Shown one piece after another: positions 1-64,000 of a stretch of DNA of 64,000 bases. The notes beneath the pieces are model-generated. The model saw only the letters and a program-made list of their open reading frames with translations. It did no database searches and was not told the DNA's origin. The translations under genes and the position numbers were made by a program. Location of the stretch: assembly GCF_012767755.2 (NCBI RefSeq), contig NZ_AP023189.1, forward strand, positions 1,302,001 through 1,366,000. Reading direction: 5' to 3'. Source of the stretch: Pseudomonas tohonis (GTDB lineage Bacteria > Pseudomonadota > Gammaproteobacteria > Pseudomonadales > Pseudomonadaceae). The first letter of the stretch is position 1. Every line of letters starts with the position of its first letter.

Positions 1-993
1 CACCTGGAAACCGCCATCCTCCACGGCATTCCCACCTTCGTCCTCGGCACCCAGCAGGGCCAGGCGCTGCGCAACGCCATCCAGCGTTTCGCACCCACCA
101 CGGTCGCCGCGTTCCCGCGCAGCTACGTGCTGCTGGTCGAGGGCGGCATCGCCCATGACGAGTTCCCCACCGTGCGCCGCTGGTTCGCCATGGGCGATGC
201 CTCGCACCAGAGCCACATCCGCCGGATCCTCGAAGGCGCGCCGCAGTCGCGCTTCATCGACGCCTTCGGCAGCTCCGAGCTGGGCATGGCACTGTTCCGC
301 AGCGAATCGAGCCTCGGTGCCATCGCCGCCCAGCGCTGCATCGGCCGCCCGGTGGACATCGCCGTGGCCAAGGTGCTCGACCCGCTCAGCGGCGACGAGG
401 TGCAGCCGGGCGAGATCGGCCTGCTCGCCGTGCGCTCGCCCACCGTCACCTCCGGCTACTGGAAGCAGCCGCAGAAGACCGTCGACGCCTGGCGCGGTGG
501 CTACTTCCTCACCGGCGATATCGCCTTCTGCAAGGACGGCGAGTTCTACCAGATCGACCGCGCGGTGGATGTCATCGACTCGCCCGCCGGTGCCCTGCAC
601 ACCCTCCAGCTGGAAGAAGCGGCGCAGCAGGTGGACGGCGTATGCGACGTCACCGTGGTCGGCGTCGACCCGGCCCGCAGCGGTGGCGTCGGCCTGCTCG
701 CCCTGGTCCTGCCGGAGCGCGGCGCGACCGACGCATCGGCCATCGCCGTCCGGGTTCTGCGCACCCTGCACGAGGCCGCGGCGTCGCGTGGCGCACTGGT
801 GGCGGAAGGCTTCATCGCCGTCGCCGTGGTCAGCGACCTGGCGTTCCTGCCCGTCGGCGCCACCGGCAAGGTGCTCAAGCGCCACCTGCGCAGCGTCGCC
901 CAGGCCCTGCTGGCCGGGGAGGGCGGGCAGCAGGTGCAGCACCTGCTGCGCCCCGCCCATCGCCAGCTCGCCACCGCCGGACACGGGCTCTGA
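1..993 (+). CDS. AMP-forming acyl/aryl ligase (ANL superfamily), C-terminal part, cut by the window edge
   Basis: The frame is open from base 1, so the N-terminus lies outside the window and about 330 residues are visible. The C-terminal motifs of adenylate-forming enzymes are present in order: an FGSSELG segment (A5-like), LTGDIAF (A7-like), IDRAVDVI (A8-like hinge) and GATGKVLKRHLR near the end, with the A10 lysine. Enzymes of this family activate a carboxylate with ATP and pass it to CoA or a carrier protein; the substrate cannot be read here. The stop is followed 34 bp later by a methyltransferase gene, the second of nine same-strand genes, so this ligase probably starts or feeds a biosynthetic pathway. 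No carrier-protein domain is fused at the C-terminus. Confidence 0.8.
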   Translation, partial: HLETAILHGIPTFVLGTQQGQALRNAIQRFAPTTVAAFPRSYVLLVEGGIAHDEFPTVRRWFAMGDASHQSHIRRILEGAPQSRFIDAFGSSELGMALFRSESSLGAIAAQRCIGRPVDIAVAKVLDPLSGDEVQPGEIGLLAVRSPTVTSGYWKQPQKTVDAWRGGYFLTGDIAFCKDGEFYQIDRAVDVIDSPAGALHTLQLEEAAQQVDGVCDVTVVGVDPARSGGVGLLALVLPERGATDASAIAVRVLRTLHEAAASRGALVAEGFIAVAVVSDLAFLPVGATGKVLKRHLRSVAQALLAGEGGQQVQHLLRPAHRQLATAGHGL

Positions 994-1027
994 GCTGCAG
1001 GCCGGCCACCCCACAAGGAATCCCAGC

Positions 1028-1741
1028 ATGACCCAAGCAACCTACGAGACCGGCGCACTGGCGTCGGTCCGCCAGCGCCTCGCCGCCGCCGAAGCCGACG
1101 GGCAGACGGAGTACGAATGCATGGGCCGCAGTTTCGCGGTGCATGACGGCGTATTCCCGCCGACCCACTTCCAGTCCACCGGCATCTTCACCCGCCACCT
1201 GCCCTACCCCCGGGGCGGGCGCCTGCTGGAGATCGGCTGCGGCGCCGGCGTCACCGCCGTCACCGCCGCCCTTGAAGGCTGCCGCGAAGTGGTGGCCAGC
1301 GACATCAGCGAGGCGGCCGTGCGCAACACCCGCGCCAATGCCGCGCGCCATGGCGTGACCGGGAAGATGTCGATCCGCCAGGGCGACCTGTTCGAGGTAC
1401 TGGAGCCGGGCGAGCGTTTCGACGTCATCTTCTGGAACTCCAACTTCGTCTTCGTCGAGGCCGAACACGTCTTCGACAAGGCCATCATGCTCGCCTTCTG
1501 CGACCCGGGTTACGCCGCCCACAAACGCTTCCTCGACGAGGCCCCCGAGCATCTGGCCGACGGCGGCATGCTGCTCATGGGCTTCAGCAGCCAGGGTGAT
1601 GGCGGCGCACTGGAGGCGATGCTCGCCGAGCACGGCTACGGCTCGCGCCGGGTCGCCTCGGTGACCGGCCAGGGCGCGGGCGCACCGCGCTACGACATCC
1701 TCCAGCTCCTGCCGGGTGCGCACGCACCCGCAGGCGCCTGA
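1028..1741 (+). CDS. SAM-dependent methyltransferase, class I fold
   Basis: This 237-residue protein starts at ATG 1028 behind AAGGA. Motif I (LLEIGCGAGVTAV) gives the SAM-binding glycine loop and is followed by an acidic strand end (VVASDISEAAV). The overall pattern resembles small-domain methyltransferases such as HemK/PrmC, but the NPPY-type substrate motif is replaced by WNSNFVF. An amino-group of glutamine is therefore not the obvious acceptor, and an O-, N- or C-methylation of a small metabolite is more likely from context. It sits between the ligase and a flavin monooxygenase in the same operon. The exact reaction is unknown. Confidence 0.8.
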   Translation: MTQATYETGALASVRQRLAAAEADGQTEYECMGRSFAVHDGVFPPTHFQSTGIFTRHLPYPRGGRLLEIGCGAGVTAVTAALEGCREVVASDISEAAVRNTRANAARHGVTGKMSIRQGDLFEVLEPGERFDVIFWNSNFVFVEAEHVFDKAIMLAFCDPGYAAHKRFLDEAPEHLADGGMLLMGFSSQGDGGALEAMLAEHGYGSRRVASVTGQGAGAPRYDILQLLPGAHAPAGA

Positions 1742-1763
1742 CCGGCAGCGACGGAGCCTCATC

Positions 1764-3494
1764 GTGAGCACAGGCCAGAAGACCCAGCACGCCGCCGTGG
1801 CCATCGTCGGCGGCGGCCCCGTGGGGATGATGCTCGCGCTGTTCCTGGACCACCACGGCGTGCCCGTGGTGCTGTTCAACAGCGAGCGCAACACCCGCTG
1901 GCACCCCAAGGGCAACACCCACAACTCGCGCACCATGGAGCACTACCGGCGCCTGGGCCTGGCGGAGGCCATCCGCCGCCTCGGCCTGCCCGAGGACCAC
2001 CCGCGCGACGTCGCCTACTTCACCCGACTCAACGCCTGGGAGTTGGCGCGCCTGGACATGCCCTCCGAGCGCGAGCGCATGGCGGCGGCCCGCGCCGCCG
2101 AGGACACCGACCAGGTGCCCGAGCCGCTGCTGCGGGCCAACCAGATGTACGTCGAGCGCTTCCTCCTCGAACACATCCGCACCCGGCCCAACATCCAGCT
2201 GCGCTTCGGCTGGCGGGTCAGCGGCTTCGAGCAGGACGCCGACGGCGTGCGCCTGATCGCCGTGGAGAGCGCCAGCGGCGAAGCCCTGGAGCACTGGCGC
2301 GCCGACTACCTGGTGGGGTGCGACGGCGGGCAGAGTTTCGTCCGCCGCACCCTCGGCATCGGCTACCTGGGGCCGGACGGCTCCAGTGGCGGCTTCCTCA
2401 GCGGGCGCATGTTCTCCAGCCACGTGCGTGTCCCTGCGCTGCACCGCGACATCCTCCCCGACCGCAAGGCCTGGATGTACAACGTGGTGGCGCCCGACGC
2501 GCGCATGCTGCTGATCAGCCTGGATGGCGAGGACGAGTTCCTGCTCATGACCCAGGCACGTTCCCACGACGAGATGCCCCAGGACGACCGGGTGATCGCC
2601 GCCATCCGCCAGGGCGTCGGTGCCGACGTCGAGGTCGAGGTGCTGGCTCACGCCGTGTGGCATGGCGGCCTGGCCCTGGTGGCCGAGCGCTTCTCCGACC
2701 GCCGGGTGTTCCTCGCCGGCGATGCCACGCACCTGTTCTCGCCCACCGGCGGCTTCGGCATGAACACCGGCATCGACGGCGCCGCCAACCTCGCCTGGAA
2801 ACTGGCCGCCGCCATCCAGGGCTGGGCCGGGGAAGGGCTGCTGGCGTCCTACGAGCTGGAGCGGCGCCCGGTCACCCTGCGCAACACCGAAGCCGCGCGC
2901 CAGCTCACCCAGCGCGTGGGCAAGGTGGAGGTGCCCGCCGCCGTCGAGGCCCGGGGCACCGAGGGCGACCGGGCACGCGCGCAGCTCGGCGTGTCGCTGC
3001 GCGGCTTCCGGGGGCAGTTCACCTCCATCGGCGTCGAACTCGGCGCCCGCTACGACGCCTCCCCCATCGTCTGGCAGCAGGGCCAGCCGCCGGCGGACGA
3101 CCCGCTGCACTACCGGCCCAGCACCGTGCCCGGCGGGCGCCTGCCGCACCTGTGGCTGCCCGCTGGCGACGGCACGCGGCGCTCGGTCTTCGACCTGCTC
3201 GGGGCGGGGTTCACCCTGCTCCGGGTCGGGCCCGATGCGCCCTCGGTGGAGCGCCTGCGCGAGGCCGCCGCGGCCCGGGGCATCCCGTTGACGGTGGTGG
3301 AGCTGCCGGCCAGCGCGCGTGACTGCTACCGGGTCGCCCTGTTGCTGGTGCGCCCTGACCAGCACATCGGCTGGCGTGGCGACGACGTGCCGGAAGACGC
3401 CGGCGCGGTACTGGAAAAGCTGGTGGGGCACGGCTGCGCCGTGCACCCGAAGGAAGGCCAGGCGCTGGTTGGCGTCCTGGGTGCGGTTGGCTAG
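1764..3494 (+). CDS. Class A FAD-dependent aromatic-type monooxygenase (PheA/MhpA-like)
   Basis: This 576-residue protein has the three class A hydroxylase fingerprints. The N-terminal GGGPVGMMLALFL loop binds FAD, the YLVGCDGGQSFVRR motif (DG) contacts FAD and NAD(P)H, and RVFLAGDATHLFSPTGG (GD) binds the ribityl chain. The last 130 residues look like the thioredoxin-fold tail of phenol hydroxylase-like enzymes, ending with a VRPDQHIGWRGDD segment. I chose GTG 1764 because ACGGAG lies 7 nt upstream and the gene then starts just after the methyltransferase stop; an ATG at 1716 would overlap that gene. The family hydroxylates phenols or oxidises polyketide-like aromatics. The substrate here is unknown. 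Confidence 0.85.
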   Translation: MSTGQKTQHAAVAIVGGGPVGMMLALFLDHHGVPVVLFNSERNTRWHPKGNTHNSRTMEHYRRLGLAEAIRRLGLPEDHPRDVAYFTRLNAWELARLDMPSERERMAAARAAEDTDQVPEPLLRANQMYVERFLLEHIRTRPNIQLRFGWRVSGFEQDADGVRLIAVESASGEALEHWRADYLVGCDGGQSFVRRTLGIGYLGPDGSSGGFLSGRMFSSHVRVPALHRDILPDRKAWMYNVVAPDARMLLISLDGEDEFLLMTQARSHDEMPQDDRVIAAIRQGVGADVEVEVLAHAVWHGGLALVAERFSDRRVFLAGDATHLFSPTGGFGMNTGIDGAANLAWKLAAAIQGWAGEGLLASYELERRPVTLRNTEAARQLTQRVGKVEVPAAVEARGTEGDRARAQLGVSLRGFRGQFTSIGVELGARYDASPIVWQQGQPPADDPLHYRPSTVPGGRLPHLWLPAGDGTRRSVFDLLGAGFTLLRVGPDAPSVERLREAAAARGIPLTVVELPASARDCYRVALLLVRPDQHIGWRGDDVPEDAGAVLEKLVGHGCAVHPKEGQALVGVLGAVG

Positions 3495-3530
3495 ATCAAC
3501 GACCGGGTCGACGACCCGCAAGGAGGATGT

Positions 3531-4256
3531 ATGAGTTCACTGGAAGCCGGCTTCGAGGTCGGCGCGGTGCTGGAGCAGGACCTGCAATCGGACTACGCCG
3601 AGGACGCCGCGGAGAACGCAGCGGCCTTCGCCCTGATCGAGGACGACCCCGATCCGCAGGTGGTCAACGGCGAGCCGGAGGGTGCCTCGATCCGCTTCGT
3701 CAAGACCGGCGAAACCACCCGTGGCCGCTACCTGATGGCCAAGGTGGAGATCCCCCCGGGCTCGGGCCCGCCGCTGCACGTGCACACCCGCACGGACGAG
3801 TGGTTCTACGCCCCCGACGGCGGCGTGGTGATGCTCATGGGCACGCGCACCTACACCGACATGGACAACCCGCCGGACGTCTCCGGGCGCGACACCATCC
3901 GCATGATCCCCATGAAGAAGGGCGCCATGGTCTTCGGCCGACGCAACCACATCCACGGCTTCCTCAACATCTCCGACAAGACCGTGATGATGTGGCTGGT
4001 GTGGACCCCCGACACCCCCGAAGTGACCTTGAAGGACTACTTCGAATCCATCGCCCGGCCGATCCTCCCGGGCGTCCGGGGCGCACGCAACAACCCGATC
4101 GTGCAGCTCAAGGCGGTCAGCGAGGCGCGCGACTACGGAATGATGTTCAGCACCGATTTCTGGCAATACGCCGAGAAGGTGGAGGAGGGCGAGGCGCCCT
4201 TCGGCAAGAACCTGGACGGCCTGATCAGGCTGTTCGAATCCGCCAAGCAGGCGTGA
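3531..4256 (+). CDS. Cupin-domain protein, quercetinase-like
   Basis: This 241-residue protein starts behind AAGGAGG. Cupin motif 1 is clear (PPLHVHTRTDEWFYAPDGG, giving two His and a Glu metal ligand), and motif 2 follows (GRRNHIHGFLN, with the last His). A complete His/His/Glu/His site suggests an active mononuclear metal enzyme rather than a structural cupin. Family members include quercetin-type dioxygenases, cyclases and isomerases. Lying next to a flavin hydroxylase, it could open or rearrange a hydroxylated ring; that is inference. There is no signal peptide. Confidence 0.8.
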   Translation: MSSLEAGFEVGAVLEQDLQSDYAEDAAENAAAFALIEDDPDPQVVNGEPEGASIRFVKTGETTRGRYLMAKVEIPPGSGPPLHVHTRTDEWFYAPDGGVVMLMGTRTYTDMDNPPDVSGRDTIRMIPMKKGAMVFGRRNHIHGFLNISDKTVMMWLVWTPDTPEVTLKDYFESIARPILPGVRGARNNPIVQLKAVSEARDYGMMFSTDFWQYAEKVEEGEAPFGKNLDGLIRLFESAKQA

Positions 4257-4290
4257 AGACGCGACAACCCAACAAGGAACGAGGTGACAC

Positions 4291-5055
4291 ATGAGTATTC
4301 TGGCGAACAAGACCGCGATCGTGACCGGGGCCAGCTCCGGCATCGGCTTCGAGGCCGCGAAGCTCTTCGCGAAGGAGGGCGCCAAGGTGGTGGCCGTGGC
4401 ACGCCGGGGCGAGGCCCTGGAACGGCTGGTGGACGAGATCACCGCCGCCGGCGGCGTGGCCGTGGCCCTGGCCGGCGACGTCAAGGACGAGCGCTGCGTG
4501 CGTGAAGCCGTGGCCCTGGCGGTGAGCCGCTTCGGCGGCCTCGACATCGCCTTCAACAACGCCGGCTCCATGGGCGCGCTGGGTGCGGTGACCGATATCA
4601 GCGTCGAGGGCTGGCACGACACGATCGACACCAACCTGACCAGCGCTTTTCTCTGCGCGCGCCACCAGATCCCCGAGCTGCTCAAGCGCCCCGGCGGCTC
4701 GCTGATCTTCACCTCCTCCTTCGTCGGCCACAGCGTCGGCTTCCCCGGCATGGCCGCCTATGCGGCGAGCAAGGCCGGCCTGGTCGGGCTGACCCGCACC
4801 CTGGCGGCCGAATACGGCGCCCAGGGCCTGCGCGTCAACGTGCTGCTGCCGGGCGGCACCGACACCGAGATGGGCCGCGCCGCCGCCTCCACCGCTGAGC
4901 AGAAGGCCTTCGTCGAGAGCATCCACGCGCTCAAGCGCATGGCGCGCCCGGAGGAGATCGCCCAGTCGGCGCTGTACCTGGCCTCCGATGCCTCGAGCTT
5001 CGTCACCGGTACGACCCTGTTCGTGGAAGGCGGCGTGACCATCACCCGCACGTGA
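4291..5055 (+). CDS. Short-chain dehydrogenase/reductase (classical SDR)
   Basis: This 254-residue protein has the full classical SDR set: TGASSGIG cofactor loop, NNAG, a catalytic Ser in the FTSSFVG strand, and YAASK with Tyr and Lys. The ending (ASDASSFVTGTTLFVEGG) is typical of FabG-like oxidoreductases. It starts at ATG 4291 behind AAGGAACGAGG, 34 bp after the cupin. It probably interconverts an alcohol and a ketone on the pathway intermediate with NAD(P)(H). A second SDR lies further along the same operon. Confidence 0.85.
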   Translation: MSILANKTAIVTGASSGIGFEAAKLFAKEGAKVVAVARRGEALERLVDEITAAGGVAVALAGDVKDERCVREAVALAVSRFGGLDIAFNNAGSMGALGAVTDISVEGWHDTIDTNLTSAFLCARHQIPELLKRPGGSLIFTSSFVGHSVGFPGMAAYAASKAGLVGLTRTLAAEYGAQGLRVNVLLPGGTDTEMGRAAASTAEQKAFVESIHALKRMARPEEIAQSALYLASDASSFVTGTTLFVEGGVTITRT

Positions 5056-5059
5056 ACCG

Positions 5060-5080
5060 GCGGGGGCCTCGCGCCCCCGC
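5060..5080 (+). other. Intercistronic GC hairpin between SDR and GMC genes
   Basis: The arms GCGGGGGC (5060-5067) and GCCCCCGC (5073-5080) are perfect with a 5-nt loop. There is no U-tract, so it is more likely a transcript-stability or processing hairpin than a terminator. Confidence 0.5.
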
Positions 5081-5110
5081 TCCAGGAAGCCGACCCGTTC
5101 AGGAACGAAC

Positions 5111-6829
5111 ATGAAGAACCGCAACCCTTTCCCGTCGCTCGATCCGCTCGTTGAAGGCGCAGCCGGCTTCGGCGCCTCCGGCCGACGCGATTTCCTCTCC
5201 CGTCTGCTGGCCCTTGGGGCTGGCGCCGGTGCCGCGAGCCTGGGCCTGCTGCCCGCCGCCACGCTGGCCGGCGAGCCGGGAGGCCGCCCGTCCCACCGCC
5301 AGGACTACGACTACGTGATCGTCGGTGCCGGCTCCTCCGGTTGCCTGCTGGCCGACCGCCTGTCCGCCACCGGCGCCTCGGTGCTGCTGATCGAGGCCGG
5401 CAGCCACCGCATCGACCAGCCGAAGATCCGCGAAGTGGCGCTGTGGCTGCAGAACATCGGCAGCGACACCGACTGGGCCCGCCAGAGCACGCCGCAGGCG
5501 CAGCTCGACAGCCGCCAGCAGGCGCTGGCCGCCGGCAAGGTGGTGGGTGGCTCCGGCAGCATCAATGCGATGATCTGGCTGCGCGGCGACCCCCGCGACC
5601 TGGCCCAGTGGCAGCGCCACGTCGGCGGCCCCTGGAGCGTCGAGGCACTGCACCGCGCCTACGACGACATGGCGCGCCCGGTCGGCAGCCCCAGCCAGGG
5701 CCCCTCGCGCATCCGCGTCGGCCGCTACGCCGACCCGCACCCGCTCACCGCCGCCTACCTCGGCGCCAGTGCCGACACCGGCCTGCGCACCATCGAGCTG
5801 AACGCCGGCCGCCCGCTCGACGGCGCCGGGGTCACCGAGGTCAACGCTACCGCCGACGGCTACCGCGTCGGCCCGGCCCAGGCCTTCCTGGTGCCGGCCC
5901 TGGCGCGGCGCAACCTCAGCGTGCTGTCCGACGCGCTGATCACCAACCTGATCATCCAGGGCAACCGCTGCCAGGGTGTGCGCGTGCTGGTGGACAACGC
6001 CCTGGTGCAGATCCGCGCCAGCCGCGAGACCATCCTCTGCGCCGGCACCTGCGAGTCGCCCAAGCTGCTGATGCTCTCCGGCATCGGCCCGCTGGACGAG
6101 CTGCGCGCCCAGGGCATCCCGGTGCGCCAGCACCTGCCGGCGGTGGGGCGCAACCTGCAGGACCACCTGCTGCTGAGCCTGCAGTACCGCTCCCGGGTGT
6201 TCGTGCCGCCGCAGCTGTCCAACGGCGTGTCGACCATGTCGTACTACAGCAATGGCCCGGCGCACCTCGCCCCGGACGTTCAGGTGGCCGGCATGCAGTA
6301 CCCCTTTGGCCCGCTGCAGGCGCCGGCCGGCGGCTCCTACACCCTGATCCCCTTCCTCGCCAAGCCGCGCAGCCGTGGCCGCGCGCGCCTGGCCGGCACG
6401 GACCCGCGCCAGAACATGCTGCTGGACCCGGGCTACCTCGGCGAGCGCATTGACCGCGACAACATGGTCTTCGCCCTCGAACGCGGCCTGGCCCTGGGCG
6501 CGAGCCGGGCGCTGGCCGGGTTCAACGGCGGCCTCTACCCGGCGGACCCACTGCGCACCTACGCCGAGAAGCTCGCCTTCATCGCCCGCAACGCCGGCCC
6601 CGGCCTGCACTACACCGGCACCTGCTCCGCCGGCCGCGACCCGGCCCGCAGCGTGGTGGATGCGCGCTTTCGGGTCTGGGGCGTGGACGGGCTGCGGGTG
6701 GTGGACGCCTCGGTGATCCCCGAGATGCCGGCGGTGAACATCCACGCCTCGGTGCTCAGCGTCGCCCAGCTCGCCGCGCGGGTGCTGGTGGAGGAGCGCC
6801 GCTCGCACCATCACCCCGCAATGGCCTGA
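5111..6829 (+). CDS. GMC-family FAD oxidoreductase with a Tat signal
   Basis: This 572-residue protein has an N-terminal twin-arginine signal: GRRDFLSRL with the arginines at residues 25-26, then an alanine/glycine/leucine-rich hydrophobic stretch. The FAD loop VIVGAGSSGCLLADRL and the GMC end (HYTGTC, then LRVVDASVIPEMPAVN) are present; the His of HYTGTC and the Asn of AVN match the usual His/Asn catalytic pair. Tat export would place a folded FAD enzyme in the periplasm. GMC enzymes oxidise alcohols, sugars or choline. Other members of the operon look cytoplasmic, so this step may act on an exported product. It starts at ATG 5111 behind AGGAACGA. Confidence 0.85.
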   Translation: MKNRNPFPSLDPLVEGAAGFGASGRRDFLSRLLALGAGAGAASLGLLPAATLAGEPGGRPSHRQDYDYVIVGAGSSGCLLADRLSATGASVLLIEAGSHRIDQPKIREVALWLQNIGSDTDWARQSTPQAQLDSRQQALAAGKVVGGSGSINAMIWLRGDPRDLAQWQRHVGGPWSVEALHRAYDDMARPVGSPSQGPSRIRVGRYADPHPLTAAYLGASADTGLRTIELNAGRPLDGAGVTEVNATADGYRVGPAQAFLVPALARRNLSVLSDALITNLIIQGNRCQGVRVLVDNALVQIRASRETILCAGTCESPKLLMLSGIGPLDELRAQGIPVRQHLPAVGRNLQDHLLLSLQYRSRVFVPPQLSNGVSTMSYYSNGPAHLAPDVQVAGMQYPFGPLQAPAGGSYTLIPFLAKPRSRGRARLAGTDPRQNMLLDPGYLGERIDRDNMVFALERGLALGASRALAGFNGGLYPADPLRTYAEKLAFIARNAGPGLHYTGTCSAGRDPARSVVDARFRVWGVDGLRVVDASVIPEMPAVNIHASVLSVAQLAARVLVEERRSHHHPAMA

Positions 6830-6835
6830 GCCGCT

Positions 6836-6863
6836 GCCCGCGCCTGATCGGCGCGGGCCTTTT
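6836..6863 (+). terminator. Intrinsic terminator inside the operon, after the GMC gene
   Basis: GCCCGCGCC (6836-6844) and GGCGCGGGC (6850-6858) form a perfect 9-bp stem with a 5-nt loop, followed by C and four T. It lies 7 bp after the GMC stop and 24 bp before the next start, so expression of the last three genes may be lowered or need a promoter of their own. Confidence 0.7.
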
Positions 6864-6886
6864 CCCAACGAATCCGAGGTACCGCC

Positions 6887-7657
6887 ATGAAGACCCTGCT
6901 GGCCGAGAAGGCCGAGTTGATCGACCAGAGCGTCGACGCCATGAAGACCCACCTGGTGGCGACGGAGCGGCCCTTGCGCGAGAAGGTCGCGCTGACCTGC
7001 CGCATCCTCTTCACCCACGGGCATGATTCCGGCCTCGCCGGGCAGATCACCGCGCGCACCGAGACCCCGGGCCGCTACCTGACCCAGCGCCTGGGGCTGG
7101 GCTTCGACGAGATCACCCCGGCCAACCTGCTGGAGGTGGACGAGGACCTGGTGGTGATGGCCGGCGACGGCATGGCCAACCCGGCCAATCGCTTCCATTC
7201 CTGGATCTACCGCGCGCGAGCCGACGTCAACTGCATCGTCCACACCCACCCCATGCACGCCAGCGCGCTGTCGCTGCTGGAGCGCCCGCTGAAGGTGGCG
7301 CACATGGACAGCTGCATGCTCTACGACGAGGTGTCCTTCCTCGCGCGCTGGCCGGGCGTACCGGTGGGCAACGAGGAGGGCGAGCTGATCGCCTCGGTGC
7401 TGGAGCACCGGCGCGCCGCGCTGCTCGCCCACCATGGCCTGGTGATCGCCGCGCGCAGCGTCGAGGAAGCCTGCGTGCTCGCCGTGCAGGTAGAGCGCAC
7501 GGCGCGCATGCAGCTGCTGGCCGAGGCGGCGGGGGAGATCCGCGACATCGACCCGGCGCTGGCCCGCGAGGCCCACGACTGGATCCTCCAGCCCACGCGC
7601 AGCCGCGCCACCTTCGACTATTTCGCCCGCCGCGCCCTGCGCGAGCTGCCGTTCTGA
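6887..7657 (+). CDS. Class II aldolase/adducin-fold enzyme
   Basis: This 256-residue protein has the zinc-binding pattern of the class II aldolase family: HTHPMH for the first two His and LAHHGLV for the third. The family also includes sugar-phosphate epimerases, dehydratases and aromatic-acid decarboxylases. The stretch where fuculose-phosphate aldolase has its catalytic Glu reads NPANRFHSWIY, without Glu, so retro-aldol chemistry on a sugar phosphate is not assured and decarboxylation is a real alternative. It starts at ATG 6887 after an internal terminator and is 29 bp from the next SDR. The substrate is unknown. Confidence 0.75.
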   Translation: MKTLLAEKAELIDQSVDAMKTHLVATERPLREKVALTCRILFTHGHDSGLAGQITARTETPGRYLTQRLGLGFDEITPANLLEVDEDLVVMAGDGMANPANRFHSWIYRARADVNCIVHTHPMHASALSLLERPLKVAHMDSCMLYDEVSFLARWPGVPVGNEEGELIASVLEHRRAALLAHHGLVIAARSVEEACVLAVQVERTARMQLLAEAAGEIRDIDPALAREAHDWILQPTRSRATFDYFARRALRELPF

Positions 7658-7686
7658 CCCATCACCCTTTCCTGCGAGGTATCGCC

Positions 7687-8433
7687 ATGCAGCACTCCTT
7701 GCTTTCCAAGAACGCCCTGGTCACCGGGGCCTCCCGTGGCATCGGCAAGGCCACGGCCCTGGCCCTCGGCGCCGCCGGTGCCTATGTGCTGGTGCACTGC
7801 AACCGTGGCCTCGACGAGGCCCACGGCGTGGTCACCGAGATCCGCGACCGGGGTGGCCGCGCCGACGTGCTGGTGGCCGACCTCGCCAGCGCCGATGGGC
7901 CGCGCATCCTCGCCGCCGAAGTGGGCGAGCGCGTGCGTCGCCTGGATGTGCTGGTGGCCAGCGCCGGCATCGCCCAGACGGCGAAGCTGGAGGACACGCG
8001 CATCGAGGACTTCGATCGCCTGTTCGCGGTCAACGTGCGTGCGCCGTTCTTCCTGGTCCAGCAACTGCTGCCGTTGCTGGGCGAGGGCAGCAGCCTGGTG
8101 ATGATCTCGTCCCTGGGCGCGCGCTCGGCGGTCGGCGATATCCCCGCCTATGCCGCCACCAAGGGCGCGCTGGACACCCTGGTGCTGCACTTCGCCCAGG
8201 CGCTCGGCGGGCGCGGCATCCGCGTCAACGGCCTGGCCCCAGGGGTGGTGGACACCGAGATGTCCAGCTTCGTGCGCAGCGACGAAGGGCGCGACTTCGT
8301 GCTCGGCATCCAGGCGCTGCAGCGCGTGGCGCAGCCGGAGGACATCGCCGATGCGGCGCTGTTCCTGGCCTCCGACGCCTCGCGCTGGATCACCGGGGAC
8401 ATCCTCAGCGTCGACGGCGGCACCAAGCTGTAA
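7687..8433 (+). CDS. Second short-chain dehydrogenase/reductase
   Basis: This 248-residue classical SDR has TGASRGIG, an ASAG in place of NNAG, MISSLGARS with the catalytic Ser, and YAATK. The tail (ASDASRWITGDILSVDGG) is FabG-like. It differs widely from the SDR at 4291-5055, so the two are unlikely to be recent duplicates and may act at different steps. It follows the aldolase-fold gene by 29 bp and precedes the acyltransferase by 25 bp. Confidence 0.85.
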   Translation: MQHSLLSKNALVTGASRGIGKATALALGAAGAYVLVHCNRGLDEAHGVVTEIRDRGGRADVLVADLASADGPRILAAEVGERVRRLDVLVASAGIAQTAKLEDTRIEDFDRLFAVNVRAPFFLVQQLLPLLGEGSSLVMISSLGARSAVGDIPAYAATKGALDTLVLHFAQALGGRGIRVNGLAPGVVDTEMSSFVRSDEGRDFVLGIQALQRVAQPEDIADAALFLASDASRWITGDILSVDGGTKL

Positions 8434-8458
8434 CCACGGGCCGCCAGGGGTAGACACC

Positions 8459-9709
8459 ATGAACATGAAGACCGAACTGCCTGCCGGCGCGCCTGCGGCC
8501 CACGCCGGTGCGTCGAGGAACCTCGAACTCGACCGGCTGCGCGCCATCGCCGTGCTGCTGACCTTCTACGTCCACCTGTACCAGGTGTTCTACCCCTGGA
8601 CCTTCACCATGCATTACCCCAAGCCCGAGTCGGTGCTCGACCTGTTCGGCAACGCCTGGGCGGGGGTCGATCTGTTCTTCGTGATCTCCGGCTACATCAT
8701 TTCGCGCACCCTGCTGGAGCAACTGGACGGGTTGCGCAGCGGCGTGCAGCGGGCGGCCTGCATCAAGGCCTTCTACGTGCGCCGGGTGTTCCGCATCCTG
8801 CCGGTGGCCTGGGTGGTGGTGGCGCTGGTGATGGCCTGCAGCCTGTTCCTCAACCAGGGGCAGTACTTCGCCTCGCCGGTGTACAACGCCCAGGCGGCGC
8901 TGGGCATCTTCACCTACACCTTCAACTTCTGGCTGCCGGACAACAAGATCGCCGAAGGCGTGCCGCTGGCGCCCTACTGGAGCCTGTCGGTGGAGGAGCA
9001 GTTCTACCTGTTCTACCCACTGTTCCTGCTGGTGCTCAAGAGCACCCGGGCGCGGGTGATGGCACTGGTGGGCGGGCTGCTGCTGGTGAGCCTGGTGCTG
9101 CGGCCCTTCAGCCTCTCCGACCCGATGAAGGTGTTCTTCTTCACCCAGACCCGCTGCGACGGCCTGCTCTATGGCTGCCTGCTGTACCTGGCCACCACCC
9201 AGAGCTGGTTCGAGGCGATCCGCGTGCGCGCCGGCCATTACCGCTACGCCGGGGCCTGGGTGGTGGTGCTGCTGGCGCTGGTGCTGGGCAGCGTCACCGC
9301 CATCGGTTTCGGCAACACGCTGGCGATCCCGGTGGTCTGCGCCTTGTCGCTGGTGCTGGTGTTCATGGCGGCCTGCGAGGGCAACCTGATCGTCTTCCCC
9401 CAGCCGCTGCAGTGGGCGCTGGACTACCTCGGCAAGCGCTCCTACACGCTGTACCTGGTGCACATCCCGATGTTCTACCTGACCCTGGAACTGATGTTCC
9501 GCTACACCCGCAGCGAGGGCATCGCCATCACCGATGCGCTGTGGCCGCAGTACACGGTGCTGATGCTGGTGCTGGTGTTCGGCGCCACCGAACTGATCCA
9601 CCGCACGGTGGAGAAGCCGATGATCGCCTTCGGCAAGCGCATCGCCGAGCGCGCCCGCGTGCCAGTCGAGGCCGCCCCGCAAGCCCTGGCGCCCACGCCG
9701 GCCCCTTAG
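8459..9709 (+). CDS. Membrane acyltransferase, OafA/YrhL (acyltransferase 3) family
   Basis: This 416-residue protein has about ten predicted membrane segments. The family signature is near the N-terminus: LELDRLRAIAVLLTFYVHLY, with the conserved Arg and catalytic His, followed by GVDLFFVISGYII. YWSLSVEEQFYLFYPL is another family hallmark. These enzymes move acetyl or other acyl groups from acyl-CoA to sugars, lipids or natural products at the inner membrane. As the last gene of the run it may acylate the finished product. It starts at ATG 8459; no strong ribosome site is visible, so translation may be coupled to the SDR upstream. Confidence 0.85.
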   Translation: MNMKTELPAGAPAAHAGASRNLELDRLRAIAVLLTFYVHLYQVFYPWTFTMHYPKPESVLDLFGNAWAGVDLFFVISGYIISRTLLEQLDGLRSGVQRAACIKAFYVRRVFRILPVAWVVVALVMACSLFLNQGQYFASPVYNAQAALGIFTYTFNFWLPDNKIAEGVPLAPYWSLSVEEQFYLFYPLFLLVLKSTRARVMALVGGLLLVSLVLRPFSLSDPMKVFFFTQTRCDGLLYGCLLYLATTQSWFEAIRVRAGHYRYAGAWVVVLLALVLGSVTAIGFGNTLAIPVVCALSLVLVFMAACEGNLIVFPQPLQWALDYLGKRSYTLYLVHIPMFYLTLELMFRYTRSEGIAITDALWPQYTVLMLVLVFGATELIHRTVEKPMIAFGKRIAERARVPVEAAPQALAPTPAP

Positions 9710-9826
9710 GTGCGGGCGCGGCGCCGGGTTGGGTAGCGTGGATGACGCTTCCCCCATCCACCGTGCGGGGGCGGGTTTCCATGCAACGCTTCGGGCATGA
9801 CGGCGTGGCCCTGTTCGACCCCGCCT

Positions 9827-9960
9827 GGTGGAGGTGAAGAGCGACCTCCACCCTACACAGCGGTCACCTCCACGCGGGGCTCGGAGGACTTGTGTAGGGG
9901 CGACTACGGTCACCCAGCGGCGCGCAGCGCTGCCGTTCCTGTGGGAGCGAATTCATTCGC
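9827..9960. repeat. Composite intergenic palindromes (two modules)
   Basis: The gap 9710-9952 has no gene. It holds GGTGGAGGT (9827-9835) paired with ACCTCCACC (9844-9852), and further on GCGAAT-TC-ATTCGC (9947-9960), the latter overlapping the stop region of the convergent minus-strand gene. The same two modules in the same order occur at 62542-62629. They look like dispersed Pseudomonas REP-type elements. Confidence 0.65.
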
Positions 9961-10243
9961 GATCAGGCTTCACCTGAACGCCCAGTTCCCCCGCCTTCCA
10001 CAACCTGTACCGCTCCGGCATGCACACGGCGCAGGGCCGGTAGCCGGCGGCGAGCGCCGTGGCCTCGTCGAGGAAGAACACCCGCTGCGCCTGGTAGCCG
10101 CCACGGGCGAGGGCCTGCAGGGCGCTGCGGCAGTCGAGGCGGCCGTAGAGCTTGTTGCGGCGGTGGCCGCCGAGGGTGCCGGGGCGGTCACTGGTGAAGG
10201 GCCGGCCATCGGCGCCGAGCAGGGTCCAGGTCTTCGCCGGCAT
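9953..10243 (-). CDS. Stand-alone Ada-type metal-binding domain protein
   Basis: This 96-residue protein matches the zinc domain found at the N-terminus of Ada. It has a Cys in GRLDCRSA and the closing pair GYRPCAVC, with the LDEATALAAGYRPC run that aligns with the end of the Ada domain. It has no HTH or methyltransferase part. It starts 3 bp after the oxygenase stop and is the last gene of the ada transcript. It may bind DNA or metal and help the repair enzymes; function is not established. The neighbouring Ada has lost the cysteines that this protein keeps. Confidence 0.7.
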   Translation of the reverse strand: MPAKTWTLLGADGRPFTSDRPGTLGGHRRNKLYGRLDCRSALQALARGGYQAQRVFFLDEATALAAGYRPCAVCMPERYRLWKAGELGVQVKPDRE

Positions 10244-10246
10244 GGC

Positions 10247-10876
10247 TCAGCGCCCGGCCGGGAAGCCCAGCTCCAGGCTCAGGCGCTGGCCGCTGCGCAC
10301 ACGGCTGGTGCCGTGCTTGAGGCCGGCGCCGTAGCGTTGGCCGAGGCTGTTGCGCACCGGACGGCGACCTTCGCTGAAGAGCACGGCATCGCCCTGGCGC
10401 AGGGGTAGCACGGTGGCGCGCGATTGCATGCGCGGGCGCTGCTCGGTGACGACGAATTCGCCGCCGGTGAAGTCGCTCCGGGGGCAGGCCAGGAGAATGG
10501 CCAGGCGCAGGGGCAGGGCAGCGGTGCCGTCGCCCTGTCGCAACGCCAGGTACTCGCCCGTGCCGAGATGGCAGAACCGTGCATCGATGGCGCCGGCCGG
10601 CCCGGTCGGGTAGCGCCCGGGCTCGTCCAGTTCCTCGCTCCAGCGATTGGCCAGTCGGGCCAGCGCGGGGTAGAGCCCGTCGCCGAGTTCGCCGGGCAGG
10701 GCCCCGGCCGTGGCGAGCCACTCGCCACGGCCGGGTTCGAGGGGGGCGAGGCGGGTGCCCATGCCCTTCGCCTGCCGGCGCCACTGCTGCACCGTGCCCG
10801 CATCCAGCAGGCCGGGCAGCAGGGCGTAGCCGTCTTCATCCAGGCAGCGGATCAGCGACGGCCAGTCCAGGCTCAT
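10247..10876 (-). CDS. 2OG-Fe(II) oxygenase-like protein with a degenerate iron site
   Basis: This 209-residue protein aligns along its C-terminal half with the oxygenase at 13021-13764: LAILLACPRSDFTGGEFVVTE against LAILLSAPEQDFSGGEFVLTE. Where the paralogue has the HQD iron motif, this one reads LRQGDG, so the first His ligand is Arg and the Asp is shifted by one. The distal His and the 2OG-binding Arg are kept (LKHGTSRVRSGQR). It starts at ATG 10876, overlapping the ada stop by 4 nt (ATGA), so it is translationally coupled to ada. It may be inactive, use another metal site, or be a regulatory partner. Confidence 0.7.
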   Translation of the reverse strand: MSLDWPSLIRCLDEDGYALLPGLLDAGTVQQWRRQAKGMGTRLAPLEPGRGEWLATAGALPGELGDGLYPALARLANRWSEELDEPGRYPTGPAGAIDARFCHLGTGEYLALRQGDGTAALPLRLAILLACPRSDFTGGEFVVTEQRPRMQSRATVLPLRQGDAVLFSEGRRPVRNSLGQRYGAGLKHGTSRVRSGQRLSLELGFPAGR

Positions 10877-12000
10877 GGCTGCGCCACGGCCTGCTTGGCA
10901 CGGGGCGGCACGCTGGGGGCGGCTGCCGGCTTGGCTTCGCGTTGCAACAGCTCGCGCTTGCGCTCGATGCCCCAGCGGTAGCCGGAGAGGTCGCCGTTGC
11001 GTCGCACCACGCGGTGGCAGGGGATGGCCACGGCGATGTGGTTGGCACCGCAGGCCTGGGCCACCGCGCGTACCGCCTTGGGCGCACCGATGCGTTCGGC
11101 GATGTCGGTGTAGCTGACGGTAGTGCCTGGCGGGATGTCCCGCAGGGCCTGCCACACCCGCTCCTGGAAGGCGGTGCCGCGGACGTCCAGGGGCAGGTTG
11201 AGGCCGAGCGAAGGCGCTTCGATGAAGCCGACGACCTGGGCCACCAGGCGCTCGAAGTCCGCGTCGCCGCCGACCAGCTGGGCCTTGGGGAACTGGTCCT
11301 GCAGGTCGCGTACCAGGGCATCGGGGTCGTCGCCCAGGAGGATGGCGCAGACCCCGCGCTGGCTCTGCGCGACGAGGATGGCGCCCAGCGAGCACTGGGC
11401 CACGGCGAAGTGGATCGAGGCGCCGGCGCCGCCATCGCGGTATTCGCTGGCGCGCATGCCGAGCAACTGGTCGGAGGTTTCGTAGAAGCGGCTGTTGGAG
11501 TTGAAGCCGGCGCCGTAGATGGCATCGGTCACCGAGGTGCCGACATCGCTGAGCTCGCGGCGCAGGCGGCGGGCGCGGTAGGCCGAGACGTAGGCCTTCG
11601 GCGTCAGCCCGGTCTCGGTCTTGAACACCCGGTGGAAGTGCGAGGGGCTCATGCCCGAGCGCGCCGCCAGCTGGTTGAGGTTGAGCGGCGAGTCGGCTGC
11701 CTCGATGGTGCGGCAGGCCTCGGCGATCAGCGCGGCGCGGCGGGCGGCAGTGCTGGTGCGGTCTCCCGCCAGGCTGCGGCTGGCACGATAGCCGGCGGCT
11801 TCGGCGGCGGCCGGGGTGTCGAAGAACTCGACGTTCTTGCGGTTGGGCAGACGGGTCGAGGAGCTGGGGCGGCAGTAGACGCCGGTGGTCTTCACCGCGT
11901 AGACGAACTGGTCGTCGGCGGCGCTGTCGCGGGCCCTGACGGCTGCCCAGCGTTGATCGTCCGTGATGTAGAGAGCGGTTTCTTGCAGGTTCCTGCTCAT
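10873..12000 (-). CDS. ada: Bifunctional Ada: AraC-type regulator and O6-methylguanine methyltransferase
   Basis: This 375-residue protein has three parts. Residues about 1-80 match the Ada zinc/phosphotriester domain, about 85-180 an AraC HTH (GMSPSHFHRVFKTETG), and the C-terminus the suicide methyltransferase with IPCHRV, the acceptor Cys. The Ada N-domain normally has four Cys; here the first is kept (GVYC) but the second is Ser (RPSSS) and the GFRPCKRC-type closing pair reads GYRASRSL. Zinc binding and phosphotriester-triggered activation are therefore doubtful. ATG 12000 was chosen because an upstream extension has no ribosome site and crosses a perfect palindrome. It is the first gene of a three-gene run. 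Confidence 0.88.
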   Translation of the reverse strand: MSRNLQETALYITDDQRWAAVRARDSAADDQFVYAVKTTGVYCRPSSSTRLPNRKNVEFFDTPAAAEAAGYRASRSLAGDRTSTAARRAALIAEACRTIEAADSPLNLNQLAARSGMSPSHFHRVFKTETGLTPKAYVSAYRARRLRRELSDVGTSVTDAIYGAGFNSNSRFYETSDQLLGMRASEYRDGGAGASIHFAVAQCSLGAILVAQSQRGVCAILLGDDPDALVRDLQDQFPKAQLVGGDADFERLVAQVVGFIEAPSLGLNLPLDVRGTAFQERVWQALRDIPPGTTVSYTDIAERIGAPKAVRAVAQACGANHIAVAIPCHRVVRRNGDLSGYRWGIERKRELLQREAKPAAAPSVPPRAKQAVAQP

Positions 12001-12048
12001 GGTGGTTATCCAGAAAGACCGTTGACTATTGCAGGTTAAAACCGAACC

Positions 12049-12078
12049 CGAACGCAAGAACTCCGGTTCTTGCGTTCG
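12049..12078. promoter_or_regulatory. Perfect 13-bp-arm palindrome upstream of ada
   Basis: CGAACGCAAGAAC (12049-12061) and GTTCTTGCGTTCG (12066-12078) are exact inverted repeats around TCCG, 48 bp before the ada start. Each arm contains GCAAGAA, close to the GCAA core of the E. coli Ada box. There is no T-tract, so an operator is more likely than a terminator for the ogt gene upstream. Confidence 0.55.
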
Positions 12079-12174
12079 AATTCTCCGTGGCGCCGCCAAG
12101 GCGTTCCGATGCGGGCGCAGGGCACCGGGATCAGGAAGGATGGACACCTTCCGCCTCCCGTGCCGGGCGTTGCG

Positions 12175-12720
12175 TCAGAACAGCGCGGCGGTGCGCGGCT
12201 CGGCCACGACGGGGCGCAGGGCCTTCTCGTGCTCCAGCAGCCAGCGCTTGCGCTCCAGACCCCAGGCGTAGCCGCGCAGTTCGCCGTTGGCGGCGATCAC
12301 GCGGTGGCAGGGGATGACGATGGCGATGGGGTTGGCGGCGTTGGCCACGCCTATGTCGATGGCGGCACGCGGGTCCTCCAGGCCCAGGTCGCGGGCCAGT
12401 TGGCCATAGCTGCGGGTTGCGCCGGCGGGAATCTGCCGCAGCGCCGCCCAGACCTGGAGCTGGAAGGGCGTGCCGTTGGGCTCCACGACCAGTTCGTCGA
12501 GCGCATCGCAATCGCCTTCGAAATAGCGGCGCAGGGCGGTGGCTATCGCCTTGGGCGCCGGGATCTCGGGGAGGTCCTTGGCGCTCGGGCGATCCTTCAA
12601 GGAGCGCGTGAGCTGGCGCTTGTAGTCGCCGAAGCCCAGGGCGCGGATGCGTTGCTGTTCGTCGGTCACCAGCAGCAGTTCGCGCAGGGGCGAACTCAGG
12701 CGGCTCATCATCAATGTCAT
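12175..12720 (-). CDS. ogt: Methylated-DNA--protein-cysteine methyltransferase
   Basis: This 181-residue protein has the Ogt/MGMT active site IPCHRV and the RSYGQLARDLGLEDPRAA helix-turn-helix with the conserved Arg finger region, then GYAWGLERKRWLL. It transfers the methyl group from O6-methylguanine to its own Cys in a one-time reaction. Start ATG 12720 sits behind AAGGAGATTGCC. It lies 10 bp after a small protein gene and 174 bp before ada, so the locus has two O6-methylguanine methyltransferases, one constitutive-looking and one fused to a regulator. Confidence 0.9.
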   Translation of the reverse strand: MTLMMSRLSSPLRELLLVTDEQQRIRALGFGDYKRQLTRSLKDRPSAKDLPEIPAPKAIATALRRYFEGDCDALDELVVEPNGTPFQLQVWAALRQIPAGATRSYGQLARDLGLEDPRAAIDIGVANAANPIAIVIPCHRVIAANGELRGYAWGLERKRWLLEHEKALRPVVAEPRTAALF

Positions 12721-12730
12721 GGCAATCTCC

Positions 12731-12967
12731 TTATCGCAGTCGAGTGACGCTGTGGGGACGGAGCAGGAAGATTTCCCCGCTGTCCAGGTGCAGCTCGGTT
12801 CGGCCCGAATCATCCGTGTGCCAGCGGGCCTGCCTGGCATCCACCAGTGCCTGGAAGGCACTGATCACCCGCAGGCGCGCGGCCGGGTCGTCCTCGCTCG
12901 GGCCGGTGGCTGCCGTGCCGGGCTCGAGGAAGGCGGCGGGGCCGATGTCCTGTGGGCGAATGGGCAT
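12731..12967 (-). CDS. Small hypothetical protein upstream of ogt
   Basis: This 78-residue product is not recognised. It is acidic in the middle, with a C-terminal segment rich in beta-forming residues (ELHLDSGEIFLLRPHSV). It ends 10 bp before the ogt start, which supports a shared transcript. ATG 12967 has no clear ribosome site; a TTG at 13024 in frame would add 19 residues. A hairpin CCCGCCT/AGGCGGG lies just upstream of the ATG. It has no Cys and no membrane segment. Confidence 0.5.
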   Translation of the reverse strand: MPIRPQDIGPAAFLEPGTAATGPSEDDPAARLRVISAFQALVDARQARWHTDDSGRTELHLDSGEIFLLRPHSVTRLR

Positions 12968-13020
12968 GTTCAGCCCGCCTGCCGGGAGGCGGGAAGGAGG
13001 GGGGCGTTCATCCGCTGCCC

Positions 13021-13764
13021 TCAACTGGCGTCATGGAAGATCAGCCCCAGGGTGCGGCGCTCGCCGCTCCTGATCAGGCTGACGCCGTGGCGCATCGCCG
13101 CGCGGCGGAAGCCGCCGCGCTTGCCGGGCACCGGGCGCAGGTCCACCGGGAAGAGCACGGCATCGCCCTTGCCCAGGGGCACGACCTCCGCCCGCTGCTG
13201 GCCGGCGATGTTCTCGGTGAGGACGAACTCGCCGCCGCTGAAGTCTTGCTCGGGTGCCGACAGCAGGATCGCCAGCTGCAGCGGGAAGACATGCTCGCCA
13301 TAGAGGTCCTGGTGCAGGCGGTTGTAGCAGCCCGGGCCGTACTGCAGCAGCAGGGGCGTGGGGCGGCATTGGCCGGCCCGGTGGCAGCGGGCGAGGAAGC
13401 TGTCGAGGCGCGCGGGGTAGCGGGTGTCGAGGCCCAGGCGCTGGTTCCAGCGGTTGGCGATGGCCGCCAGCGGCGGGTAGAGGCGGTGGCGCAGGCGCCC
13501 GAGCAACGCGGGCAGCGGGTAGGCGAAGTACTTGTATTCGCCGCGGCCGAAGCCCTGGCGCTCCATGACGATGCGCGAGCGGAAGCCTGCGTCCTGGCGG
13601 TAGAGCGAGGCGAGTCGGGCGCAGGCGGCATCGTCCAGCAGGCGCGGGATCAGGGCGCTGCCATTGGCGTCCAGTTCGGCTTCGAGGGCCGGCCAGTCGA
13701 GCTGTTCGATGCGCTCCAGCGTTGGGTCGGGCACGGCCCGTTCGAGGGTGGCGAGGGGATTCAT
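13021..13764 (-). CDS. 2OG-Fe(II) oxygenase (prolyl-hydroxylase/AlkB-like fold)
   Basis: This 247-residue protein has a complete facial triad: HQD in YNRLHQDLYG, the distal His in MRHGVSL, and the 2OG-binding Arg in SGERRTLGL. The family uses 2-oxoglutarate, O2 and Fe(II) to hydroxylate or demethylate. Its position in a block with ogt and ada suggests alkyl-lesion or protein repair, but the substrate is not known. The ATG overlaps the LysR stop by 4 nt, so it is coupled to that regulator. A paralogue without the HxD lies at 10247-10876. Confidence 0.8.
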   Translation of the reverse strand: MNPLATLERAVPDPTLERIEQLDWPALEAELDANGSALIPRLLDDAACARLASLYRQDAGFRSRIVMERQGFGRGEYKYFAYPLPALLGRLRHRLYPPLAAIANRWNQRLGLDTRYPARLDSFLARCHRAGQCRPTPLLLQYGPGCYNRLHQDLYGEHVFPLQLAILLSAPEQDFSGGEFVLTENIAGQQRAEVVPLGKGDAVLFPVDLRPVPGKRGGFRRAAMRHGVSLIRSGERRTLGLIFHDAS

Positions 13765-14771
13765 GGTGTGGAGAAGTCCCCGGCGCTGAAGGACAGGCCC
13801 ACGCGCGCCAGGCGCGAGACGGGGGCGATCGGGTGGAGTTCGGAGAACAGGCAGGTTTCCGCTTCTTCCTGCTGGTTGCACACCTGCTCGACGCGTTCGA
13901 GGAAGCGCGAGAGGTGCGGCGACGGCTCGCTGTCCGGGCGCAGCAGGTAGGTGGTCAGCACCGAGTCGGGCACGGACAGGGCGCGGGTGACGATCTCGCT
14001 GCCGGGCAGGTAGCTCTGCTCGGTGCCGCAGATCAGGGCGACGCCGTAGCCGGCTGAGACGAGGGCCTGCATGGTTTCGCGGGAGATGTACTGTTCGACG
14101 ATGTTCAGCGAGGCTTCTTCGGCTTCGCTCAGGTTGGCCTTGAGCATGCGGTTGATCTGCTGGTGCTGGCCCTCGTGTACCTCGGGGTGGCTGAGGATCA
14201 GCGGGTGGCGCACCAGCTCCTTGAGCGGGATCTTGCGGTGCGACAGCAGCGGATGGCGGGCGGGCAGGGCGGCGACCAGCGGGTCGCTCCAGATGGGCCG
14301 TGCGCAGATGCCGTCGACGGCGTTGTCGGTGCGCGCGAAGCCGACGTCGTAGCTGTGGTCGAGCATGCCCTTGACCTGCTGGGCGTGGCTCACTTCGAAC
14401 AGGCGGATCTCCATCTCCGGCTCTTCCTGGCGGCAGCGCGCCAGCAGGTCGGCGAGCTTCTGCGGGGCGATGCCGTCGGACACCGCGACCCGCAGCGTGC
14501 CGCGAAAGCCCATGGCGACGCCGCGCATGTCCATCCGCGCCTGTTCCAGGGCGGCGAAGATGCGTTTGGTGTTCTCCAGGAAGACGGTGCCCGCCCAGGT
14601 CAGCTGCACGCCGCGGGGGTTGCGCTCGAAGAGCAGGGTGTTGAGATCCGACTCGAGTTCCTTGATGGCCCGGGACAGGGGCGATTGCTCGATGTGCAGG
14701 CGCGCGGCGGCGCGGGTGAAATTCAGCTCCTCGGCCACCGCGAGGAAATAGCGAAGATGACGTAGTTCCAT
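13761..14771 (-). CDS. LysR-family transcriptional regulator
   Basis: This 336-residue protein has the N-terminal LysR winged HTH (ELRHLRYFLAVAEELNFTRAAARLHIEQSPLSRAI), close in type to the CatM/BenM group, followed by a periplasmic-binding-like effector domain. ATG 14771 was chosen: AGGAGAGA lies at the right distance and the protein then begins MELRHLRYF as usual for the family. It overlaps the downstream oxygenase gene by 4 nt, so it may control its own operon. The effector is unknown. Confidence 0.88.
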   Translation of the reverse strand: MELRHLRYFLAVAEELNFTRAAARLHIEQSPLSRAIKELESDLNTLLFERNPRGVQLTWAGTVFLENTKRIFAALEQARMDMRGVAMGFRGTLRVAVSDGIAPQKLADLLARCRQEEPEMEIRLFEVSHAQQVKGMLDHSYDVGFARTDNAVDGICARPIWSDPLVAALPARHPLLSHRKIPLKELVRHPLILSHPEVHEGQHQQINRMLKANLSEAEEASLNIVEQYISRETMQALVSAGYGVALICGTEQSYLPGSEIVTRALSVPDSVLTTYLLRPDSEPSPHLSRFLERVEQVCNQQEEAETCLFSELHPIAPVSRLARVGLSFSAGDFSTP

Positions 14772-15049
14772 ATGTGACTCTCTCCTGTCTGTCATCGACC
14801 CTGGTTCCGGGCCGTGCCCGGGTTGCTGCGTTCCTCCAGCCCTTACTGCGTAGTGGTCCTGGTGCGCGAGTGACCCGGGTAGCGCCGATCCGATGGCGCA
14901 AACGCCCTGGCCAGACGCGTTGCGGGGCTCAATATCGGCGTGAAGAGAGCGTCCCGCACTCCGTTTCTTGCGGTCGAATCTGCAGGATGGGAGAGGGCGA
15001 CGGACGGCTGTGGCGCACAGCGGTGCGCGAGGGGGACGAGCGGCGGGAA
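14772..15049. other. Gene-free region between the LysR start and ndh
   Basis: About 280 bp without a supported gene, presumably holding the LysR promoter. The one notable feature is TTTCTTGCGGTCGAA at 14964-14978, which matches one arm of the ada palindrome (GTTCTTGCGTTCGAA) at 13 of 15 positions. Confidence 0.5.
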
Positions 15050-15074
15050 GGCCGGCATCGCGGGGATGCCGGCC
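15050..15074 (-). terminator. Hairpin terminator after ndh
   Basis: GGCCGGCAT (15050-15058) and ATGCCGGCC (15066-15074) form a 9-bp stem 7 bp after the ndh stop. On the minus strand it is followed by TT and then a mixed sequence, so termination may be partial. Confidence 0.5.
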
Positions 15075-15080
15075 GGTGGA

Positions 15081-16382
15081 TCAGTGGAGCTTGAGGCGGG
15101 GGTCGGTGCTGCGGCCGATGCGGTCGCTGAGCATCAGCAGCAGGGTGCGGAAGCTGCCGTAGAGCGCCATCTGGTGCATGCGGTAGAGCGAGATGTAGAA
15201 CATGCGCGCCAGCCAGCCTTCGAGCTTGACGCTGCCCATCAGGTTGCCCATGAGGTTGCCGACGGCGCTGAAGCTGGAGAGCGAGATCAGTGAGCCGTAG
15301 TCCTTGTAGCGGTACTCGGGCAGCTCTTGCTGGCCGGCGATGCGCAGTTTCAGTGACTTCACCAGCAGGGAGGCCTGCTGGTGGGCGGCCTGGGCACGGG
15401 GCGGGACGTTGCGGTCGCTGCCGTCGCCCAGGGGGCAGGCGGCGCAGTCACCGAAGGCGAAGATGTTCTCGTCGCGGGTGGTCTGCAGGCTGGGCTTGAC
15501 CACGAGCTGGTTGATGCGGTTGCTCTCCAGGCCATCGAGCTCCTTGAGGAACGCGGGCGCGCGGATGCCGGCGGCCCAGACCTTGAGGCTGGCGGGGATC
15601 TCCTCGCCCTGGGCGGTGCGCAGGCCTTCGGCGGTGACTTCGCTGACCGCGGCGCCGGTCATCACGGTGACGCCCAGTCGCTCCAGGGTCTTGTGCACCG
15701 GCGCGCTGATGCGCTCGGGCAGCGCCGGCAGTACGCGCGGGCCGGCCTCGATCAGGGTGATGCGCATGTTCTCCGGCTGGATGCTGTCCAGGCCGTAGGC
15801 GGCCAGCTCGCGGGCGGCGTGGTGCAGCTCGGCGGCCAGCTCGACGCCCGTGGCGCCGGCGCCGACGATGGCGACGCTGATCTGGTCGCTGTTGCCTTCA
15901 CGGGCGTGGGCGCGCAGGTAGTGGCTGAGCAATTGGCGGTGGAAGCGCTCGGCCTGCTCGCGGGTGTCGAGGAAGATGCAGTGACGCGACGCGCCTTCGG
16001 TGCCGAAGTCGTTGGTGGTGCTGCCGACGGCGATCACCAGGGTGTCGTAGGCCACTTCACGGGCGGGTACCAGTTCGCGGCCGTCCTCGTCGAGGGTGGC
16101 GGCCAGCTGGATGGCCTTGCGCTCGCGGTCCAGCCCGCTCATGCGGCCGAGCTGGAACTCGAAGTGGTTCCACTTGCCCTGGGCGACGTAGTTGAGCTCG
16201 TTCTCCGTGGAGTTCAGCGAGCCGGCGGCCACTTCGTGCAGCAGGGGTTTCCAGATGTGCGTCAGGTTGGCGTCGGCCAGGATGACCTTGGCCTGGCCTT
16301 TTCTGCCCAGGGTTCTACCCAGACGGGTGGCGAGCTCCAGGCCGCCGGCGCCGCCGCCGACGATCACGATACGATGGGACAT
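15081..16382 (-). CDS. ndh: Type II NADH dehydrogenase (NDH-2)
   Basis: This 433-residue protein has two dinucleotide-binding loops, IVGGGAGGLELATRL at the N-terminus for FAD and VAIVGAGATGVELAAEL near residue 170 for NADH. The AFGDCAACP segment contacts the flavin. The C-terminal third contains amphipathic, hydrophobic helices that fit peripheral membrane attachment. NDH-2 passes electrons from NADH to quinone without pumping protons. In P. aeruginosa the equivalent gene is PA4538, with the same small neighbours downstream in map order. Confidence 0.93.
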   Translation of the reverse strand: MSHRIVIVGGGAGGLELATRLGRTLGRKGQAKVILADANLTHIWKPLLHEVAAGSLNSTENELNYVAQGKWNHFEFQLGRMSGLDRERKAIQLAATLDEDGRELVPAREVAYDTLVIAVGSTTNDFGTEGASRHCIFLDTREQAERFHRQLLSHYLRAHAREGNSDQISVAIVGAGATGVELAAELHHAARELAAYGLDSIQPENMRITLIEAGPRVLPALPERISAPVHKTLERLGVTVMTGAAVSEVTAEGLRTAQGEEIPASLKVWAAGIRAPAFLKELDGLESNRINQLVVKPSLQTTRDENIFAFGDCAACPLGDGSDRNVPPRAQAAHQQASLLVKSLKLRIAGQQELPEYRYKDYGSLISLSSFSAVGNLMGNLMGSVKLEGWLARMFYISLYRMHQMALYGSFRTLLLMLSDRIGRSTDPRLKLH

Positions 16383-16445
16383 GGGGATATCTCACAAGGC
16401 TATAGGAATTCTTATGTGTCGCGCCGGGCGAGCGCAGGAGGCGGC

Positions 16446-16619
16446 TCATAGCACCAGTCGCGCGAGGAGGCGGCTCAGCAGGCCCAGGCCGATCACCATC
16501 ACCAGCAGGATCGCCAGCAGGCGCCAGGGCTTGAACGGCTCGCGTTCCACCTGGTGCTGGGGGAGATTCAGGTACTGGTCGACCTTCTGCTGGTCTTCGG
16601 GTGTCAGGCGGCTGGTCAT
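16446..16619 (-). CDS. DUF3094 small membrane protein
   Basis: This 57-residue protein was read directly from the minus strand. It begins MTSRLTPEDQQKVDQYL, then has QHQVEREPFKPWRLL and a single hydrophobic segment (ILLVMVIGLGLLSRLL) running to the C-terminus. This is the DUF3094 pattern known from Pseudomonas, with a soluble N-terminal half and a tail anchor. It lies 63 bp upstream of ndh on the same strand. Function is unknown; nearness to ndh suggests a membrane or respiratory role, by inference only. Confidence 0.8.
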   Translation of the reverse strand: MTSRLTPEDQQKVDQYLNLPQHQVEREPFKPWRLLAILLVMVIGLGLLSRLLARLVL

Positions 16620-16705
16620 GGGAAGCCTCGACGGGGGAATGGGCTCATTCTAGCTGCGTGTTTCGACAGGGCTCAATCGACGACGCGAATAATTCGACTG
16701 CTGCG

Positions 16706-17332
16706 TCACAGGCCGATCCCGGCATCGAATATCACCGTTCGACCCAGGTTGGCGCGCAGAAATTCCGGCGCATCCGGATGGGCGAAGAGCACGCGGGCAT
16801 AGGTGGAGCCGACGATGGACAGCGAGCGCCAGCCCTGGCGGAGGAATTCCGTGGGCGGCGGGAAGGGGCTGTTGAAATCGGGCACCGAGCGCTTGAGGTT
16901 GACGAAGGCGACCAGGTCCAGCTCGCCCGGGTCGAGGCCGCGCTCGGTGTAGTTGTGGGCCTTCTTGCGCAGCGTCGGGGCGAGTCGGCCCTGCAGCTCG
17001 GCGGTGGCGATGCGCTTGGGCCGGGCTTCGCGGCGCACCAGTTGGGCGAGGGAGAAGGCGCTGCGCCGGCGCTCCAGCTCGGCACGCCATTCATCGTTCA
17101 GCCGACGGCCCTCGTCGAGGACGAAGAACACCTCGAAGGCGGCGTCGCGGAACAGCACGTCCGGCGGCTCGCTGCCGGTGCCGAAGTCCTCCAGCCGATG
17201 GGGCACGTTGAGGGCCTGCAGCAGGCGCTGGCAGACCCAGCGCTCGCGTTCCCACTTGCGGGCGTTGGAGAGGAAGTCGTTGGCCTGTTCCGCCTGGCGG
17301 GTCAGCAGGCGCAGGTAGTCGGATTCGTCCAT
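16706..17332 (-). CDS. DUF1780 family protein
   Basis: This 208-residue protein matches the DUF1780 family found in pseudomonads. The segment EPPDVLFRDAAFEVFFVLDEGRR has the spacing of an acidic nuclease-like core (PD followed by a Glu strand), which is why a restriction-endonuclease-like fold has been suspected for such proteins; this is inference. It has no signal peptide and only one Cys. It is transcribed away from the GNAT operon at 17445. Confidence 0.75.
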   Translation of the reverse strand: MDESDYLRLLTRQAEQANDFLSNARKWERERWVCQRLLQALNVPHRLEDFGTGSEPPDVLFRDAAFEVFFVLDEGRRLNDEWRAELERRRSAFSLAQLVRREARPKRIATAELQGRLAPTLRKKAHNYTERGLDPGELDLVAFVNLKRSVPDFNSPFPPPTEFLRQGWRSLSIVGSTYARVLFAHPDAPEFLRANLGRTVIFDAGIGL

Positions 17333-17444
17333 GAGCGGAGCTTAGCCTCGCCGCGCCTCGCTGTGGTAGCCCGACGCGGCATACGGGCACGGCGCCGTAC
17401 GGCGGGCCTTGGTATAGACTCGGAAGCCTGTCCTGGAGCCTGCC

Positions 17445-17870
17445 ATGCAACCGCGCACCATCACCCCCGCCGACCATTCCCGACTGCTGGCCCTCTGGAG
17501 CCGGACGCCGGGTATCCGCCTGCGTCCGGAGGATGAGTACGCGCCGTTCTGTGGCTATCTCGCGCGAAACCCGGGGTTGAGCCTGCTGGTGGAGGCCGGC
17601 GACGAGGTGGTCGCCTGCCTGATGGCGGGGCACGATGGCCGCCGCGGCTACCTGCAGCACCTGGTGGTCGAGGAGGCCTTTCGCGGGCGCGGGCTGGCGC
17701 GGCGGATGCTCGAGGAGGTGCTGGCGCGGCTGGCCGAGCAGGGCATCGGCAAGTCCCATGTCTTCGTCTTGCGCGATGCGCCGCAGGCGCTGGCCTTCTG
17801 GCAGGCGCAGGAAGGCTGGGGCGAGCGTGGGGATATCCAGGTTTTTTCCACAAGGGGAGCGAGTGAATGA
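17445..17870 (+). CDS. GNAT-family N-acetyltransferase
   Basis: This 141-residue protein has the GNAT acetyl-CoA loop [11 protein letters not shown] (Q/RxxGxG/A) after the LQHLVVEEA strand, and a C-terminal [11 protein letters not shown] motif. The substrate is not predictable. It starts at ATG 17445 behind GGAG and overlaps the next start by 4 nt (ATGA), so it leads a three-gene, tightly coupled operon. Confidence 0.88.
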
Positions 17871-18334
17871 AAGCGGTTTTTGTGGTGGTGCTGATGGCGT
17901 GGATGGGGCTTGCCCAGGCGCAGGAAGAGGGTTCACGGCTCGCCCCCTGGACGCTGCTGGACCAGTATGACCAGCCTTACACCCTCGACGACGGGCTGCG
18001 GCTGTTGCTGGTGGCCCGCGACATGGACGGCGCGAAGCTGGTCAAGGCGGCGTTGGAGGGGCAGCCCAAGGGTTACCTGGAGGCACGCAAGGCGGTGTTC
18101 CTCGCCGATGTGAGCCGCATGCCGGCGGTGATCGCCAAGCTCTTCGCGGTGCCGGCGATGCGTGACTACAACTACCGGGTGATGCTGGACCGTGAGTCCC
18201 GCGTGGCGCCCCGTTATCCGGCCGAGGCGGGCAGCGTGCTGCTGTTGCGCCTGGAAGGTGGCGTGGTGCGTGAAACCCTGACCTTCACCGATGCCGCGGC
18301 GCTGCGTGCCGTTCTCGAGTCCTCCGCAGAGTGA
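17867..18334 (+). CDS. Exported protein, thioredoxin-like fold without cysteines
   Basis: This 155-residue protein has a Sec signal peptide ([18 protein letters not shown], cleavage after AQA). The mature part starts [28 protein letters not shown], which resembles YtfJ-like thioredoxin-fold proteins, but it has no Cys, so disulfide chemistry is excluded. It overlaps the genes on both sides by 4 nt. The pairing with a CbiM-like permease suggests it works in the periplasm with that membrane protein. Confidence 0.65.
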
Positions 18335-19017
18335 TCGCGTCCCAGCTGCTCTCCACCACCAGCCTGGGCCTGGGCTGGGCGATCTACCTGCCGGCCATCG
18401 CCTGGGCGGTCTGGCGGGCTCCGTGGGTCGAGCTGTTCAGCGATACGCGGCGACAGCACCTGCTGTTCGGCACGGTGCTGGCGTTGTTCCTGCTGTGGAT
18501 GGTGCGGCGGGATTTCGATTCGGGCGTGTCCTACCACTTCATCGGCATGACGGCCGTGACGCTGCTGCTGGACTGGCCGCTGGCGGTGCTGGGCGGCGTT
18601 GTGGCGCAGCTCGCCTTGCTGGCGCTGGGGCGCCAGGACTTCGCCGCGCTCGGCATCAACGGTGCGCTGCTGGTGCTGCTGCCGGTGCTGGTGACCGAGT
18701 GCTGCGCCATCTGGGTGGAGCGCTTCCAGCCGCGCAACCTGTTCGTCTACATCTTCTGCTGCGGCTTCTTCCCTGCCGCGCTGGCGGCGCTGCTGTGCAC
18801 GCTGTTCGGGCTGGGCATCCTCTGGCTGGACGGCATCTTCCCGATGCCTCCCTGGCTGGAGGACTTCGTCGGCTACCTATGGCTGGTGATGTTCCCCGAG
18901 GCCTTCATCAACGGCACGGCGGTGACGGCGCTGGTGGTGTTCTATCCGGACTGGCTGGAGACCTTCAACCGCTCGCGCTACCTGCAGGCGCCCTGGAAGG
19001 ACGACGAGCCGAAGTGA
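18331..19017 (+). CDS. CbiM/ECF-type membrane protein, orphan
   Basis: This 228-residue protein has six or seven hydrophobic segments and the CbiM-family features YHFIGMTAVTLLLDWPLA and FPEAFINGTAVTALVVFYP. CbiM proteins are substrate-specificity subunits of cobalt/nickel energy-coupling transporters, but no CbiN, CbiQ or ATPase gene is nearby. It starts at GTG 18331, sharing GTGA with the stop upstream. It may import a metal alone or with a distant module; that is open. Confidence 0.75.
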   Translation: MIASQLLSTTSLGLGWAIYLPAIAWAVWRAPWVELFSDTRRQHLLFGTVLALFLLWMVRRDFDSGVSYHFIGMTAVTLLLDWPLAVLGGVVAQLALLALGRQDFAALGINGALLVLLPVLVTECCAIWVERFQPRNLFVYIFCCGFFPAALAALLCTLFGLGILWLDGIFPMPPWLEDFVGYLWLVMFPEAFINGTAVTALVVFYPDWLETFNRSRYLQAPWKDDEPK

Positions 19018-19054
19018 TGGCCGGGAATTCACCAGGGGCATGACGCCTGGCGGC

Positions 19055-19068
19055 TTGATCCCGATCAA
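19055..19068 (+). promoter_or_regulatory. ANR/FNR box
   Basis: TTGATCCCGATCAA is an exact match to the ANR/FNR consensus TTGAT-N4-ATCAA. Its centre (19061.5) would be at -41.5 if transcription starts near 19103, and a weak -10 (GATCAT, 19092-19097) lies in place. This is the class II activator geometry for the small gene at 19125. Confidence 0.8.
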
Positions 19069-19124
19069 TTATCCGCAGCCCTCCGCACGCCGATCATGGT
19101 GCCTTCACAGACGAGGAGCGGGAG

Positions 19125-19340
19125 ATGACCATGCACAAATGGGCGCGCGAGATGCTGGATCGGGAGCTGGCGGTGGCCGGCGCGGCGGGGATGGACGAGG
19201 CGTTGGCGCTGCGAGCGCTGCTCAGCGAGGTGGTGGAGCGCAGCAAGGCGGTGCGGCCGATCGAGGACCTGGCCCAGGAACTGTGCTTCCTGGCCGACAA
19301 CCTCGATGACGACCGCGACTACGCCTTCATGCGCCCGTGA
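19125..19340 (+). CDS. Small acidic protein, likely ANR-induced
   Basis: This 71-residue product is not assigned to a named family by me. It is mostly helical, with WAREMLDRELAVAG at the start and an acidic end (FLADNLDDDRDYAFMRP), and has one Cys. ATG 19125 is preceded by GAGGAGCGGGAG; a second ATG lies two codons later. The perfect ANR box upstream predicts induction at low oxygen. It converges with yacG, with 3 bp between the stops. Confidence 0.75.
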   Translation: MTMHKWAREMLDRELAVAGAAGMDEALALRALLSEVVERSKAVRPIEDLAQELCFLADNLDDDRDYAFMRP

Positions 19341-19343
19341 GGC

Positions 19344-19544
19344 TCAGTGACCGCGCTCGGGCAGGTCGCTGGAGAAGAGATCGTCTTCCTGGATGTCGCC
19401 GGGGATCGCATGTTCCTCGGCGGCCCAGGCGCCCAGGTCGATCAGCTTGCAGCGCTCGGAGCAGAAGGGGCGGCTGGGGCTCTGCGGGCCCCACTCGACG
19501 GGGGCGCCACAGGTGGGGCATTCGACGGTCATGGGTTGGCTCAT
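19344..19544 (-). CDS. yacG: DNA gyrase inhibitor YacG
   Basis: This 66-residue zinc protein has the YacG pattern VECPTCGAP, then [17 protein letters not shown], giving a four-Cys zinc site. YacG binds GyrB and blocks gyrase binding to DNA. ATG 19544 has GGAGG upstream and overlaps the coaE stop by 4 nt; a longer N-terminal reading has no support. The pilD-coaE-yacG order is the same as in other pseudomonads. Confidence 0.93.
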
Positions 19545-20152
19545 GCTTGGCCTCCGCGCAGGGTCAGGTAGAAGGCGTGCAGGCGTTCGACTTCGCGCTG
19601 CAGCCATTTCAGGTCACGGTCGTTGACCAGGACGTCATCCGCCGCTTCCAGGCGTTTTTCGCGGCTGGCCTGGGCCTTGAGGATGGCGCCGACCTGTTCT
19701 TCGGACACCTGGTCCCGGGCCATGGTGCGCTGGATCTGCACCGCTTCCGGTGCGTCGACCACCAGCACGCGCTGGGTCATGCGGTGCTGGCCGGACTCGA
19801 TCAGCAGCGGCGAGACGAGGATGGCGTAGGGCGACTGGGCGCTGGCGAGGTCGCGGACGATCTCCTCGCCTATCAGTGGGTGCAACAGGTTTTCCAGCCA
19901 GCGGCGTTCTTCCGGGTGTTCGAAGATACGCTGGCGCAGCGCTGCGCGATCGAGCTGGCCATCGGCCTGGAGAACGTCGCTACCGAAGTGCTCGGCGATC
20001 TGCGTGAGGGCGGGGCGGCCAGGCTCGACCACCCAGCGCGCCGCATGGTCGGCGTCCACTAGGTGCACGCCGAGGTTGCCGAAATGGGAGGCGACGGCGC
20101 TCTTGCCGCTGCCGATGCCGCCCGTAAGGCCAAGGATCCAGGGTTTGTTCAT
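19541..20152 (-). CDS. coaE: Dephospho-CoA kinase
   Basis: This 203-residue protein has the P-loop [14 protein letters not shown] at the N-terminus and [12 protein letters not shown], typical for CoaE. It phosphorylates the 3'-OH of the ribose of dephospho-CoA in the last step of CoA synthesis. The start overlaps the pilD stop by 1 nt (TGATG), so it is translated from the pilus-assembly transcript. Confidence 0.95.
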
Positions 20153-21021
20153 CAGAAACCGGCGAAGTGGAGATAGGTCCCGGTTATTTGATCACCCCAG
20201 AGCAATGCAATCCAGCCGGCAATGGCCAGGTAGGGGCCGAAGGGGATGGGCGTGCTGCTGTCCGCGTCGCGCAGCTTGAGGATGATGATCCCCAATATGG
20301 CGCCCACCAGGGACGACAGCAGGATGGTCAGCGGCAGCACCTGCCAGCCACCCCAGGCGCCGATCATCGCCAGCAGCTTGAAGTCGCCGTAGCCCATGCC
20401 TTCCTTGCCGGTCACCAGCTTGAACACCCAGTACACCGACCACAGGCTGAGATAGCCGCCCACCGCGCCCCAGAGCGCATCGCTAGGCGTGGCGAACATG
20501 CCCTGGTTGTTGAGGATCAGCCCGAGCCATAGCAGCGGCAGCACCAGGGAGTCCGGCAGCAGCTGGTGGTCGACGTCGATCATGCTCATCGCCAGCAGGC
20601 CCCAGGTCAGCACCAGGAACGCCCCGGCCTGCCAGGTGAAGCCGAAATGCCAGGCGACATAGGCCGACAACAGGCCGCACGCCAGCTCTACCAGCGGGTA
20701 GCGCTTCTTGATTGGCGCCTTGCACGACGAGCACTTGCCACCCAAGGCCAGCCAGCTGACCACCGGGATGTTCTCCCAGGCCTGGATCTCATGCTGGCAA
20801 TGCGGGCAGCGCGAGTTCGGCAGGATCAGGTTGAAGGTCTCGCCCTGGGGCTCCGCCGGCAACTCCAACGCCTCCCGCGCCTGCGCCTTCCAGTCGCGGA
20901 ACATCATCACCGGCAGGCGGTAGATGACGACGTTGAGGAAACTGCCGACGAGAAGGCCGAGGAGGAATATGCAGAAAACAAAGGCCGGCAAGTTGCCGGC
21001 CAGGAAGTCGATGACTGTCAC
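20152..21021 (-). CDS. pilD: Type IV prepilin peptidase / N-methyltransferase
   Basis: This 289-residue inner-membrane protein cleaves the prepilin leader and methylates the new N-terminal Phe. The cytoplasmic loop has two CxxC pairs (CPHC and CSSC), and the two catalytic Asp lie in [12 protein letters not shown] and [13 protein letters not shown]. It starts at GTG 21021, directly after the pilC TAA with no gap; no other start would keep the conserved N-terminal helix. It would also process type II secretion pseudopilins. Confidence 0.95.
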
Positions 21022-22242
21022 TTATCCCACTACCGAACCGAGTTGGAAGATAGGCAGGTACATCGCGATGATCAGGCCGCCGACCAGCACGCCGAGAACC
21101 GCCATGATCAGGGGCTCCATTAGGGTGGTCAGGTTGTCGACGGCGTTGTCGACTTCTTCTTCGTAGAAGGAGGCGACTTTGTCGAGCATAGTGTCGAGGG
21201 CTCCTGATTCTTCACCGATGGCGGTCATCTGAATGGCCATTGATGGAAATACACCAGTGGTGCGCATGGAGAAGTTCAGTTGCATGCCGGTAGAGACATC
21301 CTGCTTGATCTTCGTAACCGCGTCTTTGAATACGACGTTACCGGTTGCGCCGGAAACGGAGTCGAGGGCGTCTACAAGAGGCACACCTGCTGCAAAGGTG
21401 GTGGACAGCGTACGGGCGTAACGTGCGACGGCAGATTTGTAGAGTATGTCGCCGACGATGGGTAACTTGAGCACGCCTCGGTCGACGTTATCTCTGAATT
21501 TTTTTGAGCGGCGATGAAGCTCTCGGAGGCCGAAAGCGGTTCCGAACATGCCGAGTAACACGACGAACCACCATGTCTGAAGAAATTCGGAAAGATGAAT
21601 AACCATCATTGTGAAAGCGGGTAATTCAGCGCCGAAACCTGAAAAAACGGACTGAAATTGCGGAACAACTTTAATAAGCAGGATTGCAGAAACTATCAAG
21701 GCAACCAAGATTACGGCGATCGGGTAGGTCATTGCCTTCTTGATTTTTGCCTTGAGCGATTCGGTTTTCTCCTTATAGGTAGCCACTCGATCCAGCAGGT
21801 TTTCCAAAGCGCCGGACTGCTCGCCAGCGTCCACCAAGTTGCAGTAGAGTTCGTCAAAATACAGAGGTTTTTTTCTTAGAGAGTTTGCAAAGCTGTTCCC
21901 TGCGGCTACCTCCTGTTTGACCTCGTCAACCAGTTTTCGCATGTTTTGGTTTTCGACGCCCTCTCCAATGATGTCAAAGCTCTGAAGCAAGGGAACGCCT
22001 GCTTTCATCATGGTAGCCATCTGGCGAGTGAACAGGGCTATATCTAGAGGCTTGATTTTCTTTCCCTTGCCAAAAAGGGATGCGCTTTTTTTCCTGACTT
22101 TGGTGGGGTTGATGCCCTGCTTACGAAGCTGGGCTTTAACAAGAGCGGGGTTGGTGCCGCTCATGTCCCCTTTGACCCTGGCGCCTTTTTTATCTGTACC
22201 TTCCCAGCTGAACAGGGTGGTTTTGAGAGCTTTTTCCGCCAT
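21022..22242 (-). CDS. pilC: Type IV pilus inner-membrane platform protein
   Basis: This 406-residue protein has two GspF-type domains. Each has a cytoplasmic helical bundle and a hydrophobic segment (MTYPIAVILVALIVSAILLI near the middle; LIMAVLGVLVGGLIIAMYL at the end). It links the PilB/PilT motors to pilin in the inner membrane. The C-terminal half has more AT-rich codons than the neighbouring pilD, continuing the drift towards the pilin region. It starts 3 bp after the pilB stop. Confidence 0.95.
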   Translation of the reverse strand: MAEKALKTTLFSWEGTDKKGARVKGDMSGTNPALVKAQLRKQGINPTKVRKKSASLFGKGKKIKPLDIALFTRQMATMMKAGVPLLQSFDIIGEGVENQNMRKLVDEVKQEVAAGNSFANSLRKKPLYFDELYCNLVDAGEQSGALENLLDRVATYKEKTESLKAKIKKAMTYPIAVILVALIVSAILLIKVVPQFQSVFSGFGAELPAFTMMVIHLSEFLQTWWFVVLLGMFGTAFGLRELHRRSKKFRDNVDRGVLKLPIVGDILYKSAVARYARTLSTTFAAGVPLVDALDSVSGATGNVVFKDAVTKIKQDVSTGMQLNFSMRTTGVFPSMAIQMTAIGEESGALDTMLDKVASFYEEEVDNAVDNLTTLMEPLIMAVLGVLVGGLIIAMYLPIFQLGSVVG

Positions 22243-22245
22243 GGA

Positions 22246-23949
22246 TTAGTCCTTGGTCACGCGGTTGACTTCTTCGAGGCTCGTCACGCCATGGATGGCT
22301 TTCAAGAGCCCCGAAGTGCGGAGATCGTTGAAGCCATCTTTACGCATCTGAGCTGCGATATCGATGGAGTTGCCTTCCTCCATGATAATGCGTTGCAGGG
22401 CAGGAGTGTTTTTAACCACTTCATAAATACCCACCCTTCCCTTGTAGCCGCCTTTACAGCTATCGCAACCTACGGGCCCAAAGAGCTTGAAGGTTCCGAT
22501 CCGCTCTTCCGGGAAGCCTTCCTTGAGCAGCGTATCGCGTGGGATCTCTACTTCCTTCTTGCAGGCGGCGCAAAGCTTTCGCGCAAGTCGTTGGGCAATG
22601 ATCAGGTTGACCGATGTGGCGATGTTGAACGCCGGCACCCCCATGTTACGCAACCGTGTCAGCGTCTCAGCGGCGCTGTTGGTGTGAAGGGTGGACATCA
22701 CCATGTGTCCTGTTTGAGCGGCCTTGATCGCGATCTCAGCTGTCTCCAGATCGCGGATCTCACCCACCATGATGACGTCGGGGTCCTGGCGGAGGAAGGC
22801 TCGAAGGGCCTGGGAAAAGTCCATACCTTGCCGGGGGTTCACGTTGACCTGGTTGATGCCTTCCAAGTTGATCTCAACGGGGTCTTCGGCTGTCGAGATG
22901 TTGATGTCGACGGTGTTGAGGATATTCAAGCCGGTGTAGAGGGACACCGTCTTGCCTGACCCGGTTGGGCCGGTCACCAGGATCATGCCCTGTGGCTGTT
23001 TCAAGGCATTGAGATAAAGCTCTTTCTGCGACTCCTCATACCCCAGCGCATCGATGCCCATCTGCGCGCTTGAGGGGTCAAGGATTCGCATCACAATCTT
23101 CTCTCCCCACAGCGTGGGCAAGGTGTTGACGCGAAAATCGATGGCCTTGGTTTTGGATATCTTCATTTTGATACGGCCGTCCTGCGGCTTGCGCCGCTCG
23201 GAGATATCCAGGGAAGCCATTACCTTGAGGCGTGCCGATATGCGGCTGGCCAGTTGAATCGGTGGGCGGGCGACCTCATGCAGCACGCCGTCGGTGCGGA
23301 GACGGACGCGGTAACTCTTCTCATAAGGCTCGAAGTGCAAGTCTGACGAACCGCCTTTGATAGCGTCCAGCAGCATCTTGTTGACGAAGCGCACAACAGG
23401 CGCATCGTCAGCTTCTGCACCTGTGCCCTTGTCGTCCCTGTCCTCGTCGACACTTTCGATGTCCACCCCATCGAGGTCTACATCGCCGAGGTCCTCCATG
23501 CCACTATTTGCGGAGTCGAAGAATTTCTCAATGGCCTCGCCGAGCTTGTCGTCTTCCACCAGGATGGCTTCGGTGGTGAGACCGGTACTGAACTGCACAT
23601 CGGTTACAGCTTGATGGTTGGTAGGGTCCGAGACACCAATAAAGAGCTTGTTGCCTCTGCGCCATAGAGGGAGCAGGCGATGCTGGCGGATCAGCTTCTC
23701 GCTGATCAACTCCTTGGGTTGGGACTCCTTGTCGATGGCTCCCAGATCAAAAAATGCCACGCCGAACTGTTCAGCAGCGATTTCCGCGAGCGGACGACTC
23801 TTCACCAGCTTGTTCTGAACGATGTACGTCACCAGCGACATCTTGTTGCGCAGGGCCTGCTGCTGAGCCTGTTGGGCATTTTTCTCGTCGAGCAGGTTGG
23901 CAATCACAATCTGGCGAGCCAGGCCGGTGAGGGGAATTGAGTCGCTCAT
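22246..23949 (-). CDS. pilB: Type IV pilus assembly ATPase
   Basis: This 567-residue hexameric motor drives pilus extension. It has an N-terminal MshEN-type domain, then Walker A GPTGSGKTVSLYTG, the Asp box and Walker B DPDVIMVGEIRDLETAE, and the His box QTGHMVMSTLHTNSA. A four-Cys zinc element (CAAC and CDSCKGG) follows. It begins the pilBCD-coaE-yacG transcript. In this window pilA lies upstream on the same strand, separated by a terminator. Confidence 0.96.
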   Translation of the reverse strand: MSDSIPLTGLARQIVIANLLDEKNAQQAQQQALRNKMSLVTYIVQNKLVKSRPLAEIAAEQFGVAFFDLGAIDKESQPKELISEKLIRQHRLLPLWRRGNKLFIGVSDPTNHQAVTDVQFSTGLTTEAILVEDDKLGEAIEKFFDSANSGMEDLGDVDLDGVDIESVDEDRDDKGTGAEADDAPVVRFVNKMLLDAIKGGSSDLHFEPYEKSYRVRLRTDGVLHEVARPPIQLASRISARLKVMASLDISERRKPQDGRIKMKISKTKAIDFRVNTLPTLWGEKIVMRILDPSSAQMGIDALGYEESQKELYLNALKQPQGMILVTGPTGSGKTVSLYTGLNILNTVDINISTAEDPVEINLEGINQVNVNPRQGMDFSQALRAFLRQDPDVIMVGEIRDLETAEIAIKAAQTGHMVMSTLHTNSAAETLTRLRNMGVPAFNIATSVNLIIAQRLARKLCAACKKEVEIPRDTLLKEGFPEERIGTFKLFGPVGCDSCKGGYKGRVGIYEVVKNTPALQRIIMEEGNSIDIAAQMRKDGFNDLRTSGLLKAIHGVTSLEEVNRVTKD

Positions 23950-24006
23950 TCAAGCATCGTCCGTATGGCTGGAGTAAGGAGACAGCATATAGGGAAGCAC
24001 AAATAA

Positions 24007-24030
24007 ACAAGGCACCCGAAGGTGCCTTGT
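24007..24030 (-). terminator. Terminator after pilA
   Basis: ACAAGGCACC and GGTGCCTTGT form a perfect 10-bp stem around a UUCG loop (minus strand), followed by TTATTT. It separates pilA transcription from pilB. Confidence 0.85.
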
Positions 24031-24044
24031 TCCGAAGCTTTAAC

Positions 24045-24458
24045 TCAGCAACCGCGCGGACGGTATTCCGAGTTTACGTCAGAAGTGCAGGACCAAGTAC
24101 CGTCGCTGGCACGATTCAGGGTAATACGCGAGTCTTTTACGCGCGGGCTGGCTTGTCGATCGAAAACGAACACGAGCGTGCCGGTACCGCTGGAGGTGAA
24201 GGTCGCAGTGATTGTACCCAGCGGGCTGGCGGTGGCGCCGCTGCCAAGGTTTGCAACGGTAGTGGAGGCACCACCCACTCCACGGGAGAACTGATCTTCA
24301 ACAGCAGTCTTCAGGGGGGCGATTGCCTGCAGGCCAGTGTTGGCTTCGGCGCGCGCAATGTAGTTCTGGTAGGCCGGAATCGCGATAGCGGCCAGAATGC
24401 CGATGATCGCCACGACGATCATCAGTTCAATCAGGGTAAAACCTTTTTGGGCTTTCAT
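24045..24458 (-). CDS. pilA: Type IV major pilin
   Basis: This 137-residue prepilin has the short leader MKAQKG followed by [20 protein letters not shown], with the Glu5 needed for assembly. The globular part is rich in Ser, Thr and Gly, and the C-terminal disulfide loop is formed by two Cys 12 residues apart, the last residue being Cys. There is no C-terminal Ser, so TfpO-type end glycosylation is unlikely. ATG 24458 follows GGAG; a longer reading would put residues before the leader. A sigma-54 promoter precedes it. The base composition is AT-richer than the flanking housekeeping genes. Confidence 0.95.
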
Positions 24459-24512
24459 TCGTGTTTCTCCAAGGTAGATGTTTACGACTGCACAGGCAGC
24501 TGACATTCTCTA

Positions 24513-24528
24513 AGCAAGTCCCTTGCCA
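24513..24528 (-). promoter_or_regulatory. Sigma-54 promoter of pilA
   Basis: On the minus strand TGGCAAGGGACTTGCT matches the sigma-54 consensus TGGCACG-N4-TTGCW with GG and GC at the right spacing. Transcription would start near 24502, 44 nt before the pilA ATG. PilA is known to be controlled by RpoN and PilSR in Pseudomonas. Confidence 0.88.
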
Positions 24529-24608
24529 ACTTTTTTGGTCCTGCAGTTCTTAGTGCTGGGGCCTGAGATGCAGGTTGGGCTGACAAAAAACGTCAATGAG
24601 TGCCAAGA

Positions 24609-26321
24609 ATGTCTGATGCGAATGTAAGGCCTGCAGTCGCCTTCCTGCTGCTACTGCTTGCGGTTTCTTTTAGCAACCCAATGCACCTTTACCCCCTTCC
24701 TAATTACATAGAGGAGCTCACGAGTTCCTTCGCCGTGACGGGGGCTGCAGTCGCCACGCTCTGGCGGGCTCGATCGTTAAGGCTTTCGGTAGGTTCGTTT
24801 ATCTGGCTGGGGCTTGGTGTTCTTTTCCTGTTCTCCGTGTTCTTTCACCCCGTTTCCTTTCAGGCGGGCAAGGCCGCTTATCTTGTCTACTGGCTTATGG
24901 GGTGGATGGCGATCCTGGTCGGCGAGCAGGTTGATTGGGAGGGTGGTGACGTTGTTGACTTGATTGCCCGGATATTATTTTGGTGCGCATTGGTAGGAGT
25001 GGTTGTGGGCTGGGCCCGCCATCTCGACCTTCTAGGGGCGTGGGCGGCTTTCATACCCCATGTGGTATCGAGTCGGATGGTCGGGCTGATAGGTCACGCC
25101 AACTACTTCGCTTATCTCTGTCTCCTTGGCTTTTTCTGTGGTGCTTGGTGTTGGCATCGTAGAAAGGTCGCAACCCCTTGGTTTGTGATCGTTGGGTTGC
25201 TGATGCTCTCGGGGCTTGTTCTTTCCGGTGCGCGCTCTGCTCTGGTGGCTTGGTTGGCCTTGGTCGTAGTGTTGTGGCTGCGTGATCGGCAAGCCAGTCG
25301 CTATCGTTTTGCCTTGTCAGTAGGGTTGGTTATAGCGCTGTGCATAGCGCCTTTCGGTGGCAGTATTGCGGCCTGGCTGTCGCAATTCGGATCGCCGGCT
25401 CTGGAAGATGGTCGCTTGTCCGTCATTGGATCGAGAGGGCTTGACAGTTCTGGGCGCATACTGGAGTGGAAAGTTGCCCTTGCCGTTCTGGCCGATCATC
25501 CCTGGTTTGGTGTCGGCATAGGCAATTATGCAGCTGAGGCCTATTCAGAGCATATTCGTCAAGGAATTGCCTCGCCTCAGGGGCTTTTTGTTCACTCACA
25601 CAACTCAATCCTTCAGCTTGCGACAGAGCTGGGTGTTATGGGGTTGCTGTGGTGTGTGCTTGTTGTCGCTGCATTGTGTTTCTCTGGCTGGAAGGCGCTT
25701 CAGTCCGAGAGTAAACAGTTGCCGGTATCCATATTGGCCGTCTTTTGTATCTACAGCCTCTTCGAGTTCCCTCTTTGGACTATGCATTTTTTGGTGCTGA
25801 ACCTGCTTTTGGTGGGATGCCTCTCAAGGCCTGTCGTTGTATTGCCGTTGAAGCTGGGGAAAATTTTCGCATCTGTCATCGGGGCAGCTTTGCTGATGGT
25901 GATGGTCATCTACATTCCGCTGGTTGAGCGTTTTTACTGGTCCTTTAAACAGTACATAGTCAGAGCGCCTGTCGATGCCAATGAATACACCTTCATGAAT
26001 GCCATGATTCGTGACCCCTTGATGGAGCCGGCGGGCTATTTGATCTACTTCGCCAACTTCCAGTTGTCACCAAAGACGCTGCAACAGGAGCGGGATGTTC
26101 TTGAGCGTTTCCAGCGCTTCCTGCCTTACGCACCGTTGATGGCTCGCTTGGCGTGTGTTCAGGTCGCCATGGGTGATGTCGAGGAAGGGCAGAAGACTGC
26201 TCAGGATGCTCGCTTGTATTACGGCGCGCTTGCTGAGCAACAGCTGTTAGCAGCGAAAGCAGATGCTGAGCGGGTATTTCCTGAAATCGATTTTTCTGTT
26301 CTTTCCGTGCCGAGAGGCTGA
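24609..26321 (+). CDS. O-antigen ligase/PglL-like pilin glycosyltransferase
   Basis: This 570-residue membrane protein has about 11-12 hydrophobic segments, then a soluble C-terminal region. Wzy/WaaL features are present: SGARSALVAWLALVVVLWL and HSHNSILQLATELGVMGLLW, whose His is essential in PglL-type oligosaccharyltransferases. The C-terminal 130 residues resemble the Wzy_C_2 extension of that group. It lies beside pilA, pointing away from it, so it probably transfers a lipid-linked glycan to internal Ser/Thr of pilin. Start is ATG 24609; an in-frame GTG at 24600 is possible. Its AT-rich codons suggest transfer. Confidence 0.75.
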   Translation: MSDANVRPAVAFLLLLLAVSFSNPMHLYPLPNYIEELTSSFAVTGAAVATLWRARSLRLSVGSFIWLGLGVLFLFSVFFHPVSFQAGKAAYLVYWLMGWMAILVGEQVDWEGGDVVDLIARILFWCALVGVVVGWARHLDLLGAWAAFIPHVVSSRMVGLIGHANYFAYLCLLGFFCGAWCWHRRKVATPWFVIVGLLMLSGLVLSGARSALVAWLALVVVLWLRDRQASRYRFALSVGLVIALCIAPFGGSIAAWLSQFGSPALEDGRLSVIGSRGLDSSGRILEWKVALAVLADHPWFGVGIGNYAAEAYSEHIRQGIASPQGLFVHSHNSILQLATELGVMGLLWCVLVVAALCFSGWKALQSESKQLPVSILAVFCIYSLFEFPLWTMHFLVLNLLLVGCLSRPVVVLPLKLGKIFASVIGAALLMVMVIYIPLVERFYWSFKQYIVRAPVDANEYTFMNAMIRDPLMEPAGYLIYFANFQLSPKTLQQERDVLERFQRFLPYAPLMARLACVQVAMGDVEEGQKTAQDARLYYGALAEQQLLAAKADAERVFPEIDFSVLSVPRG

Positions 26322-26350
26322 TTGCCTGCCCCGCGTCTCAATGCTAAATT
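26322..26350 (+). promoter_or_regulatory. Promoter of tRNA-Thr
   Basis: TTGCCT (26322-26327) and TAAATT (26345-26350) are 17 bp apart and end 10 bp before the tRNA. Confidence 0.55.
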
Positions 26351-26360
26351 CCGCCCCGCC

Positions 26361-26436
26361 GCCGGTGTAGCTCAGTAGGTAGAGCAGCGCACTCGTAACG
26401 CGAAGGTCGCAGGTTCGATTCCTGTCTCCGGCACCA
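26361..26436 (+). tRNA. tRNA-Thr(CGT)
   Basis: The 76-nt sequence folds as a cloverleaf with encoded CCA, the TTCGATT T-loop and anticodon CGT at positions 34-36. It is very close to E. coli thrW. Two pairs are imperfect: T6 opposite T67 in the acceptor stem and A31 opposite C39 at the base of the anticodon loop. In P. aeruginosa a tRNA-Thr bounds the variable pilin cassette, and this one lies in the same place. Confidence 0.93.
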
Positions 26437-26444
26437 GCTCAGAC

Positions 26445-26472
26445 AAAAAGCCCCGCTTAGGCGGGGCTTTTT
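26445..26472. terminator. Bidirectional terminator between tRNA-Thr and nadC
   Basis: AAAAAGCCCCGC and GCGGGGCTTTTT pair perfectly around TTAG. The A- and T-runs on both sides allow termination of the tRNA and of the convergent nadC transcript. Confidence 0.92.
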
Positions 26473-26497
26473 GTTGGACGCTATATAAAGAAAAAGG

Positions 26498-27346
26498 TCA
26501 GATGCTCAGGCGCATCGACAGGTCGACGGCCCTGACATCCTTGGTCAGGGTGCCGATGGAGATGTAGTCGACCCCTGTCTCGGCAATGGTGCGCAGGGTG
26601 GTGTCGTTGATGCCGCCGGAGGCTTCGAGCTTGGCGCGGCCGGCGGTGAGGGTGACGGCGGTGCGCATGTCGTCGAGGCTGAGTTCGTCGAGCATGACGA
26701 TGTCGGCGCCGGCGGCCAGGGCCTGGTTCAGTTCGTCGAGGCTTTCCACTTCGATCTCTACCGGTTTGCCGGGGGCGATGCGGTGGGCGGCGGTGATGGC
26801 TTCGGTGATGCCGCCGCAGGCGGCGATATGGTTTTCCTTGATGAGGAAGGCGTCGTACAGGCCGATGCGGTGGTTGTGGCCACCGCCGCAGGTGACGGCG
26901 TACTTCTGCGCCAGGCGCAGGCCGGGGAGGGTCTTGCGGGTGTCCAGCAGCTTCACCTGGGTGCCCTGTACCAGTTCCACGTAGTGGGCGACGCGGGTGG
27001 CGACGCCGGAGAGGCACTGGAGGAAGTTCAGCGCGCTGCGCTCGCCGCTGAGCAGGGCGCGGGCGGGGCCTTCGAGGTGGAACAGCGGCTGGTTCGGCTG
27101 CACCTTGTCGCCATCGGCCACCTGCCAGTGCACGGCCACCCGTGGGTCGATCTGACGGAACACCGCATCGACCCACGCGGTCCCAGCAATGACCGCCGCT
27201 TCGCGGGTGATGATGGTGGCGTGGGCCAGGCGCTCCTCGGGGATCAGTTGGGCGGTGATGTCGCCGCTGCCGACGTCCTCGGTCAGGGCGCGGCGCACGT
27301 TGGCTTCGATTTCCGCGTTCAGGTCGGCGAGTTTGAGGTTGGGCAT
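26498..27346 (-). CDS. nadC: Nicotinate-nucleotide pyrophosphorylase (carboxylating)
   Basis: This 282-residue QPRTase turns quinolinate and PRPP into nicotinate mononucleotide, CO2 and PPi in de novo NAD synthesis. Family motifs include [25 protein letters not shown] with the substrate-binding Arg/Lys, [20 protein letters not shown], and [15 protein letters not shown] 27346 is the usual start. A TATAAT -10 on the minus strand is at 27373-27378, so the leader is short. Confidence 0.95.
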
Positions 27347-27372
27347 GGGATGCTCCGCTGCAGAATGGCGCG

Positions 27373-27378
27373 ATTATA
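27373..27378 (-). promoter_or_regulatory. -10 element of nadC
   Basis: TATAAT on the minus strand, 27 bp before the nadC ATG. The rest of the 27347-27667 gap shows only an AT-rich stretch and the leader hairpin of the next gene. Confidence 0.55.
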
Positions 27379-27618
27379 GAGGCAGGCGACCGCTGGTACA
27401 GCGTTGGTGGCAACTGTCTTGGGCTTTCTGCTAGATATTCAGGGGATGGGTAGGTCTGACAGAGGCCGGCCTACAAAGGGCAGGGACATCTGTGACGTAT
27501 TTCATGTCTGGAGGAAATCTCCCCTTGGTTGCGACGTGAGTATCCCTATAATGATTCTGACTTTCTCTATTTGACGCCAGAAGCTTGACGTTAGGGATAA
27601 CTCCCCGTTTATAGCTGT

Positions 27619-27655
27619 GCAACCAGCGAAGCCCCCTAGTTCGGGCGCTGGTTGC
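27619..27655 (+). promoter_or_regulatory. Leader stem-loop just before the DUF1631 ribosome site
   Basis: GCAACCAGCG (27619-27628) and CGCTGGTTGC (27646-27655) are exact inverted repeats with an 18-nt region between arms. The right arm abuts the GGGAG ribosome site (27656-27660), so folding could affect translation start. Confidence 0.45.
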
Positions 27656-27667
27656 GGGAGATTCGCT

Positions 27668-30007
27668 ATGCAGACCGACGCGAACGTGGTGCCCCTGAAC
27701 AAGGGCGCCTCCGAGCTATCGCCAACTTCGCCGGTAGGAAGGCTGCCCGTGGCACTTATCCAGGTGCGCGACAAGGCTGCACAACAGCTGAAGCAAGCGC
27801 TGCAGGCGCTGTTCGACAACGCGGACGACACCCTCTTCCAGATGGCCGACCGTGCGACCAGCAACGCCGAGCAGAACGCCTTCTTCGAGGCGATGCGCGA
27901 CTTGCGCCTGAAGCGCAAGAGCATCGAGCGCGGCTTCCTGCAGAAAGTGTTCGAGACCTTCTCCAACCTCAACCAGTACGAGATCGGCAAGCCGCCGGTA
28001 CTGGATGCGGTGTCTTTCGAAAGCCTGAGCCTGGTGCAGAACGACGAGCTGGAAGAGTCCGTCGCCCTCGACGCCATGGTCGCCAAGGTAATGAGCCGTG
28101 ACGGCATCGCCCTTGGCCACCTGACCACCCGCCTCAACACCCTGGTCACCAAGAAGATCGAGGACAAGAGCAACCCGCTCGGCCCGCGCGCACTGTGCGA
28201 AGCCTTCCTCGATGCCTGCCGCAGCCTGGGTGTGGAGATCAAGGTCAAGCTGATCATCTTCAAGCTGTTCGAGAAGTACGTCCTAAGCGACCTCGACCAG
28301 CTCTACGCCGAATCCAACCAGGCGCTGATCACCGCCGGGGTGCTTCCCGAGCTCAAGTCCGCGCCGCCGGTCCGTCGTCCCCAGGGGCGCACCCCGGGTG
28401 CCGCCCGCTCCGCCCAGGCCGCCGAAGGTGGCCAGGTTGCCGGTGAAGGCGCCTATATGGACGAAGGCGTGCAGGAAGTCTTCGGTGCCCTCCAGGAGCT
28501 GCTGTCCCAGGTCCGCGGTTCCGGCACTGGCGCCGGGATCGGCATGGGCCGTCGCGAGGTACCGGCCGATGCGGTGCCCATCACCAGCAACGACCTGATG
28601 CGCCTGCTCTCGCACCTGCAGCAACACCTGCCTGCGCAGAACGCAAGTGATGTCGACCTGCGCTTCCAGCTCGACAACCTGCTCACCCGCGCCAGCGCCA
28701 AGAGTGGCAAGTCCCGTGTCGTGGGCCAGGTGGACGACGACGTCATCAACCTGGTGTCGATGCTCTTCGAGTTCATCCTCGATGACCGCTCCCTGCCGGA
28801 CTCGCTCAAGGCCCTGATCGGCCGCCTGCAGATTCCGATGCTCAAGGTCGCGGTGCTGGACAAGACCTTCTTCAGCCGCGGCAGCCACCCGGCGCGCCGG
28901 CTGCTCAACGAGATCGCCTCGGCCGCCATGGGCTGGAGCGAGCAGGACGACGTCCAGCGCGATGCCCTGTACCAGCGCATCGAGCAGGTCGTGCTGCGCC
29001 TGCTGAACGATTTCGTCGACGACCCGACCATCTTCTCCGACCTGCTTTCCGATTTTCTCGCCTACACCGGTGACGAACGCCGTCGCAGCGATCTGCTGGA
29101 ACAGCGCACCCGTGATGCCGAGGAAGGTCGCGCCAAGGCCGAGCTGGCACGCCAGCAGGTCGAGCAGGCCCTGAACGAGCGCCTCCTGGGCCGCACCCTG
29201 CCCGAAGTGGTGGTGCGCCTGCTGCAGGAAGCCTGGAGCAAGGTCATGCTGCTGACCTGCCTCAAGCACGGCGTCGGCTCCGAGGAATGGCAGGCCACCC
29301 TGTCGACCATGGACGACCTGATCTGGAGCGTGGAGTCCCACGAAGCGCCCGAGGCGCGCATGCGCTTGCTGGAGCTGGTCCCCGGCCTGCTCAAGGCGCT
29401 GCGCGAGGGGCTGACCAGCGCCGCCTTCGACCCGTTCTCCACCAGCGAATTCTTCAGCCAGCTGGAAACCCTGCACGTGCAGGCCTTCCAGCGCTTCAAG
29501 CGCGTCGAGCCCGAGCCGGTACCGGCTCCGGTGGTGGGCGCCGAGGAAGGCCAGGAGCCGGGCGCCATCGCGGAAATCGAGATGCCCCTGCTCGACCTGC
29601 CCGCCGACCTGGAGGTGGGCATGCCCGCCGAAGCGCCGGCGATGGTCGAGGTGGTGGAGGAGATCGTCCTGCTCGCGCCGGGCGAGACCCGTGCGCCCGA
29701 GCCCGAAGCCGCCCTGCCGGACGACGACGAAGCCCTGGCCCAGGTCGACAACCTGCGTGTCGGCAGCTGGGTCGAGTTCCAGGAAGACGAGGAGCACAAG
29801 GTGCGCTGCAAGCTGGCGGCCATCATCAAGCCCACCGGCAAGTACATCTTCGTCAACCGCACCGGCATGAAGGTGCTTGAGAAGACCCGCATGGGGCTGG
29901 CCGTCGAGTTCCGCCGCCAGGCCATCCGCCTGCTGGACGACGCCCTGCTGTTCGACCGTGCGCTGGAGTCGGTCATCGGCAACCTGCGTCGACTCAAGGG
30001 CGCCTGA
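27668..30007 (+). CDS. DUF1631 family protein
   Basis: This 779-residue protein is of the DUF1631 family (PA4523-like). It is mostly alpha-helical and hydrophilic, with no signal peptide. An acidic, Pro/Glu-rich linker at about residues 620-690 separates the main part from a C-terminal domain of about 85 residues (LRVGSWVEFQEDEEHKVRCK ... KYIFVNRTGMKVLEK), which has the beta-strand rhythm of a PilZ-like barrel but lacks the RxxxR c-di-GMP motif. Start ATG 27668 follows GGGAG. Function is not known. Confidence 0.8.
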   Translation: MQTDANVVPLNKGASELSPTSPVGRLPVALIQVRDKAAQQLKQALQALFDNADDTLFQMADRATSNAEQNAFFEAMRDLRLKRKSIERGFLQKVFETFSNLNQYEIGKPPVLDAVSFESLSLVQNDELEESVALDAMVAKVMSRDGIALGHLTTRLNTLVTKKIEDKSNPLGPRALCEAFLDACRSLGVEIKVKLIIFKLFEKYVLSDLDQLYAESNQALITAGVLPELKSAPPVRRPQGRTPGAARSAQAAEGGQVAGEGAYMDEGVQEVFGALQELLSQVRGSGTGAGIGMGRREVPADAVPITSNDLMRLLSHLQQHLPAQNASDVDLRFQLDNLLTRASAKSGKSRVVGQVDDDVINLVSMLFEFILDDRSLPDSLKALIGRLQIPMLKVAVLDKTFFSRGSHPARRLLNEIASAAMGWSEQDDVQRDALYQRIEQVVLRLLNDFVDDPTIFSDLLSDFLAYTGDERRRSDLLEQRTRDAEEGRAKAELARQQVEQALNERLLGRTLPEVVVRLLQEAWSKVMLLTCLKHGVGSEEWQATLSTMDDLIWSVESHEAPEARMRLLELVPGLLKALREGLTSAAFDPFSTSEFFSQLETLHVQAFQRFKRVEPEPVPAPVVGAEEGQEPGAIAEIEMPLLDLPADLEVGMPAEAPAMVEVVEEIVLLAPGETRAPEPEAALPDDDEALAQVDNLRVGSWVEFQEDEEHKVRCKLAAIIKPTGKYIFVNRTGMKVLEKTRMGLAVEFRRQAIRLLDDALLFDRALESVIGNLRRLKGA

Positions 30008-30023
30008 GCCCTCGCTCCACCCA

Positions 30024-30053
30024 CGATGCCCGGCTTGCCGGGCGTCGTCGTTT
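30024..30053 (+). terminator. Terminator after the DUF1631 gene
   Basis: CGATGCCCGG and CCGGGCGTCG pair (one G-T) around CTTG, followed by TCGTTT. Confidence 0.6.
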
Positions 30054-30112
30054 CAGGGCCTTGGCCCTGGGCTTCGCCTGCTCTAGAGTGTCCGCCAACC
30101 AAGGAGCCCACC

Positions 30113-30676
30113 ATGCAGCCGGACCCCGCGACAGGTTGGTGCCAAGGCGCCCGCCACTGCCCCTCGCCGAACTTCAATGCCCGCCCGGAGGGGGAGATCT
30201 CCCTCTTGGTCATCCACAACATCAGCCTGCCGCCCGGCCAGTTCGGTACCGGCAAGGTCCAGCAGTTCTTCCAGAACCGGCTGGACGCCGCCGAGCATCC
30301 CTATTTCGCCGACATCGCCGCCATGCAGGTCTCGGCGCACTTCCTCATCGAGCGCGACGGCGCCGTCACGCAGTTCGTCTCCTGCCTGGAGCGTGCCTGG
30401 CACGCCGGCAAATCCGTCTTCGAGGGCCGTGAGAACTGCAACGACTTTTCCCTCGGCATCGAGCTGGAGGGCACTGACGACCAGCCCTATTCCGAGGCCC
30501 AGTACACCGTGCTCGGCCAGCTCGCGCGCGGCCTGCTGCGTGCCTATCCCGGCATCACCCCGGAACGTGTCCGGGGGCACAGCGACATCGCTCCCGGGCG
30601 CAAGACCGATCCCGGGCCCGCATTCGATTGGGCGCGCTTTCGCGCCAGCCTGCACGACAAGGAGGTAGACGCATGA
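30113..30676 (+). CDS. ampD: 1,6-anhydro-N-acetylmuramyl-L-alanine amidase
   Basis: This 187-residue cytoplasmic zinc amidase splits the peptide from anhydromuropeptides during cell-wall recycling. Loss of AmpD raises the AmpR inducer and derepresses AmpC beta-lactamase. The zinc ligands are visible: His in LLVIHNISLP, His in GHSDIAPGRKTDPG and the Asp of KTDPG. Start ATG 30113 follows AAGGAG. It overlaps ampE by 4 nt. Confidence 0.95.
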   Translation: MQPDPATGWCQGARHCPSPNFNARPEGEISLLVIHNISLPPGQFGTGKVQQFFQNRLDAAEHPYFADIAAMQVSAHFLIERDGAVTQFVSCLERAWHAGKSVFEGRENCNDFSLGIELEGTDDQPYSEAQYTVLGQLARGLLRAYPGITPERVRGHSDIAPGRKTDPGPAFDWARFRASLHDKEVDA

Positions 30677-31509
30677 GTTTCCTGGTTCTCCTGCTGGTGC
30701 TCTGGGTGGAGAAGTTCTCCAGCCTGCGCCAGCGCATCCAGCAGGACGGGCCCTGGCTGCGCCAGCTGGCCCGCCTTTCCGGCAACCCGCGCCTGGCCGG
30801 GCGCCCCTGGGCGATCCTCGGCCTGCTGGTGGTGCTGCCGTTGGTGGTCCTGGCCCTCTTGCTGATGGCCCTGCAACCGCTCGCCTACGGTTGGCTGGCT
30901 TTGCCCTTGCACCTGCTGGTGGTGATCTACGCCCTCGGGCGCGGCGACGTCCAGGCGGACCTCGGCTCCTTCCGCGATGCCTGGCGCCGGGGTGACGTTC
31001 AGGGCGCCTACCACGTCGCCGAGCGTGACCTGGGCCTCGAGGTGGAGGAGGGCGATGACCTGCTGCTGCGGGTCCAGGGGCATCTCGTCTGGCAGGCCTA
31101 CCAGAGCTTCTTCGCGGTGATCTTCTGGTACTTCCTGCTGGGCCCGGTCGCGGCCCTGGCCTATCGCCTGCTGGCCCTCGCCGCCGAGCACGCCGAGGAG
31201 CCCGCCCTGCGCGAGCGCGCCGCGCAGATGCGCCATGCCTTCGATTGGGTGCCGGTGCGGGTGCTGGCCGCGAGCTTCTCGCTGGTGGGCAATTTCGTCG
31301 CGGTCAGCCGCGTGCTGCTGCATGAGTTGCTGAACTGGGACATCGCCGCCGAGCGCTTCGTGGTCATCGCCGGGCGCGCCGCCGGAGAGCTGCCGGACGA
31401 CACGGCCGGCGAGGCGGGCGTGGCCAGCCTGGATGCGCTCTGGCACCTGCTGGTCCGGGCCGCCGTGCTCTGGTACGCCGGCTTCGCCCTCTGGACCCTT
31501 CTGTTCTGA
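30673..31509 (+). CDS. ampE: AmpE, inner-membrane regulatory protein
   Basis: This 278-residue protein has four hydrophobic segments and the AmpE-type N-terminus (FLVLLLVLWVEKFSSLRQRIQQDGPW). A cytoplasmic loop with YHVAERDLGLEVEEGDDLL follows. It is coupled to ampD through ATGA and is known to be co-transcribed with it; it is thought to be a membrane sensor in beta-lactamase control, but its activity is unclear. The start was set at ATG 30673. Confidence 0.93.
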   Translation: MSFLVLLLVLWVEKFSSLRQRIQQDGPWLRQLARLSGNPRLAGRPWAILGLLVVLPLVVLALLLMALQPLAYGWLALPLHLLVVIYALGRGDVQADLGSFRDAWRRGDVQGAYHVAERDLGLEVEEGDDLLLRVQGHLVWQAYQSFFAVIFWYFLLGPVAALAYRLLALAAEHAEEPALRERAAQMRHAFDWVPVRVLAASFSLVGNFVAVSRVLLHELLNWDIAAERFVVIAGRAAGELPDDTAGEAGVASLDALWHLLVRAAVLWYAGFALWTLLF

Positions 31510-31515
31510 CGATGC

Positions 31516-31540
31516 GACCGGCGGCGCAATGCCGCCGGTC
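31516..31540 (+). terminator. GC hairpin after ampE
   Basis: GACCGGCGGC and GCCGCCGGTC form a perfect 10-bp stem with a GCAAT loop, 6 bp after the ampE stop. No T-tract follows, so it may only weaken read-through. Confidence 0.5.
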
Positions 31541-31581
31541 CGGCCCGCGCCAGCCGGGTCGCGCTCCGCGCTTTCTTAACC

Positions 31582-31608
31582 TTAAGTTACAGAATGTTCC
31601 GCCGATAT
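31582..31608 (+). promoter_or_regulatory. Sigma-28 (FliA) type promoter of the chemoreceptor gene
   Basis: TTAAGTTA, 11 bp, then GCCGATAT. This fits the flagellar sigma consensus TAAAGTTT-N11-GCCGATAA at 13 of 16 positions with exact spacing. The start would be near 31618, leaving a leader of about 175 nt. Confidence 0.65.
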
Positions 31609-31642
31609 CAGGTACACAGTTCCTGCACCGTGCCGGGTATTT

Positions 31643-31658
31643 CGTGACATGCATCACG
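31643..31658. promoter_or_regulatory. CRP/Vfr-like site
   Basis: CGTGA-CATGCA-TCACG keeps the GTGA-N6-TCAC core. A possible -10 (TTATCT, 31683-31688) lies about 32 bp downstream of the site centre, near class II activator spacing. Confidence 0.5.
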
Positions 31659-31792
31659 TTTATCGCTCGGCATCGGTAGTCCTTATCTGTCACCCACAGG
31701 TCGGACGATCTGGGACGGCCGCACTGCCAGATGCGATCCTTGGCCGCCCCCGAGGCGACCCATAAGAATAATTAGGAAACAGGAGACGTCTT

Positions 31793-33823
31793 GTGAAGAC
31801 CGTGTTGTATCCGGCCATCGCGCTGATGAATCGCCTCAGCTTCGGCATGAAATTCAGTCTGATCAGCGTGTTGTTCTTCCTGCCGATGCTGGTCACCAAC
31901 TTCTACCTGGTGCGCGAGTCCTACCAGGAATTCGTCAGCACCCGTTCCGAGCTGGAAAGCCTCGACCTGCTGGGCGCCAGCCAGGGCATCCGGCGCAACC
32001 TGGAAAACCTCAACGACCTGGTGCTGATCAATTCGCTGATCGGCCAGTCCGGGCAGGCCGGCGATCTCGATACGCGCATCGGCAAGCTGGAGAAGGACCT
32101 GGCCGACGCCCTCGAAAAACTCGCACCCGTCACCACCGATCCGGAACAGGTCGCCGAGTTCAACAACAAGCGCGAGGAGATGCTCAAGGGCCTGCAGGCG
32201 GCCGGGAAAGAGACGTCCCTGCAGAGCAAGAGCGCCATGATCGAGAAGCAGCTGGGCAATGCCCAGGTGTTCATCAAGCTTGTCGCCAGCCAGGCCGGCC
32301 TCAGCCAGGACAGCCAGCGCGACGTGCGCCAGGTGGCCGAGCTGGTCACCGGTGTCACCTCGACCGTCACCGCCGCCATCAGCAAGGGCCGCGCCATCGG
32401 TGCCTATTCCCTGGGCCAGGGCTTCCTCAATTCCGCCGCCAGCACCAAGCTGGACGACCTGCTGCTGGAGCTGGAGAAGATCGGCTCCGAGTACGGCCTG
32501 AAGATCCAAGACGCCCTCAACGGCAACCCACGCGCCCAGGCGGCCCTGGCCGACCTCGGCAACGCCAGCCGCGAGACCCTCAAGCAGAGCGCCACGCTGT
32601 TCGAGGACCAGGTGATCATGGCCGACACCCTCGACACCCCCTGGCCGCAGTTCTACGACCAGGTCACCGCGCAGATGGACAAGACCTACCAGCTCAATGA
32701 CGCCGCGCTCGGCTTCCTCAAGAGCGAGCTGGAAAAGCGCCTCGGCGAGAAGCGCGCCCAGACCGTGCTGCTGGTGGTCGCCCTGGTGGTGGTGTTCCTC
32801 GCCATCGTCTACCTCTACAGCGGTTTCTACGTCTCCACCCGCACCACCCTCAAGAGCCTCGGCCGGGTCATGGACCAGGTCGCCGCCGGCGACATGACGG
32901 TCAACTTCCGCGCCCAGAGCCGCGACGAGCTGGGCGAGCTGGGCCAGGTGTTCAACGGCACGGTGGCGAAGATCCACGACCTGATCGAGCTGGTCGGCCA
33001 GACCGTCGTCGAGGTCGAGCGCCAGGCGGGACGCGTGCAGGACGTCTCGGAGGAGAGCAACCAGGCCGTCGCCGGCCAGCGCAGCCAGATCGAGCAGGTG
33101 GCCACGGCGATGAACGAGATGTCCGCCACCGCCCAGGAGGTCGCCCGCAGCGCCGCCGCCGCGGTGAACAGCGCGCACAGCGTGAACGAGGAGACCGTCA
33201 GCGGCCGTGCCCTGGTGGAATCCCAGCTGGGCAGCATCGAGCGCCTGGCCCAGGAGATCGAGCAGTCGGTGAACGTGATCAACCAGCTCGCCTCCGACAG
33301 CGCCTCCATCAGCCGTGTGCTGGAGGTGATCAAGGGCATCGCCGAGCAGACCAACCTGCTGGCGCTCAACGCGGCCATCGAGGCCGCCCGCGCCGGTGAG
33401 CAGGGGCGCGGCTTCGCCGTGGTGGCCGACGAGGTCCGTACCCTGGCCAAGCGCACCCAGCAGTCCACCGAGGAGATCGAGCAGATGATCGCCAAGCTCC
33501 AGGGCGGCGTCGGCGCGGCGGTCAAGGCGATGAACACCAGCCACCAGATGGCCGATGGCACCGTCAACCAGTCCGGCCGCGTGCAGCAGGCGCTGGAGAA
33601 CATCCTGGGGGCGGTGGGCATGATCGTCGACCAGAACCAGCAGATCGCCGCCGCTGCCGAGCAGCAGACCGCCGTGGCCCACGACATCGACCAGAACATC
33701 GTCGAGATCAACAGCGCCGGCGAGCGCACCGCCCAGGGCGCCAGCCAGACCGAGCAGGCCAGCCGCCAGCTTTCCGAGCAGGTTGCGCAGCTCAAGCAAC
33801 TGATCGGCGCGTTCCGCGTCTGA
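31793..33823 (+). CDS. Methyl-accepting chemotaxis protein
   Basis: This 676-residue chemoreceptor (PA4520-like) starts at GTG 31793 behind AGGAGA. It has TM1 ([20 protein letters not shown], about residues 22-41), a large helical periplasmic domain of about 280 residues, TM2 ([19 protein letters not shown], about 323-341), a HAMP domain, and the signalling hairpin with [32 protein letters not shown]. It ends [10 protein letters not shown] with no CheR-docking pentapeptide. The ligand is unknown. Confidence 0.92.
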
Positions 33824-33840
33824 TCCTTCTCTTCAGTGGG

Positions 33841-33858
33841 CCCCCGCGTTCGCGGGGG
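33841..33858 (+). terminator. Hairpin after the chemoreceptor gene
   Basis: CCCCCGCG and CGCGGGGG form a stem that may close as a UUCG tetraloop, 17 bp after the stop; no T-run. The following gap to 33985 has only a TCGCGAGTGAATTCGC-type dispersed element (33934-33949). Confidence 0.5.
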
Positions 33859-33985
33859 TGACGGGGCGGGTGGAGCTTCAGCGCACACCGTCAGCCCCAC
33901 GAACCCTGCTGTGGATAAGTCCGTGGCGTTCCTATCGCGAGTGAATTCGCCCCTGCACGGGCTGCGGCATACGGCCTCGCCGGCT

Positions 33986-34774
33986 TCAGCCCGGTAGGGG
34001 CTCCCAGCCGAACAGCTCGCAGGCGTTGCGGCTGCTGGCGGCGGCGAGCGCGTCCGGGGATATGCCCAGCAGCTCGGCGAGATTGGCGCAGATATCCGGC
34101 AGGTACTCGGGGCTGTTGCGTTGCTGCGGGTGCATGGACGGCGCCATGTCCGGGGCATCGGTCTCCAGCACGATGGCCTCCAGCGGCAACTGCGGCACCA
34201 CCTTGCGCAAGCGGTTGGCCTGGGGCCAGGTGGGGGCGCCACCGAGGCCCAGGCGGAAGCCCAGCTTCAGGTACTCGCGCGCTTCCTCGACGCTGCCGGC
34301 GAAGGCGTGGACGATGCCGGCCCGCTGCAGGCGGAAGCGCTTGAGGGTGGCGATCACCGCCGCATGGCTCCTGCGCACGTGCAGCAGCACCGGCAGCTGT
34401 GCATCGGCCGCGATGGCGAGCTGGGCCTCGAACAGCGCCTGCTGGGCGTCGCGATCGAGGTCTTCGAGGTAGTAGTCCAGGCCGATCTCGCCCACCGCGC
34501 AGAGCTTGGGGTGCCCGGCATGGGCCAGGAGCATCGTGCGCAGCTCATCCAGGTGGGCCAGCTGGTGTTCGCCCAGGTAGATGGGGTGCAGGCCGAAGGC
34601 GGCGTGGAGGTCGTCCTGGGTGGTGGCCAGCTCCCAGATGCGCCGCCAATTGCCCCGCGTCACGCCCATCAGCACCTGGCGCTTCACGCCCAGCGCACGG
34701 GCGCGGTCGAGCACCTCGGCGCGGTCGGCGTCGAACTCGGGAAAGTCCAGGTGGGTATGGGTGTCGATCAGCAT
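33986..34774 (-). CDS. tatD: TatD-family metal-dependent hydrolase
   Basis: This 262-residue TIM-barrel hydrolase has the TatD metal set: IDTHTHLDF at the N-terminus, GEIGLDYY with the bridging Glu, VLLHVRRSH and IVHAFAGS for the His ligands, and LETDAPDM for the last Asp. TatD proteins are DNA 3'-5' exonuclease/deoxyribonuclease-like enzymes. The gene is not next to tatABC here, so the symbol reflects family only; a YjjV-type relative is equally possible. No strong ribosome site is visible before ATG 34774. Confidence 0.82.
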   Translation of the reverse strand: MLIDTHTHLDFPEFDADRAEVLDRARALGVKRQVLMGVTRGNWRRIWELATTQDDLHAAFGLHPIYLGEHQLAHLDELRTMLLAHAGHPKLCAVGEIGLDYYLEDLDRDAQQALFEAQLAIAADAQLPVLLHVRRSHAAVIATLKRFRLQRAGIVHAFAGSVEEAREYLKLGFRLGLGGAPTWPQANRLRKVVPQLPLEAIVLETDAPDMAPSMHPQQRNSPEYLPDICANLAELLGISPDALAAASSRNACELFGWEPLPG

Positions 34775-34858
34775 CGGGGCGGCGGTCGCATCAGGGGATG
34801 GGGTTCAGCCTAGCCCAGAGGCGCCGCCGGCAAGCGGCGCCTCGATCGGCGCGCGCGA

Positions 34859-36442
<1,584 letters not shown>

Positions 36443-36498
36443 GGATATGTGCCTGGCTGGAAACGGTTGCGGGCCATGCGCGGCCCGAAAAGCGCGGA

Positions 36499-36504
36499 AT
36501 TATA
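36499..36504 (-). promoter_or_regulatory. -10 element of prfC
   Basis: TATAAT on the minus strand, 56 bp before the prfC ATG; the -35 region is weak (CTGATC at about 18 bp). Confidence 0.5.
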
Positions 36505-36771
36505 GCGGGAAACGCCCGGTGGATCAGTCCGCATGTCGCAGGCGGCGCGCCCGGCCTTTTCGGCACCCCTCGGGGCGATGCGCCTGAACCCTCGCGGGCA
36601 TCATCGGTCTGTCAGAAAAGAGGGCCATGATCGCCTGACCCGAGCACGCCCCGATGCGCTGCGAAGGCCGCCGGCAGCGGTTTTGTGCAGCATTCCATGA
36701 CGGTTTGTTTTGAATGCCGAACAGTCAACAGGTAACGCGACAAAGGGATGCGATAAAGCGGCATTTTTTGA

Positions 36772-36800
36772 TTGATCTGCGCTTCCCATGGTCCTAAAGT
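36772..36800 (+). promoter_or_regulatory. Putative sigma-70 promoter of speC
   Basis: TTGATC (36772-36777) and TAAAGT (36795-36800) are 17 bp apart. The start would be near 36807. Confidence 0.45.
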
Positions 36801-36806
36801 TCGCGC

Positions 36807-37005
36807 CCGAACGTCCATGCTGGAAACGATCCATCCGGCTCAAGTACTGACGACGAGAGGTTGGCAGCCGCAAGGCTGTAGATCCTCGGCGACATGCCTT
36901 GGGAAGTAGGCGAACCAAAGTGGGGAAACGGATTAGACGTTCAGGCTTTTCGCACCAAGCCCATCCCTTGCAACTTTTGTGTTTTTTGCCCAATGGAGCC
37001 CCAGT
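36807..37005 (+). other. Long, possibly structured speC leader
   Basis: About 200 nt would be transcribed before speC. It holds CAGCC-GCAA-GGCTG (36864-36877), a stem with a GNRA loop, and GCCT/AGGC around TGGGAAGT just after it. An ORF from ATG 36894 runs into speC in another frame. No known riboswitch class was recognised. The rest of the 36443-36771 gap shows no supported gene. Confidence 0.35.
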
Positions 37006-38169
37006 ATGTCGATCAAGGTCGAAGACTATTTCGCACCCGCCACTTTCCAGCGCATGAAGGCATTCGCCGATCAGCACGACACCCCCTTCGTGGTCATCGA
37101 CAAGCAGACCATCGCCGATGCCTATGACCAACTGGTCGGCTGCTTCCCCTTCGCCAAGATCTACTACGCGGTCAAGGCCAACCCGGCCACCGAGATCACC
37201 GAGCTGCTGCGCGACAAGGGCTCCAACTTCGACATCGCCTCCATCTACGAGCTGGACAAGGTGATGAAGACCGGCGTCGGCCCGGAGCGCATCAGCTACG
37301 GCAACACCATCAAGAAATCCAAGGACATCCGCTACTTCTACGAGAAGGGCGTGCGCCTGTTCGCCACCGACTCCGAGGCGGACCTGCGCAACATCGCCAA
37401 GGCCGCGCCGGGTTCGAAGATCTACGTGCGCATCCTCACCGAGGGTTCCACCTCCGCCGACTGGCCGCTGTCGCGCAAGTTCGGCTGCAACCCCGACATG
37501 GCCCTGGACCTGCTGATCCTCGCCAAGCAGCTGGGCCTGGAGCCCTACGGCCTGTCCTTCCACGTGGGCAGCCAGCAGCGCGACATCGACGTGTGGGACG
37601 CCGCCATCGCCAAGGTCAAGGTGATCTTCGAGCGCCTCAAGGAAGAAGACGGCATCACCCTGAAGATGATCAACATGGGCGGCGGTTTCCCGGCCAACTA
37701 CATCCAGCGCACCAACGCCCTGGAGACCTACGCCGAGGAGATCACCCGCTTCCTCAAGGAAGACTTCGGCGACGAGCTGCCGGAAATCATCCTCGAGCCG
37801 GGCCGCTCGCTGATCGCCAACGCCGGCATCCTGGTCAGCGAAGTGGTGCTGGTGGCACGCAAGTCGCGCACCGCCGTGGAGCGCTGGGTCTACACCGACG
37901 TGGGCAAGTTCTCCGGCCTGATCGAAACCATGGACGAGTCCATCAAGTTCCCCATCTGGACCGAGAAGAAGGGCGAGATGGAAGAAGTGGTCATCGCCGG
38001 CCCGACCTGCGACAGCGCCGACATCATGTACGAGAACTACAAGTACGGCCTGCCCCTGAACCTGGCCAGCGGCGACCGCCTCTACTGGCTCTCCACCGGT
38101 GCCTACACCACCAGCTACAGCGCGGTGGAATTCAACGGCTTCCCGCCGCTGAAGGCCTTCTACCTGTAA
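37006..38169 (+). CDS. speC: Ornithine decarboxylase (fold III, eukaryotic-like)
   Basis: This 387-residue PLP enzyme makes putrescine from ornithine. It has YYAVKANP, whose Lys carries PLP, SFHVGSQQ, MGGGFPANY for phosphate binding, LEPGRSLIANAG, and AGPTCDSADIM with the catalytic Cys. The size and motifs match the alanine-racemase-fold ornithine decarboxylases (PA4519-like), not the long E. coli type. ATG 37006 follows GGAG. A strong terminator follows. Confidence 0.95.
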   Translation: MSIKVEDYFAPATFQRMKAFADQHDTPFVVIDKQTIADAYDQLVGCFPFAKIYYAVKANPATEITELLRDKGSNFDIASIYELDKVMKTGVGPERISYGNTIKKSKDIRYFYEKGVRLFATDSEADLRNIAKAAPGSKIYVRILTEGSTSADWPLSRKFGCNPDMALDLLILAKQLGLEPYGLSFHVGSQQRDIDVWDAAIAKVKVIFERLKEEDGITLKMINMGGGFPANYIQRTNALETYAEEITRFLKEDFGDELPEIILEPGRSLIANAGILVSEVVLVARKSRTAVERWVYTDVGKFSGLIETMDESIKFPIWTEKKGEMEEVVIAGPTCDSADIMYENYKYGLPLNLASGDRLYWLSTGAYTTSYSAVEFNGFPPLKAFYL

Positions 38170-38184
38170 GCGCCGCCCCGAAAG

Positions 38185-38212
38185 AAAGCCTGCCGCCGGC
38201 AGGCTTTTTTTT
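38185..38212 (+). terminator. Terminator after speC
   Basis: AAAGCCTGCC and GGCAGGCTTT pair perfectly around GCC and end in a run of eight T. Confidence 0.95.
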
Positions 38213-38324
38213 GCCCGCGTGGCGCCTGGCCGGCATCGGGTGCCATGGCGTGCGTGCCGTCGCGGCATGGGCGGGCTGCCGGGCGAAGGTAAATAGAAGG
38301 TAAAAACGCGTCGAATACCCTGTT

Positions 38325-38350
38325 TATGAAATTTATTCTCAAATAGAATC
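38325..38350 (+). promoter_or_regulatory. Possible Fur-box region
   Basis: The AT-rich stretch 38325-38350 (TATGAAATTTATTCTCAAAT and onward) with an ATATGAGAATCC half-site at 38358-38369 resembles overlapping Fur hexamers. The match to the 19-bp consensus is only partial. Confidence 0.35.
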
Positions 38351-38424
38351 GCATCCCATATGAGAATCCTTGGCCTCCGTCCGACCGGCTGATGGCGGCT
38401 GCCCGTTTTCCACAAGGGGTCACC

Positions 38425-40995
38425 GTGTTCAAGAAAGTCCTGTTCCAGCTGCACTGGCTCCTCGGCATCAGTGCCGGCCTGGTGTTGTCCCTCATGGGCG
38501 TCACCGGCGCCGCCTACAGCTTCCAGGACGAAATCCTCGAATGGCTCAATGCCGACACCCTGCGCCTGGAGGTCAGCGCCGACGGCGTGCTGCCGCCCGC
38601 CGAACTGGTACGCCGGATCGAAGCCAGCGCGGGCGAGCAGGTCTCCGGCCTCTGGGTGGAGACCCAGTCCGGCGGGCCGGCCCGGGTGTTCTTCATGCCG
38701 GCGCCCGGCGAACGCCGTGGCCCGATGCGCTGGTTCGACCCCTACAACGGCAAGCTGCTCGATGACCCGGTCGGCCAGCCGTTCTTCGGCCTGATGCTGC
38801 AACTGCACCGCTTCCTCGCCATGGGCGAGACCGGCAAGCAGATCACCGCTGCCAGCACCCTGGCGCTGATCTTCTTCTGCCTCTCCGGCCTTTATCTGCG
38901 CTGGCCGCGCCAGGCCGGCAGCTGGCGCGCCTGGCTGACCCTGGACTGGGCGCGCAAGGGCCGCAGCTTCAACTGGGATCTGCACGCCGTGGCCGGCACC
39001 TGGTGCCTGGCGCTCTACCTCCTGGCGGCGCTGACCGGCCTGTTCTGGTCCTACGAGTGGTACCGCGCCGGGCTGCAGCGCCTGCTGGCCGATGCGCCCG
39101 TCGAGCAGCAGGCCAAGCCCGGCGAGCGCCGTGGCGAGCGCCGCGAAGGGGGCCGCCCGGGGATGCAGCAAGCGCCTTCCGGCCCGCCGCTGGTGGTGGA
39201 CTACGATGCCGTCTGGGCCAGCATCCGCGAGGCCGCCGGCCCCGGCCTGAGCGCCTACAACCTGCGCCTGCCGCCGGTGGGCGGCCAGCCGGCCACGGTG
39301 TTCTACCTGCTCAAGGACGCCAGCCACCCGCGCGCGCTCAACCAGATCACCCTCGACCCGGCCACCGGCAAAATCGCCCGCGTCGAGCGCTACGCCGAGA
39401 AGAGCTTCAAGGCGCAACTGCTCACCAGCATCTACGCCCTGCACGTGGGCGAATACTTCGGCTTGCCCGGGCGCATCCTGATGATGCTGGCGAGCCTCGC
39501 CATGCCGTTGTTCTTCATCACCGGCTGGCTGCTCTACCTCGACCGTCGGCGCAAGAAACGCGCGATCAGGGCCGCACGCGGCGGCCTCGGCCAGGGCGGT
39601 GAAGGCGAACCCTGGCTGATCGGCTTCGCCAGCCAGAGCGGTTTCGCCGAGCAGCTCGCCTGGCAGAGTGCCGGCCAGCTGCAGGCCGCCGGCTTCCCGG
39701 TGCGTGTGCAGCAACTGGGCGAGCTGGATGCCGGGCAACTGGCCGAGGCGCGCAATGCCCTGTTCGTGGTCAGCACCTTCGGTGACGGCGAGGCCCCCGA
39801 TACCGCTCGCGGTTTCGAACGCAAGGTGCTGGGCCAGGCCTCGCAACTGGCCGAGCTGCGCTTTGCGGTGCTCGCCCTGGGCGATCGCCAGTACCAGCAC
39901 TTCTGCGGCTTCGCCCAGCGCCTGCAGGCCTGGCTCCAGGGCCAGGGCGCGAGCCCGCTGTTCGATACGGTAGAAGTGGACAACGGCGACCGCGGCGCGC
40001 TGCAGGACTGGCAGCAACGGCTGGCCACGCTGGCCGGCTCCAGCGTGGTGCCGGTGTGGACCGAGCAGCCTTTCGAAACCTGGACCCTGGACGCGCGCGA
40101 ACACCTCAACCCCGGCAGCCAGGGCGAGTCCACCTGGCTGCTGCGCCTGGGCGCCCCGGCGGGCAGCCAGATCCGCTGGCAGGCTGGCGACCTGGTGGAG
40201 ATCCTTCCGCGCCAGGCCGACTCGCGCATCCAGCGCTGGCTCGACCAGCACGGCCTGGACGGTGATGCCCCGGTGACCGTGGACGGCACCGCCCAGTCCC
40301 TGCGCCAGGCCCTGGGCGCGCGCCTGCTGCCGGATTCCTTCGAGCACCTGGTGGGCCTGCACCCGCAGGCGCTGCTGGATGCGCTGATCGTGCTCTCGGT
40401 GCGCCAGTACTCCATCGCCTCCCTGGAGAGCGACGGTGCCCTGGAGCTGATCGTGCGCCAGGAGCAGCATGCCGATGGCACCCTGGGCATCGCCTCCGGC
40501 TGGCTCACCCATCACCTGCCGACCGGCGCCAGCCTGCCGCTGCGCCTGCGTCGCAATGCCCGCTTCCACCGCCTGGAGGGCGAGCGACCGGCCATCTTCA
40601 TCGGCAACGGCACCGGCCTCGCCGGCCTGCGGGCGCTGCTCAAGGCCAACATCGCCGCCGGCCACGGCCGCAACTGGCTGCTGTTCGGCGAGCGTAACCA
40701 GGCCCACGACTACTACTGCCGCGACGAGATCGAAGGCTGGCTGGCCGGCGGCGAGCTGGAGCGGCTCGACCTGGCCTTCTCCCGCGACCAGGCGCACAAG
40801 GTCTATGTGCAGGACCGCCTGCGCGAGGCCGGCGCCGAAGTCCGTACCTGGGTCGAGGCGGGCGCGGTGTTCTATATCTGCGGCAGCCTGCAGGGCATGG
40901 CCGACGGCGTCGATCGCGTCCTGCGCGAGCTCTTGGGTGACGAGGGCCTGGACCGCCTCGCCGCCGACGGCCGCTACCGCCGCGACGTGTATTGA
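38425..40995 (+). CDS. PepSY-TM / flavodoxin / ferredoxin-reductase fusion
   Basis: This 856-residue protein (PA4513-like) has an N-terminal PepSY_TM module with four membrane helices and paired His ([17 protein letters not shown]) for haem or electron transfer. A flavodoxin-like FMN domain (about residues 390-530; [27 protein letters not shown]) and a CysJ-type FAD/NADPH domain ([30 protein letters not shown]) follow. It could move electrons from NADPH across the inner membrane, for example to ferric siderophores. Start is GTG 38425 behind AAGGGG; an ATG at 38392 has no ribosome site. Confidence 0.85.
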
Positions 40996-41157
40996 TCGGT
41001 TCATGGGCCGTGCTTCAGACCCGGGTGTGCTTCCCGGGCTGAAGCCTCGGCACCGGGGCGGCACGTCCTTGCCCCATTCCTCATCCCGTGAACGCGGGGA
41101 CCCGCTGCACCTCAACCCCATCTCGCGCAGCCCGCCCGCTGTCGCCATAATCAGGCG

Positions 41158-41904
41158 ATGAAAAATCGAATCCTGCTGAACTGCGACATGGGCGAAAGCT
41201 TCGGCGCCTGGACCCTGGGCGACGACGAGCACGCCATGCCCCTGGTGGACCAGGCCAACCTGGCCTGCGGTTTCCACGCCTCCGATCCCATGACCATGCT
41301 GCGCACCGTCGAGCTGGCCGTGGACCACGACGTGACCATCGGTGCCCATCCGGCCTACCCGGACCTGGTCGGTTTCGGCCGCCGGCGCATGGAGCTGCCG
41401 CCCGACGAGGTGCGTGCCCTGGTGCTCTACCAGATCGGCGCGCTGGATGCGTTCTGCCGCGCCTCCGGCACCCAGGTCGCCTACGTCAAGCCCCACGGCG
41501 CGCTGTACAACGACCTGGTGCGCAACGACGCCCTGCTGGAGGCGGTGCTCGACGCCTGCGCCAGCTACCGCAAGGGCCTGCCGCTGATGGTGCTGGCCCT
41601 GGCCGACAATCGACGCGAGCTGCGGCTGGCCGACGCCGCCGACGTGCCGCTGATGTTCGAGGCCTTCGCCGATCGTGCCTACCTGTCCGATGGCCAGCTG
41701 GCGCCGCGCCGGCTGGAGGGCGCCGTGCACCATGACCCCGAGCGCATCATCGCCCAGGCGGTGGCCATCGCCCGGGGCGAGGCTTTCGCCGACATCGACG
41801 GCAAGCCCCTGCAACTGGTGGCCGACAGCCTCTGCGTGCACGGCGACAACCCCGAGTCCCTGGCGGTGCTGCGACGCCTGCGAGCCCATCTGGACGCCTT
41901 GTGA
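41158..41904 (+). CDS. pxpA: 5-oxoprolinase subunit A (LamB/YcsF family)
   Basis: This 248-residue protein begins LLNCDMGESFGAW and has NLACGFHASDP, TIGAHPAYPD and VKPHGALYN, the hallmarks of the LamB/YcsF family. With PxpBC it splits 5-oxoproline, a damage product of glutamine, to glutamate using ATP. The start ATG 41158 follows AGGCG. The next gene begins inside its stop codon (GTGA). Confidence 0.93.
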   Translation: MKNRILLNCDMGESFGAWTLGDDEHAMPLVDQANLACGFHASDPMTMLRTVELAVDHDVTIGAHPAYPDLVGFGRRRMELPPDEVRALVLYQIGALDAFCRASGTQVAYVKPHGALYNDLVRNDALLEAVLDACASYRKGLPLMVLALADNRRELRLADAADVPLMFEAFADRAYLSDGQLAPRRLEGAVHHDPERIIAQAVAIARGEAFADIDGKPLQLVADSLCVHGDNPESLAVLRRLRAHLDAL

Positions 41905-42578
41905 TCCGCATCGAGCCGGTCGGCGCCGAGGCGCTGCTGCTGGTGCTGGCCGACGAGCCGGATGCGCGCCTGCCGCTTCGCATCGCGCAGCTCGCCGAAT
42001 CCATCCGCCAGCGCCTCGGCTCCCAACTCCGCGACCTGGTGCCGGGCTGGACCACCCTGCTGCTGCACTACGACCTGCTGCGCATCGATCCCACGCAACT
42101 GGCCGCCGACCTGGAACCGCTGCTGCAGCAATGGCAACGGGACGTGGTGCCCGTGCGGGACGGGCGCATGCACGAAATGCCCGTCTGGTATGGCGGCGAG
42201 GACCTGGCCTCGGTGGCGCGTGCCTGCGGGCTGAGCACCGCCGAGGTGATCGAGTTGCACAGCGCCACGCTCTACCGCGTCGGTGCCATCGGCTTCGCAC
42301 CGGGGTTCGCCTACCTGGGCGAGCTCGATACGCGCCTTGCCCTGCCGCGTCGCAGCAGCCCGCGCACGCGGGTGCCGGCGGGCAGCCTGGCCATCGCCGA
42401 GCGGCAGACGGCGATTTATCCACAGGCCTCCCCCGGCGGCTGGCACCTGCTGGGCCTCTGCCCCCGACCGCTGTTCGATCCGGCGAGCGAGCCCCCGTGC
42501 CCGCTCGCGCTGGGGGACTGCGTGCGCTTCGTGCCCATCGACGAACCCACCTATCGCCGCGAGCGGGGCGAGCCATGA
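41901..42578 (+). CDS. pxpB: 5-oxoprolinase subunit B (KipI-like)
   Basis: This 225-residue protein has the AHS1 domain pattern, with VWYGGEDL, GFAPGFAYLGELD and PRTRVPAGSLAIAERQTAIYP. It starts at GTG 41901, overlapping pxpA by 4 nt, and its stop overlaps the pxpC ATG by 4 nt. It acts with PxpC on the phosphorylated intermediate. Confidence 0.93.
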   Translation: MIRIEPVGAEALLLVLADEPDARLPLRIAQLAESIRQRLGSQLRDLVPGWTTLLLHYDLLRIDPTQLAADLEPLLQQWQRDVVPVRDGRMHEMPVWYGGEDLASVARACGLSTAEVIELHSATLYRVGAIGFAPGFAYLGELDTRLALPRRSSPRTRVPAGSLAIAERQTAIYPQASPGGWHLLGLCPRPLFDPASEPPCPLALGDCVRFVPIDEPTYRRERGEP

Positions 42579-43501
42579 ACGGCCTGCGCCTGCTGAAGGC
42601 CGGGCCGCTGAGCCTGCTGCAGGACTGCGGCCGGCAGGGCTGGCAACACCTGGGCGTGTCGCCGGCCGGGCCGATGGATCGCCACGCCGCCGCCTGGGCC
42701 AATCGCTTGCTGGGCAACGCGGCGGGCACGCCGCTGATCGAGATCGCCCTGGGCGGCGTCGAGCTGGAGAGCCTCGGCGACAACTGGGTGGCGCTGTGCG
42801 GCGCGGACCTGCCGATCACCCTGGATGGCGAGGTGCGGCCCAACTGGTCACGCTTCGCGCTGCGCGCCGGGCAACGGTTGAAGCTGGGGTTCGCCCGCAG
42901 CGGCCAGCGGGCCTACCTCGCCATCGCCGGTGGCTTCCGTGTCGAGCCGGTGCTGGGCAGCGTCGCCTGCCAGGTGCGTGAAGGCCTCGGCGGGCTGGAT
43001 GGGCGGGGCGCGAAGCTGGCCGATGGCGATCTGCTGCCGGGCGGGGGTGGTCACTTCGAGCGTGGCGCCAGCGTGCCCTGGCCCTGGCAGCCGGACTACC
43101 GCGCCGAGCGGCCGCTGCGGGTGATGCTCGGCGGCGATGCCGCGCAGTTCGACCCTGGTCAGGTTCGCGCCTTCCTCGAGCGGCCCTGGCAGCTCAGCCC
43201 GCAGTCGGATCGCATGGGTGCGCGCCTGCAGGGCGAGGCGATCCACCCGCCGAAACGCCTGTGGTCCCTGGGCGTCGTGCGCGGCACCCTGCAGGTCCCG
43301 CCCGACGGCCAGCCGATCATTCTCCAGGCCGACCACCAGACCATGGGCGGCTACCCCATCCTCGGCTGGCTGCACCCACGGGACTGCGACCGCCTGGCCC
43401 AATGCGCGGCGCGCCAGACGCTGCGTTTCCAGGCTGTGGATATCCCGGCGGTACAGGCCGAGGTGCGCGCGTTCCACCGCTTCTTCGGAGCGGGTTCGTA
43501 G
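42575..43501 (+). CDS. pxpC: 5-oxoprolinase subunit C (KipA-like)
   Basis: This 308-residue protein has the AHS2 domain: SLLQDCGRQGWQHLGVSPAGPMD, IEIALGGVELE, and QPIILQADHQTMGGYPILG towards the end. It is the last gene of the pxpABC operon, joined by ATGA. A typical Pseudomonas inverted repeat follows. Confidence 0.93.
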   Translation: MNGLRLLKAGPLSLLQDCGRQGWQHLGVSPAGPMDRHAAAWANRLLGNAAGTPLIEIALGGVELESLGDNWVALCGADLPITLDGEVRPNWSRFALRAGQRLKLGFARSGQRAYLAIAGGFRVEPVLGSVACQVREGLGGLDGRGAKLADGDLLPGGGGHFERGASVPWPWQPDYRAERPLRVMLGGDAAQFDPGQVRAFLERPWQLSPQSDRMGARLQGEAIHPPKRLWSLGVVRGTLQVPPDGQPIILQADHQTMGGYPILGWLHPRDCDRLAQCAARQTLRFQAVDIPAVQAEVRAFHRFFGAGS

Positions 43502-43544
43502 GGCGTCGGGGTTCACCCGACCTACAGGAGCCGTGTCGTTCCGT

Positions 43545-43566
43545 AGCCCGGAGTGAAGTCCGGGCT
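43545..43566. repeat. Intergenic palindrome after pxpC
   Basis: AGCCCGGA and TCCGGGCT flank GTGAAG. A second imperfect inverted pair (GTAGG...CCTAC) lies just before it at 43499-43526. Such elements recur in Pseudomonas intergenic DNA. Confidence 0.5.
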
Positions 43567-43604
43567 GCGAGTTGACCTTCGGGTGAGGTGCAAGGAACGA
43601 GGTG

Positions 43605-44087
43605 TCATTTCGGCAGGTGGTTCAGGGGCAGCGGCCCGGGCGCCTTGACCGTCTGGATGGCGAAGTTGCTGCGGATGTCGCTGACGCCGGGCAGCGTGAT
43701 CAGGTGCCGGGTGAGGAACAACTCGTAGGCGCGCAGGTCGGGCACCACCACCTGGAGCAGGAAGTCCGCCTCGCCGGACACCAGGTGCACCGAGATCACC
43801 TCGGGCAGCAGCACCACCGCTTCACGGAAGGCATCGGCGCGGTCTGGGCTGTGGCGCTCGACCTTGATGCCGACGAACACCGTCAGGCCCAACCCCACTT
43901 CGTAGCGATCCAGATCGGCCTGGTAGCCGCGTATCACCCCGGCTTCCTCCAGCAGGCGCACCCGGCGCAAGCAGGGCGAGGGCGACAGGCCGATCTCCTC
44001 GGCCAGCTGCACGTTGCTCAGGCGGCCATCGCGCTGGAGAGCGGCGAGGATCTTGTGGTCGAAAGCGTCCAGTTTGAGATTTGGCAT
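43605..44087 (-). CDS. Lrp/AsnC-family regulator
   Basis: This 160-residue protein has an N-terminal HTH (LDAFDHKILAALQRDGRLSNVQLAEEIGLSPSPCLRRV) and a C-terminal RAM domain for amino-acid binding. ATG 44087 was chosen because the family usually starts just before the HTH; the longer reading from 44183 has no support. It is divergent from a LysE-type exporter, so it probably controls it in response to an amino acid. Confidence 0.9.
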   Translation of the reverse strand: MPNLKLDAFDHKILAALQRDGRLSNVQLAEEIGLSPSPCLRRVRLLEEAGVIRGYQADLDRYEVGLGLTVFVGIKVERHSPDRADAFREAVVLLPEVISVHLVSGEADFLLQVVVPDLRAYELFLTRHLITLPGVSDIRSNFAIQTVKAPGPLPLNHLPK

Positions 44088-44218
44088 AAGTGGATGGTCG
44101 CTCCTTGGATAAGTGTTGGTTCGTGCCAAACAGCATCCACTTCGTGGCGGAATACGCAAGCACCTGCCCTGGCCTACGGGCATAGAATTTTCCTTTCACA
44201 GTCGTGGAGGAGAAGGTG

Positions 44219-44854
44219 ATGGCGGACATCGGCGTATTCCTGATGGCACTGGCGGTGGCCTACCTGCTGCCGGGGCCGGACATGATCCTGCTGCTGCAGA
44301 CCGGTGCCCGCCAGGGCCGCGCCCTGGCGCTGGCCACGACGCTGGGGCTGGCGGTGGCGCGTGCCTGCCATGTGGCGCTGGCGGGGCTGGGCCTGGCGGT
44401 GCTGTTCCGCACCGCGCCCTGGACCTTCGACCTGGTGCGCCTGGCCGGTGCGGCCTACCTGCTGTGGATCGGCGTGCGCATCCTCCAGGCGCAGGCGTCG
44501 CAACGGGTGGTCGGTGCCGGCGAGGAGGGCGCGCCCCCGGGCGGTGCCTGGTGGGTGGCGATACGCCGTGGCCTGCTGACCAACCTGCTCAATCCCAAGG
44601 CGCTGCTGTTCTGCTCGGTGCTGCTGCCGCAATTCGTCGACCCGGCGGCCGGGCCGCTGTTCGCCCAGTTCGTCGTCCTGGGGGCGGTGCTGGTGGCTGT
44701 GGGGTTCGTCTTCGATGCCTGTTATGCGCTGGCCGGTGCCGGCATCGGGCGCTGGCTGGAACGACGGCCCCTGGCCCAGCGCATCCAGCAGTGGCTGTTC
44801 GGCAGTGTGCTGGTGGGGTTCGGGGTGAGGCTGGCGCTGCTGCGGGAGATGTAG
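44219..44854 (+). CDS. LysE/RhtB-family amino-acid exporter
   Basis: This 211-residue protein has six hydrophobic segments and the RhtB signature LLPGPDMILLLQTGARQGRALAL near the N-terminus, with RRGLLTNLLNPKALLF before helix 4. ATG 44219 follows GGAGGAGAA; a GTG 15 nt upstream would fall in that ribosome site. The substrate is probably an amino acid or analogue, under the divergent Lrp-type regulator. Confidence 0.9.
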   Translation: MADIGVFLMALAVAYLLPGPDMILLLQTGARQGRALALATTLGLAVARACHVALAGLGLAVLFRTAPWTFDLVRLAGAAYLLWIGVRILQAQASQRVVGAGEEGAPPGGAWWVAIRRGLLTNLLNPKALLFCSVLLPQFVDPAAGPLFAQFVVLGAVLVAVGFVFDACYALAGAGIGRWLERRPLAQRIQQWLFGSVLVGFGVRLALLREM

Positions 44855-44889
44855 GGCAGAGGAGAGAAGGGCAGCCCTGCGGGCTGCAT

Positions 44890-44905
44890 GGCGACTGGAG
44901 TCGCC
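44890..44905. repeat. Short dispersed palindrome
   Basis: GGCGACT-GG-AGTCGCC followed by CCTACGGG. Related GGGGCGACT text occurs near 9897. Confidence 0.45.
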
Positions 44906-44919
44906 CCTACGGGAGGAAA

Positions 44920-44946
44920 CGAACCCCATCGTGACGATGGGGTTCG
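44920..44946 (-). terminator. Terminator of the dpp operon
   Basis: CGAACCCCATCG and CGATGGGGTTCG form a perfect 12-bp stem with a 3-nt loop, 8 bp after the dppF stop, followed by TTT on the minus strand. Confidence 0.8.
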
Positions 44947-44953
44947 CGGGCGT

Positions 44954-45925
44954 TTACGGGGCGATGGTCTCGGTGTGGTGGCAGGCCACCTGGCGGGCGT
45001 CCAGCGGGCGCAGCTCGGGGACTTCCACCTTGCAGCGCTCGGTGGCGTAGGGGCAGCGCTTGTGGAAGGCGCAGCCGCTGGGCGGGTCGAGCGGGTTGGG
45101 CAGTTCGCCGACGATCTTGATCTTCGGCTTGGCCGGGTCGGGGTGGATGGTCGGCGTGGCCGAGAGCAGCGCCTGGGTGTAAGGGTGCAGCGGGCGGCTG
45201 TAGATCAGTTCCGCCGGGCCGATCTCCGCCGGACGGCCGAGGTACATCACCAGCACATCGTCCGCCACGTGCTGCACCACCGAGAGGTTGTGGGAAATGA
45301 ACACGTAGCCGGTGTTGAAGCGCTCCTGCAGGTCCATGAACAGGTTGAGCACCTGGGCCTGGATGGAGACGTCCAGCGCCGAAGTGGGTTCGTCCGCCAC
45401 CAGCACCTTGGGGTTGAGCATCATGGCGCGGGCCAGGGCGATGCGCTGGCGCTGGCCGCCGGAGAACATGTGCGGGTAGCGCTGGTAGTGCTCGGGGCGT
45501 AGGCCCACCTGCTGCATCATCGCCTGCACCTGCTCGCGGCGTTCGGCGCGGGACAGCTGGGTGTTGATCAGCAGCGGCTCGGCCAGCTGGTCGCCGATCT
45601 TCTGCCGCGGGTTGAGCGATGCATAGGGGTTCTGGAACACCATCTGCACGTCACGGCGCATCTGCCGGCGCTGGGCGCCGTTGGCGCGGGTGACTTCCTG
45701 CCCGGCGATCTGCAGGGAGCCGGAGCTGGGGATCTCGATCAGGGTCAGGGCGCGGGCCAGGGTGGATTTGCCGCAGCCGGACTCGCCGACCACGGCGAGG
45801 GTCTTGCCGGCCTGCAGTTCGAAGGACACGCCGTTGAGGGCGCGCACCGTGGCACTGCCCTTGAACAGGCCGCGGGAGATGTCGTAGTGACGGGTCAGGT
45901 CACGGGCGGTCAGGACGGCGTTCAT
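44954..45925 (-). CDS. dppF: Dipeptide ABC transporter ATPase DppF
   Basis: This 323-residue ATPase has GESGCGKSTLARAL (Walker A), FSGGQRQRIALARAM (signature) and VLVADEPTSALD (Walker B). The C-terminal CAFHKRCPYATERC cluster is the oligopeptide-transporter Cys motif. Start ATG 45925 overlaps the dppD stop by 1 nt; a longer reading upstream lies inside dppD. It is the last gene of the operon and pairs with DppD. Confidence 0.94.
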   Translation of the reverse strand: MNAVLTARDLTRHYDISRGLFKGSATVRALNGVSFELQAGKTLAVVGESGCGKSTLARALTLIEIPSSGSLQIAGQEVTRANGAQRRQMRRDVQMVFQNPYASLNPRQKIGDQLAEPLLINTQLSRAERREQVQAMMQQVGLRPEHYQRYPHMFSGGQRQRIALARAMMLNPKVLVADEPTSALDVSIQAQVLNLFMDLQERFNTGYVFISHNLSVVQHVADDVLVMYLGRPAEIGPAELIYSRPLHPYTQALLSATPTIHPDPAKPKIKIVGELPNPLDPPSGCAFHKRCPYATERCKVEVPELRPLDARQVACHHTETIAP

Positions 45926-46896
45926 CAGGCCACCTCGTCGAGATTCAGGGGGAAGAAGCAGCGCACCGCGCCGTGGTCGTGCGGGTCCAGGGCGGGGCGG
46001 CGTTCGCGGCAACCGGCCTGGGCATAGGGGCAGCGTGGCGACAGCAGGCAGCCATGGGGCCGGTCGTAGCGGCCGGGGACGATGCCGGGCAGGGTGGCCA
46101 GGCGGCGCTGGCCCTGGCTGTGCTCGGGAATCGCCTTGAGCAGCGCTTCGGTGTACGGGTGGGTGGGCGCGTCGAACAGGCGCGGCACCTCGCCGATCTC
46201 CACGGCTTGCCCTGCGTACATCACGCAGACGCGGTCGGCGGTCTCGGCGACCACGGCCAGGTCGTGGGTGATCAGCACCAGGGCCATGTCGTGGTCGCGC
46301 TGCAGGTCCAGCAGCAGGTCCATGATCTGCGCCTGGATGGTGACGTCGAGGGCGGTGGTGGGCTCGTCGGCGATCAGCAGCTTGGGTTCGGCGGCGATGG
46401 CCATGGCGATCGCCACGCGCTGGCTCATGCCCCCGGAGAGCTGATGCGGGTAGGCGTCGAGGCGGCTGGCGGCGCCGGGGATCTCCACCCGTTCGAGGAG
46501 TTCGAGCGCGCGCTGGTGGGCGGCCCGGCCCTTGAGGCCGAGGTGCTGGCGCAGCACTTCCTCGATCTGGAAGCCCACGGTGTAGCTGGGGTTGAGGGCG
46601 GTCATGGGGTCCTGGAAGACCATGGCCAGGTCCTTGCCGACTATGTGCCGGCGCTGCTTGCCCTTCAGGCGCAGCATGTCGGTGCCGTCGAACTGCATGC
46701 TGTCGGCGGTGACCCTGCCGGGGGCGTCGATCAGGCCCATCAGCGCCATCATGGTCACCGACTTGCCGGAGCCGGACTCGCCGACGATGGCCAGCACCTC
46801 GCCCTTGTTCACGGAAAGGTCGAGGCCGTCGACCACCGGTACCGCGTTGGCGTCGCCGAAGCGCACGCCGAGGTTCTTGATATCCAGAAGGCTCAT
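45925..46896 (-). CDS. dppD: Dipeptide ABC transporter ATPase DppD
   Basis: This 323-residue ATPase has [29 protein letters not shown] and [12 protein letters not shown]. The C-terminal [14 protein letters not shown] is the oligopeptide ABC tail. ATG 46896 has GAGGAG upstream. It forms the second half of the nucleotide-binding pair with DppF. Confidence 0.94.
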
Positions 46897-46906
46897 GGTG
46901 GGCTCC

Positions 46907-47809
46907 TCAGACGGCATTCTTGAGTTTCGGGTCCAGCGCGTCGCGCAGGCCGTCGCCCATCAGGTTGATCGCCAGCACGCTGAGCAGGATGGTCAGGCCG
47001 GGCAGCGAGACCACCCACCAGGCGCGCTCGATGTAGTCGCGGGCGGAGGCCAGCATGGTTCCCCATTCCGGCGTCGGCGGTTGCACGCCGAGGCCGAGGA
47101 AGCCGAGGGCCGCAGCATCGAGGATGGCGGAGGAGAAGCTCAGGGTCGCCTGGACGATCAGCGGCGCCATGCAGTTGGGCAGCACGGTGATGAACATCAG
47201 GCGGAAGATGCCCGCACCGGCGAGGCGCGAGGCGGTCACGTAGTCGCGGTTGCGCTCGACCATCACCGCGGCGCGGGTCAGGCGCACGTAGGAGGGCAGC
47301 GAGACGATGGCGATGGCGATCACGGTGTTGATCAGCCCTGGGCCGAGGATGGCGACGATGGCCACCGCCAGCAGCAGCGAGGGCAGCGCCAGCATGATGT
47401 CCATCAGGCGCATGATCAGCATGCCCAGCAGCGGGGCGAAGCCTGCGATCAGCCCGAGGAGGATGCCGGGCAGCAGCGACATCACCACCGAGGCGAGGCC
47501 GATCAGCAGCGACAGGCGGGCGCCGTGGATCAGTCGCGAGAGCAGGTCGCGGCCCAGCTCGTCGGTGCCGAGCACGAACTGCCACTGGCCGCCTTCGAGC
47601 CAGGCCGGCGGGGTGAGCAGGGCGTCGCGGAACTGCTCGCTGGGGTCATAGGGCGCGATCCAGGGCGCGAACAGCGCGCAGATCACGATGAGGATCATGA
47701 AGGCGAGGCCGCCGACGGCGCCCTTGTTGTGGGAGAAGGCCCGCCAGAATTCCTTCATCGGCGAGGGGTAGAGGATGGCCGGTTCGACCGTGTTCTGAGC
47801 GATGGTCAT
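46907..47809 (-). CDS. dppC: Dipeptide ABC transporter permease DppC
   Basis: This 300-residue permease has an N-terminal OppC_N segment, five or six membrane helices and the EAA-type loop [40 protein letters not shown] is a family hallmark. Its stop is 10 bp before dppD. Confidence 0.94.
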
Positions 47810-47818
47810 GTCGGGTCC

Positions 47819-48829
47819 TCAGCGCTGGTGGCGGATGCGTGGGTTGGCGAAGCCGTAGAGCACGTCCACGACGAAGTTCACCAGGATCACCAGGCAGGCG
47901 ATCAGCAGGATGCCGTTCTGCACCACCGGGTAGTCACGGGCGCCGATCGACTCGATCAGCCATTTGCCGATGCCCGGCCAGGAGAAGATGGTTTCGGTGA
48001 GCACGGCACCGGCCAGCAGCGTGCCGACCTGCAGGCCGAACACGGTGAGCACCGGGATCAGCGCGTTGCGCAGGCCGTGGACGAACACCACGCGGGCCGG
48101 CGACAGGCCCTTGGCGCGGGCGGTGCGCACGTAGTCCTCGCGCAGCACTTCGAGCATGGCCGAGCGGGTCATGCGGGCGATCACCGCCAGCGGGATGGTG
48201 CCCAGCACGATGGCTGGCAGGATCAGGTGGCGCAGGGCGTCGAGGAAGGCGCCTTCCTCGTCGGAGAGCAGGGTGTCGATGAGCATGAAGCCGGTGACCG
48301 GCTCGATGTCGTAGAGCAGGTCGATGCGCCCGGATACCGGCGTCCAGCCCAGCCAGACCGAGAAGAACATGATCAGCAGCAGGCCCCACCAGAAGATCGG
48401 CATGGAGTAGCCCGCGAGCGAGATGCCCATCACCCCGTGGTCGAACAGCGAGCCGCGCTTGAGCGCCGCGATCACCCCGGCCAGCAGGCCCAGGGTGCCG
48501 GCGAACAGCAGGGCGGCCAGGGCCAGTTCCAGGGTCGCGGGGAACAGTGTCAGGAACTCGTGCCAGACGCTTTCGCGGGTGCGCAGGGATTCGCCCAGAT
48601 CGCCCTTGGCGAGCTTGCCGATGTAGTCGAAGTACTGCTCGCGCAGGGGCTTGTCGAGGCCGAGGCGGATCATCGCCTGGGCATGCATTTCGGGATCGAC
48701 CCGGCGTTCGCCCATCATCACCTCGACCGGGTCGCCGGGTATCAGGCGGATCAGCGCGAAGGTGAGCAGGGTGATGCCGAAGAAGGTGGGGATCAGAAGC
48801 CCCAGTCGGCGGGCGATGAAACTGAGCAT
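47819..48829 (-). CDS. dppB: Dipeptide ABC transporter permease DppB
   Basis: This 336-residue permease starts MLSFIARRLGLLIPTFFGITLLTF and has the PGDPVEVMMG loop typical for OppB/DppB, with the EAA loop TARAKGLSPARVVFVHGLRNALIP. ATG 48829 follows GAGGAG at a long spacing; the alternative GTG at 48856 is less likely. A gap of 114 bp separates it from the binding-protein gene upstream. Confidence 0.94.
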   Translation of the reverse strand: MLSFIARRLGLLIPTFFGITLLTFALIRLIPGDPVEVMMGERRVDPEMHAQAMIRLGLDKPLREQYFDYIGKLAKGDLGESLRTRESVWHEFLTLFPATLELALAALLFAGTLGLLAGVIAALKRGSLFDHGVMGISLAGYSMPIFWWGLLLIMFFSVWLGWTPVSGRIDLLYDIEPVTGFMLIDTLLSDEEGAFLDALRHLILPAIVLGTIPLAVIARMTRSAMLEVLREDYVRTARAKGLSPARVVFVHGLRNALIPVLTVFGLQVGTLLAGAVLTETIFSWPGIGKWLIESIGARDYPVVQNGILLIACLVILVNFVVDVLYGFANPRIRHQR

Positions 48830-48943
48830 CTCGGGGGTTGACTCCTCAGGTATCACGCCCGCTTCCGTGGGTAACGGTGGGCGGGCGCTGTTCTTGTTGT
48901 CGGGCGTCTCGCGGCGATGGGTTGGACCGCCGCGAGACCGCCG

Positions 48944-50524
48944 TTACTTCACCCGGGTGGTGGCGAAGTTGTTGTTGGACAGAGGGCTGATCACGTAGCC
49001 CTCGATATTGCTCCGGCGCACATTGAACAGCTTAGGGTGTGCCAGGGGAATCCATGGGGATTCACGGTGGAAAACCTCCAGGGCCTGTTCATAGAGCTTC
49101 GCCCGTTCCGCCGGCTCGCTGACGGTGCGGGCCTTCTGCATCAGCGTTTCGAACGCCTGGTCGCACCAGCGCGCCTGGTTTTCCCCCGACTTGGCTGCCG
49201 CGCACGACAGGTTGGGGCTGAGGAAGTTGTCCGGGTCGCCGTTGTCGCCGGCCCAGCCCAGCAGCACCATGTCGTGTTCGCCGCCCTTGGAGCGCTTGAG
49301 CAGCTCGCCCCATTCCAGCGAACGGATGGTCATCTGGATGCCGGCCTTGGCCAGATCCGCTTGCATCATCTGTGCCGCCAGCGCGGGGTTGGGGATGGTA
49401 GGCGAGGTGCCGTTGCGGATGAAGAGGGTGATCTTCAGGCCCTTCACCCCGGCTTCGGCGAGCAGCGCGCGCGCCTTCTCCGGGTCGTGCGGCCAATCCT
49501 CGATCGCGTGGTTGTAGCCCAGCAGGGTCGGCGGGAAGGGGTTGACCGCCACGCTGGCGTTACCCTCGCCGAACACCGCGCGGATCATCGCCTGCTTGTC
49601 GATGGCGAGGTTGATGGCCTGGCGCACGCGGGTGTCGTCCAGCGGCTTGTGCTGGGTGTTGATGGCCACGTAGGTGGTCAGCAGGGCGTCGATCTCGTCC
49701 ACCGCCAGGCGGCTGTCCGTGCGTACGCCGGCGACGTCCTCGGGTTTCGGATAGAGCGCCACCTGGCACTCGCCGGCCCGCGCCTTCTGCAGGCGCACGT
49801 TGGGATCGAGGGTGATGGCGAACACCAGGTTGTCGATCTCGGGCTTGCCATGGAAGTAGTCCGGGTTGGCCTTGTAGCGCACCTGGGCGTCCTTGGCGTA
49901 GCGGCTGAAGACGAAGGGCCCGGTGCCGATCGGCAGCTGGTTGAGCTGGTTGGTCTTGCCGGCGGCCAGCAGCTGGTCGCCGTACTCGGCCGAGTAGATG
50001 GAGGCGAAGGGCATGGCCATGTCCGCCAGGAAGGGCGACTCCGGGTGGGTGAGGGTGAAGCGCACGGTGAGCGCGTCAACCTTCTCCACGGACTTGATCA
50101 GCTCGCGCATGCCCATGGCGTCGAAGTAGGCGTAGCCGCGCTGGGCCGACTCGTGCCAGGGGTGCTTGGGGTCGAGGGCGCGCTGGAAGGTCCAGACCAC
50201 GTCGTCGGCATTGAAGGGCCGGCTCGGGGTGAACCAGTCGGTGGCGTGGAACTTCACGTCCGGGCGCAGGCGGAAGGTGTAGACCAGGCCGTCGTCGCTG
50301 ATCTCCCAGCTGGTGGCCAGGCCCGGGACCAGCTCGGTGGTGCCGGGCTTGAAGGCCAGCAGGCGGTTGAACACGGTCTCGGCGGTGGCGTCGGCGGTCA
50401 CCGCGCCGGTGTACTGCACGATATCGAAGCCCTCGGGCGCGGCTTCGGTGCACACCACGAGGTTCTGGGCCTGGGCGCTGGCGGCGGCGAGGGCGGCCAG
50501 CAGGGGCAGGTAACGCATCTTCAT
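48944..50524 (-). CDS. Dipeptide-binding protein, class 'CTEA', gene next to dppB
   Basis: This 526-residue periplasmic binding protein has a Sec signal (YLPLLAALAAASAQA) and starts its mature part NLVVCTEAAPEGFDIVQ. SBP family 5 features such as PFVFSRYAKDAQVRYKANPDYFHGKPEI are clear. It corresponds to P. aeruginosa PA4502. It delivers di- or tripeptides to DppBC. Its closest relative in the window is the protein at 56139-57740. Confidence 0.92.
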   Translation of the reverse strand: MKMRYLPLLAALAAASAQAQNLVVCTEAAPEGFDIVQYTGAVTADATAETVFNRLLAFKPGTTELVPGLATSWEISDDGLVYTFRLRPDVKFHATDWFTPSRPFNADDVVWTFQRALDPKHPWHESAQRGYAYFDAMGMRELIKSVEKVDALTVRFTLTHPESPFLADMAMPFASIYSAEYGDQLLAAGKTNQLNQLPIGTGPFVFSRYAKDAQVRYKANPDYFHGKPEIDNLVFAITLDPNVRLQKARAGECQVALYPKPEDVAGVRTDSRLAVDEIDALLTTYVAINTQHKPLDDTRVRQAINLAIDKQAMIRAVFGEGNASVAVNPFPPTLLGYNHAIEDWPHDPEKARALLAEAGVKGLKITLFIRNGTSPTIPNPALAAQMMQADLAKAGIQMTIRSLEWGELLKRSKGGEHDMVLLGWAGDNGDPDNFLSPNLSCAAAKSGENQARWCDQAFETLMQKARTVSEPAERAKLYEQALEVFHRESPWIPLAHPKLFNVRRSNIEGYVISPLSNNNFATTRVK

Positions 50525-50569
50525 GTCGAATCCTCCAGGCGCCGGCGCGGGGCCGGCGCCGCATCCATG

Positions 50570-52015
50570 TCAGAGCAGGTCGAAGGGGAAGGTGCTGACG
50601 ATACGCAGCTCGTTCACGCTGCCGTCGATCTGCTGCTTGCTCGCCTTGTGGGACATGTAGGTGACCTTGAAGGTGCTGTCCTTGATGCTCCCGCTCTGCA
50701 CCTTGTAGGCCGCCATCAGGCCGTATTCACGGTGGTGCTCGTCGTCCATCGCGCGCACTTCGGCGTAGTTGCCGTAGGCGCCGTTGCGATCGCCATCGTA
50801 GTGAGTGCCGTCGATGTCCCAGCCCTTGGCGTACCAGGCGGTGGTGGAGAGGCCGGGGACGCCGAAGTAGCTCCAGTCGGTCTCGTAGCGGATCTGCGCG
50901 GACTTCTCGTTCGGGCTGTTGTAGTCCGACAGCAGGGAGTTGGCCAGGTAGATGGCGGCCGTCTCGTGGATGTAGTCGAAGTACTCGTTGCCGTCGACCT
51001 GCTGCCAGGCCAGGGTCAGTGCGTGGGCCTGGTGGGCCAGGGTGAAGGCCAGGCTGAAGGTGTCGTTGTCGATGTAGCCGGCCTTGCGGTCGCCGGTGTC
51101 GCGGGTGCGGTAGCCGTTGAAGGCGGTGCGCAGCGACAGGGTCTCGCGGTCGCCCAGGTCGTGGGCCACGCTCAGGTAGTACTGGTCCCAGACATCCTCG
51201 AAGCGGCCGGCGTAGACGGCGACCTCGAGGTTATCCAGCGGCTTGTAGTTGCCGCCGAGGTAATGCATGTGGTCGCCCGTGACCTCGCGGGTGCCGTATT
51301 CGGTGGTGAAGGCTTCGTCACCGGCGCCGGTACGCGGGCTCGCGCGGCGGAAGCTGCCGGCCTGCAGGGCGAGGCCGTCGAATTCCTCGCTGGTCACGGC
51401 GTAGCCGGTGAAGCTGGAGGGCAGGGCGCGGTTGTCGATATAGCTGAGCACCGGGGTGTCCACCAGGAAGCGGCCGGCCTTGAACTCGGTGTTGGAGGCG
51501 CGCAGGCGCACGTTGGCGACGCCGAGCTTGGACCACTCCTCGTGGCCGTGGCCGTTGCTGTCGGCCAGGGTGCGGTTGCCGCCACCGCCGATGCGGCCCT
51601 TGCCGCGTTCCAGGTTGATGGCGTTGAAGGCGGCGACGTCCAGGCCGAAGCCGATGGTGCCTTCGGTGTAGCCGGAGCTGTATTTCAGCTGGGTGCCCTG
51701 CACCCATGCGCGGCGACTGTGGGTGCGCTGCGGGCCGTCATCCTTGGGGATGGTGAAGCCGAAGCCGTCCTTCATCTGCTCGCGGGCGGCGAAGTTGCGG
51801 GTGGTCAGGGTCAGGCTCTGGCCTTCGAGGAAGCCGGTGGCGCCGGCCTGGCCCTTCACCGGTTTCTCCACCGACGGGATGTTCTGCACCTGGGCGGCGT
51901 AGCTGGGGTTCTCGGGCACCGGCGGGACCTTTTCCTCTTCGGCGGCGAAGAGGTGCGCGCTGGCAGCCATCAGCGCCAGTCCCAGGGTTGCTCGTTGGAA
52001 GGGGGTGGATTTCAT
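50570..52015 (-). CDS. opdP: OprD-family outer-membrane porin (OpdP-like)
   Basis: This 481-residue protein has a signal peptide (RATLGLALMAASAHLFA) and OprD-family beta-barrel text, for example GFLEGQSLTLTTRNFA near the mature N-terminus. In P. aeruginosa the porin at this position, OpdP (PA4501), takes up glycine-glutamate dipeptides, which fits the surrounding dpp genes. ATG 52015 follows AAGGAG. The barrel ends RIVSTFPFDLL, with the C-terminal hydrophobic pattern of outer-membrane proteins. Confidence 0.88.
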   Translation of the reverse strand: MKSTPFQRATLGLALMAASAHLFAAEEEKVPPVPENPSYAAQVQNIPSVEKPVKGQAGATGFLEGQSLTLTTRNFAAREQMKDGFGFTIPKDDGPQRTHSRRAWVQGTQLKYSSGYTEGTIGFGLDVAAFNAINLERGKGRIGGGGNRTLADSNGHGHEEWSKLGVANVRLRASNTEFKAGRFLVDTPVLSYIDNRALPSSFTGYAVTSEEFDGLALQAGSFRRASPRTGAGDEAFTTEYGTREVTGDHMHYLGGNYKPLDNLEVAVYAGRFEDVWDQYYLSVAHDLGDRETLSLRTAFNGYRTRDTGDRKAGYIDNDTFSLAFTLAHQAHALTLAWQQVDGNEYFDYIHETAAIYLANSLLSDYNSPNEKSAQIRYETDWSYFGVPGLSTTAWYAKGWDIDGTHYDGDRNGAYGNYAEVRAMDDEHHREYGLMAAYKVQSGSIKDSTFKVTYMSHKASKQQIDGSVNELRIVSTFPFDLL

Positions 52016-52220
52016 CACGTGTGCTCCTTTTTTGTTATCGCTTCTTCATCGAAACAAGGAACGCTCATGCGGACTGCCGCCGACGCCGGGCAAGCCGGTG
52101 CCGACGCGCGCAAGCGCTGCATCCTTGCGAACTCGTTGGGGCAGGTATGAAAGGGGCCTCCTCCGATCTGGCGTCGGATGGAGATGGGTTCACGGGGTGG
52201 CCCGGAATGGGCCGCGAAAG

Positions 52221-52243
52221 CCGGCGGGCGTGGGGCCCGCCGG
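52221..52243 (-). terminator. GC hairpin after the first dppA gene of the operon
   Basis: CCGGCGGG and CCCGCCGG flank a 7-nt loop, 15 bp after the stop at 52259; on the minus strand only CTTT follows. The remaining gap 52016-52220 before the porin shows no other clear signal. It may lower read-through into the porin and ABC genes. Confidence 0.4.
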
Positions 52244-52258
52244 GCTCGTCAGGTACGG

Positions 52259-53860
52259 CTAGGGCGCATTGGCCACGCCGTAGAAGGAGTTGGTGGAGAA
52301 GGGGCTGATCTTGAAGCCCTGCACGCTCTTGCTCATGGGCTGGTAGACGGTGGAATGGGCGATCGGGGTGATCGGCACTTCACGTCGCAGCAGTTGCTGG
52401 GCCTGCTTGTACAGCTCGGTGCGCTGGGCCTGGTCGGTGACGTTCTTGGCCTGCTTGACCAGCTTGTCGTAGTCCTGGTCGCACCACTTGGAGAAGTTGT
52501 TGCCGTTGATCGAGTCGCAGCCGTAGAGGGTGCCGAGCCAGTTGTCCGGGTCACCGTTGTCGCCGGTCCAGCCGATCAGCATGGCGTCGTGCTCGCCGGC
52601 GTGGGCGCGCTTGATGTACTCGCCCCACTCGTAGCTGACGATGCGCGCCTTGATGCCGACCTTGGCCCAGTCGGCCTGGAGCATCTCGGCCATCAGCCGC
52701 GCGTTGGGGTTGTAGGGACGCTGCACGGGCATGGCCCAGAGGGTGATCTCGGTGCCTTCCTTGACGCCGGCGGCCCTGAGCAGCTCGCGGGCCTTCTCGG
52801 GGTTGTACTCGCTGCCCTTGATGGTCTCGTCGTAGGACCACTGGGTCGGCGGCATGGCGTTGACCGCGAGCTGGCCGGCGCCCTGGTAGACGGCGTCGAT
52901 GATGGCGGGCTTGTTCACCGCCATGTCCAGCGCCTGGCGCACCTCGACCTTGTCGAAGGGGGCGTGGGTGACGTTGTAGGCGATGTAGCCGAGGTTGAAG
53001 CCGGGGTTCGACGGCACCTGCAGCTTGGCGTTCTGCTTCAGCGACTCGAGGTCGGCCGGGCGCGGGTTGAGGGTGATCTGGCACTCGCCGGCCTTGAGCT
53101 TCTGCGCGCGGACGGAGGCGTCGGTGTTGATGGAGAAGATCAGGTTGTCGATCTTCACCTCGTCCGGCTGCCAGTAGTCCTTGTTGCCGGCGAAGCGGAT
53201 CTGCGCGTCCTTCTGGTAGCGCTTGAACACGAAGGGGCCGGTGCCGATGGGCTTCTGGTTCAGCTCGGCGGCCTTGCCGGCCTTGAGCAGCTGGTCGGCG
53301 TATTCGGCCGAATGCACCACGGCGAAGGGCATCGCCAGGTTCTGGATGAAGGCCGCGTCTACGGTGTTGAGGGTGAAGCGCACGGTATGCGCGTCGACCT
53401 TCTCGACCTTGGCGATGTTCTTGTCCAGGCCCATGTCGGTGAAGTAGGGGAACTCGCTGGGGTACGCCTTACGGAACGGGTGCTCCTTGTCGATCATGCG
53501 CTGGAAGGTGAAGAGCACGTCGTCGGCGTCGAATTCGCGGGTGGGCTTGAAGTAGTCGGTGGTGTGGAACTTCACGCCCTGGCGCAGGTGGAAGGTGTAG
53601 CTCAGGTTGTCCGGGGAGATGTCCCACTTCTCGGCGAGGGCGGGGACGGCCTGGGTGCTGCCACGTTCGAACTGCACCAGGCGGTTGAACAGGGTTTCGG
53701 AAGCCGCGTCGAAGTCGGTGCCGGTGGTGTACTGGCCGGGGTCGAAGCCCGCCGGGCTGCCCTCTGAGCAGAACACCAGGTTGCTGGCGGCGGAAACGAA
53801 TGGGGAACCGAGAAGCAGGCCTGCGGCGAGCAGGGCCTGGATGGGGGTGTTCTTGCGCAT
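52259..53860 (-). CDS. Dipeptide-binding protein, class 'CSEG', first gene of the dpp operon
   Basis: This 533-residue periplasmic protein has a Sec signal (IQALLAAGLLLGSPFVSA) and begins its mature part SNLVFCSEGSPAGFDPGQ. It corresponds to PA4500. ATG 53860 has GAGG upstream; a longer reading from 53938 has no support. It is nearly collinear with the protein at 57794-59395. The promoter upstream carries two PsdR-like sites. Confidence 0.92.
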   Translation of the reverse strand: MRKNTPIQALLAAGLLLGSPFVSAASNLVFCSEGSPAGFDPGQYTTGTDFDAASETLFNRLVQFERGSTQAVPALAEKWDISPDNLSYTFHLRQGVKFHTTDYFKPTREFDADDVLFTFQRMIDKEHPFRKAYPSEFPYFTDMGLDKNIAKVEKVDAHTVRFTLNTVDAAFIQNLAMPFAVVHSAEYADQLLKAGKAAELNQKPIGTGPFVFKRYQKDAQIRFAGNKDYWQPDEVKIDNLIFSINTDASVRAQKLKAGECQITLNPRPADLESLKQNAKLQVPSNPGFNLGYIAYNVTHAPFDKVEVRQALDMAVNKPAIIDAVYQGAGQLAVNAMPPTQWSYDETIKGSEYNPEKARELLRAAGVKEGTEITLWAMPVQRPYNPNARLMAEMLQADWAKVGIKARIVSYEWGEYIKRAHAGEHDAMLIGWTGDNGDPDNWLGTLYGCDSINGNNFSKWCDQDYDKLVKQAKNVTDQAQRTELYKQAQQLLRREVPITPIAHSTVYQPMSKSVQGFKISPFSTNSFYGVANAP

Positions 53861-54033
53861 GCAAACCTCAATTTGTTCTTTTTCTGAGGGCGTCACGTGC
53901 GTTGCGGCCTTTTGGACCGAGCACATGGATCGGTACACCCCGCTGCATTCCGGTTCCCTGGTCGGGTGCGCCGGCCCTTTGCAGCGGTAAGCGGCGTTGC
54001 CATGGGTCCATCCCCGGCAATCAGCCGAGGCCG

Positions 54034-54085
54034 AAATTAAGTCATGCTGAAATTCCGGTCAATAGAAATTAAGCGCGACTAACAT
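54034..54085 (-). promoter_or_regulatory. Promoter and paired operator of the dpp operon
   Basis: On the minus strand TTGACC (54057-54062) and TAATTT (54034-54039) are 17 bp apart. The imperfect palindrome AATTAAGT-CAT-GCTGAAAT (54035-54053) covers the -10, and AATTAAGC-GCG-ACTAACAT (54067-54085) lies upstream of the -35. Both resemble the sites before mdpA. The rest of the 53861-54137 gap has no other clear signal. Confidence 0.65.
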
Positions 54086-54137
54086 TGGCGCGTCACGGGA
54101 CTGTGCATTCACGCTGGAGAGGGGGCGGGAGAGGGGC

Positions 54138-54701
54138 TCAGGAGGCGCTGTGATCGTCGAACAGCGGCATGGTGGTGATGGTCAGGACCTCGGCCATCTC
54201 GCTGCCGGCATTGGCCAGGCAATGGGTCTTGCCTGCATCGAAATGCACCGAATCGCCAGCGCTCAGGGGATATTGCCGACCCTCGATCGTGTAGATGATC
54301 TGCCCGGAAAGCACATAGGCGAACTCCGAGCCCTCGTGGGCGATGAGTTCCGACTGGTAGCCCACCGGCATGTTCATCTTCACCGCGTTGAGCAGGTTGC
54401 CGGGGAACGAGGTGGACAGGCGCTCGTAGGCCAGCGGCTGGCCCTCGATGGTGTAGCGCACGCGCTCGCCCTGGTGCGAATCGGGCTGCGGCTGCGGCGG
54501 CTGGTCGAACAGGACGTTGAGCGGGACGTTGAGGGATTTGGCGATGTTCGCCAGCGAGGAGATCGACACGCCGGTGAGATTGCGCTCCGCCTGGGAGAGG
54601 AAACTGGCGGTGAGGCCGGACTCGCTCGCGACTTCGTTCAGGGTCTTCTTGGCGGCGCGTCTGTAACGGCGCAAGCGTTCTCCGATGCGATCTACGGACA
54701 T
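54138..54701 (-). CDS. psdR: PsdR-like XRE/cupin repressor of dipeptide use
   Basis: This 187-residue regulator has an N-terminal XRE HTH (TLNEVASESGLTASFLSQAERNLTGVSISSLANIAKSL) and a C-terminal cupin (GSEFAYVLSGQIIYTIEGRQYPLSAGDSVHFDAGKTH). It sits between mdpA and the dpp operon, as PA4499 (psdR) does in P. aeruginosa, where it represses dipeptide uptake and processing and is lost in adapted proteolytic cultures. A TATACT -10 on the minus strand is at 54729-54734. The cupin could bind a peptide or amino acid. Confidence 0.92.
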   Translation of the reverse strand: MSVDRIGERLRRYRRAAKKTLNEVASESGLTASFLSQAERNLTGVSISSLANIAKSLNVPLNVLFDQPPQPQPDSHQGERVRYTIEGQPLAYERLSTSFPGNLLNAVKMNMPVGYQSELIAHEGSEFAYVLSGQIIYTIEGRQYPLSAGDSVHFDAGKTHCLANAGSEMAEVLTITTMPLFDDHSAS

Positions 54702-54776
54702 GGCGAGGGCTCTTGTTGGAAGGCGGCCAGTATAACGGGACGGGGCCCGCGCGAAAGCGTCGTTGGCTGCGAGCTG

Positions 54777-54830
54777 ATTTTAAGTGGGACTGAAAATTTG
54801 CTTTGACCTCTATTTAAGTCTCACTTAAAT
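54777..54830 (+). promoter_or_regulatory. Promoter and paired PsdR-like operator of mdpA
   Basis: ATTTAAGTCTCACTTAAAT (54812-54830) is a perfect palindrome with 8-bp arms. TTTTAAGT-GGG-ACTGAAAA (54777-54795) is the same motif with one mismatch. The -35 TTGACC (54803-54808) lies between them and the -10 TAAATT (54826-54831) is under the first, which suits repression. Confidence 0.72.
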
Positions 54831-54867
54831 TTCGCCGCAATTGTCGGACAATGAAGAGGTGCCAGTG

Positions 54868-56082
54868 ATGACCAGGGGTGTAGGCGGCAGTACGCCGGAA
54901 CAGGCGCTCGCCGGATTGCGTGACATGACCGCCGGCAGCGGCCCCATCGAGCTGGCCGAATACAGGGCCCGGATCGATCGCGCCCAGGCCTTCATGCAGG
55001 AAGAGGGCATCGCCGCCCTGTACCTCAACGCAGGCAGCAACCTGCGCTATTTCACCGGCGTGCAGTGGCACCCGAGCGAACGCCTGGTGGGCGCGCTGCT
55101 GCCCGCCAGCGGCGAACTTCAATACATCGCCCCGGCGTTCGAGGAAGGCACGGTGCGCGACTTCCAGGTTGTCCCCGGGACGATCCGCACCTGGCAGGAA
55201 CACGAGAATCCCTACCGCCTGCTGCTGGGCATGCTCGCCGGCCTGAAGCTCGCCGCCGGCGCCCGGGTGGCGCTGTGCCCGAGCCTGCCGTTCTTCATGT
55301 TCGACGGCATCCGCCGCGAGGGCAGCGGCTACGACTTCATCGACGGCGCCCGGGTGACCGGCCACTGCCGCCAGCGCAAGTCCGCCGCCGAAATCGCCCT
55401 GATGCAACGGGCCAAGGACATGACACTGGAGGTGCACAAGGCCGCTGCCAGCATCCTGCGCGCCGGCATCAGCACCACCGAGGTCGAGGAGTTCATCCAC
55501 CAGGCGCACCGCCGCGTCGGTGCCACGGGTTCCTACTTCTGCATCGTGCTGTTCGGCCCCGCCAGCGCCTTCCCCCACGGCGTGCGTGAGCCGCAGGTGC
55601 TCAAGGGCGGCGACATGGTGCTGGTCGACACCGGCTGCAAGCTCCACGGCTACATCTCCGACATCACCCGCAGCTACGTCTTCGGCACTCCCAGCGAACG
55701 TCAGCGCACCTTCTGGGACTTCGAAAAGGCCGCGCAACTGCAAGCCTTCGAAGCCGCCCGGCTCGGGGCCTCCTGCGAATCGGTGGACGCCGCCGCCCGC
55801 CGCTCCCTGGAAGCCAACGGCCTGGGCCCGGACTACCAGCTCCCCGGCCTGCCGCACCGCACCGGCCACGGCATCGGCCTGGACATCCACGAAGGCCCCT
55901 ACCTGGTACGCGGCGACGCCACCCCCCTGGAGCCGGGGATGTGCTTCTCCAACGAGCCGATGATCTGCGTACCCGGTGAATTCGGCATCCGCCTGGAAGA
56001 CCACTTCTACATGGCCGAAGACGGCCCGCGCTGGTTCACCCAGCCGAGCCATTCCATCGACGATCCGTTCGGGTTGGCATAG
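54868..56082 (+). CDS. mdpA: M24 metallopeptidase (dipeptidase, MdpA-like)
   Basis: This 404-residue cytoplasmic peptidase has an N-terminal creatinase-like domain and the M24 pita-bread domain. The five metal ligands are visible: Asp in MVLVDTGCK, Asp in ISDITRSY, His in RTGHGIGLD, Glu in FSNEPMI and Glu in IRLEDHFY. In P. aeruginosa the gene at this place (PA4498, mdpA) is needed with dpp for growth on dipeptides and is repressed by PsdR. ATG 54868 follows AGAGG; an in-frame TTG at 54841 is less likely. Confidence 0.9.
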   Translation: MTRGVGGSTPEQALAGLRDMTAGSGPIELAEYRARIDRAQAFMQEEGIAALYLNAGSNLRYFTGVQWHPSERLVGALLPASGELQYIAPAFEEGTVRDFQVVPGTIRTWQEHENPYRLLLGMLAGLKLAAGARVALCPSLPFFMFDGIRREGSGYDFIDGARVTGHCRQRKSAAEIALMQRAKDMTLEVHKAAASILRAGISTTEVEEFIHQAHRRVGATGSYFCIVLFGPASAFPHGVREPQVLKGGDMVLVDTGCKLHGYISDITRSYVFGTPSERQRTFWDFEKAAQLQAFEAARLGASCESVDAAARRSLEANGLGPDYQLPGLPHRTGHGIGLDIHEGPYLVRGDATPLEPGMCFSNEPMICVPGEFGIRLEDHFYMAEDGPRWFTQPSHSIDDPFGLA

Positions 56083-56089
56083 CCGTGGT

Positions 56090-56136
56090 GGTGGGCTGAA
56101 GCCCACCCTACAAAGAGCTTCGCGAGCAGAGCTCGC
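56090..56136. repeat. Two intergenic palindromes between mdpA and the next dppA
   Basis: GGTGGGCT-GA-AGCCCACC (56090-56107), followed by GCGAGC-AGA-GCTCGC (56122-56136), which ends 2 bp from the stop of the convergent gene. The first is the same motif as 62451-62468 with a different 2-nt centre. Confidence 0.6.
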
Positions 56137-56138
56137 TC

Positions 56139-57740
56139 CTACGGGGCGTCCGGCTTCGCCTTCAACCGCGTCGTCGCGAAGTTGTTCGACCCCAGCGGGC
56201 TCATGCGGAAGCCTTCCACCTCGGGGGTGAGGACGTTGAACAGCCTGGGGTGGGCGAGGGGGATCCAGGGGGCTTTTTCGTGGAAGATCGCCAGGGCCTG
56301 GCGGTAGAGCTGGGCGCGTGTGTCCCGGTCGTTTTCCGCGCGGGCCTGGCGGATGAGGTCGTCGAATTTCGCATCGCACCAGCCGGCCTGGTTCTCCCCT
56401 GATTGCGCGGCGGCGCAGGAGAGGTTGGGGGTGAGGAAGTTGTCCGGGTCGCCGTTGTCGCCCACCCAGCCCATGAACACCAGGTCGTGCTCGCCGTTCT
56501 TGGCGCGCTTGATCAGTTCGCCCCATTCGAAGACGCGGATGTCCGCCTGGATGCCGATGGCGGCCAGGTCGGCCTGGAGCATCTGCGCGCCGATGCCGGG
56601 GTTGGGGTTGGTGGGGCCGCCACCGGGGCGGGTCCAGATCGACAGCTTGAGCCCGCTTGCGTGCCCGGCCTCGGCCAGCAGCTGGCGGGCGCGCTCGGGG
56701 TCGTGGGGCCAGGGATCGAGGTCGCTGTTGTAGCCCAGCAGGGTGGCGGGGTAGGGGTTGACCGCGGCGCTGGCCGCGCCTTCGCCGTACTGGGCGCGGA
56801 TGTAGGACTTCCTGTCGAAGGCGAGGTTGATCGCCTGGCGCACGCGCACGTCGTCCAGCGGCGGGTGGCGGGTGTTGAGGGCGACGTAGGCGACCATCAG
56901 CGCATCCTGCTCCACCAGCTTCACGCCGGGCGCGCCGCGCAGGGCGGGCACGTCGGTGGGCTTGGGGTAGAGGGCCACCTGGCAGGCGCCGGCGCGCAGT
57001 TGCTGGATGCGTACGTTCGGGTCGGGGGTGATGGCCAGCAGCAGGCGGTCGCTGGGCGGCTTGCCGTTCCAGTAGTCGGGGTTGGCGAGGAAGCGCACCT
57101 GGGCGTCCTTGGCGTAGCGCTGGAAGACGAAGGGGCCGGTGCCCACCGGCTGGCTGTTGAGCGCGTCGGGCGTGCCGGTGGCCAGCAGCTTGGCGGCGTA
57201 TTCGGCGGAGTAGATGGAGGTGAAGCCCATGGCCAGGTCGGCGAGGAAGGGCGCCTCGGGGTGACGCAGGACGAAGCGCACGCGGTGTTCGTCGAGCTTC
57301 TCGACGCGCTCGATCAACTGGGCGAAGGCCATGGATTCGGCATAGGGGAAGCCCCGTGGCGAGAGTTCATGCCAGGGATGCTTCGGGTCGAGCTGGCGCT
57401 GGAAGCTCCAGAGCACGTCGTCGGCATTGAACTCGCGGCCGGGGGTGAACCAGGGCGTGGTGTGGAACTTCACGCCGCGGCGCAGCTGGAAGTCGTAGGT
57501 GAGGCCATCCGGGCTGATGTCCCAGCGTTCGGCGAGGCCCGGCTGCAGGCGGGTGCTGCCGGGGGCGAACTGCACCAGGCGGTCGAAGATCGTCTCGGCG
57601 GCGGCATCGCCCGTGGTGGCGGCGGTGAACTGGACGATGTCGAAGCCTTCGGGGCTGGCTTCGGTGCAGACCACCAGGGAACTGGCGGCGTTGCAGGCAA
57701 GCGGCAGGAGCAGGGCGAGGGACGACAGGCATCGGCGCAT
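56139..57740 (-). CDS. Dipeptide-binding protein, class 'CTEA', second copy
   Basis: This 533-residue periplasmic binding protein has a signal peptide (LALLLPLACNAASS) and starts its mature part LVVCTEASPEGFDIVQF, very like the protein at 48944-50524. SBP family 5 motifs continue throughout. It corresponds to PA4497. It lies 53 bp after the next binding-protein gene on the same strand, so the two probably share a transcript. No permease genes are beside it; it probably serves the common DppBCDF. Confidence 0.92.
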   Translation of the reverse strand: MRRCLSSLALLLPLACNAASSLVVCTEASPEGFDIVQFTAATTGDAAAETIFDRLVQFAPGSTRLQPGLAERWDISPDGLTYDFQLRRGVKFHTTPWFTPGREFNADDVLWSFQRQLDPKHPWHELSPRGFPYAESMAFAQLIERVEKLDEHRVRFVLRHPEAPFLADLAMGFTSIYSAEYAAKLLATGTPDALNSQPVGTGPFVFQRYAKDAQVRFLANPDYWNGKPPSDRLLLAITPDPNVRIQQLRAGACQVALYPKPTDVPALRGAPGVKLVEQDALMVAYVALNTRHPPLDDVRVRQAINLAFDRKSYIRAQYGEGAASAAVNPYPATLLGYNSDLDPWPHDPERARQLLAEAGHASGLKLSIWTRPGGGPTNPNPGIGAQMLQADLAAIGIQADIRVFEWGELIKRAKNGEHDLVFMGWVGDNGDPDNFLTPNLSCAAAQSGENQAGWCDAKFDDLIRQARAENDRDTRAQLYRQALAIFHEKAPWIPLAHPRLFNVLTPEVEGFRMSPLGSNNFATTRLKAKPDAP

Positions 57741-57763
57741 GGTGCTTCCCTTCGGGGTGGAGG

Positions 57764-57785
57764 GGCGGGGCCGGGCGGCCCCGCC
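57764..57785 (-). terminator. GC hairpin between the two distal dppA genes
   Basis: GGCGGGGCC and GGCCCCGCC pair perfectly around GGGC, 8 bp after the stop of the upstream gene. No T-run is present, so partial termination or mRNA protection is more likely than full termination. Confidence 0.45.
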
Positions 57786-57793
57786 GATACGGC

Positions 57794-59395
57794 TTACTTC
57801 TCGACGCTCACGCCATAGAAGGAGTTGAGGCCGAAGGGGCTGATGCGGAAGTCCTTCACCGTCTTGCTCATGGGCTGGTTGACGGTGGAGTGGGCGATCG
57901 GGGTGATCGGCACTTCACGCTTGAGGATCTGCTGGGCCTCTTTATAGAGGGCGGTGCGCTTGTCCTTGTCGGTGACCGCCTTGCCCTCCTTGATCAGCTT
58001 GTCGTAGCCCTTGTCGCACCAGCGCGAGTAGTTGTTGCCGCCGATGGCATCGCAGCCGTAGAGCACGCCGAGCCAGTTGTCCGGGTCCCCGTTGTCGCCG
58101 GTCCAGCCGATCAGCAGGGCGTCGTGCTCACCGGCCTTGGCGCGCTTGTTGTACTCGCCCCATTCGTAGGAAACGATCTTGGCCTTGATGCCGATCTTGG
58201 CCCAGTCGGCCTGGAGCATCTCGGCCATCAGCTTGGCGTTGGGGTTGTAGGGGCGCTGCACGGGCATGGCCCAGAGAGTGATCTCGGTGCCCTCGGCGAC
58301 GCCGGCGGCCTTGAGTAGGGCCTTGGCCTTCTCGGGGTCGTAGGCGGGGTCCTTGATGCTGTCGTCGTAGGACCATTGGGTCGGCGGCATGCCGTTGGTG
58401 GCGAGCTGGCCGGAGCCCTGGTAGACGGCCTTGATGATGGCCGGCTTGTTCACCGCCATGTCCAGCGCCTGGCGCACTTCGAGCTTGTCGAAGGGTTTGT
58501 GCTCGATGTTGTAGGCGATGTAGCCGACGTTGAAGCCGGCCTGCTGCGGTACGTCGAGCTTGGGGTCCTTGCGCATGGCATCGAGGTCGGCCGGGCGCGG
58601 GTAGGCGGTGATCTGGCATTCGCCGGCCTTGAGCTTCTGGTAACGCACCGAGGCGTCGGAGTTGATGGCGAAGATCAGGTTGTCGATCTTCACGTCCTCG
58701 GGCTTCCAGTAGTCCTTGTTGCCCTTGTAGCGGATCTGCGCGTCCTTCTGGTAACGGCTGAAGACGAACGGGCCGGTGCCGATGGGCTTCTGGTTGAGGT
58801 CGGCGGCCTTGCCGGCCTTGAGCAGCTGGTCGGCGTACTCGGCGGAGTGGATGGAGGCGAAGCTCATGGCCATGTTCTGGATGAAGGCCGCGTCCACGGT
58901 GTTGAGGGTGAAGCGCACGGTGTGCTCGTCGAACTTCTCCAGCTTGGCGATGTTGGCGTCCATGCCCATGTCGGTGAAGTAGGGGAACTCGGTGGGGTAC
59001 GCCTTGCGGAAGGGGTGGTCCTTGTCGAGCATGCGCTGGAAGGTGAAGAGCACGTCGTCGGCGTTGAATTCGCGGGTGGGCTTGAAGTAGTCGGTGCTGT
59101 GGAACTTCACGCCCGGGCGCAGGTGGAAGGTGTAGGTCAGGCCGTCGTCGGATATGTCCCACTTCTCCGCCAGGCCGGGTTCGACCGCTGTGCCGCCGCG
59201 CTCGAACTGGGTGAGGCGGTTGAAGACCGCTTCGGCCCCCGCGTCGAAGTCGGTGCCGGTGGTGTACTGGCCGGGGTCGAAGCCAGCGGGGCTGCCTTCG
59301 GAACAGAAGACCAGGTTGCTGGCGGCGCTGGCGAGCGGTGCGGCGGCGATCAGGCCGGCGGCGAGCAGCGCTTGGATGACGGCGTTTTTACGCAT
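57794..59395 (-). CDS. Dipeptide-binding protein, class 'CSEG', second copy
   Basis: This 533-residue protein has a Sec signal (IQALLAAGLIAAAPLASA) and the mature start SNLVFCSEGSPAGFDPGQ, the same as in the protein at 52259-53860. Large blocks are near-identical, for example in the YTTGTDFDA and GEITPI-like end regions, so they are paralogues. It corresponds to PA4496. ATG 59395 follows GAGG; a longer reading starts without support. No PsdR-like palindrome was seen upstream. Confidence 0.92.
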   Translation of the reverse strand: MRKNAVIQALLAAGLIAAAPLASAASNLVFCSEGSPAGFDPGQYTTGTDFDAGAEAVFNRLTQFERGGTAVEPGLAEKWDISDDGLTYTFHLRPGVKFHSTDYFKPTREFNADDVLFTFQRMLDKDHPFRKAYPTEFPYFTDMGMDANIAKLEKFDEHTVRFTLNTVDAAFIQNMAMSFASIHSAEYADQLLKAGKAADLNQKPIGTGPFVFSRYQKDAQIRYKGNKDYWKPEDVKIDNLIFAINSDASVRYQKLKAGECQITAYPRPADLDAMRKDPKLDVPQQAGFNVGYIAYNIEHKPFDKLEVRQALDMAVNKPAIIKAVYQGSGQLATNGMPPTQWSYDDSIKDPAYDPEKAKALLKAAGVAEGTEITLWAMPVQRPYNPNAKLMAEMLQADWAKIGIKAKIVSYEWGEYNKRAKAGEHDALLIGWTGDNGDPDNWLGVLYGCDAIGGNNYSRWCDKGYDKLIKEGKAVTDKDKRTALYKEAQQILKREVPITPIAHSTVNQPMSKTVKDFRISPFGLNSFYGVSVEK

Positions 59396-59573
59396 TTTGA
59401 CCTCATGTCTTGTTGTGGTTGTCATCGTGAGGGGTCCCTTCGTGAGGGACCTTGCAAGAACCTATGCACGGCACATGCCTGAGGCAAGCCGAGGGCAGGG
59501 GAGAGTGTAGAAGCTGTGACGAAGGTGTAAGGCGGTGTCGCAAATATGCAAATGAGGGGGCGCGGTAATGAAA

Positions 59574-59602
59574 GGGAGCCGCGCCGTTGCAGCGCGGCTC
59601 CC
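59574..59602 (-). terminator. Terminator after the SIMPL-domain gene
   Basis: GGGAGCCGCGC and GCGCGGCTCCC form a perfect 11-bp stem with a 7-nt loop, followed by TTT on the minus strand. Confidence 0.75.
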
Positions 59603-59610
59603 GCCCGGAA

Positions 59611-60324
59611 TCAGGGCATCTGCACCTCGATGACGCCGTCGGCGTTGACGGTCACCCGGCTGGTGCCGGCCTCGACCTCCGGTGCCGGGGCGCTGTCGTA
59701 CATCGACGACTTGGCGGCCATGGCGCGCATCATCACCGGCTGCGGCTGGAAGCCGGCGCTGTTGAGGTTGAGGCTGACCAGCTTGTAGCCGCTGCCGCCG
59801 AGGGCTTCCGTGGCCAGCTGGGCGCGGGCCTTGAAGGCGTCCACGGCCTGCTTGATCAGCGCGTCCTCGTTTTTCTTGCGGGTCGGGTCGGCGATGCTGA
59901 AGTCCATGCCGCCCATCTTCAGGGTGCCCATCAGGTCGGCGCTGAGCTGGGACAGGGTGGCGAAGTCGGGGCTTTCCAGGCGCAGTTCGGCACGCTCGCG
60001 CCAGCCGGTGATCTTCTGGCCCTTGTCGTCGTAGACCGGGTAGCTGTTGCGGCTGCCCAGGCTCACCGATACCCCGTTGGTGCCCCGCGCCTTTTCCACC
60101 GCGGCGTTGATGGTGCGGGTGATTTCGGCGGCGAGCTTCGCCGGGTCGGCGCTCTGGGATTCGCTGTAGAGGGTCACGTGCATCAGGTCGTGGGCCACTT
60201 CCTGGCTGACCTCGGCGCGCAGCGCCACCTGGTTGTAGCGGGCTTCCTCGGCCTGGGCGGAGAGGCTGCCGAAGGTCGCGGCGCACAGGGTGATGGCAGC
60301 GGCGAGGCGGGTGATGGCTTGCAT
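59611..60324 (-). CDS. Periplasmic SIMPL-domain (DUF541) protein
   Basis: This 237-residue protein has a signal peptide (AAAITLCAATFGSLSAQA) and the DUF541/SIMPL pattern. The repeat unit includes VALRAEVSQEVAHDLMHVTLYSE at the start of the mature protein and VTVNADGVIEVQ near the end. Proteins of this family form periplasmic ring-like assemblies with unclear roles, some linked to oxidative stress. ATG 60324 follows AAGGAG. It is divergent from roxS. Confidence 0.85.
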   Translation of the reverse strand: MQAITRLAAAITLCAATFGSLSAQAEEARYNQVALRAEVSQEVAHDLMHVTLYSESQSADPAKLAAEITRTINAAVEKARGTNGVSVSLGSRNSYPVYDDKGQKITGWRERAELRLESPDFATLSQLSADLMGTLKMGGMDFSIADPTRKKNEDALIKQAVDAFKARAQLATEALGGSGYKLVSLNLNSAGFQPQPVMMRAMAAKSSMYDSAPAPEVEAGTSRVTVNADGVIEVQMP

Positions 60325-60561
60325 AACGGCTCCTTGTGAGAGGCAGTGGGGTGCACGGATTGTGCAGCAGTCACGGGGTTAGACGCAGGTCCGCTGCGAT
60401 CGGGGTTAAGACCCGGAACATTTTTTTGCGTTCCGGGCAGGGGCAGTGGAATGGAGCCCCGTCGTCGGCCGACGGAAGGCCTGCGACGATGCGGCGAGTT
60501 GACGCATATCAGCGGAGCGCGTGACGCCTTGGTTATACTCCGCCGACGCCTTGGAGTGCCC

Positions 60562-61818
60562 ATGCTCGAACCCTTGCCCCTCTTGTCCGCCAGCCGGCAG
60601 AACCTGCTGCGCCTGACCTTCATCCGCATCCTCGTGCTGGCCGCCCAGGCCGGTTCGGTGGGGCTCGCCTACAAGGCCCAGCTGCTGCAGCTGCCCTGGC
60701 TGGAGCTGTCGGTCACCCTCGGTGTATCGGTCATCCTGTGCCTGAGCACCGCCCTGCGCCTGCGCGGGCCCTGGCCGGTCACCGAGCTGGAGTACTCGGT
60801 GCAACTGGCTTGCGACCTGGTCATCCACAGCGTGCTGCTCTACTACTCGGGCGGCTCGACCAACCCCTTCGTTTCCTACTACCTGGTGCCGCTGACCATC
60901 GCCGCCGCCACCTTGCCCTGGCTCTACACCCTGGTGCTGGCAGGCATGGCCCTGGCCGCCTACACCCTGCTGCTGGTGTGGTTCCACCCGCTGGAGATGC
61001 CGGTGGCCCAGCGCGAGACCCTGCTGATCTACGGCATGTGGCTGAGCTTCGCCCTGGCTGCCGCGCTGATCACCTTCTTCGCCGCGCGGATGACCGAGGA
61101 GCTGCGTCGGCAGGACCAGCTGCAGTCCGTGCGCCGGGAAGAGGGCATGCGCGACCAGCAGCTGCTGGCCGTGGCCACCCAGGCCGCCGGCGCCGCCCAT
61201 GAGCTGGGCACGCCGCTCGCGACCATGAGCGTGCTGCTCAAGGAGCTGCGCCAGGAATACGGCGACAAGCCGTCCCTGCAGGATGACCTGGCCCTGCTGC
61301 AGGAGCAGGTGCGCCTGTGCAAGGACACCCTGCAGCAACTGGTGCGCGCCGCCGAGGCGGATCGACGCCAGGCGGTGGTGGAGCAATCGGTGGTGGAGTG
61401 GATGGAGGTCACCCTCAACCGCTGGCACCTGATGCGCCCCGAGGCCACCTATCGCTACCAGTGCCTGGGCATCGGCCAGCCGCCCCGGCTCATGCCGCCG
61501 GCCGACCTGACCCAGGCCCTGCTGAACCTGTTGAACAATGCCGCCGACGCCTGCCCGGACAAGCTCGACATCCGCATCAACTGGGATCACCAGTGGATGG
61601 TGCTGAGCATCCGCGACCATGGCGCCGGCGTGCCCCTGGCCATCGCCGAACAGCTCGGCCGGCCCTTCTTCACCACCAAGGGCAAGGGCTTCGGCCTCGG
61701 CCTGTTCCTCAGCCAGGCCAGCGTCACCCGTGCCGGCGGAACCGTGAAGCTGTACAACCATGAAGATGGCGGTACCCTCACCGAGTTGCGCCTGCCCCGT
61801 GGTTACGGCGTTGTCTGA
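60562..61818 (+). CDS. roxS: Redox-sensing histidine kinase RoxS (RegB/PrrB family)
   Basis: This 418-residue membrane kinase has six hydrophobic segments in the first 180 residues. The quinone-site motif GGSTNPFVSYYL lies between them. The H-box is GAAHELGTPLATMSVLL with the phosphorylated His, then LLNLLNNAADAC (N box) and GKGFGLGLFLSQ (G2 box). RoxSR controls terminal oxidases, including the cyanide-insensitive oxidase, in Pseudomonas. Start ATG 60562 follows TTGGAG; a TATACT -10 is at 60534-60539. roxR follows by 23 bp. Confidence 0.93.
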   Translation: MLEPLPLLSASRQNLLRLTFIRILVLAAQAGSVGLAYKAQLLQLPWLELSVTLGVSVILCLSTALRLRGPWPVTELEYSVQLACDLVIHSVLLYYSGGSTNPFVSYYLVPLTIAAATLPWLYTLVLAGMALAAYTLLLVWFHPLEMPVAQRETLLIYGMWLSFALAAALITFFAARMTEELRRQDQLQSVRREEGMRDQQLLAVATQAAGAAHELGTPLATMSVLLKELRQEYGDKPSLQDDLALLQEQVRLCKDTLQQLVRAAEADRRQAVVEQSVVEWMEVTLNRWHLMRPEATYRYQCLGIGQPPRLMPPADLTQALLNLLNNAADACPDKLDIRINWDHQWMVLSIRDHGAGVPLAIAEQLGRPFFTTKGKGFGLGLFLSQASVTRAGGTVKLYNHEDGGTLTELRLPRGYGVV

Positions 61819-61841
61819 GCTTGAATCCGCGAGGAGTCCAA

Positions 61842-62402
61842 ATGAGCGATGAACCCCTGATCGAAGGCGAAGAACAGCCCCACCTGCTGCTGGTGGACGA
61901 CGACGCCACCTTCACCCGTGTCATGGCCCGTGCCATGAGTCGCCGTGGCCTGCGGGTCTCGGTCGCCGGCTCGGCCGAGGAAGGCCTGGTCCTGGCCAGG
62001 GACGACCTGCCCGATTACGCCGTGCTCGACCTGAAGATGGAGGGCGACTCCGGCCTGGTGCTGCTGCCCAAGCTGCTGGAGCTGGACCCGGAGATGCGCG
62101 TGGTGATCCTCACCGGCTATTCGAGCATCGCCACCGCCGTGGAAGCCATCAAGCGCGGCGCCACCAACTACCTGTGCAAGCCGGCCGATGCCGACGACGT
62201 GCTGACCGCGCTGCTGTCCCAGCATGCCGACCTGGACACCCTGGTGCCGGAAAACCCGATGTCGGTGGACCGCCTGCAGTGGGAGCACATCCAGCGTGTG
62301 CTGGCCGAGCACGACGGCAACATCTCCGCCACCGCCCGTGCCCTGGGCATGCACCGCCGCACCTTGCAGCGCAAGCTGCAGAAGCGCCCGGTGCGTCGCT
62401 GA
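61842..62402 (+). CDS. roxR: Response regulator RoxR (RegA/PrrA family)
   Basis: This 186-residue regulator has a receiver domain with DDD acidic pocket (LLLVDDDATF), the phospho-Asp in AVLDLKM, Thr in VILTGY and Lys in CKPADADD. A proline-containing linker leads to the Fis-type HTH (GNISATARALGMHRRTLQRKLQ). ATG 61842 follows GAGGAG. Confidence 0.94.
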   Translation: MSDEPLIEGEEQPHLLLVDDDATFTRVMARAMSRRGLRVSVAGSAEEGLVLARDDLPDYAVLDLKMEGDSGLVLLPKLLELDPEMRVVILTGYSSIATAVEAIKRGATNYLCKPADADDVLTALLSQHADLDTLVPENPMSVDRLQWEHIQRVLAEHDGNISATARALGMHRRTLQRKLQKRPVRR

Positions 62403-62450
62403 CGCCGATGGCGCCGAACAAAACCTCGGCGCCTTGTCGGGTGTGTGTAG

Positions 62451-62468
62451 GGTGGGCTTCAGCCCACC
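62451..62468. repeat. Dispersed palindrome after roxR
   Basis: GGTGGGCT-TC-AGCCCACC, preceded by TGTGTA. Same arms as 56090-56107. Confidence 0.55.
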
Positions 62469-62541
62469 GCTTTTCCTTTGCTCGCTAAATTATCGATGCC
62501 GGAGCCCCGGGCACACCCCTGTGCCGACCCTGGCCCCGCCT

Positions 62542-62629
62542 GGTGGAGGTAAGAAGCGACCTCCACCCTGCGCAGCGATCATGCCCGCATGCTGGCTCGG
62601 CTGGGCTTTGTAGGAGCGAATTCATTCGC
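62542..62629. repeat. Composite two-module repeat, second copy
   Basis: GGTGGAGGT (62542-62550) with ACCTCCACC (62559-62567), then GCGAAT-TC-ATTCGC (62616-62629). Both modules and their order match 9827-9960, with close text around them. The gap 62403-62754 holds these repeats and no supported gene. Confidence 0.65.
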
Positions 62630-62754
62630 GATCGGGCTTTCCCCTGACGCCAAGGGCTGGCTCTTCTCTGCCCTGAAAGCTTCGTGAAAGCCACTTCCCG
62701 CCCCGACTTGGTTATCCTTAGCCGCCTAACTATCCCCGCGCGCCAGGCCCCTCC

Positions 62755-63696
62755 ATGTTCGCCGTCGTCCAGCAAATCATCGGCATCACCGCGCCGGTCT
62801 TTTCCATGCTTTTCCTCGGTGTGCTGCTGCGGCGCCTGCGCTGGATCGACGCTCCCTTCATCGATACCGCCTCCTCGCTGGTCTTTCGCGGCACCATGCC
62901 GACCATGCTGTTCCTCGCCATCGTCCAGGCCGACCTGCGCACCGCGTTGCAGCCGCGGCTGATCGGCTACTTCGTCCTGGCCACGCTGGTGTGCTTCGGC
63001 CTGGCCTGGCTCTGGGCGATCTGGCGGGTGCCGAAGGCGGACCGCGGCGTCTATACCCAGGGCGCCTTCCGTGGCAACAACGGCATCATCGGCCTGGCCC
63101 TGGCCACCAGCATGTACGGCGACTACGGGCTCTCGGTGGGCGGGGTGCTCGGGGGCGTGGTGATCCTCTGCTACAACACCCTGTCCTCGGTGGTGCTGGC
63201 TCTCTACGCGCCCAACGCCAAGACCGACCCCTGGAGCCTGTTCAAGAGCATCCTCGGCAACCCGCTGATCATCGGCGTACTGGCGGCCATCCCGGTGGCC
63301 TACCTGCAACTGCCGTTGCCGGCCTGGGTGGTCACATCCGGCGAGTACTTCGCGCAGATGACCCTGCCCCTGGCGCTGATCTGTATCGGCGGCACCCTGT
63401 CCCTGGCCTCCCTGCGCGCGAGCGGGCCGATGGCGATGAGCGCCAGCCTGATGAAGATGGTCTGGCTGCCCCTGGTGGCCACGGTCGGCGCCTGGGTCTG
63501 CGGCTTCCGCAATGCCGAGCTGGCGATCCTCTTCCTCTATTTCGCCAGCCCCACGGCGGCGGCCAGTTTCGTCATGGCGCGCGCGGTGAACGGCAACCAC
63601 GAGCTGGCGGCGGCGATCATCGTGATCACCACCCTGGCGGCGGTGGTCACCACCAACCTCGGCCTGCTGACGTTGCAGCTGATGGGGCTGATCTAG
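62755..63696 (+). CDS. AEC-family (auxin efflux carrier) transporter
   Basis: This 313-residue protein has about ten hydrophobic segments in two halves, each typical of the AEC family: FLGVLLRRLRWID with a membrane-dipping GTMPTMLFLAI in the first, GNNGIIGLALATSMYG and SPTAAASFVMA in the second. Members export malate, other organic acids or amino-acid-like solutes. The start ATG 62755 has a weak ribosome site; a -10-like TATCCT is at 62712-62717. The substrate is unknown. Confidence 0.88.
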   Translation: MFAVVQQIIGITAPVFSMLFLGVLLRRLRWIDAPFIDTASSLVFRGTMPTMLFLAIVQADLRTALQPRLIGYFVLATLVCFGLAWLWAIWRVPKADRGVYTQGAFRGNNGIIGLALATSMYGDYGLSVGGVLGGVVILCYNTLSSVVLALYAPNAKTDPWSLFKSILGNPLIIGVLAAIPVAYLQLPLPAWVVTSGEYFAQMTLPLALICIGGTLSLASLRASGPMAMSASLMKMVWLPLVATVGAWVCGFRNAELAILFLYFASPTAAASFVMARAVNGNHELAAAIIVITTLAAVVTTNLGLLTLQLMGLI

Positions 63697-63813
63697 CTTT
63701 CCGGGGTGAGATGTTTCAAATTGTGAGGGACTTCCGACTCCTCGACGCCCCGGATTGCGCGCTCCCCCGTGAGGCTCTAGCATCAGCGCCTTTGCGCCAT
63801 TAAAGGATTAAAC

Positions 63814-64000
63814 ATGCGCGCCCCCCTCCTGCTCTGCCTGACGTTCCTGGCCTCCATGGCCCAGGCCGCCGAACCGGCCGCGACGCTGGAGGGGCCGACC
63901 GCCGGCTGGCGCTACGCCGGGCTGCTGGACCGCAGCGAGAACCCCGCCGTCGCCTACCCCACGCCGCCCATCGACCGAGGCGGCCAGCGCAACCGCACCC
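63814..64000 (+). CDS. Exported protein, N-terminal part, cut by the window edge
   Basis: Sixty-two codons are visible. The product has a clear Sec signal (RAPLLLCLTFLASMAQA) followed by AEPAATLEGPTAGWRYAGLL. ATG 63814 follows AAAGGA. The visible part does not allow a family call. A possible -10 (TAGCAT) is at 63778-63783. Confidence 0.7.
   Translation, partial: MRAPLLLCLTFLASMAQAAEPAATLEGPTAGWRYAGLLDRSENPAVAYPTPPIDRGGQRNRT

Follow-up and report, generated by a model that had tools for sequence, protein, structure and literature searches.

In Streptomyces, 3-amino-4-hydroxybenzoate (3,4-AHBA) is made by the enzyme pair GriH and GriI. Among adenylating enzymes, CmaA6 is an ATP-dependent diazotase and Tri17 an N-nitrosating enzyme. 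Of the 134 ava-like diazotase clusters reported, 72 are without avaE/avaD, and the source text available leaves the origin of their nitrous acid open (PMC10777205).

The DNA analysed here (the window) is a 64,000-nucleotide stretch of the Pseudomonas tohonis genome (NZ_AP023189.1, positions 1,302,001 to 1,366,000). It carries nine genes of an eleven-gene, plus-strand set, the other two lying left of base 1. As described in the first-pass annotation, the nine genes are on one strand and closely spaced (gaps of 19-57 bases), and the left end is cut; each is backed by Pfam matches. The first of them runs 1448 bases leftward beyond window base 1 (positions outside the window are given on L009; window base = L009 base minus 18000). 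Reading the DNA left of base 1 yielded two further cluster genes; no carrier protein, regulator, exporter or uptake transporter was found among the eleven genes by Pfam. The same was true of PKS and NRPS genes, as had been noted, and a small-molecule biosynthetic cluster is supported. The pathway had been called unrecognised, and no known cluster matched gene by gene among the matches listed from open-licence literature, which does not imply absence from print. The G+C content was 69.8% in the cluster, 66.8% in the window and 61.1% in the first 13 kb of L009.

The two upstream genes encode a GriH/DHQS-II-like (3-dehydroquinate-synthase-II-like) synthase (L009 14364-15689, plus strand; PF01959) and a GriI-like aldolase (L009 15699-16496, plus strand; PF01791). 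The curated BagB/FevI and BagC/FevH models scored 152 and 244 bits, both under their cut-offs (500 and 750 bits, respectively). The cluster GriI belonged to a clade distinct from those of archaeal proteins and GriI-like proteins of actinobacteria, which leaves room for a different aminohydroxybenzoate. Judging from these families, the starting unit is probably 3,4-AHBA or a close isomer.

The gene annotated as a ligase (start at L009 16552; 3' part at window bases 1-993, plus strand) encodes an 813-residue fusion of a haem-oxygenase-like diiron oxygenase (HDO) domain (residues ~55-227; PF14518) and an adenylating domain (residues ~250-790; PF00501). The closest solved structures of the adenylating domain were CmaA6, then Tri17, then CoA ligases; it was nearer to the first two than to CoA ligases in both fold and sequence, at an identity of only ~30% to each. 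CmaA6 and Tri17 share a GDxxHxxH motif, defined in this analysis after the sequences were seen, which is present in the fusion as GDASHQSH (residues 548-555). An initial stricter pattern, which matched 19 of 90 sequences, was replaced by a looser, alignment-based count with a pattern picked post hoc. The AvaA6 equivalog NF058622 was not reached (271 bits versus a curated cut-off of 975). Placement of the enzyme in the diazotase/N-nitrosating group is well supported; from family, structure and signature motif, the adenylating domain is probably nitrite-activating. The "activated acid" of the first-pass annotation is thus probably wrong, the starting unit probably being an aminohydroxybenzoate; the methylation, hydroxylation, reduction and acylation that it suggested are still plausible.

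Generic CoA-ligase models also matched the domain, as would be expected if it activated the 3,4-AHBA carboxylate for an alcohol, an amine or CoA while oxidation by the HDO domain turned the amine into a nitroso or nitro group. Two related clusters, L026 and L027, have genes whose starts, judged by eye, resemble PaaA-E, which act on CoA esters. In the available text, 3,4-AHBA is a substrate for adenylation by AvaA1/CmaA1 (PMC10777205) and, as proposed, for condensation by FevW (PMC6692506); AMP ligases activate that carboxylate in the ava and probably the bag/fev clusters. Against this stand the structural, sequence and motif likeness to nitrite-activating CmaA6 and Tri17 and the lack, in the eleven-gene set, of any condensing partner or carrier protein. 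Carboxylate activation, weakened as the main reading by that likeness, is kept as a rival that we consider quite unlikely.

All six metal ligands (E/H/E/H-x3-D-x2-H) were present in the HDO domain. These residues (E95, H106, E158, H188, D192 and H195) were kept in 17 of the 17 fused homologs, and in 10/10 aligned rows when unfused homologs were included. The best structural match was CADD, with the N-oxygenase HrmI a close second. Provided that its partner is nitrite-activating, we lean slightly towards the HDO domain supplying the oxidized nitrogen.

The neighbourhoods of the adenylating-domain relatives bear on the origin of this nitrogen. Among 90 loci, an HDO was found nearby in 19, aspartate-nitrosuccinate (ANS) nitrite genes in 9 and both in none; because 40 had neither within the stretch examined, the ANS gap alone proves little. 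No CreD/CreE was detected among the eleven genes by Pfam, and the CreE query gave zero matches in the own genome; the Massilia and Paludibacterium genomes have a CreE relative (35-37%) at another site. With the nitrosuccinate-lyase model, the top hit of the own genome scored 370 bits against a cut-off of 650; such sub-cut-off matches occurred in 12/12 genomes searched and 14/14 controls, and the control locus L038 was also under the cut-off, so that this model does not discriminate. NarG exceeded its cut-off in 5 of the 11 cluster genomes and in 0 of the 4 fusion-bearing genomes of the window's genus, NarG being the one nitrate reductase searched for. Nitrate reduction or an external supply might also provide the nitrite.

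In the preferred reading, the HDO domain would take the place held elsewhere by ANS genes. A more specific version is a division of labour within a single polypeptide, in which nitrite or its equivalent would arise from oxidation of an amine by the HDO domain and be passed to the adenylating domain, which would use it to diazotize a 3,4-AHBA derivative; in this specific form the proposal is possible, if doubtful. An unlikely alternative is that the HDO domain adds a hydroxyl group to the nitrogen of the arylamine, after which the adenylating domain draws on nitrite of general metabolism to N-nitrosate it; the result would be an aryl N-nitrosohydroxylamine (diazeniumdiolate), which might serve as a metal chelator. 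It would suit the presence of the N-oxygenases HamA and RohS, besides HrmI, among the HDO structural matches, as well as the several nitrogen nucleophiles accepted by Tri17. The HDO of L026 and L027, two relatives, is fused in frame with a small cupin, a layout resembling SznF and GrbD. In fragin, according to the available text, the HDO enzyme HamA is proposed to hydroxylate an amine, the distal nitrogen coming from a nitrite donor (PMC5878181, PMC11705231). However, such a route leaves unexplained why HDO and ANS were never found together, and the NarG count of 0/4 speaks against it.

The eight remaining genes, all on the plus strand, appear to encode tailoring enzymes. The first product (1028-1741) is a SAM-dependent methyltransferase with a HemK/PrmC-like fold (PF05175, 53 bits; best solved relatives ~41 bits), with orthologs in L015, L019, L020-L022, L112-L114 and L117. 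It is followed by an FAD-dependent aromatic-ring monooxygenase (1764-3494; likely GTG start; PF01494, 243 bits, and PF21274), whose nearest named solved relatives are RebC and 2,4-dichlorophenol 6-monooxygenase. The cupin (3531-4256; Cupin_2/Cupin_1) is related to Sll1785; H83, H85, E90 and H142 were invariant across 18 aligned sequences and probably bind a metal. The GMC oxidoreductase (5111-6829; PF00732, PF05199) has a Tat-like N-terminus with the twin-arginine motif GRRDFLS, as the annotation had indicated, and is predicted to be exported. The two short-chain dehydrogenases/reductases, SDR 1 (4291-5055) and SDR 2 (7687-8433; both PF13561 and PF00106), had been called unrelated, which cannot stand because they are 37% identical over 249 columns. 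The class II aldolase-fold enzyme (6887-7657; PF00596) has the "Aldolase" structures 8ix6/8il8 as solved relatives and NovR and TqaM as more distant ones; its gene is an optional member, missing from L016/L019 and L112-L114. The last gene of the cluster encodes a membrane acyltransferase (Acyl_transf_3; 8459-9709; PF01757, 86 bits).

Ligase, hydroxylase, ring-cleaving cupin, aldolase and dehydrogenases are types common in ring degradation, and a gentisate-dioxygenase-like cupin is present in the Photorhabdus and Burkholderia multivorans variants; the set might thus be read as an operon for the breakdown of an aromatic substrate. This is very improbable for an operon that is headed by GriH/GriI-like building genes, ends with an acyltransferase, has no uptake transporter or regulator among its eleven genes and is rare (4 of 398 family genomes).

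The genes are not scattered in relatives: their order, with or without the aldolase gene, was conserved in three Burkholderia-genus genomes and, within the window's genus, in three genomes counting the own one. As this recurrence in Burkholderia is more than chance, the eleven genes almost certainly form a real conserved cluster. The fusion was carried by four genomes of the window's genus. Left of the cluster, a tRNA and a gene that we take to encode a DUF1631 protein form a stretch present in 18/18 genus genomes. In the 14 without the cluster, stretches of 5.7-12.6 kb contained neither any of the eleven genes nor the Ada-like gene of the right flank (E 1e-10), which suggests that the cluster was gained or lost at this site. 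An upstream scan gave two terminator-like sites (shuffles mean 0.8), one directly after tRNA-Lys, and no promoter-like sites; the downstream scan gave no promoter or terminator. Erwinia rhapontici was among the homologs, and the proferrorosamine pathway, a lead suggested by that species, was set aside after a literature search.

Overall, we tentatively propose, with somewhat less than even confidence, an operon for a 3,4-AHBA-derived metabolite in which the formation of an N-N bond, dependent on ATP and nitrite, is the central step. The GriI-like aldolase and GriH-like synthase would provide 3,4-AHBA or a close aminohydroxybenzoate; the adenylating domain would convert nitrite to an adenylate that reacts with the arylamine to give a diazo species; and, in the weakest step, suggested by co-occurrence, the HDO domain would most likely act on an amine to release nitrite or its equivalent. 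The methyltransferase, monooxygenase and cupin may decorate or open the ring, the SDRs and the exported GMC enzyme may set the oxidation state, and the acyltransferase may O-acylate the product. The N-N bond may be retained or, as happens in the avenalumic acid pathway, given off as N2; more speculatively, and outside the confidence stated here, opening of the diazo ring by the cupin might lead to an N-N heterocycle, e.g., a pyridazine. An HDO fused to a diazotase-like enzyme, with no ANS gene found alongside, is a candidate nitrite source for ANS-lacking clusters. If true, diazo chemistry would have a second genetic route, independent of ANS, across Pseudomonas, Burkholderia, Massilia and Photorhabdus, and nitrite-dependent adenylating enzymes, described from actinomycetes in the texts available, would extend to several Gram-negative genera.

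Among known systems, the grixazone (gri) and bagremycin/ferroverdin (bag/fev) clusters share the GriH/GriI-type pair; in the available text they use copper o-aminophenol oxidase chemistry (PMC6692506), for which no gene was found among the eleven. SznF and fragin HamA, as described in the texts available, are HDO enzymes without an adenylating domain of this clade. Tri17, of triacsin biosynthesis, is the second closest structure and shares the proposed nitrite adenylation, but is single-domain, acts on a hydrazone and lacks the HDO fusion. The avenalumic and p-coumaric acid clusters (ava, cma) share 3,4-AHBA genes and an ATP-dependent diazotase, CmaA6 being the closest named structure; they differ, as far as the available text goes, in their type II PKS, carrier-loading ligase and, usually but not always, ANS genes (PMC10777205). 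Finally, the cremeomycin/crexazone clusters (cre, crx) of Streptomyces resemble the present one in their CreH/CreI-type 3,4-AHBA genes, CreM-type adenylating enzyme and SAM methyltransferase, CreM and CreN being compared by their description in the available text (PMC11429834, PMC11705231). They rely on CreD/CreE for nitrite, whereas the cluster described here lacks both, has an HDO fused to the adenylating domain instead and additionally encodes a cupin, a GMC oxidoreductase, SDRs, an aldolase and an acyltransferase.

The same-strand run of nine genes reported in the first-pass annotation (window positions 1-9709) was confirmed, with intergenic gaps of 19-57 bases and every gene name backed by Pfam; the two short-chain dehydrogenases/reductases (SDR1 and SDR2), described there as unrelated, share 37% identity. 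The flavin monooxygenase (FMO) gene most likely starts at GTG 1764. As had been recognised, the left end is cut: in the genome (G000), a single contig of 6.83 Mb in which the window corresponds to G000:C1:1302001-1366000, the "ligase" gene starts outside the window, at base 16552 of L009, a 19 kb stretch around the left window edge (window base = L009 base minus 18000). This plus-strand gene encodes an 813-residue fusion of a haem-oxygenase-like diiron (HDO) domain (Haem_oxygenas_2, PF14518, residues 55-227) and a CmaA6/Tri17-like adenylating domain (AMP-binding, PF00501, residues 307-637). Reading further left, where carrier proteins, regulators and transporters were to be sought, revealed two more cluster genes and then tRNA genes. 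The first (L009 15699-16496, plus strand), separated from the fusion gene by 55 bases, encodes a GriI-like DhnA/DeoC-type aldolase, whose top curated models, 2-amino-3,7-dideoxy-hept-6-ulosonate synthase and BagB/FevI, all scored under cut-off. The second (L009 14364-15689, plus strand), 9 bases from the GriI-like gene, encodes a GriH-like protein of the 3-dehydroquinate-synthase-II family (PF01959, 295 bits; 244 bits of 750 for the BagC/FevH model). No gene was called by the codon-usage script in the 585 bases to its left, beyond which lie tRNA-Lys, -Pro and -Asn. The whole unit comprises eleven genes, from -3636 to 9709 in window coordinates.

Using tblastn, the gene order was GriH-GriI-fusion-methyltransferase (MT)-FMO-cupin-SDR1-GMC oxidoreductase (GMC)-(aldolase)-SDR2-acyltransferase, the aldolase-fold enzyme being optional. 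The comparison across relatives suggested in the annotation showed this order to be kept. The aldolase is included in our genome and G009 (L015); it is missing from G004 (L016, a contig evidently identical to that of L019, Pseudomonas otitidis DSM 17224) and from three genomes of the genus Burkholderia (L112, L113 and L114), which match at 64-81% identity. The left half of the cluster was seen in G008, on two contigs (L017 and L018). The cupin gene of G009 (L015 10987-11711) occupied two overlapping frames, either because the frame is truly split or through a sequencing error. At L117 the ligase lacks the HDO domain, which is encoded by a gene of its own; the aldolase is present, SDR2 has no close counterpart, and an acyltransferase fragment lies on the opposite strand at the stretch edge. 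Two Photorhabdus loci (L020 and L021) and Burkholderia multivorans WS-FJ9 (L022, a contig edge with the end of GriI only and the fusion gene in two frames) had GriH/GriI, the fusion, MT and FMO in common with our cluster and diverged after FMO, where they carry another FMO gene, a different SDR and a small cupin resembling gentisate dioxygenase.

The fusion was present in 4 out of 18 genomes of the window's genus (the G008 copy being divided between two contigs), 4 out of 398 in the family sample and 2 out of 369 in the class sample, namely our genome and one ligase-only match at 34%. It was matched in 6 of the 65 genomes of L022's genus, with 66-70% identity in four and 39-41% in two, and in 5 of the 392 of the family of L023, a Pseudoduganella locus, with 68% in one and 35-43% in the other four. 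Left of the cluster, the tRNA-Asn/Pro/Lys trio (L009 13529-13778) is conserved in the window's genus, with a matching place in 17 other genomes, and the DNA that follows it differs; the eleven cluster genes and a right-flank Ada-like gene were absent from the stretches fetched past the trio in 14 cluster-free genomes of the genus. On the right flank (window 10247-12861, minus strand), ORFs resembling, by eye, a 2-oxoglutarate-type hydroxylase and Ada-type and Ogt-type DNA-repair methyltransferases were observed; the first two also had matches after the cluster in G009, and all three in G004 (hydroxylase, 47%).

Neighbours of the adenylating domain were scored at 90 loci, 80 among the matches listed in the contig scan and ten fetched stretches (L015 and L112-L120), excluding L016-L018 as duplicate or fragments. 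Among the matches listed, with author-set thresholds, flanks of at most 10 kb and some contigs stopping early, HDO was near 19 loci, and the aspartate–nitrosuccinate (ANS) nitrite genes CreE and CreD were near nine and seven, respectively (all seven among the CreE loci); HDO occurred together with CreD or CreE at none of the 90. GriI/GriH alone were found at 5 of these listed loci, 40 clade members had none of the five genes, and 17 were outgroup. Named HDO loci among them belonged to Pseudomonadota or Bdellovibrionota and ANS loci all to Actinomycetota, and a GDxxHxxH motif was present in 72 of the 73 clade rows and 0 of the 17 outgroup rows. At L038, the lyase adjoining the ligase reached 507 bits for the nitrosuccinate lyase model (cut-off 650). 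In an 86-row tree of the adenylating domain (85 loci with a sufficiently long fragment plus our own), built by a quick method with long branches flagged, a 19-row clade including our sequence took 16 of the 19 HDO rows (SH-aLRT 97); the others (L025, L030 and L031) were placed elsewhere, and ANS rows fell in three places. The HDO label required 2 changes versus a shuffled mean of 7.8.

Five loci of the ligase family (L119, L120, L070, L032 and L029) had a GriI relative with no HDO or ANS gene seen in the stretches, accompanied by a GriH relative in three and not in L119 and L120. A second cluster type (L026, L027, L115, L116 and L118) combined the same adenylating-enzyme family with HDO, GriH/GriI not being found; HDO and a small gentisate-dioxygenase-like cupin shared one open frame in L026 and L027, where other ORFs resembled, by eye, PaaA-E and chorismate-type genes, and the cupin was the next gene in L118.

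Among the enzymes that would act in later steps, the closest solved relatives of FMO were RebC and then 2,4-dichlorophenol 6-monooxygenase. Cupin residues H83, H85, E90 and H142, which we take to be likely metal ligands, were invariant across 18 aligned sequences. The GMC protein had a twin-arginine N-terminus, as did four of the five orthologous stretches inspected, and the acyltransferase presumably performs O-acylation. The aldolase-fold enzyme was also found beside GriH, GriI, HDO and the ligase in L023 and L024 (Paludibacterium), with 65-72% identity. Between GriI and HDO, L023 (15092-17235) also held a weak AMP-binding match, PaaK-like by eye, and a PLP-dependent PALP-family enzyme.

In bagremycin and ferroverdin biosynthesis, a GriI/GriH-type pair converts aspartate semialdehyde and dihydroxyacetone phosphate to 3-amino-4-hydroxybenzoate (3,4-AHBA) (PMC6692506). 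For the cluster studied here, the genes and their order, the enzyme families, the structural neighbours, the conserved ligands and the co-occurrence are observed directly; the precursor, the activation of nitrite, the part played by HDO, the later steps and the product are inferred. For 3,4-AHBA as the putative precursor here, GriI is the weakest link. Our GriI formed a clade separate from actinobacterial GriI-like and archaeal proteins, and was the sole match in its genome to the ADH-synthase model, below cut-off. A point in favour of this precursor comes from the Paludibacterium cluster, whose ligase, HDO and aldolase are related to ours: its GriI falls on the actinobacterial/archaeal side of the GriI tree.

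The fusion would activate nitrite. The CreE query had no match in our genome or in G009, G008, G774, G829, G821 and G768. In G004 and G766 it scored weakly (22-28 bits), and G1035 (Massilia) and G767 (Paludibacterium) had 35-37% matches distant from the clusters. NarG exceeded the cut-off in 5 out of 11 genomes and in none of the four of the window's genus. Neither ANS nor NarG therefore explains nitrite in our genome; other nitrate reductases or outside nitrite may serve.

Neither this cluster nor an HDO-diazotase fusion was found described in the literature searched, subscription papers and preprints being outside that search. Diazotization can be hidden, since N2 is lost in avenalumic and p-coumaric acid synthesis (PMC10777205) and a cryptic diazo step has been discussed for crexazones (PMC11429834). 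Diiron-based diazo chemistry as such is already known from Dob3, a ferritin-like diiron enzyme of a different type from HDO that converts hydrazones to diazo groups (PMC13061610). The components of the cluster are of known kinds; what sets it apart is the fusion, the combination of genes and the way in which HDO apparently takes the place of the ANS genes.
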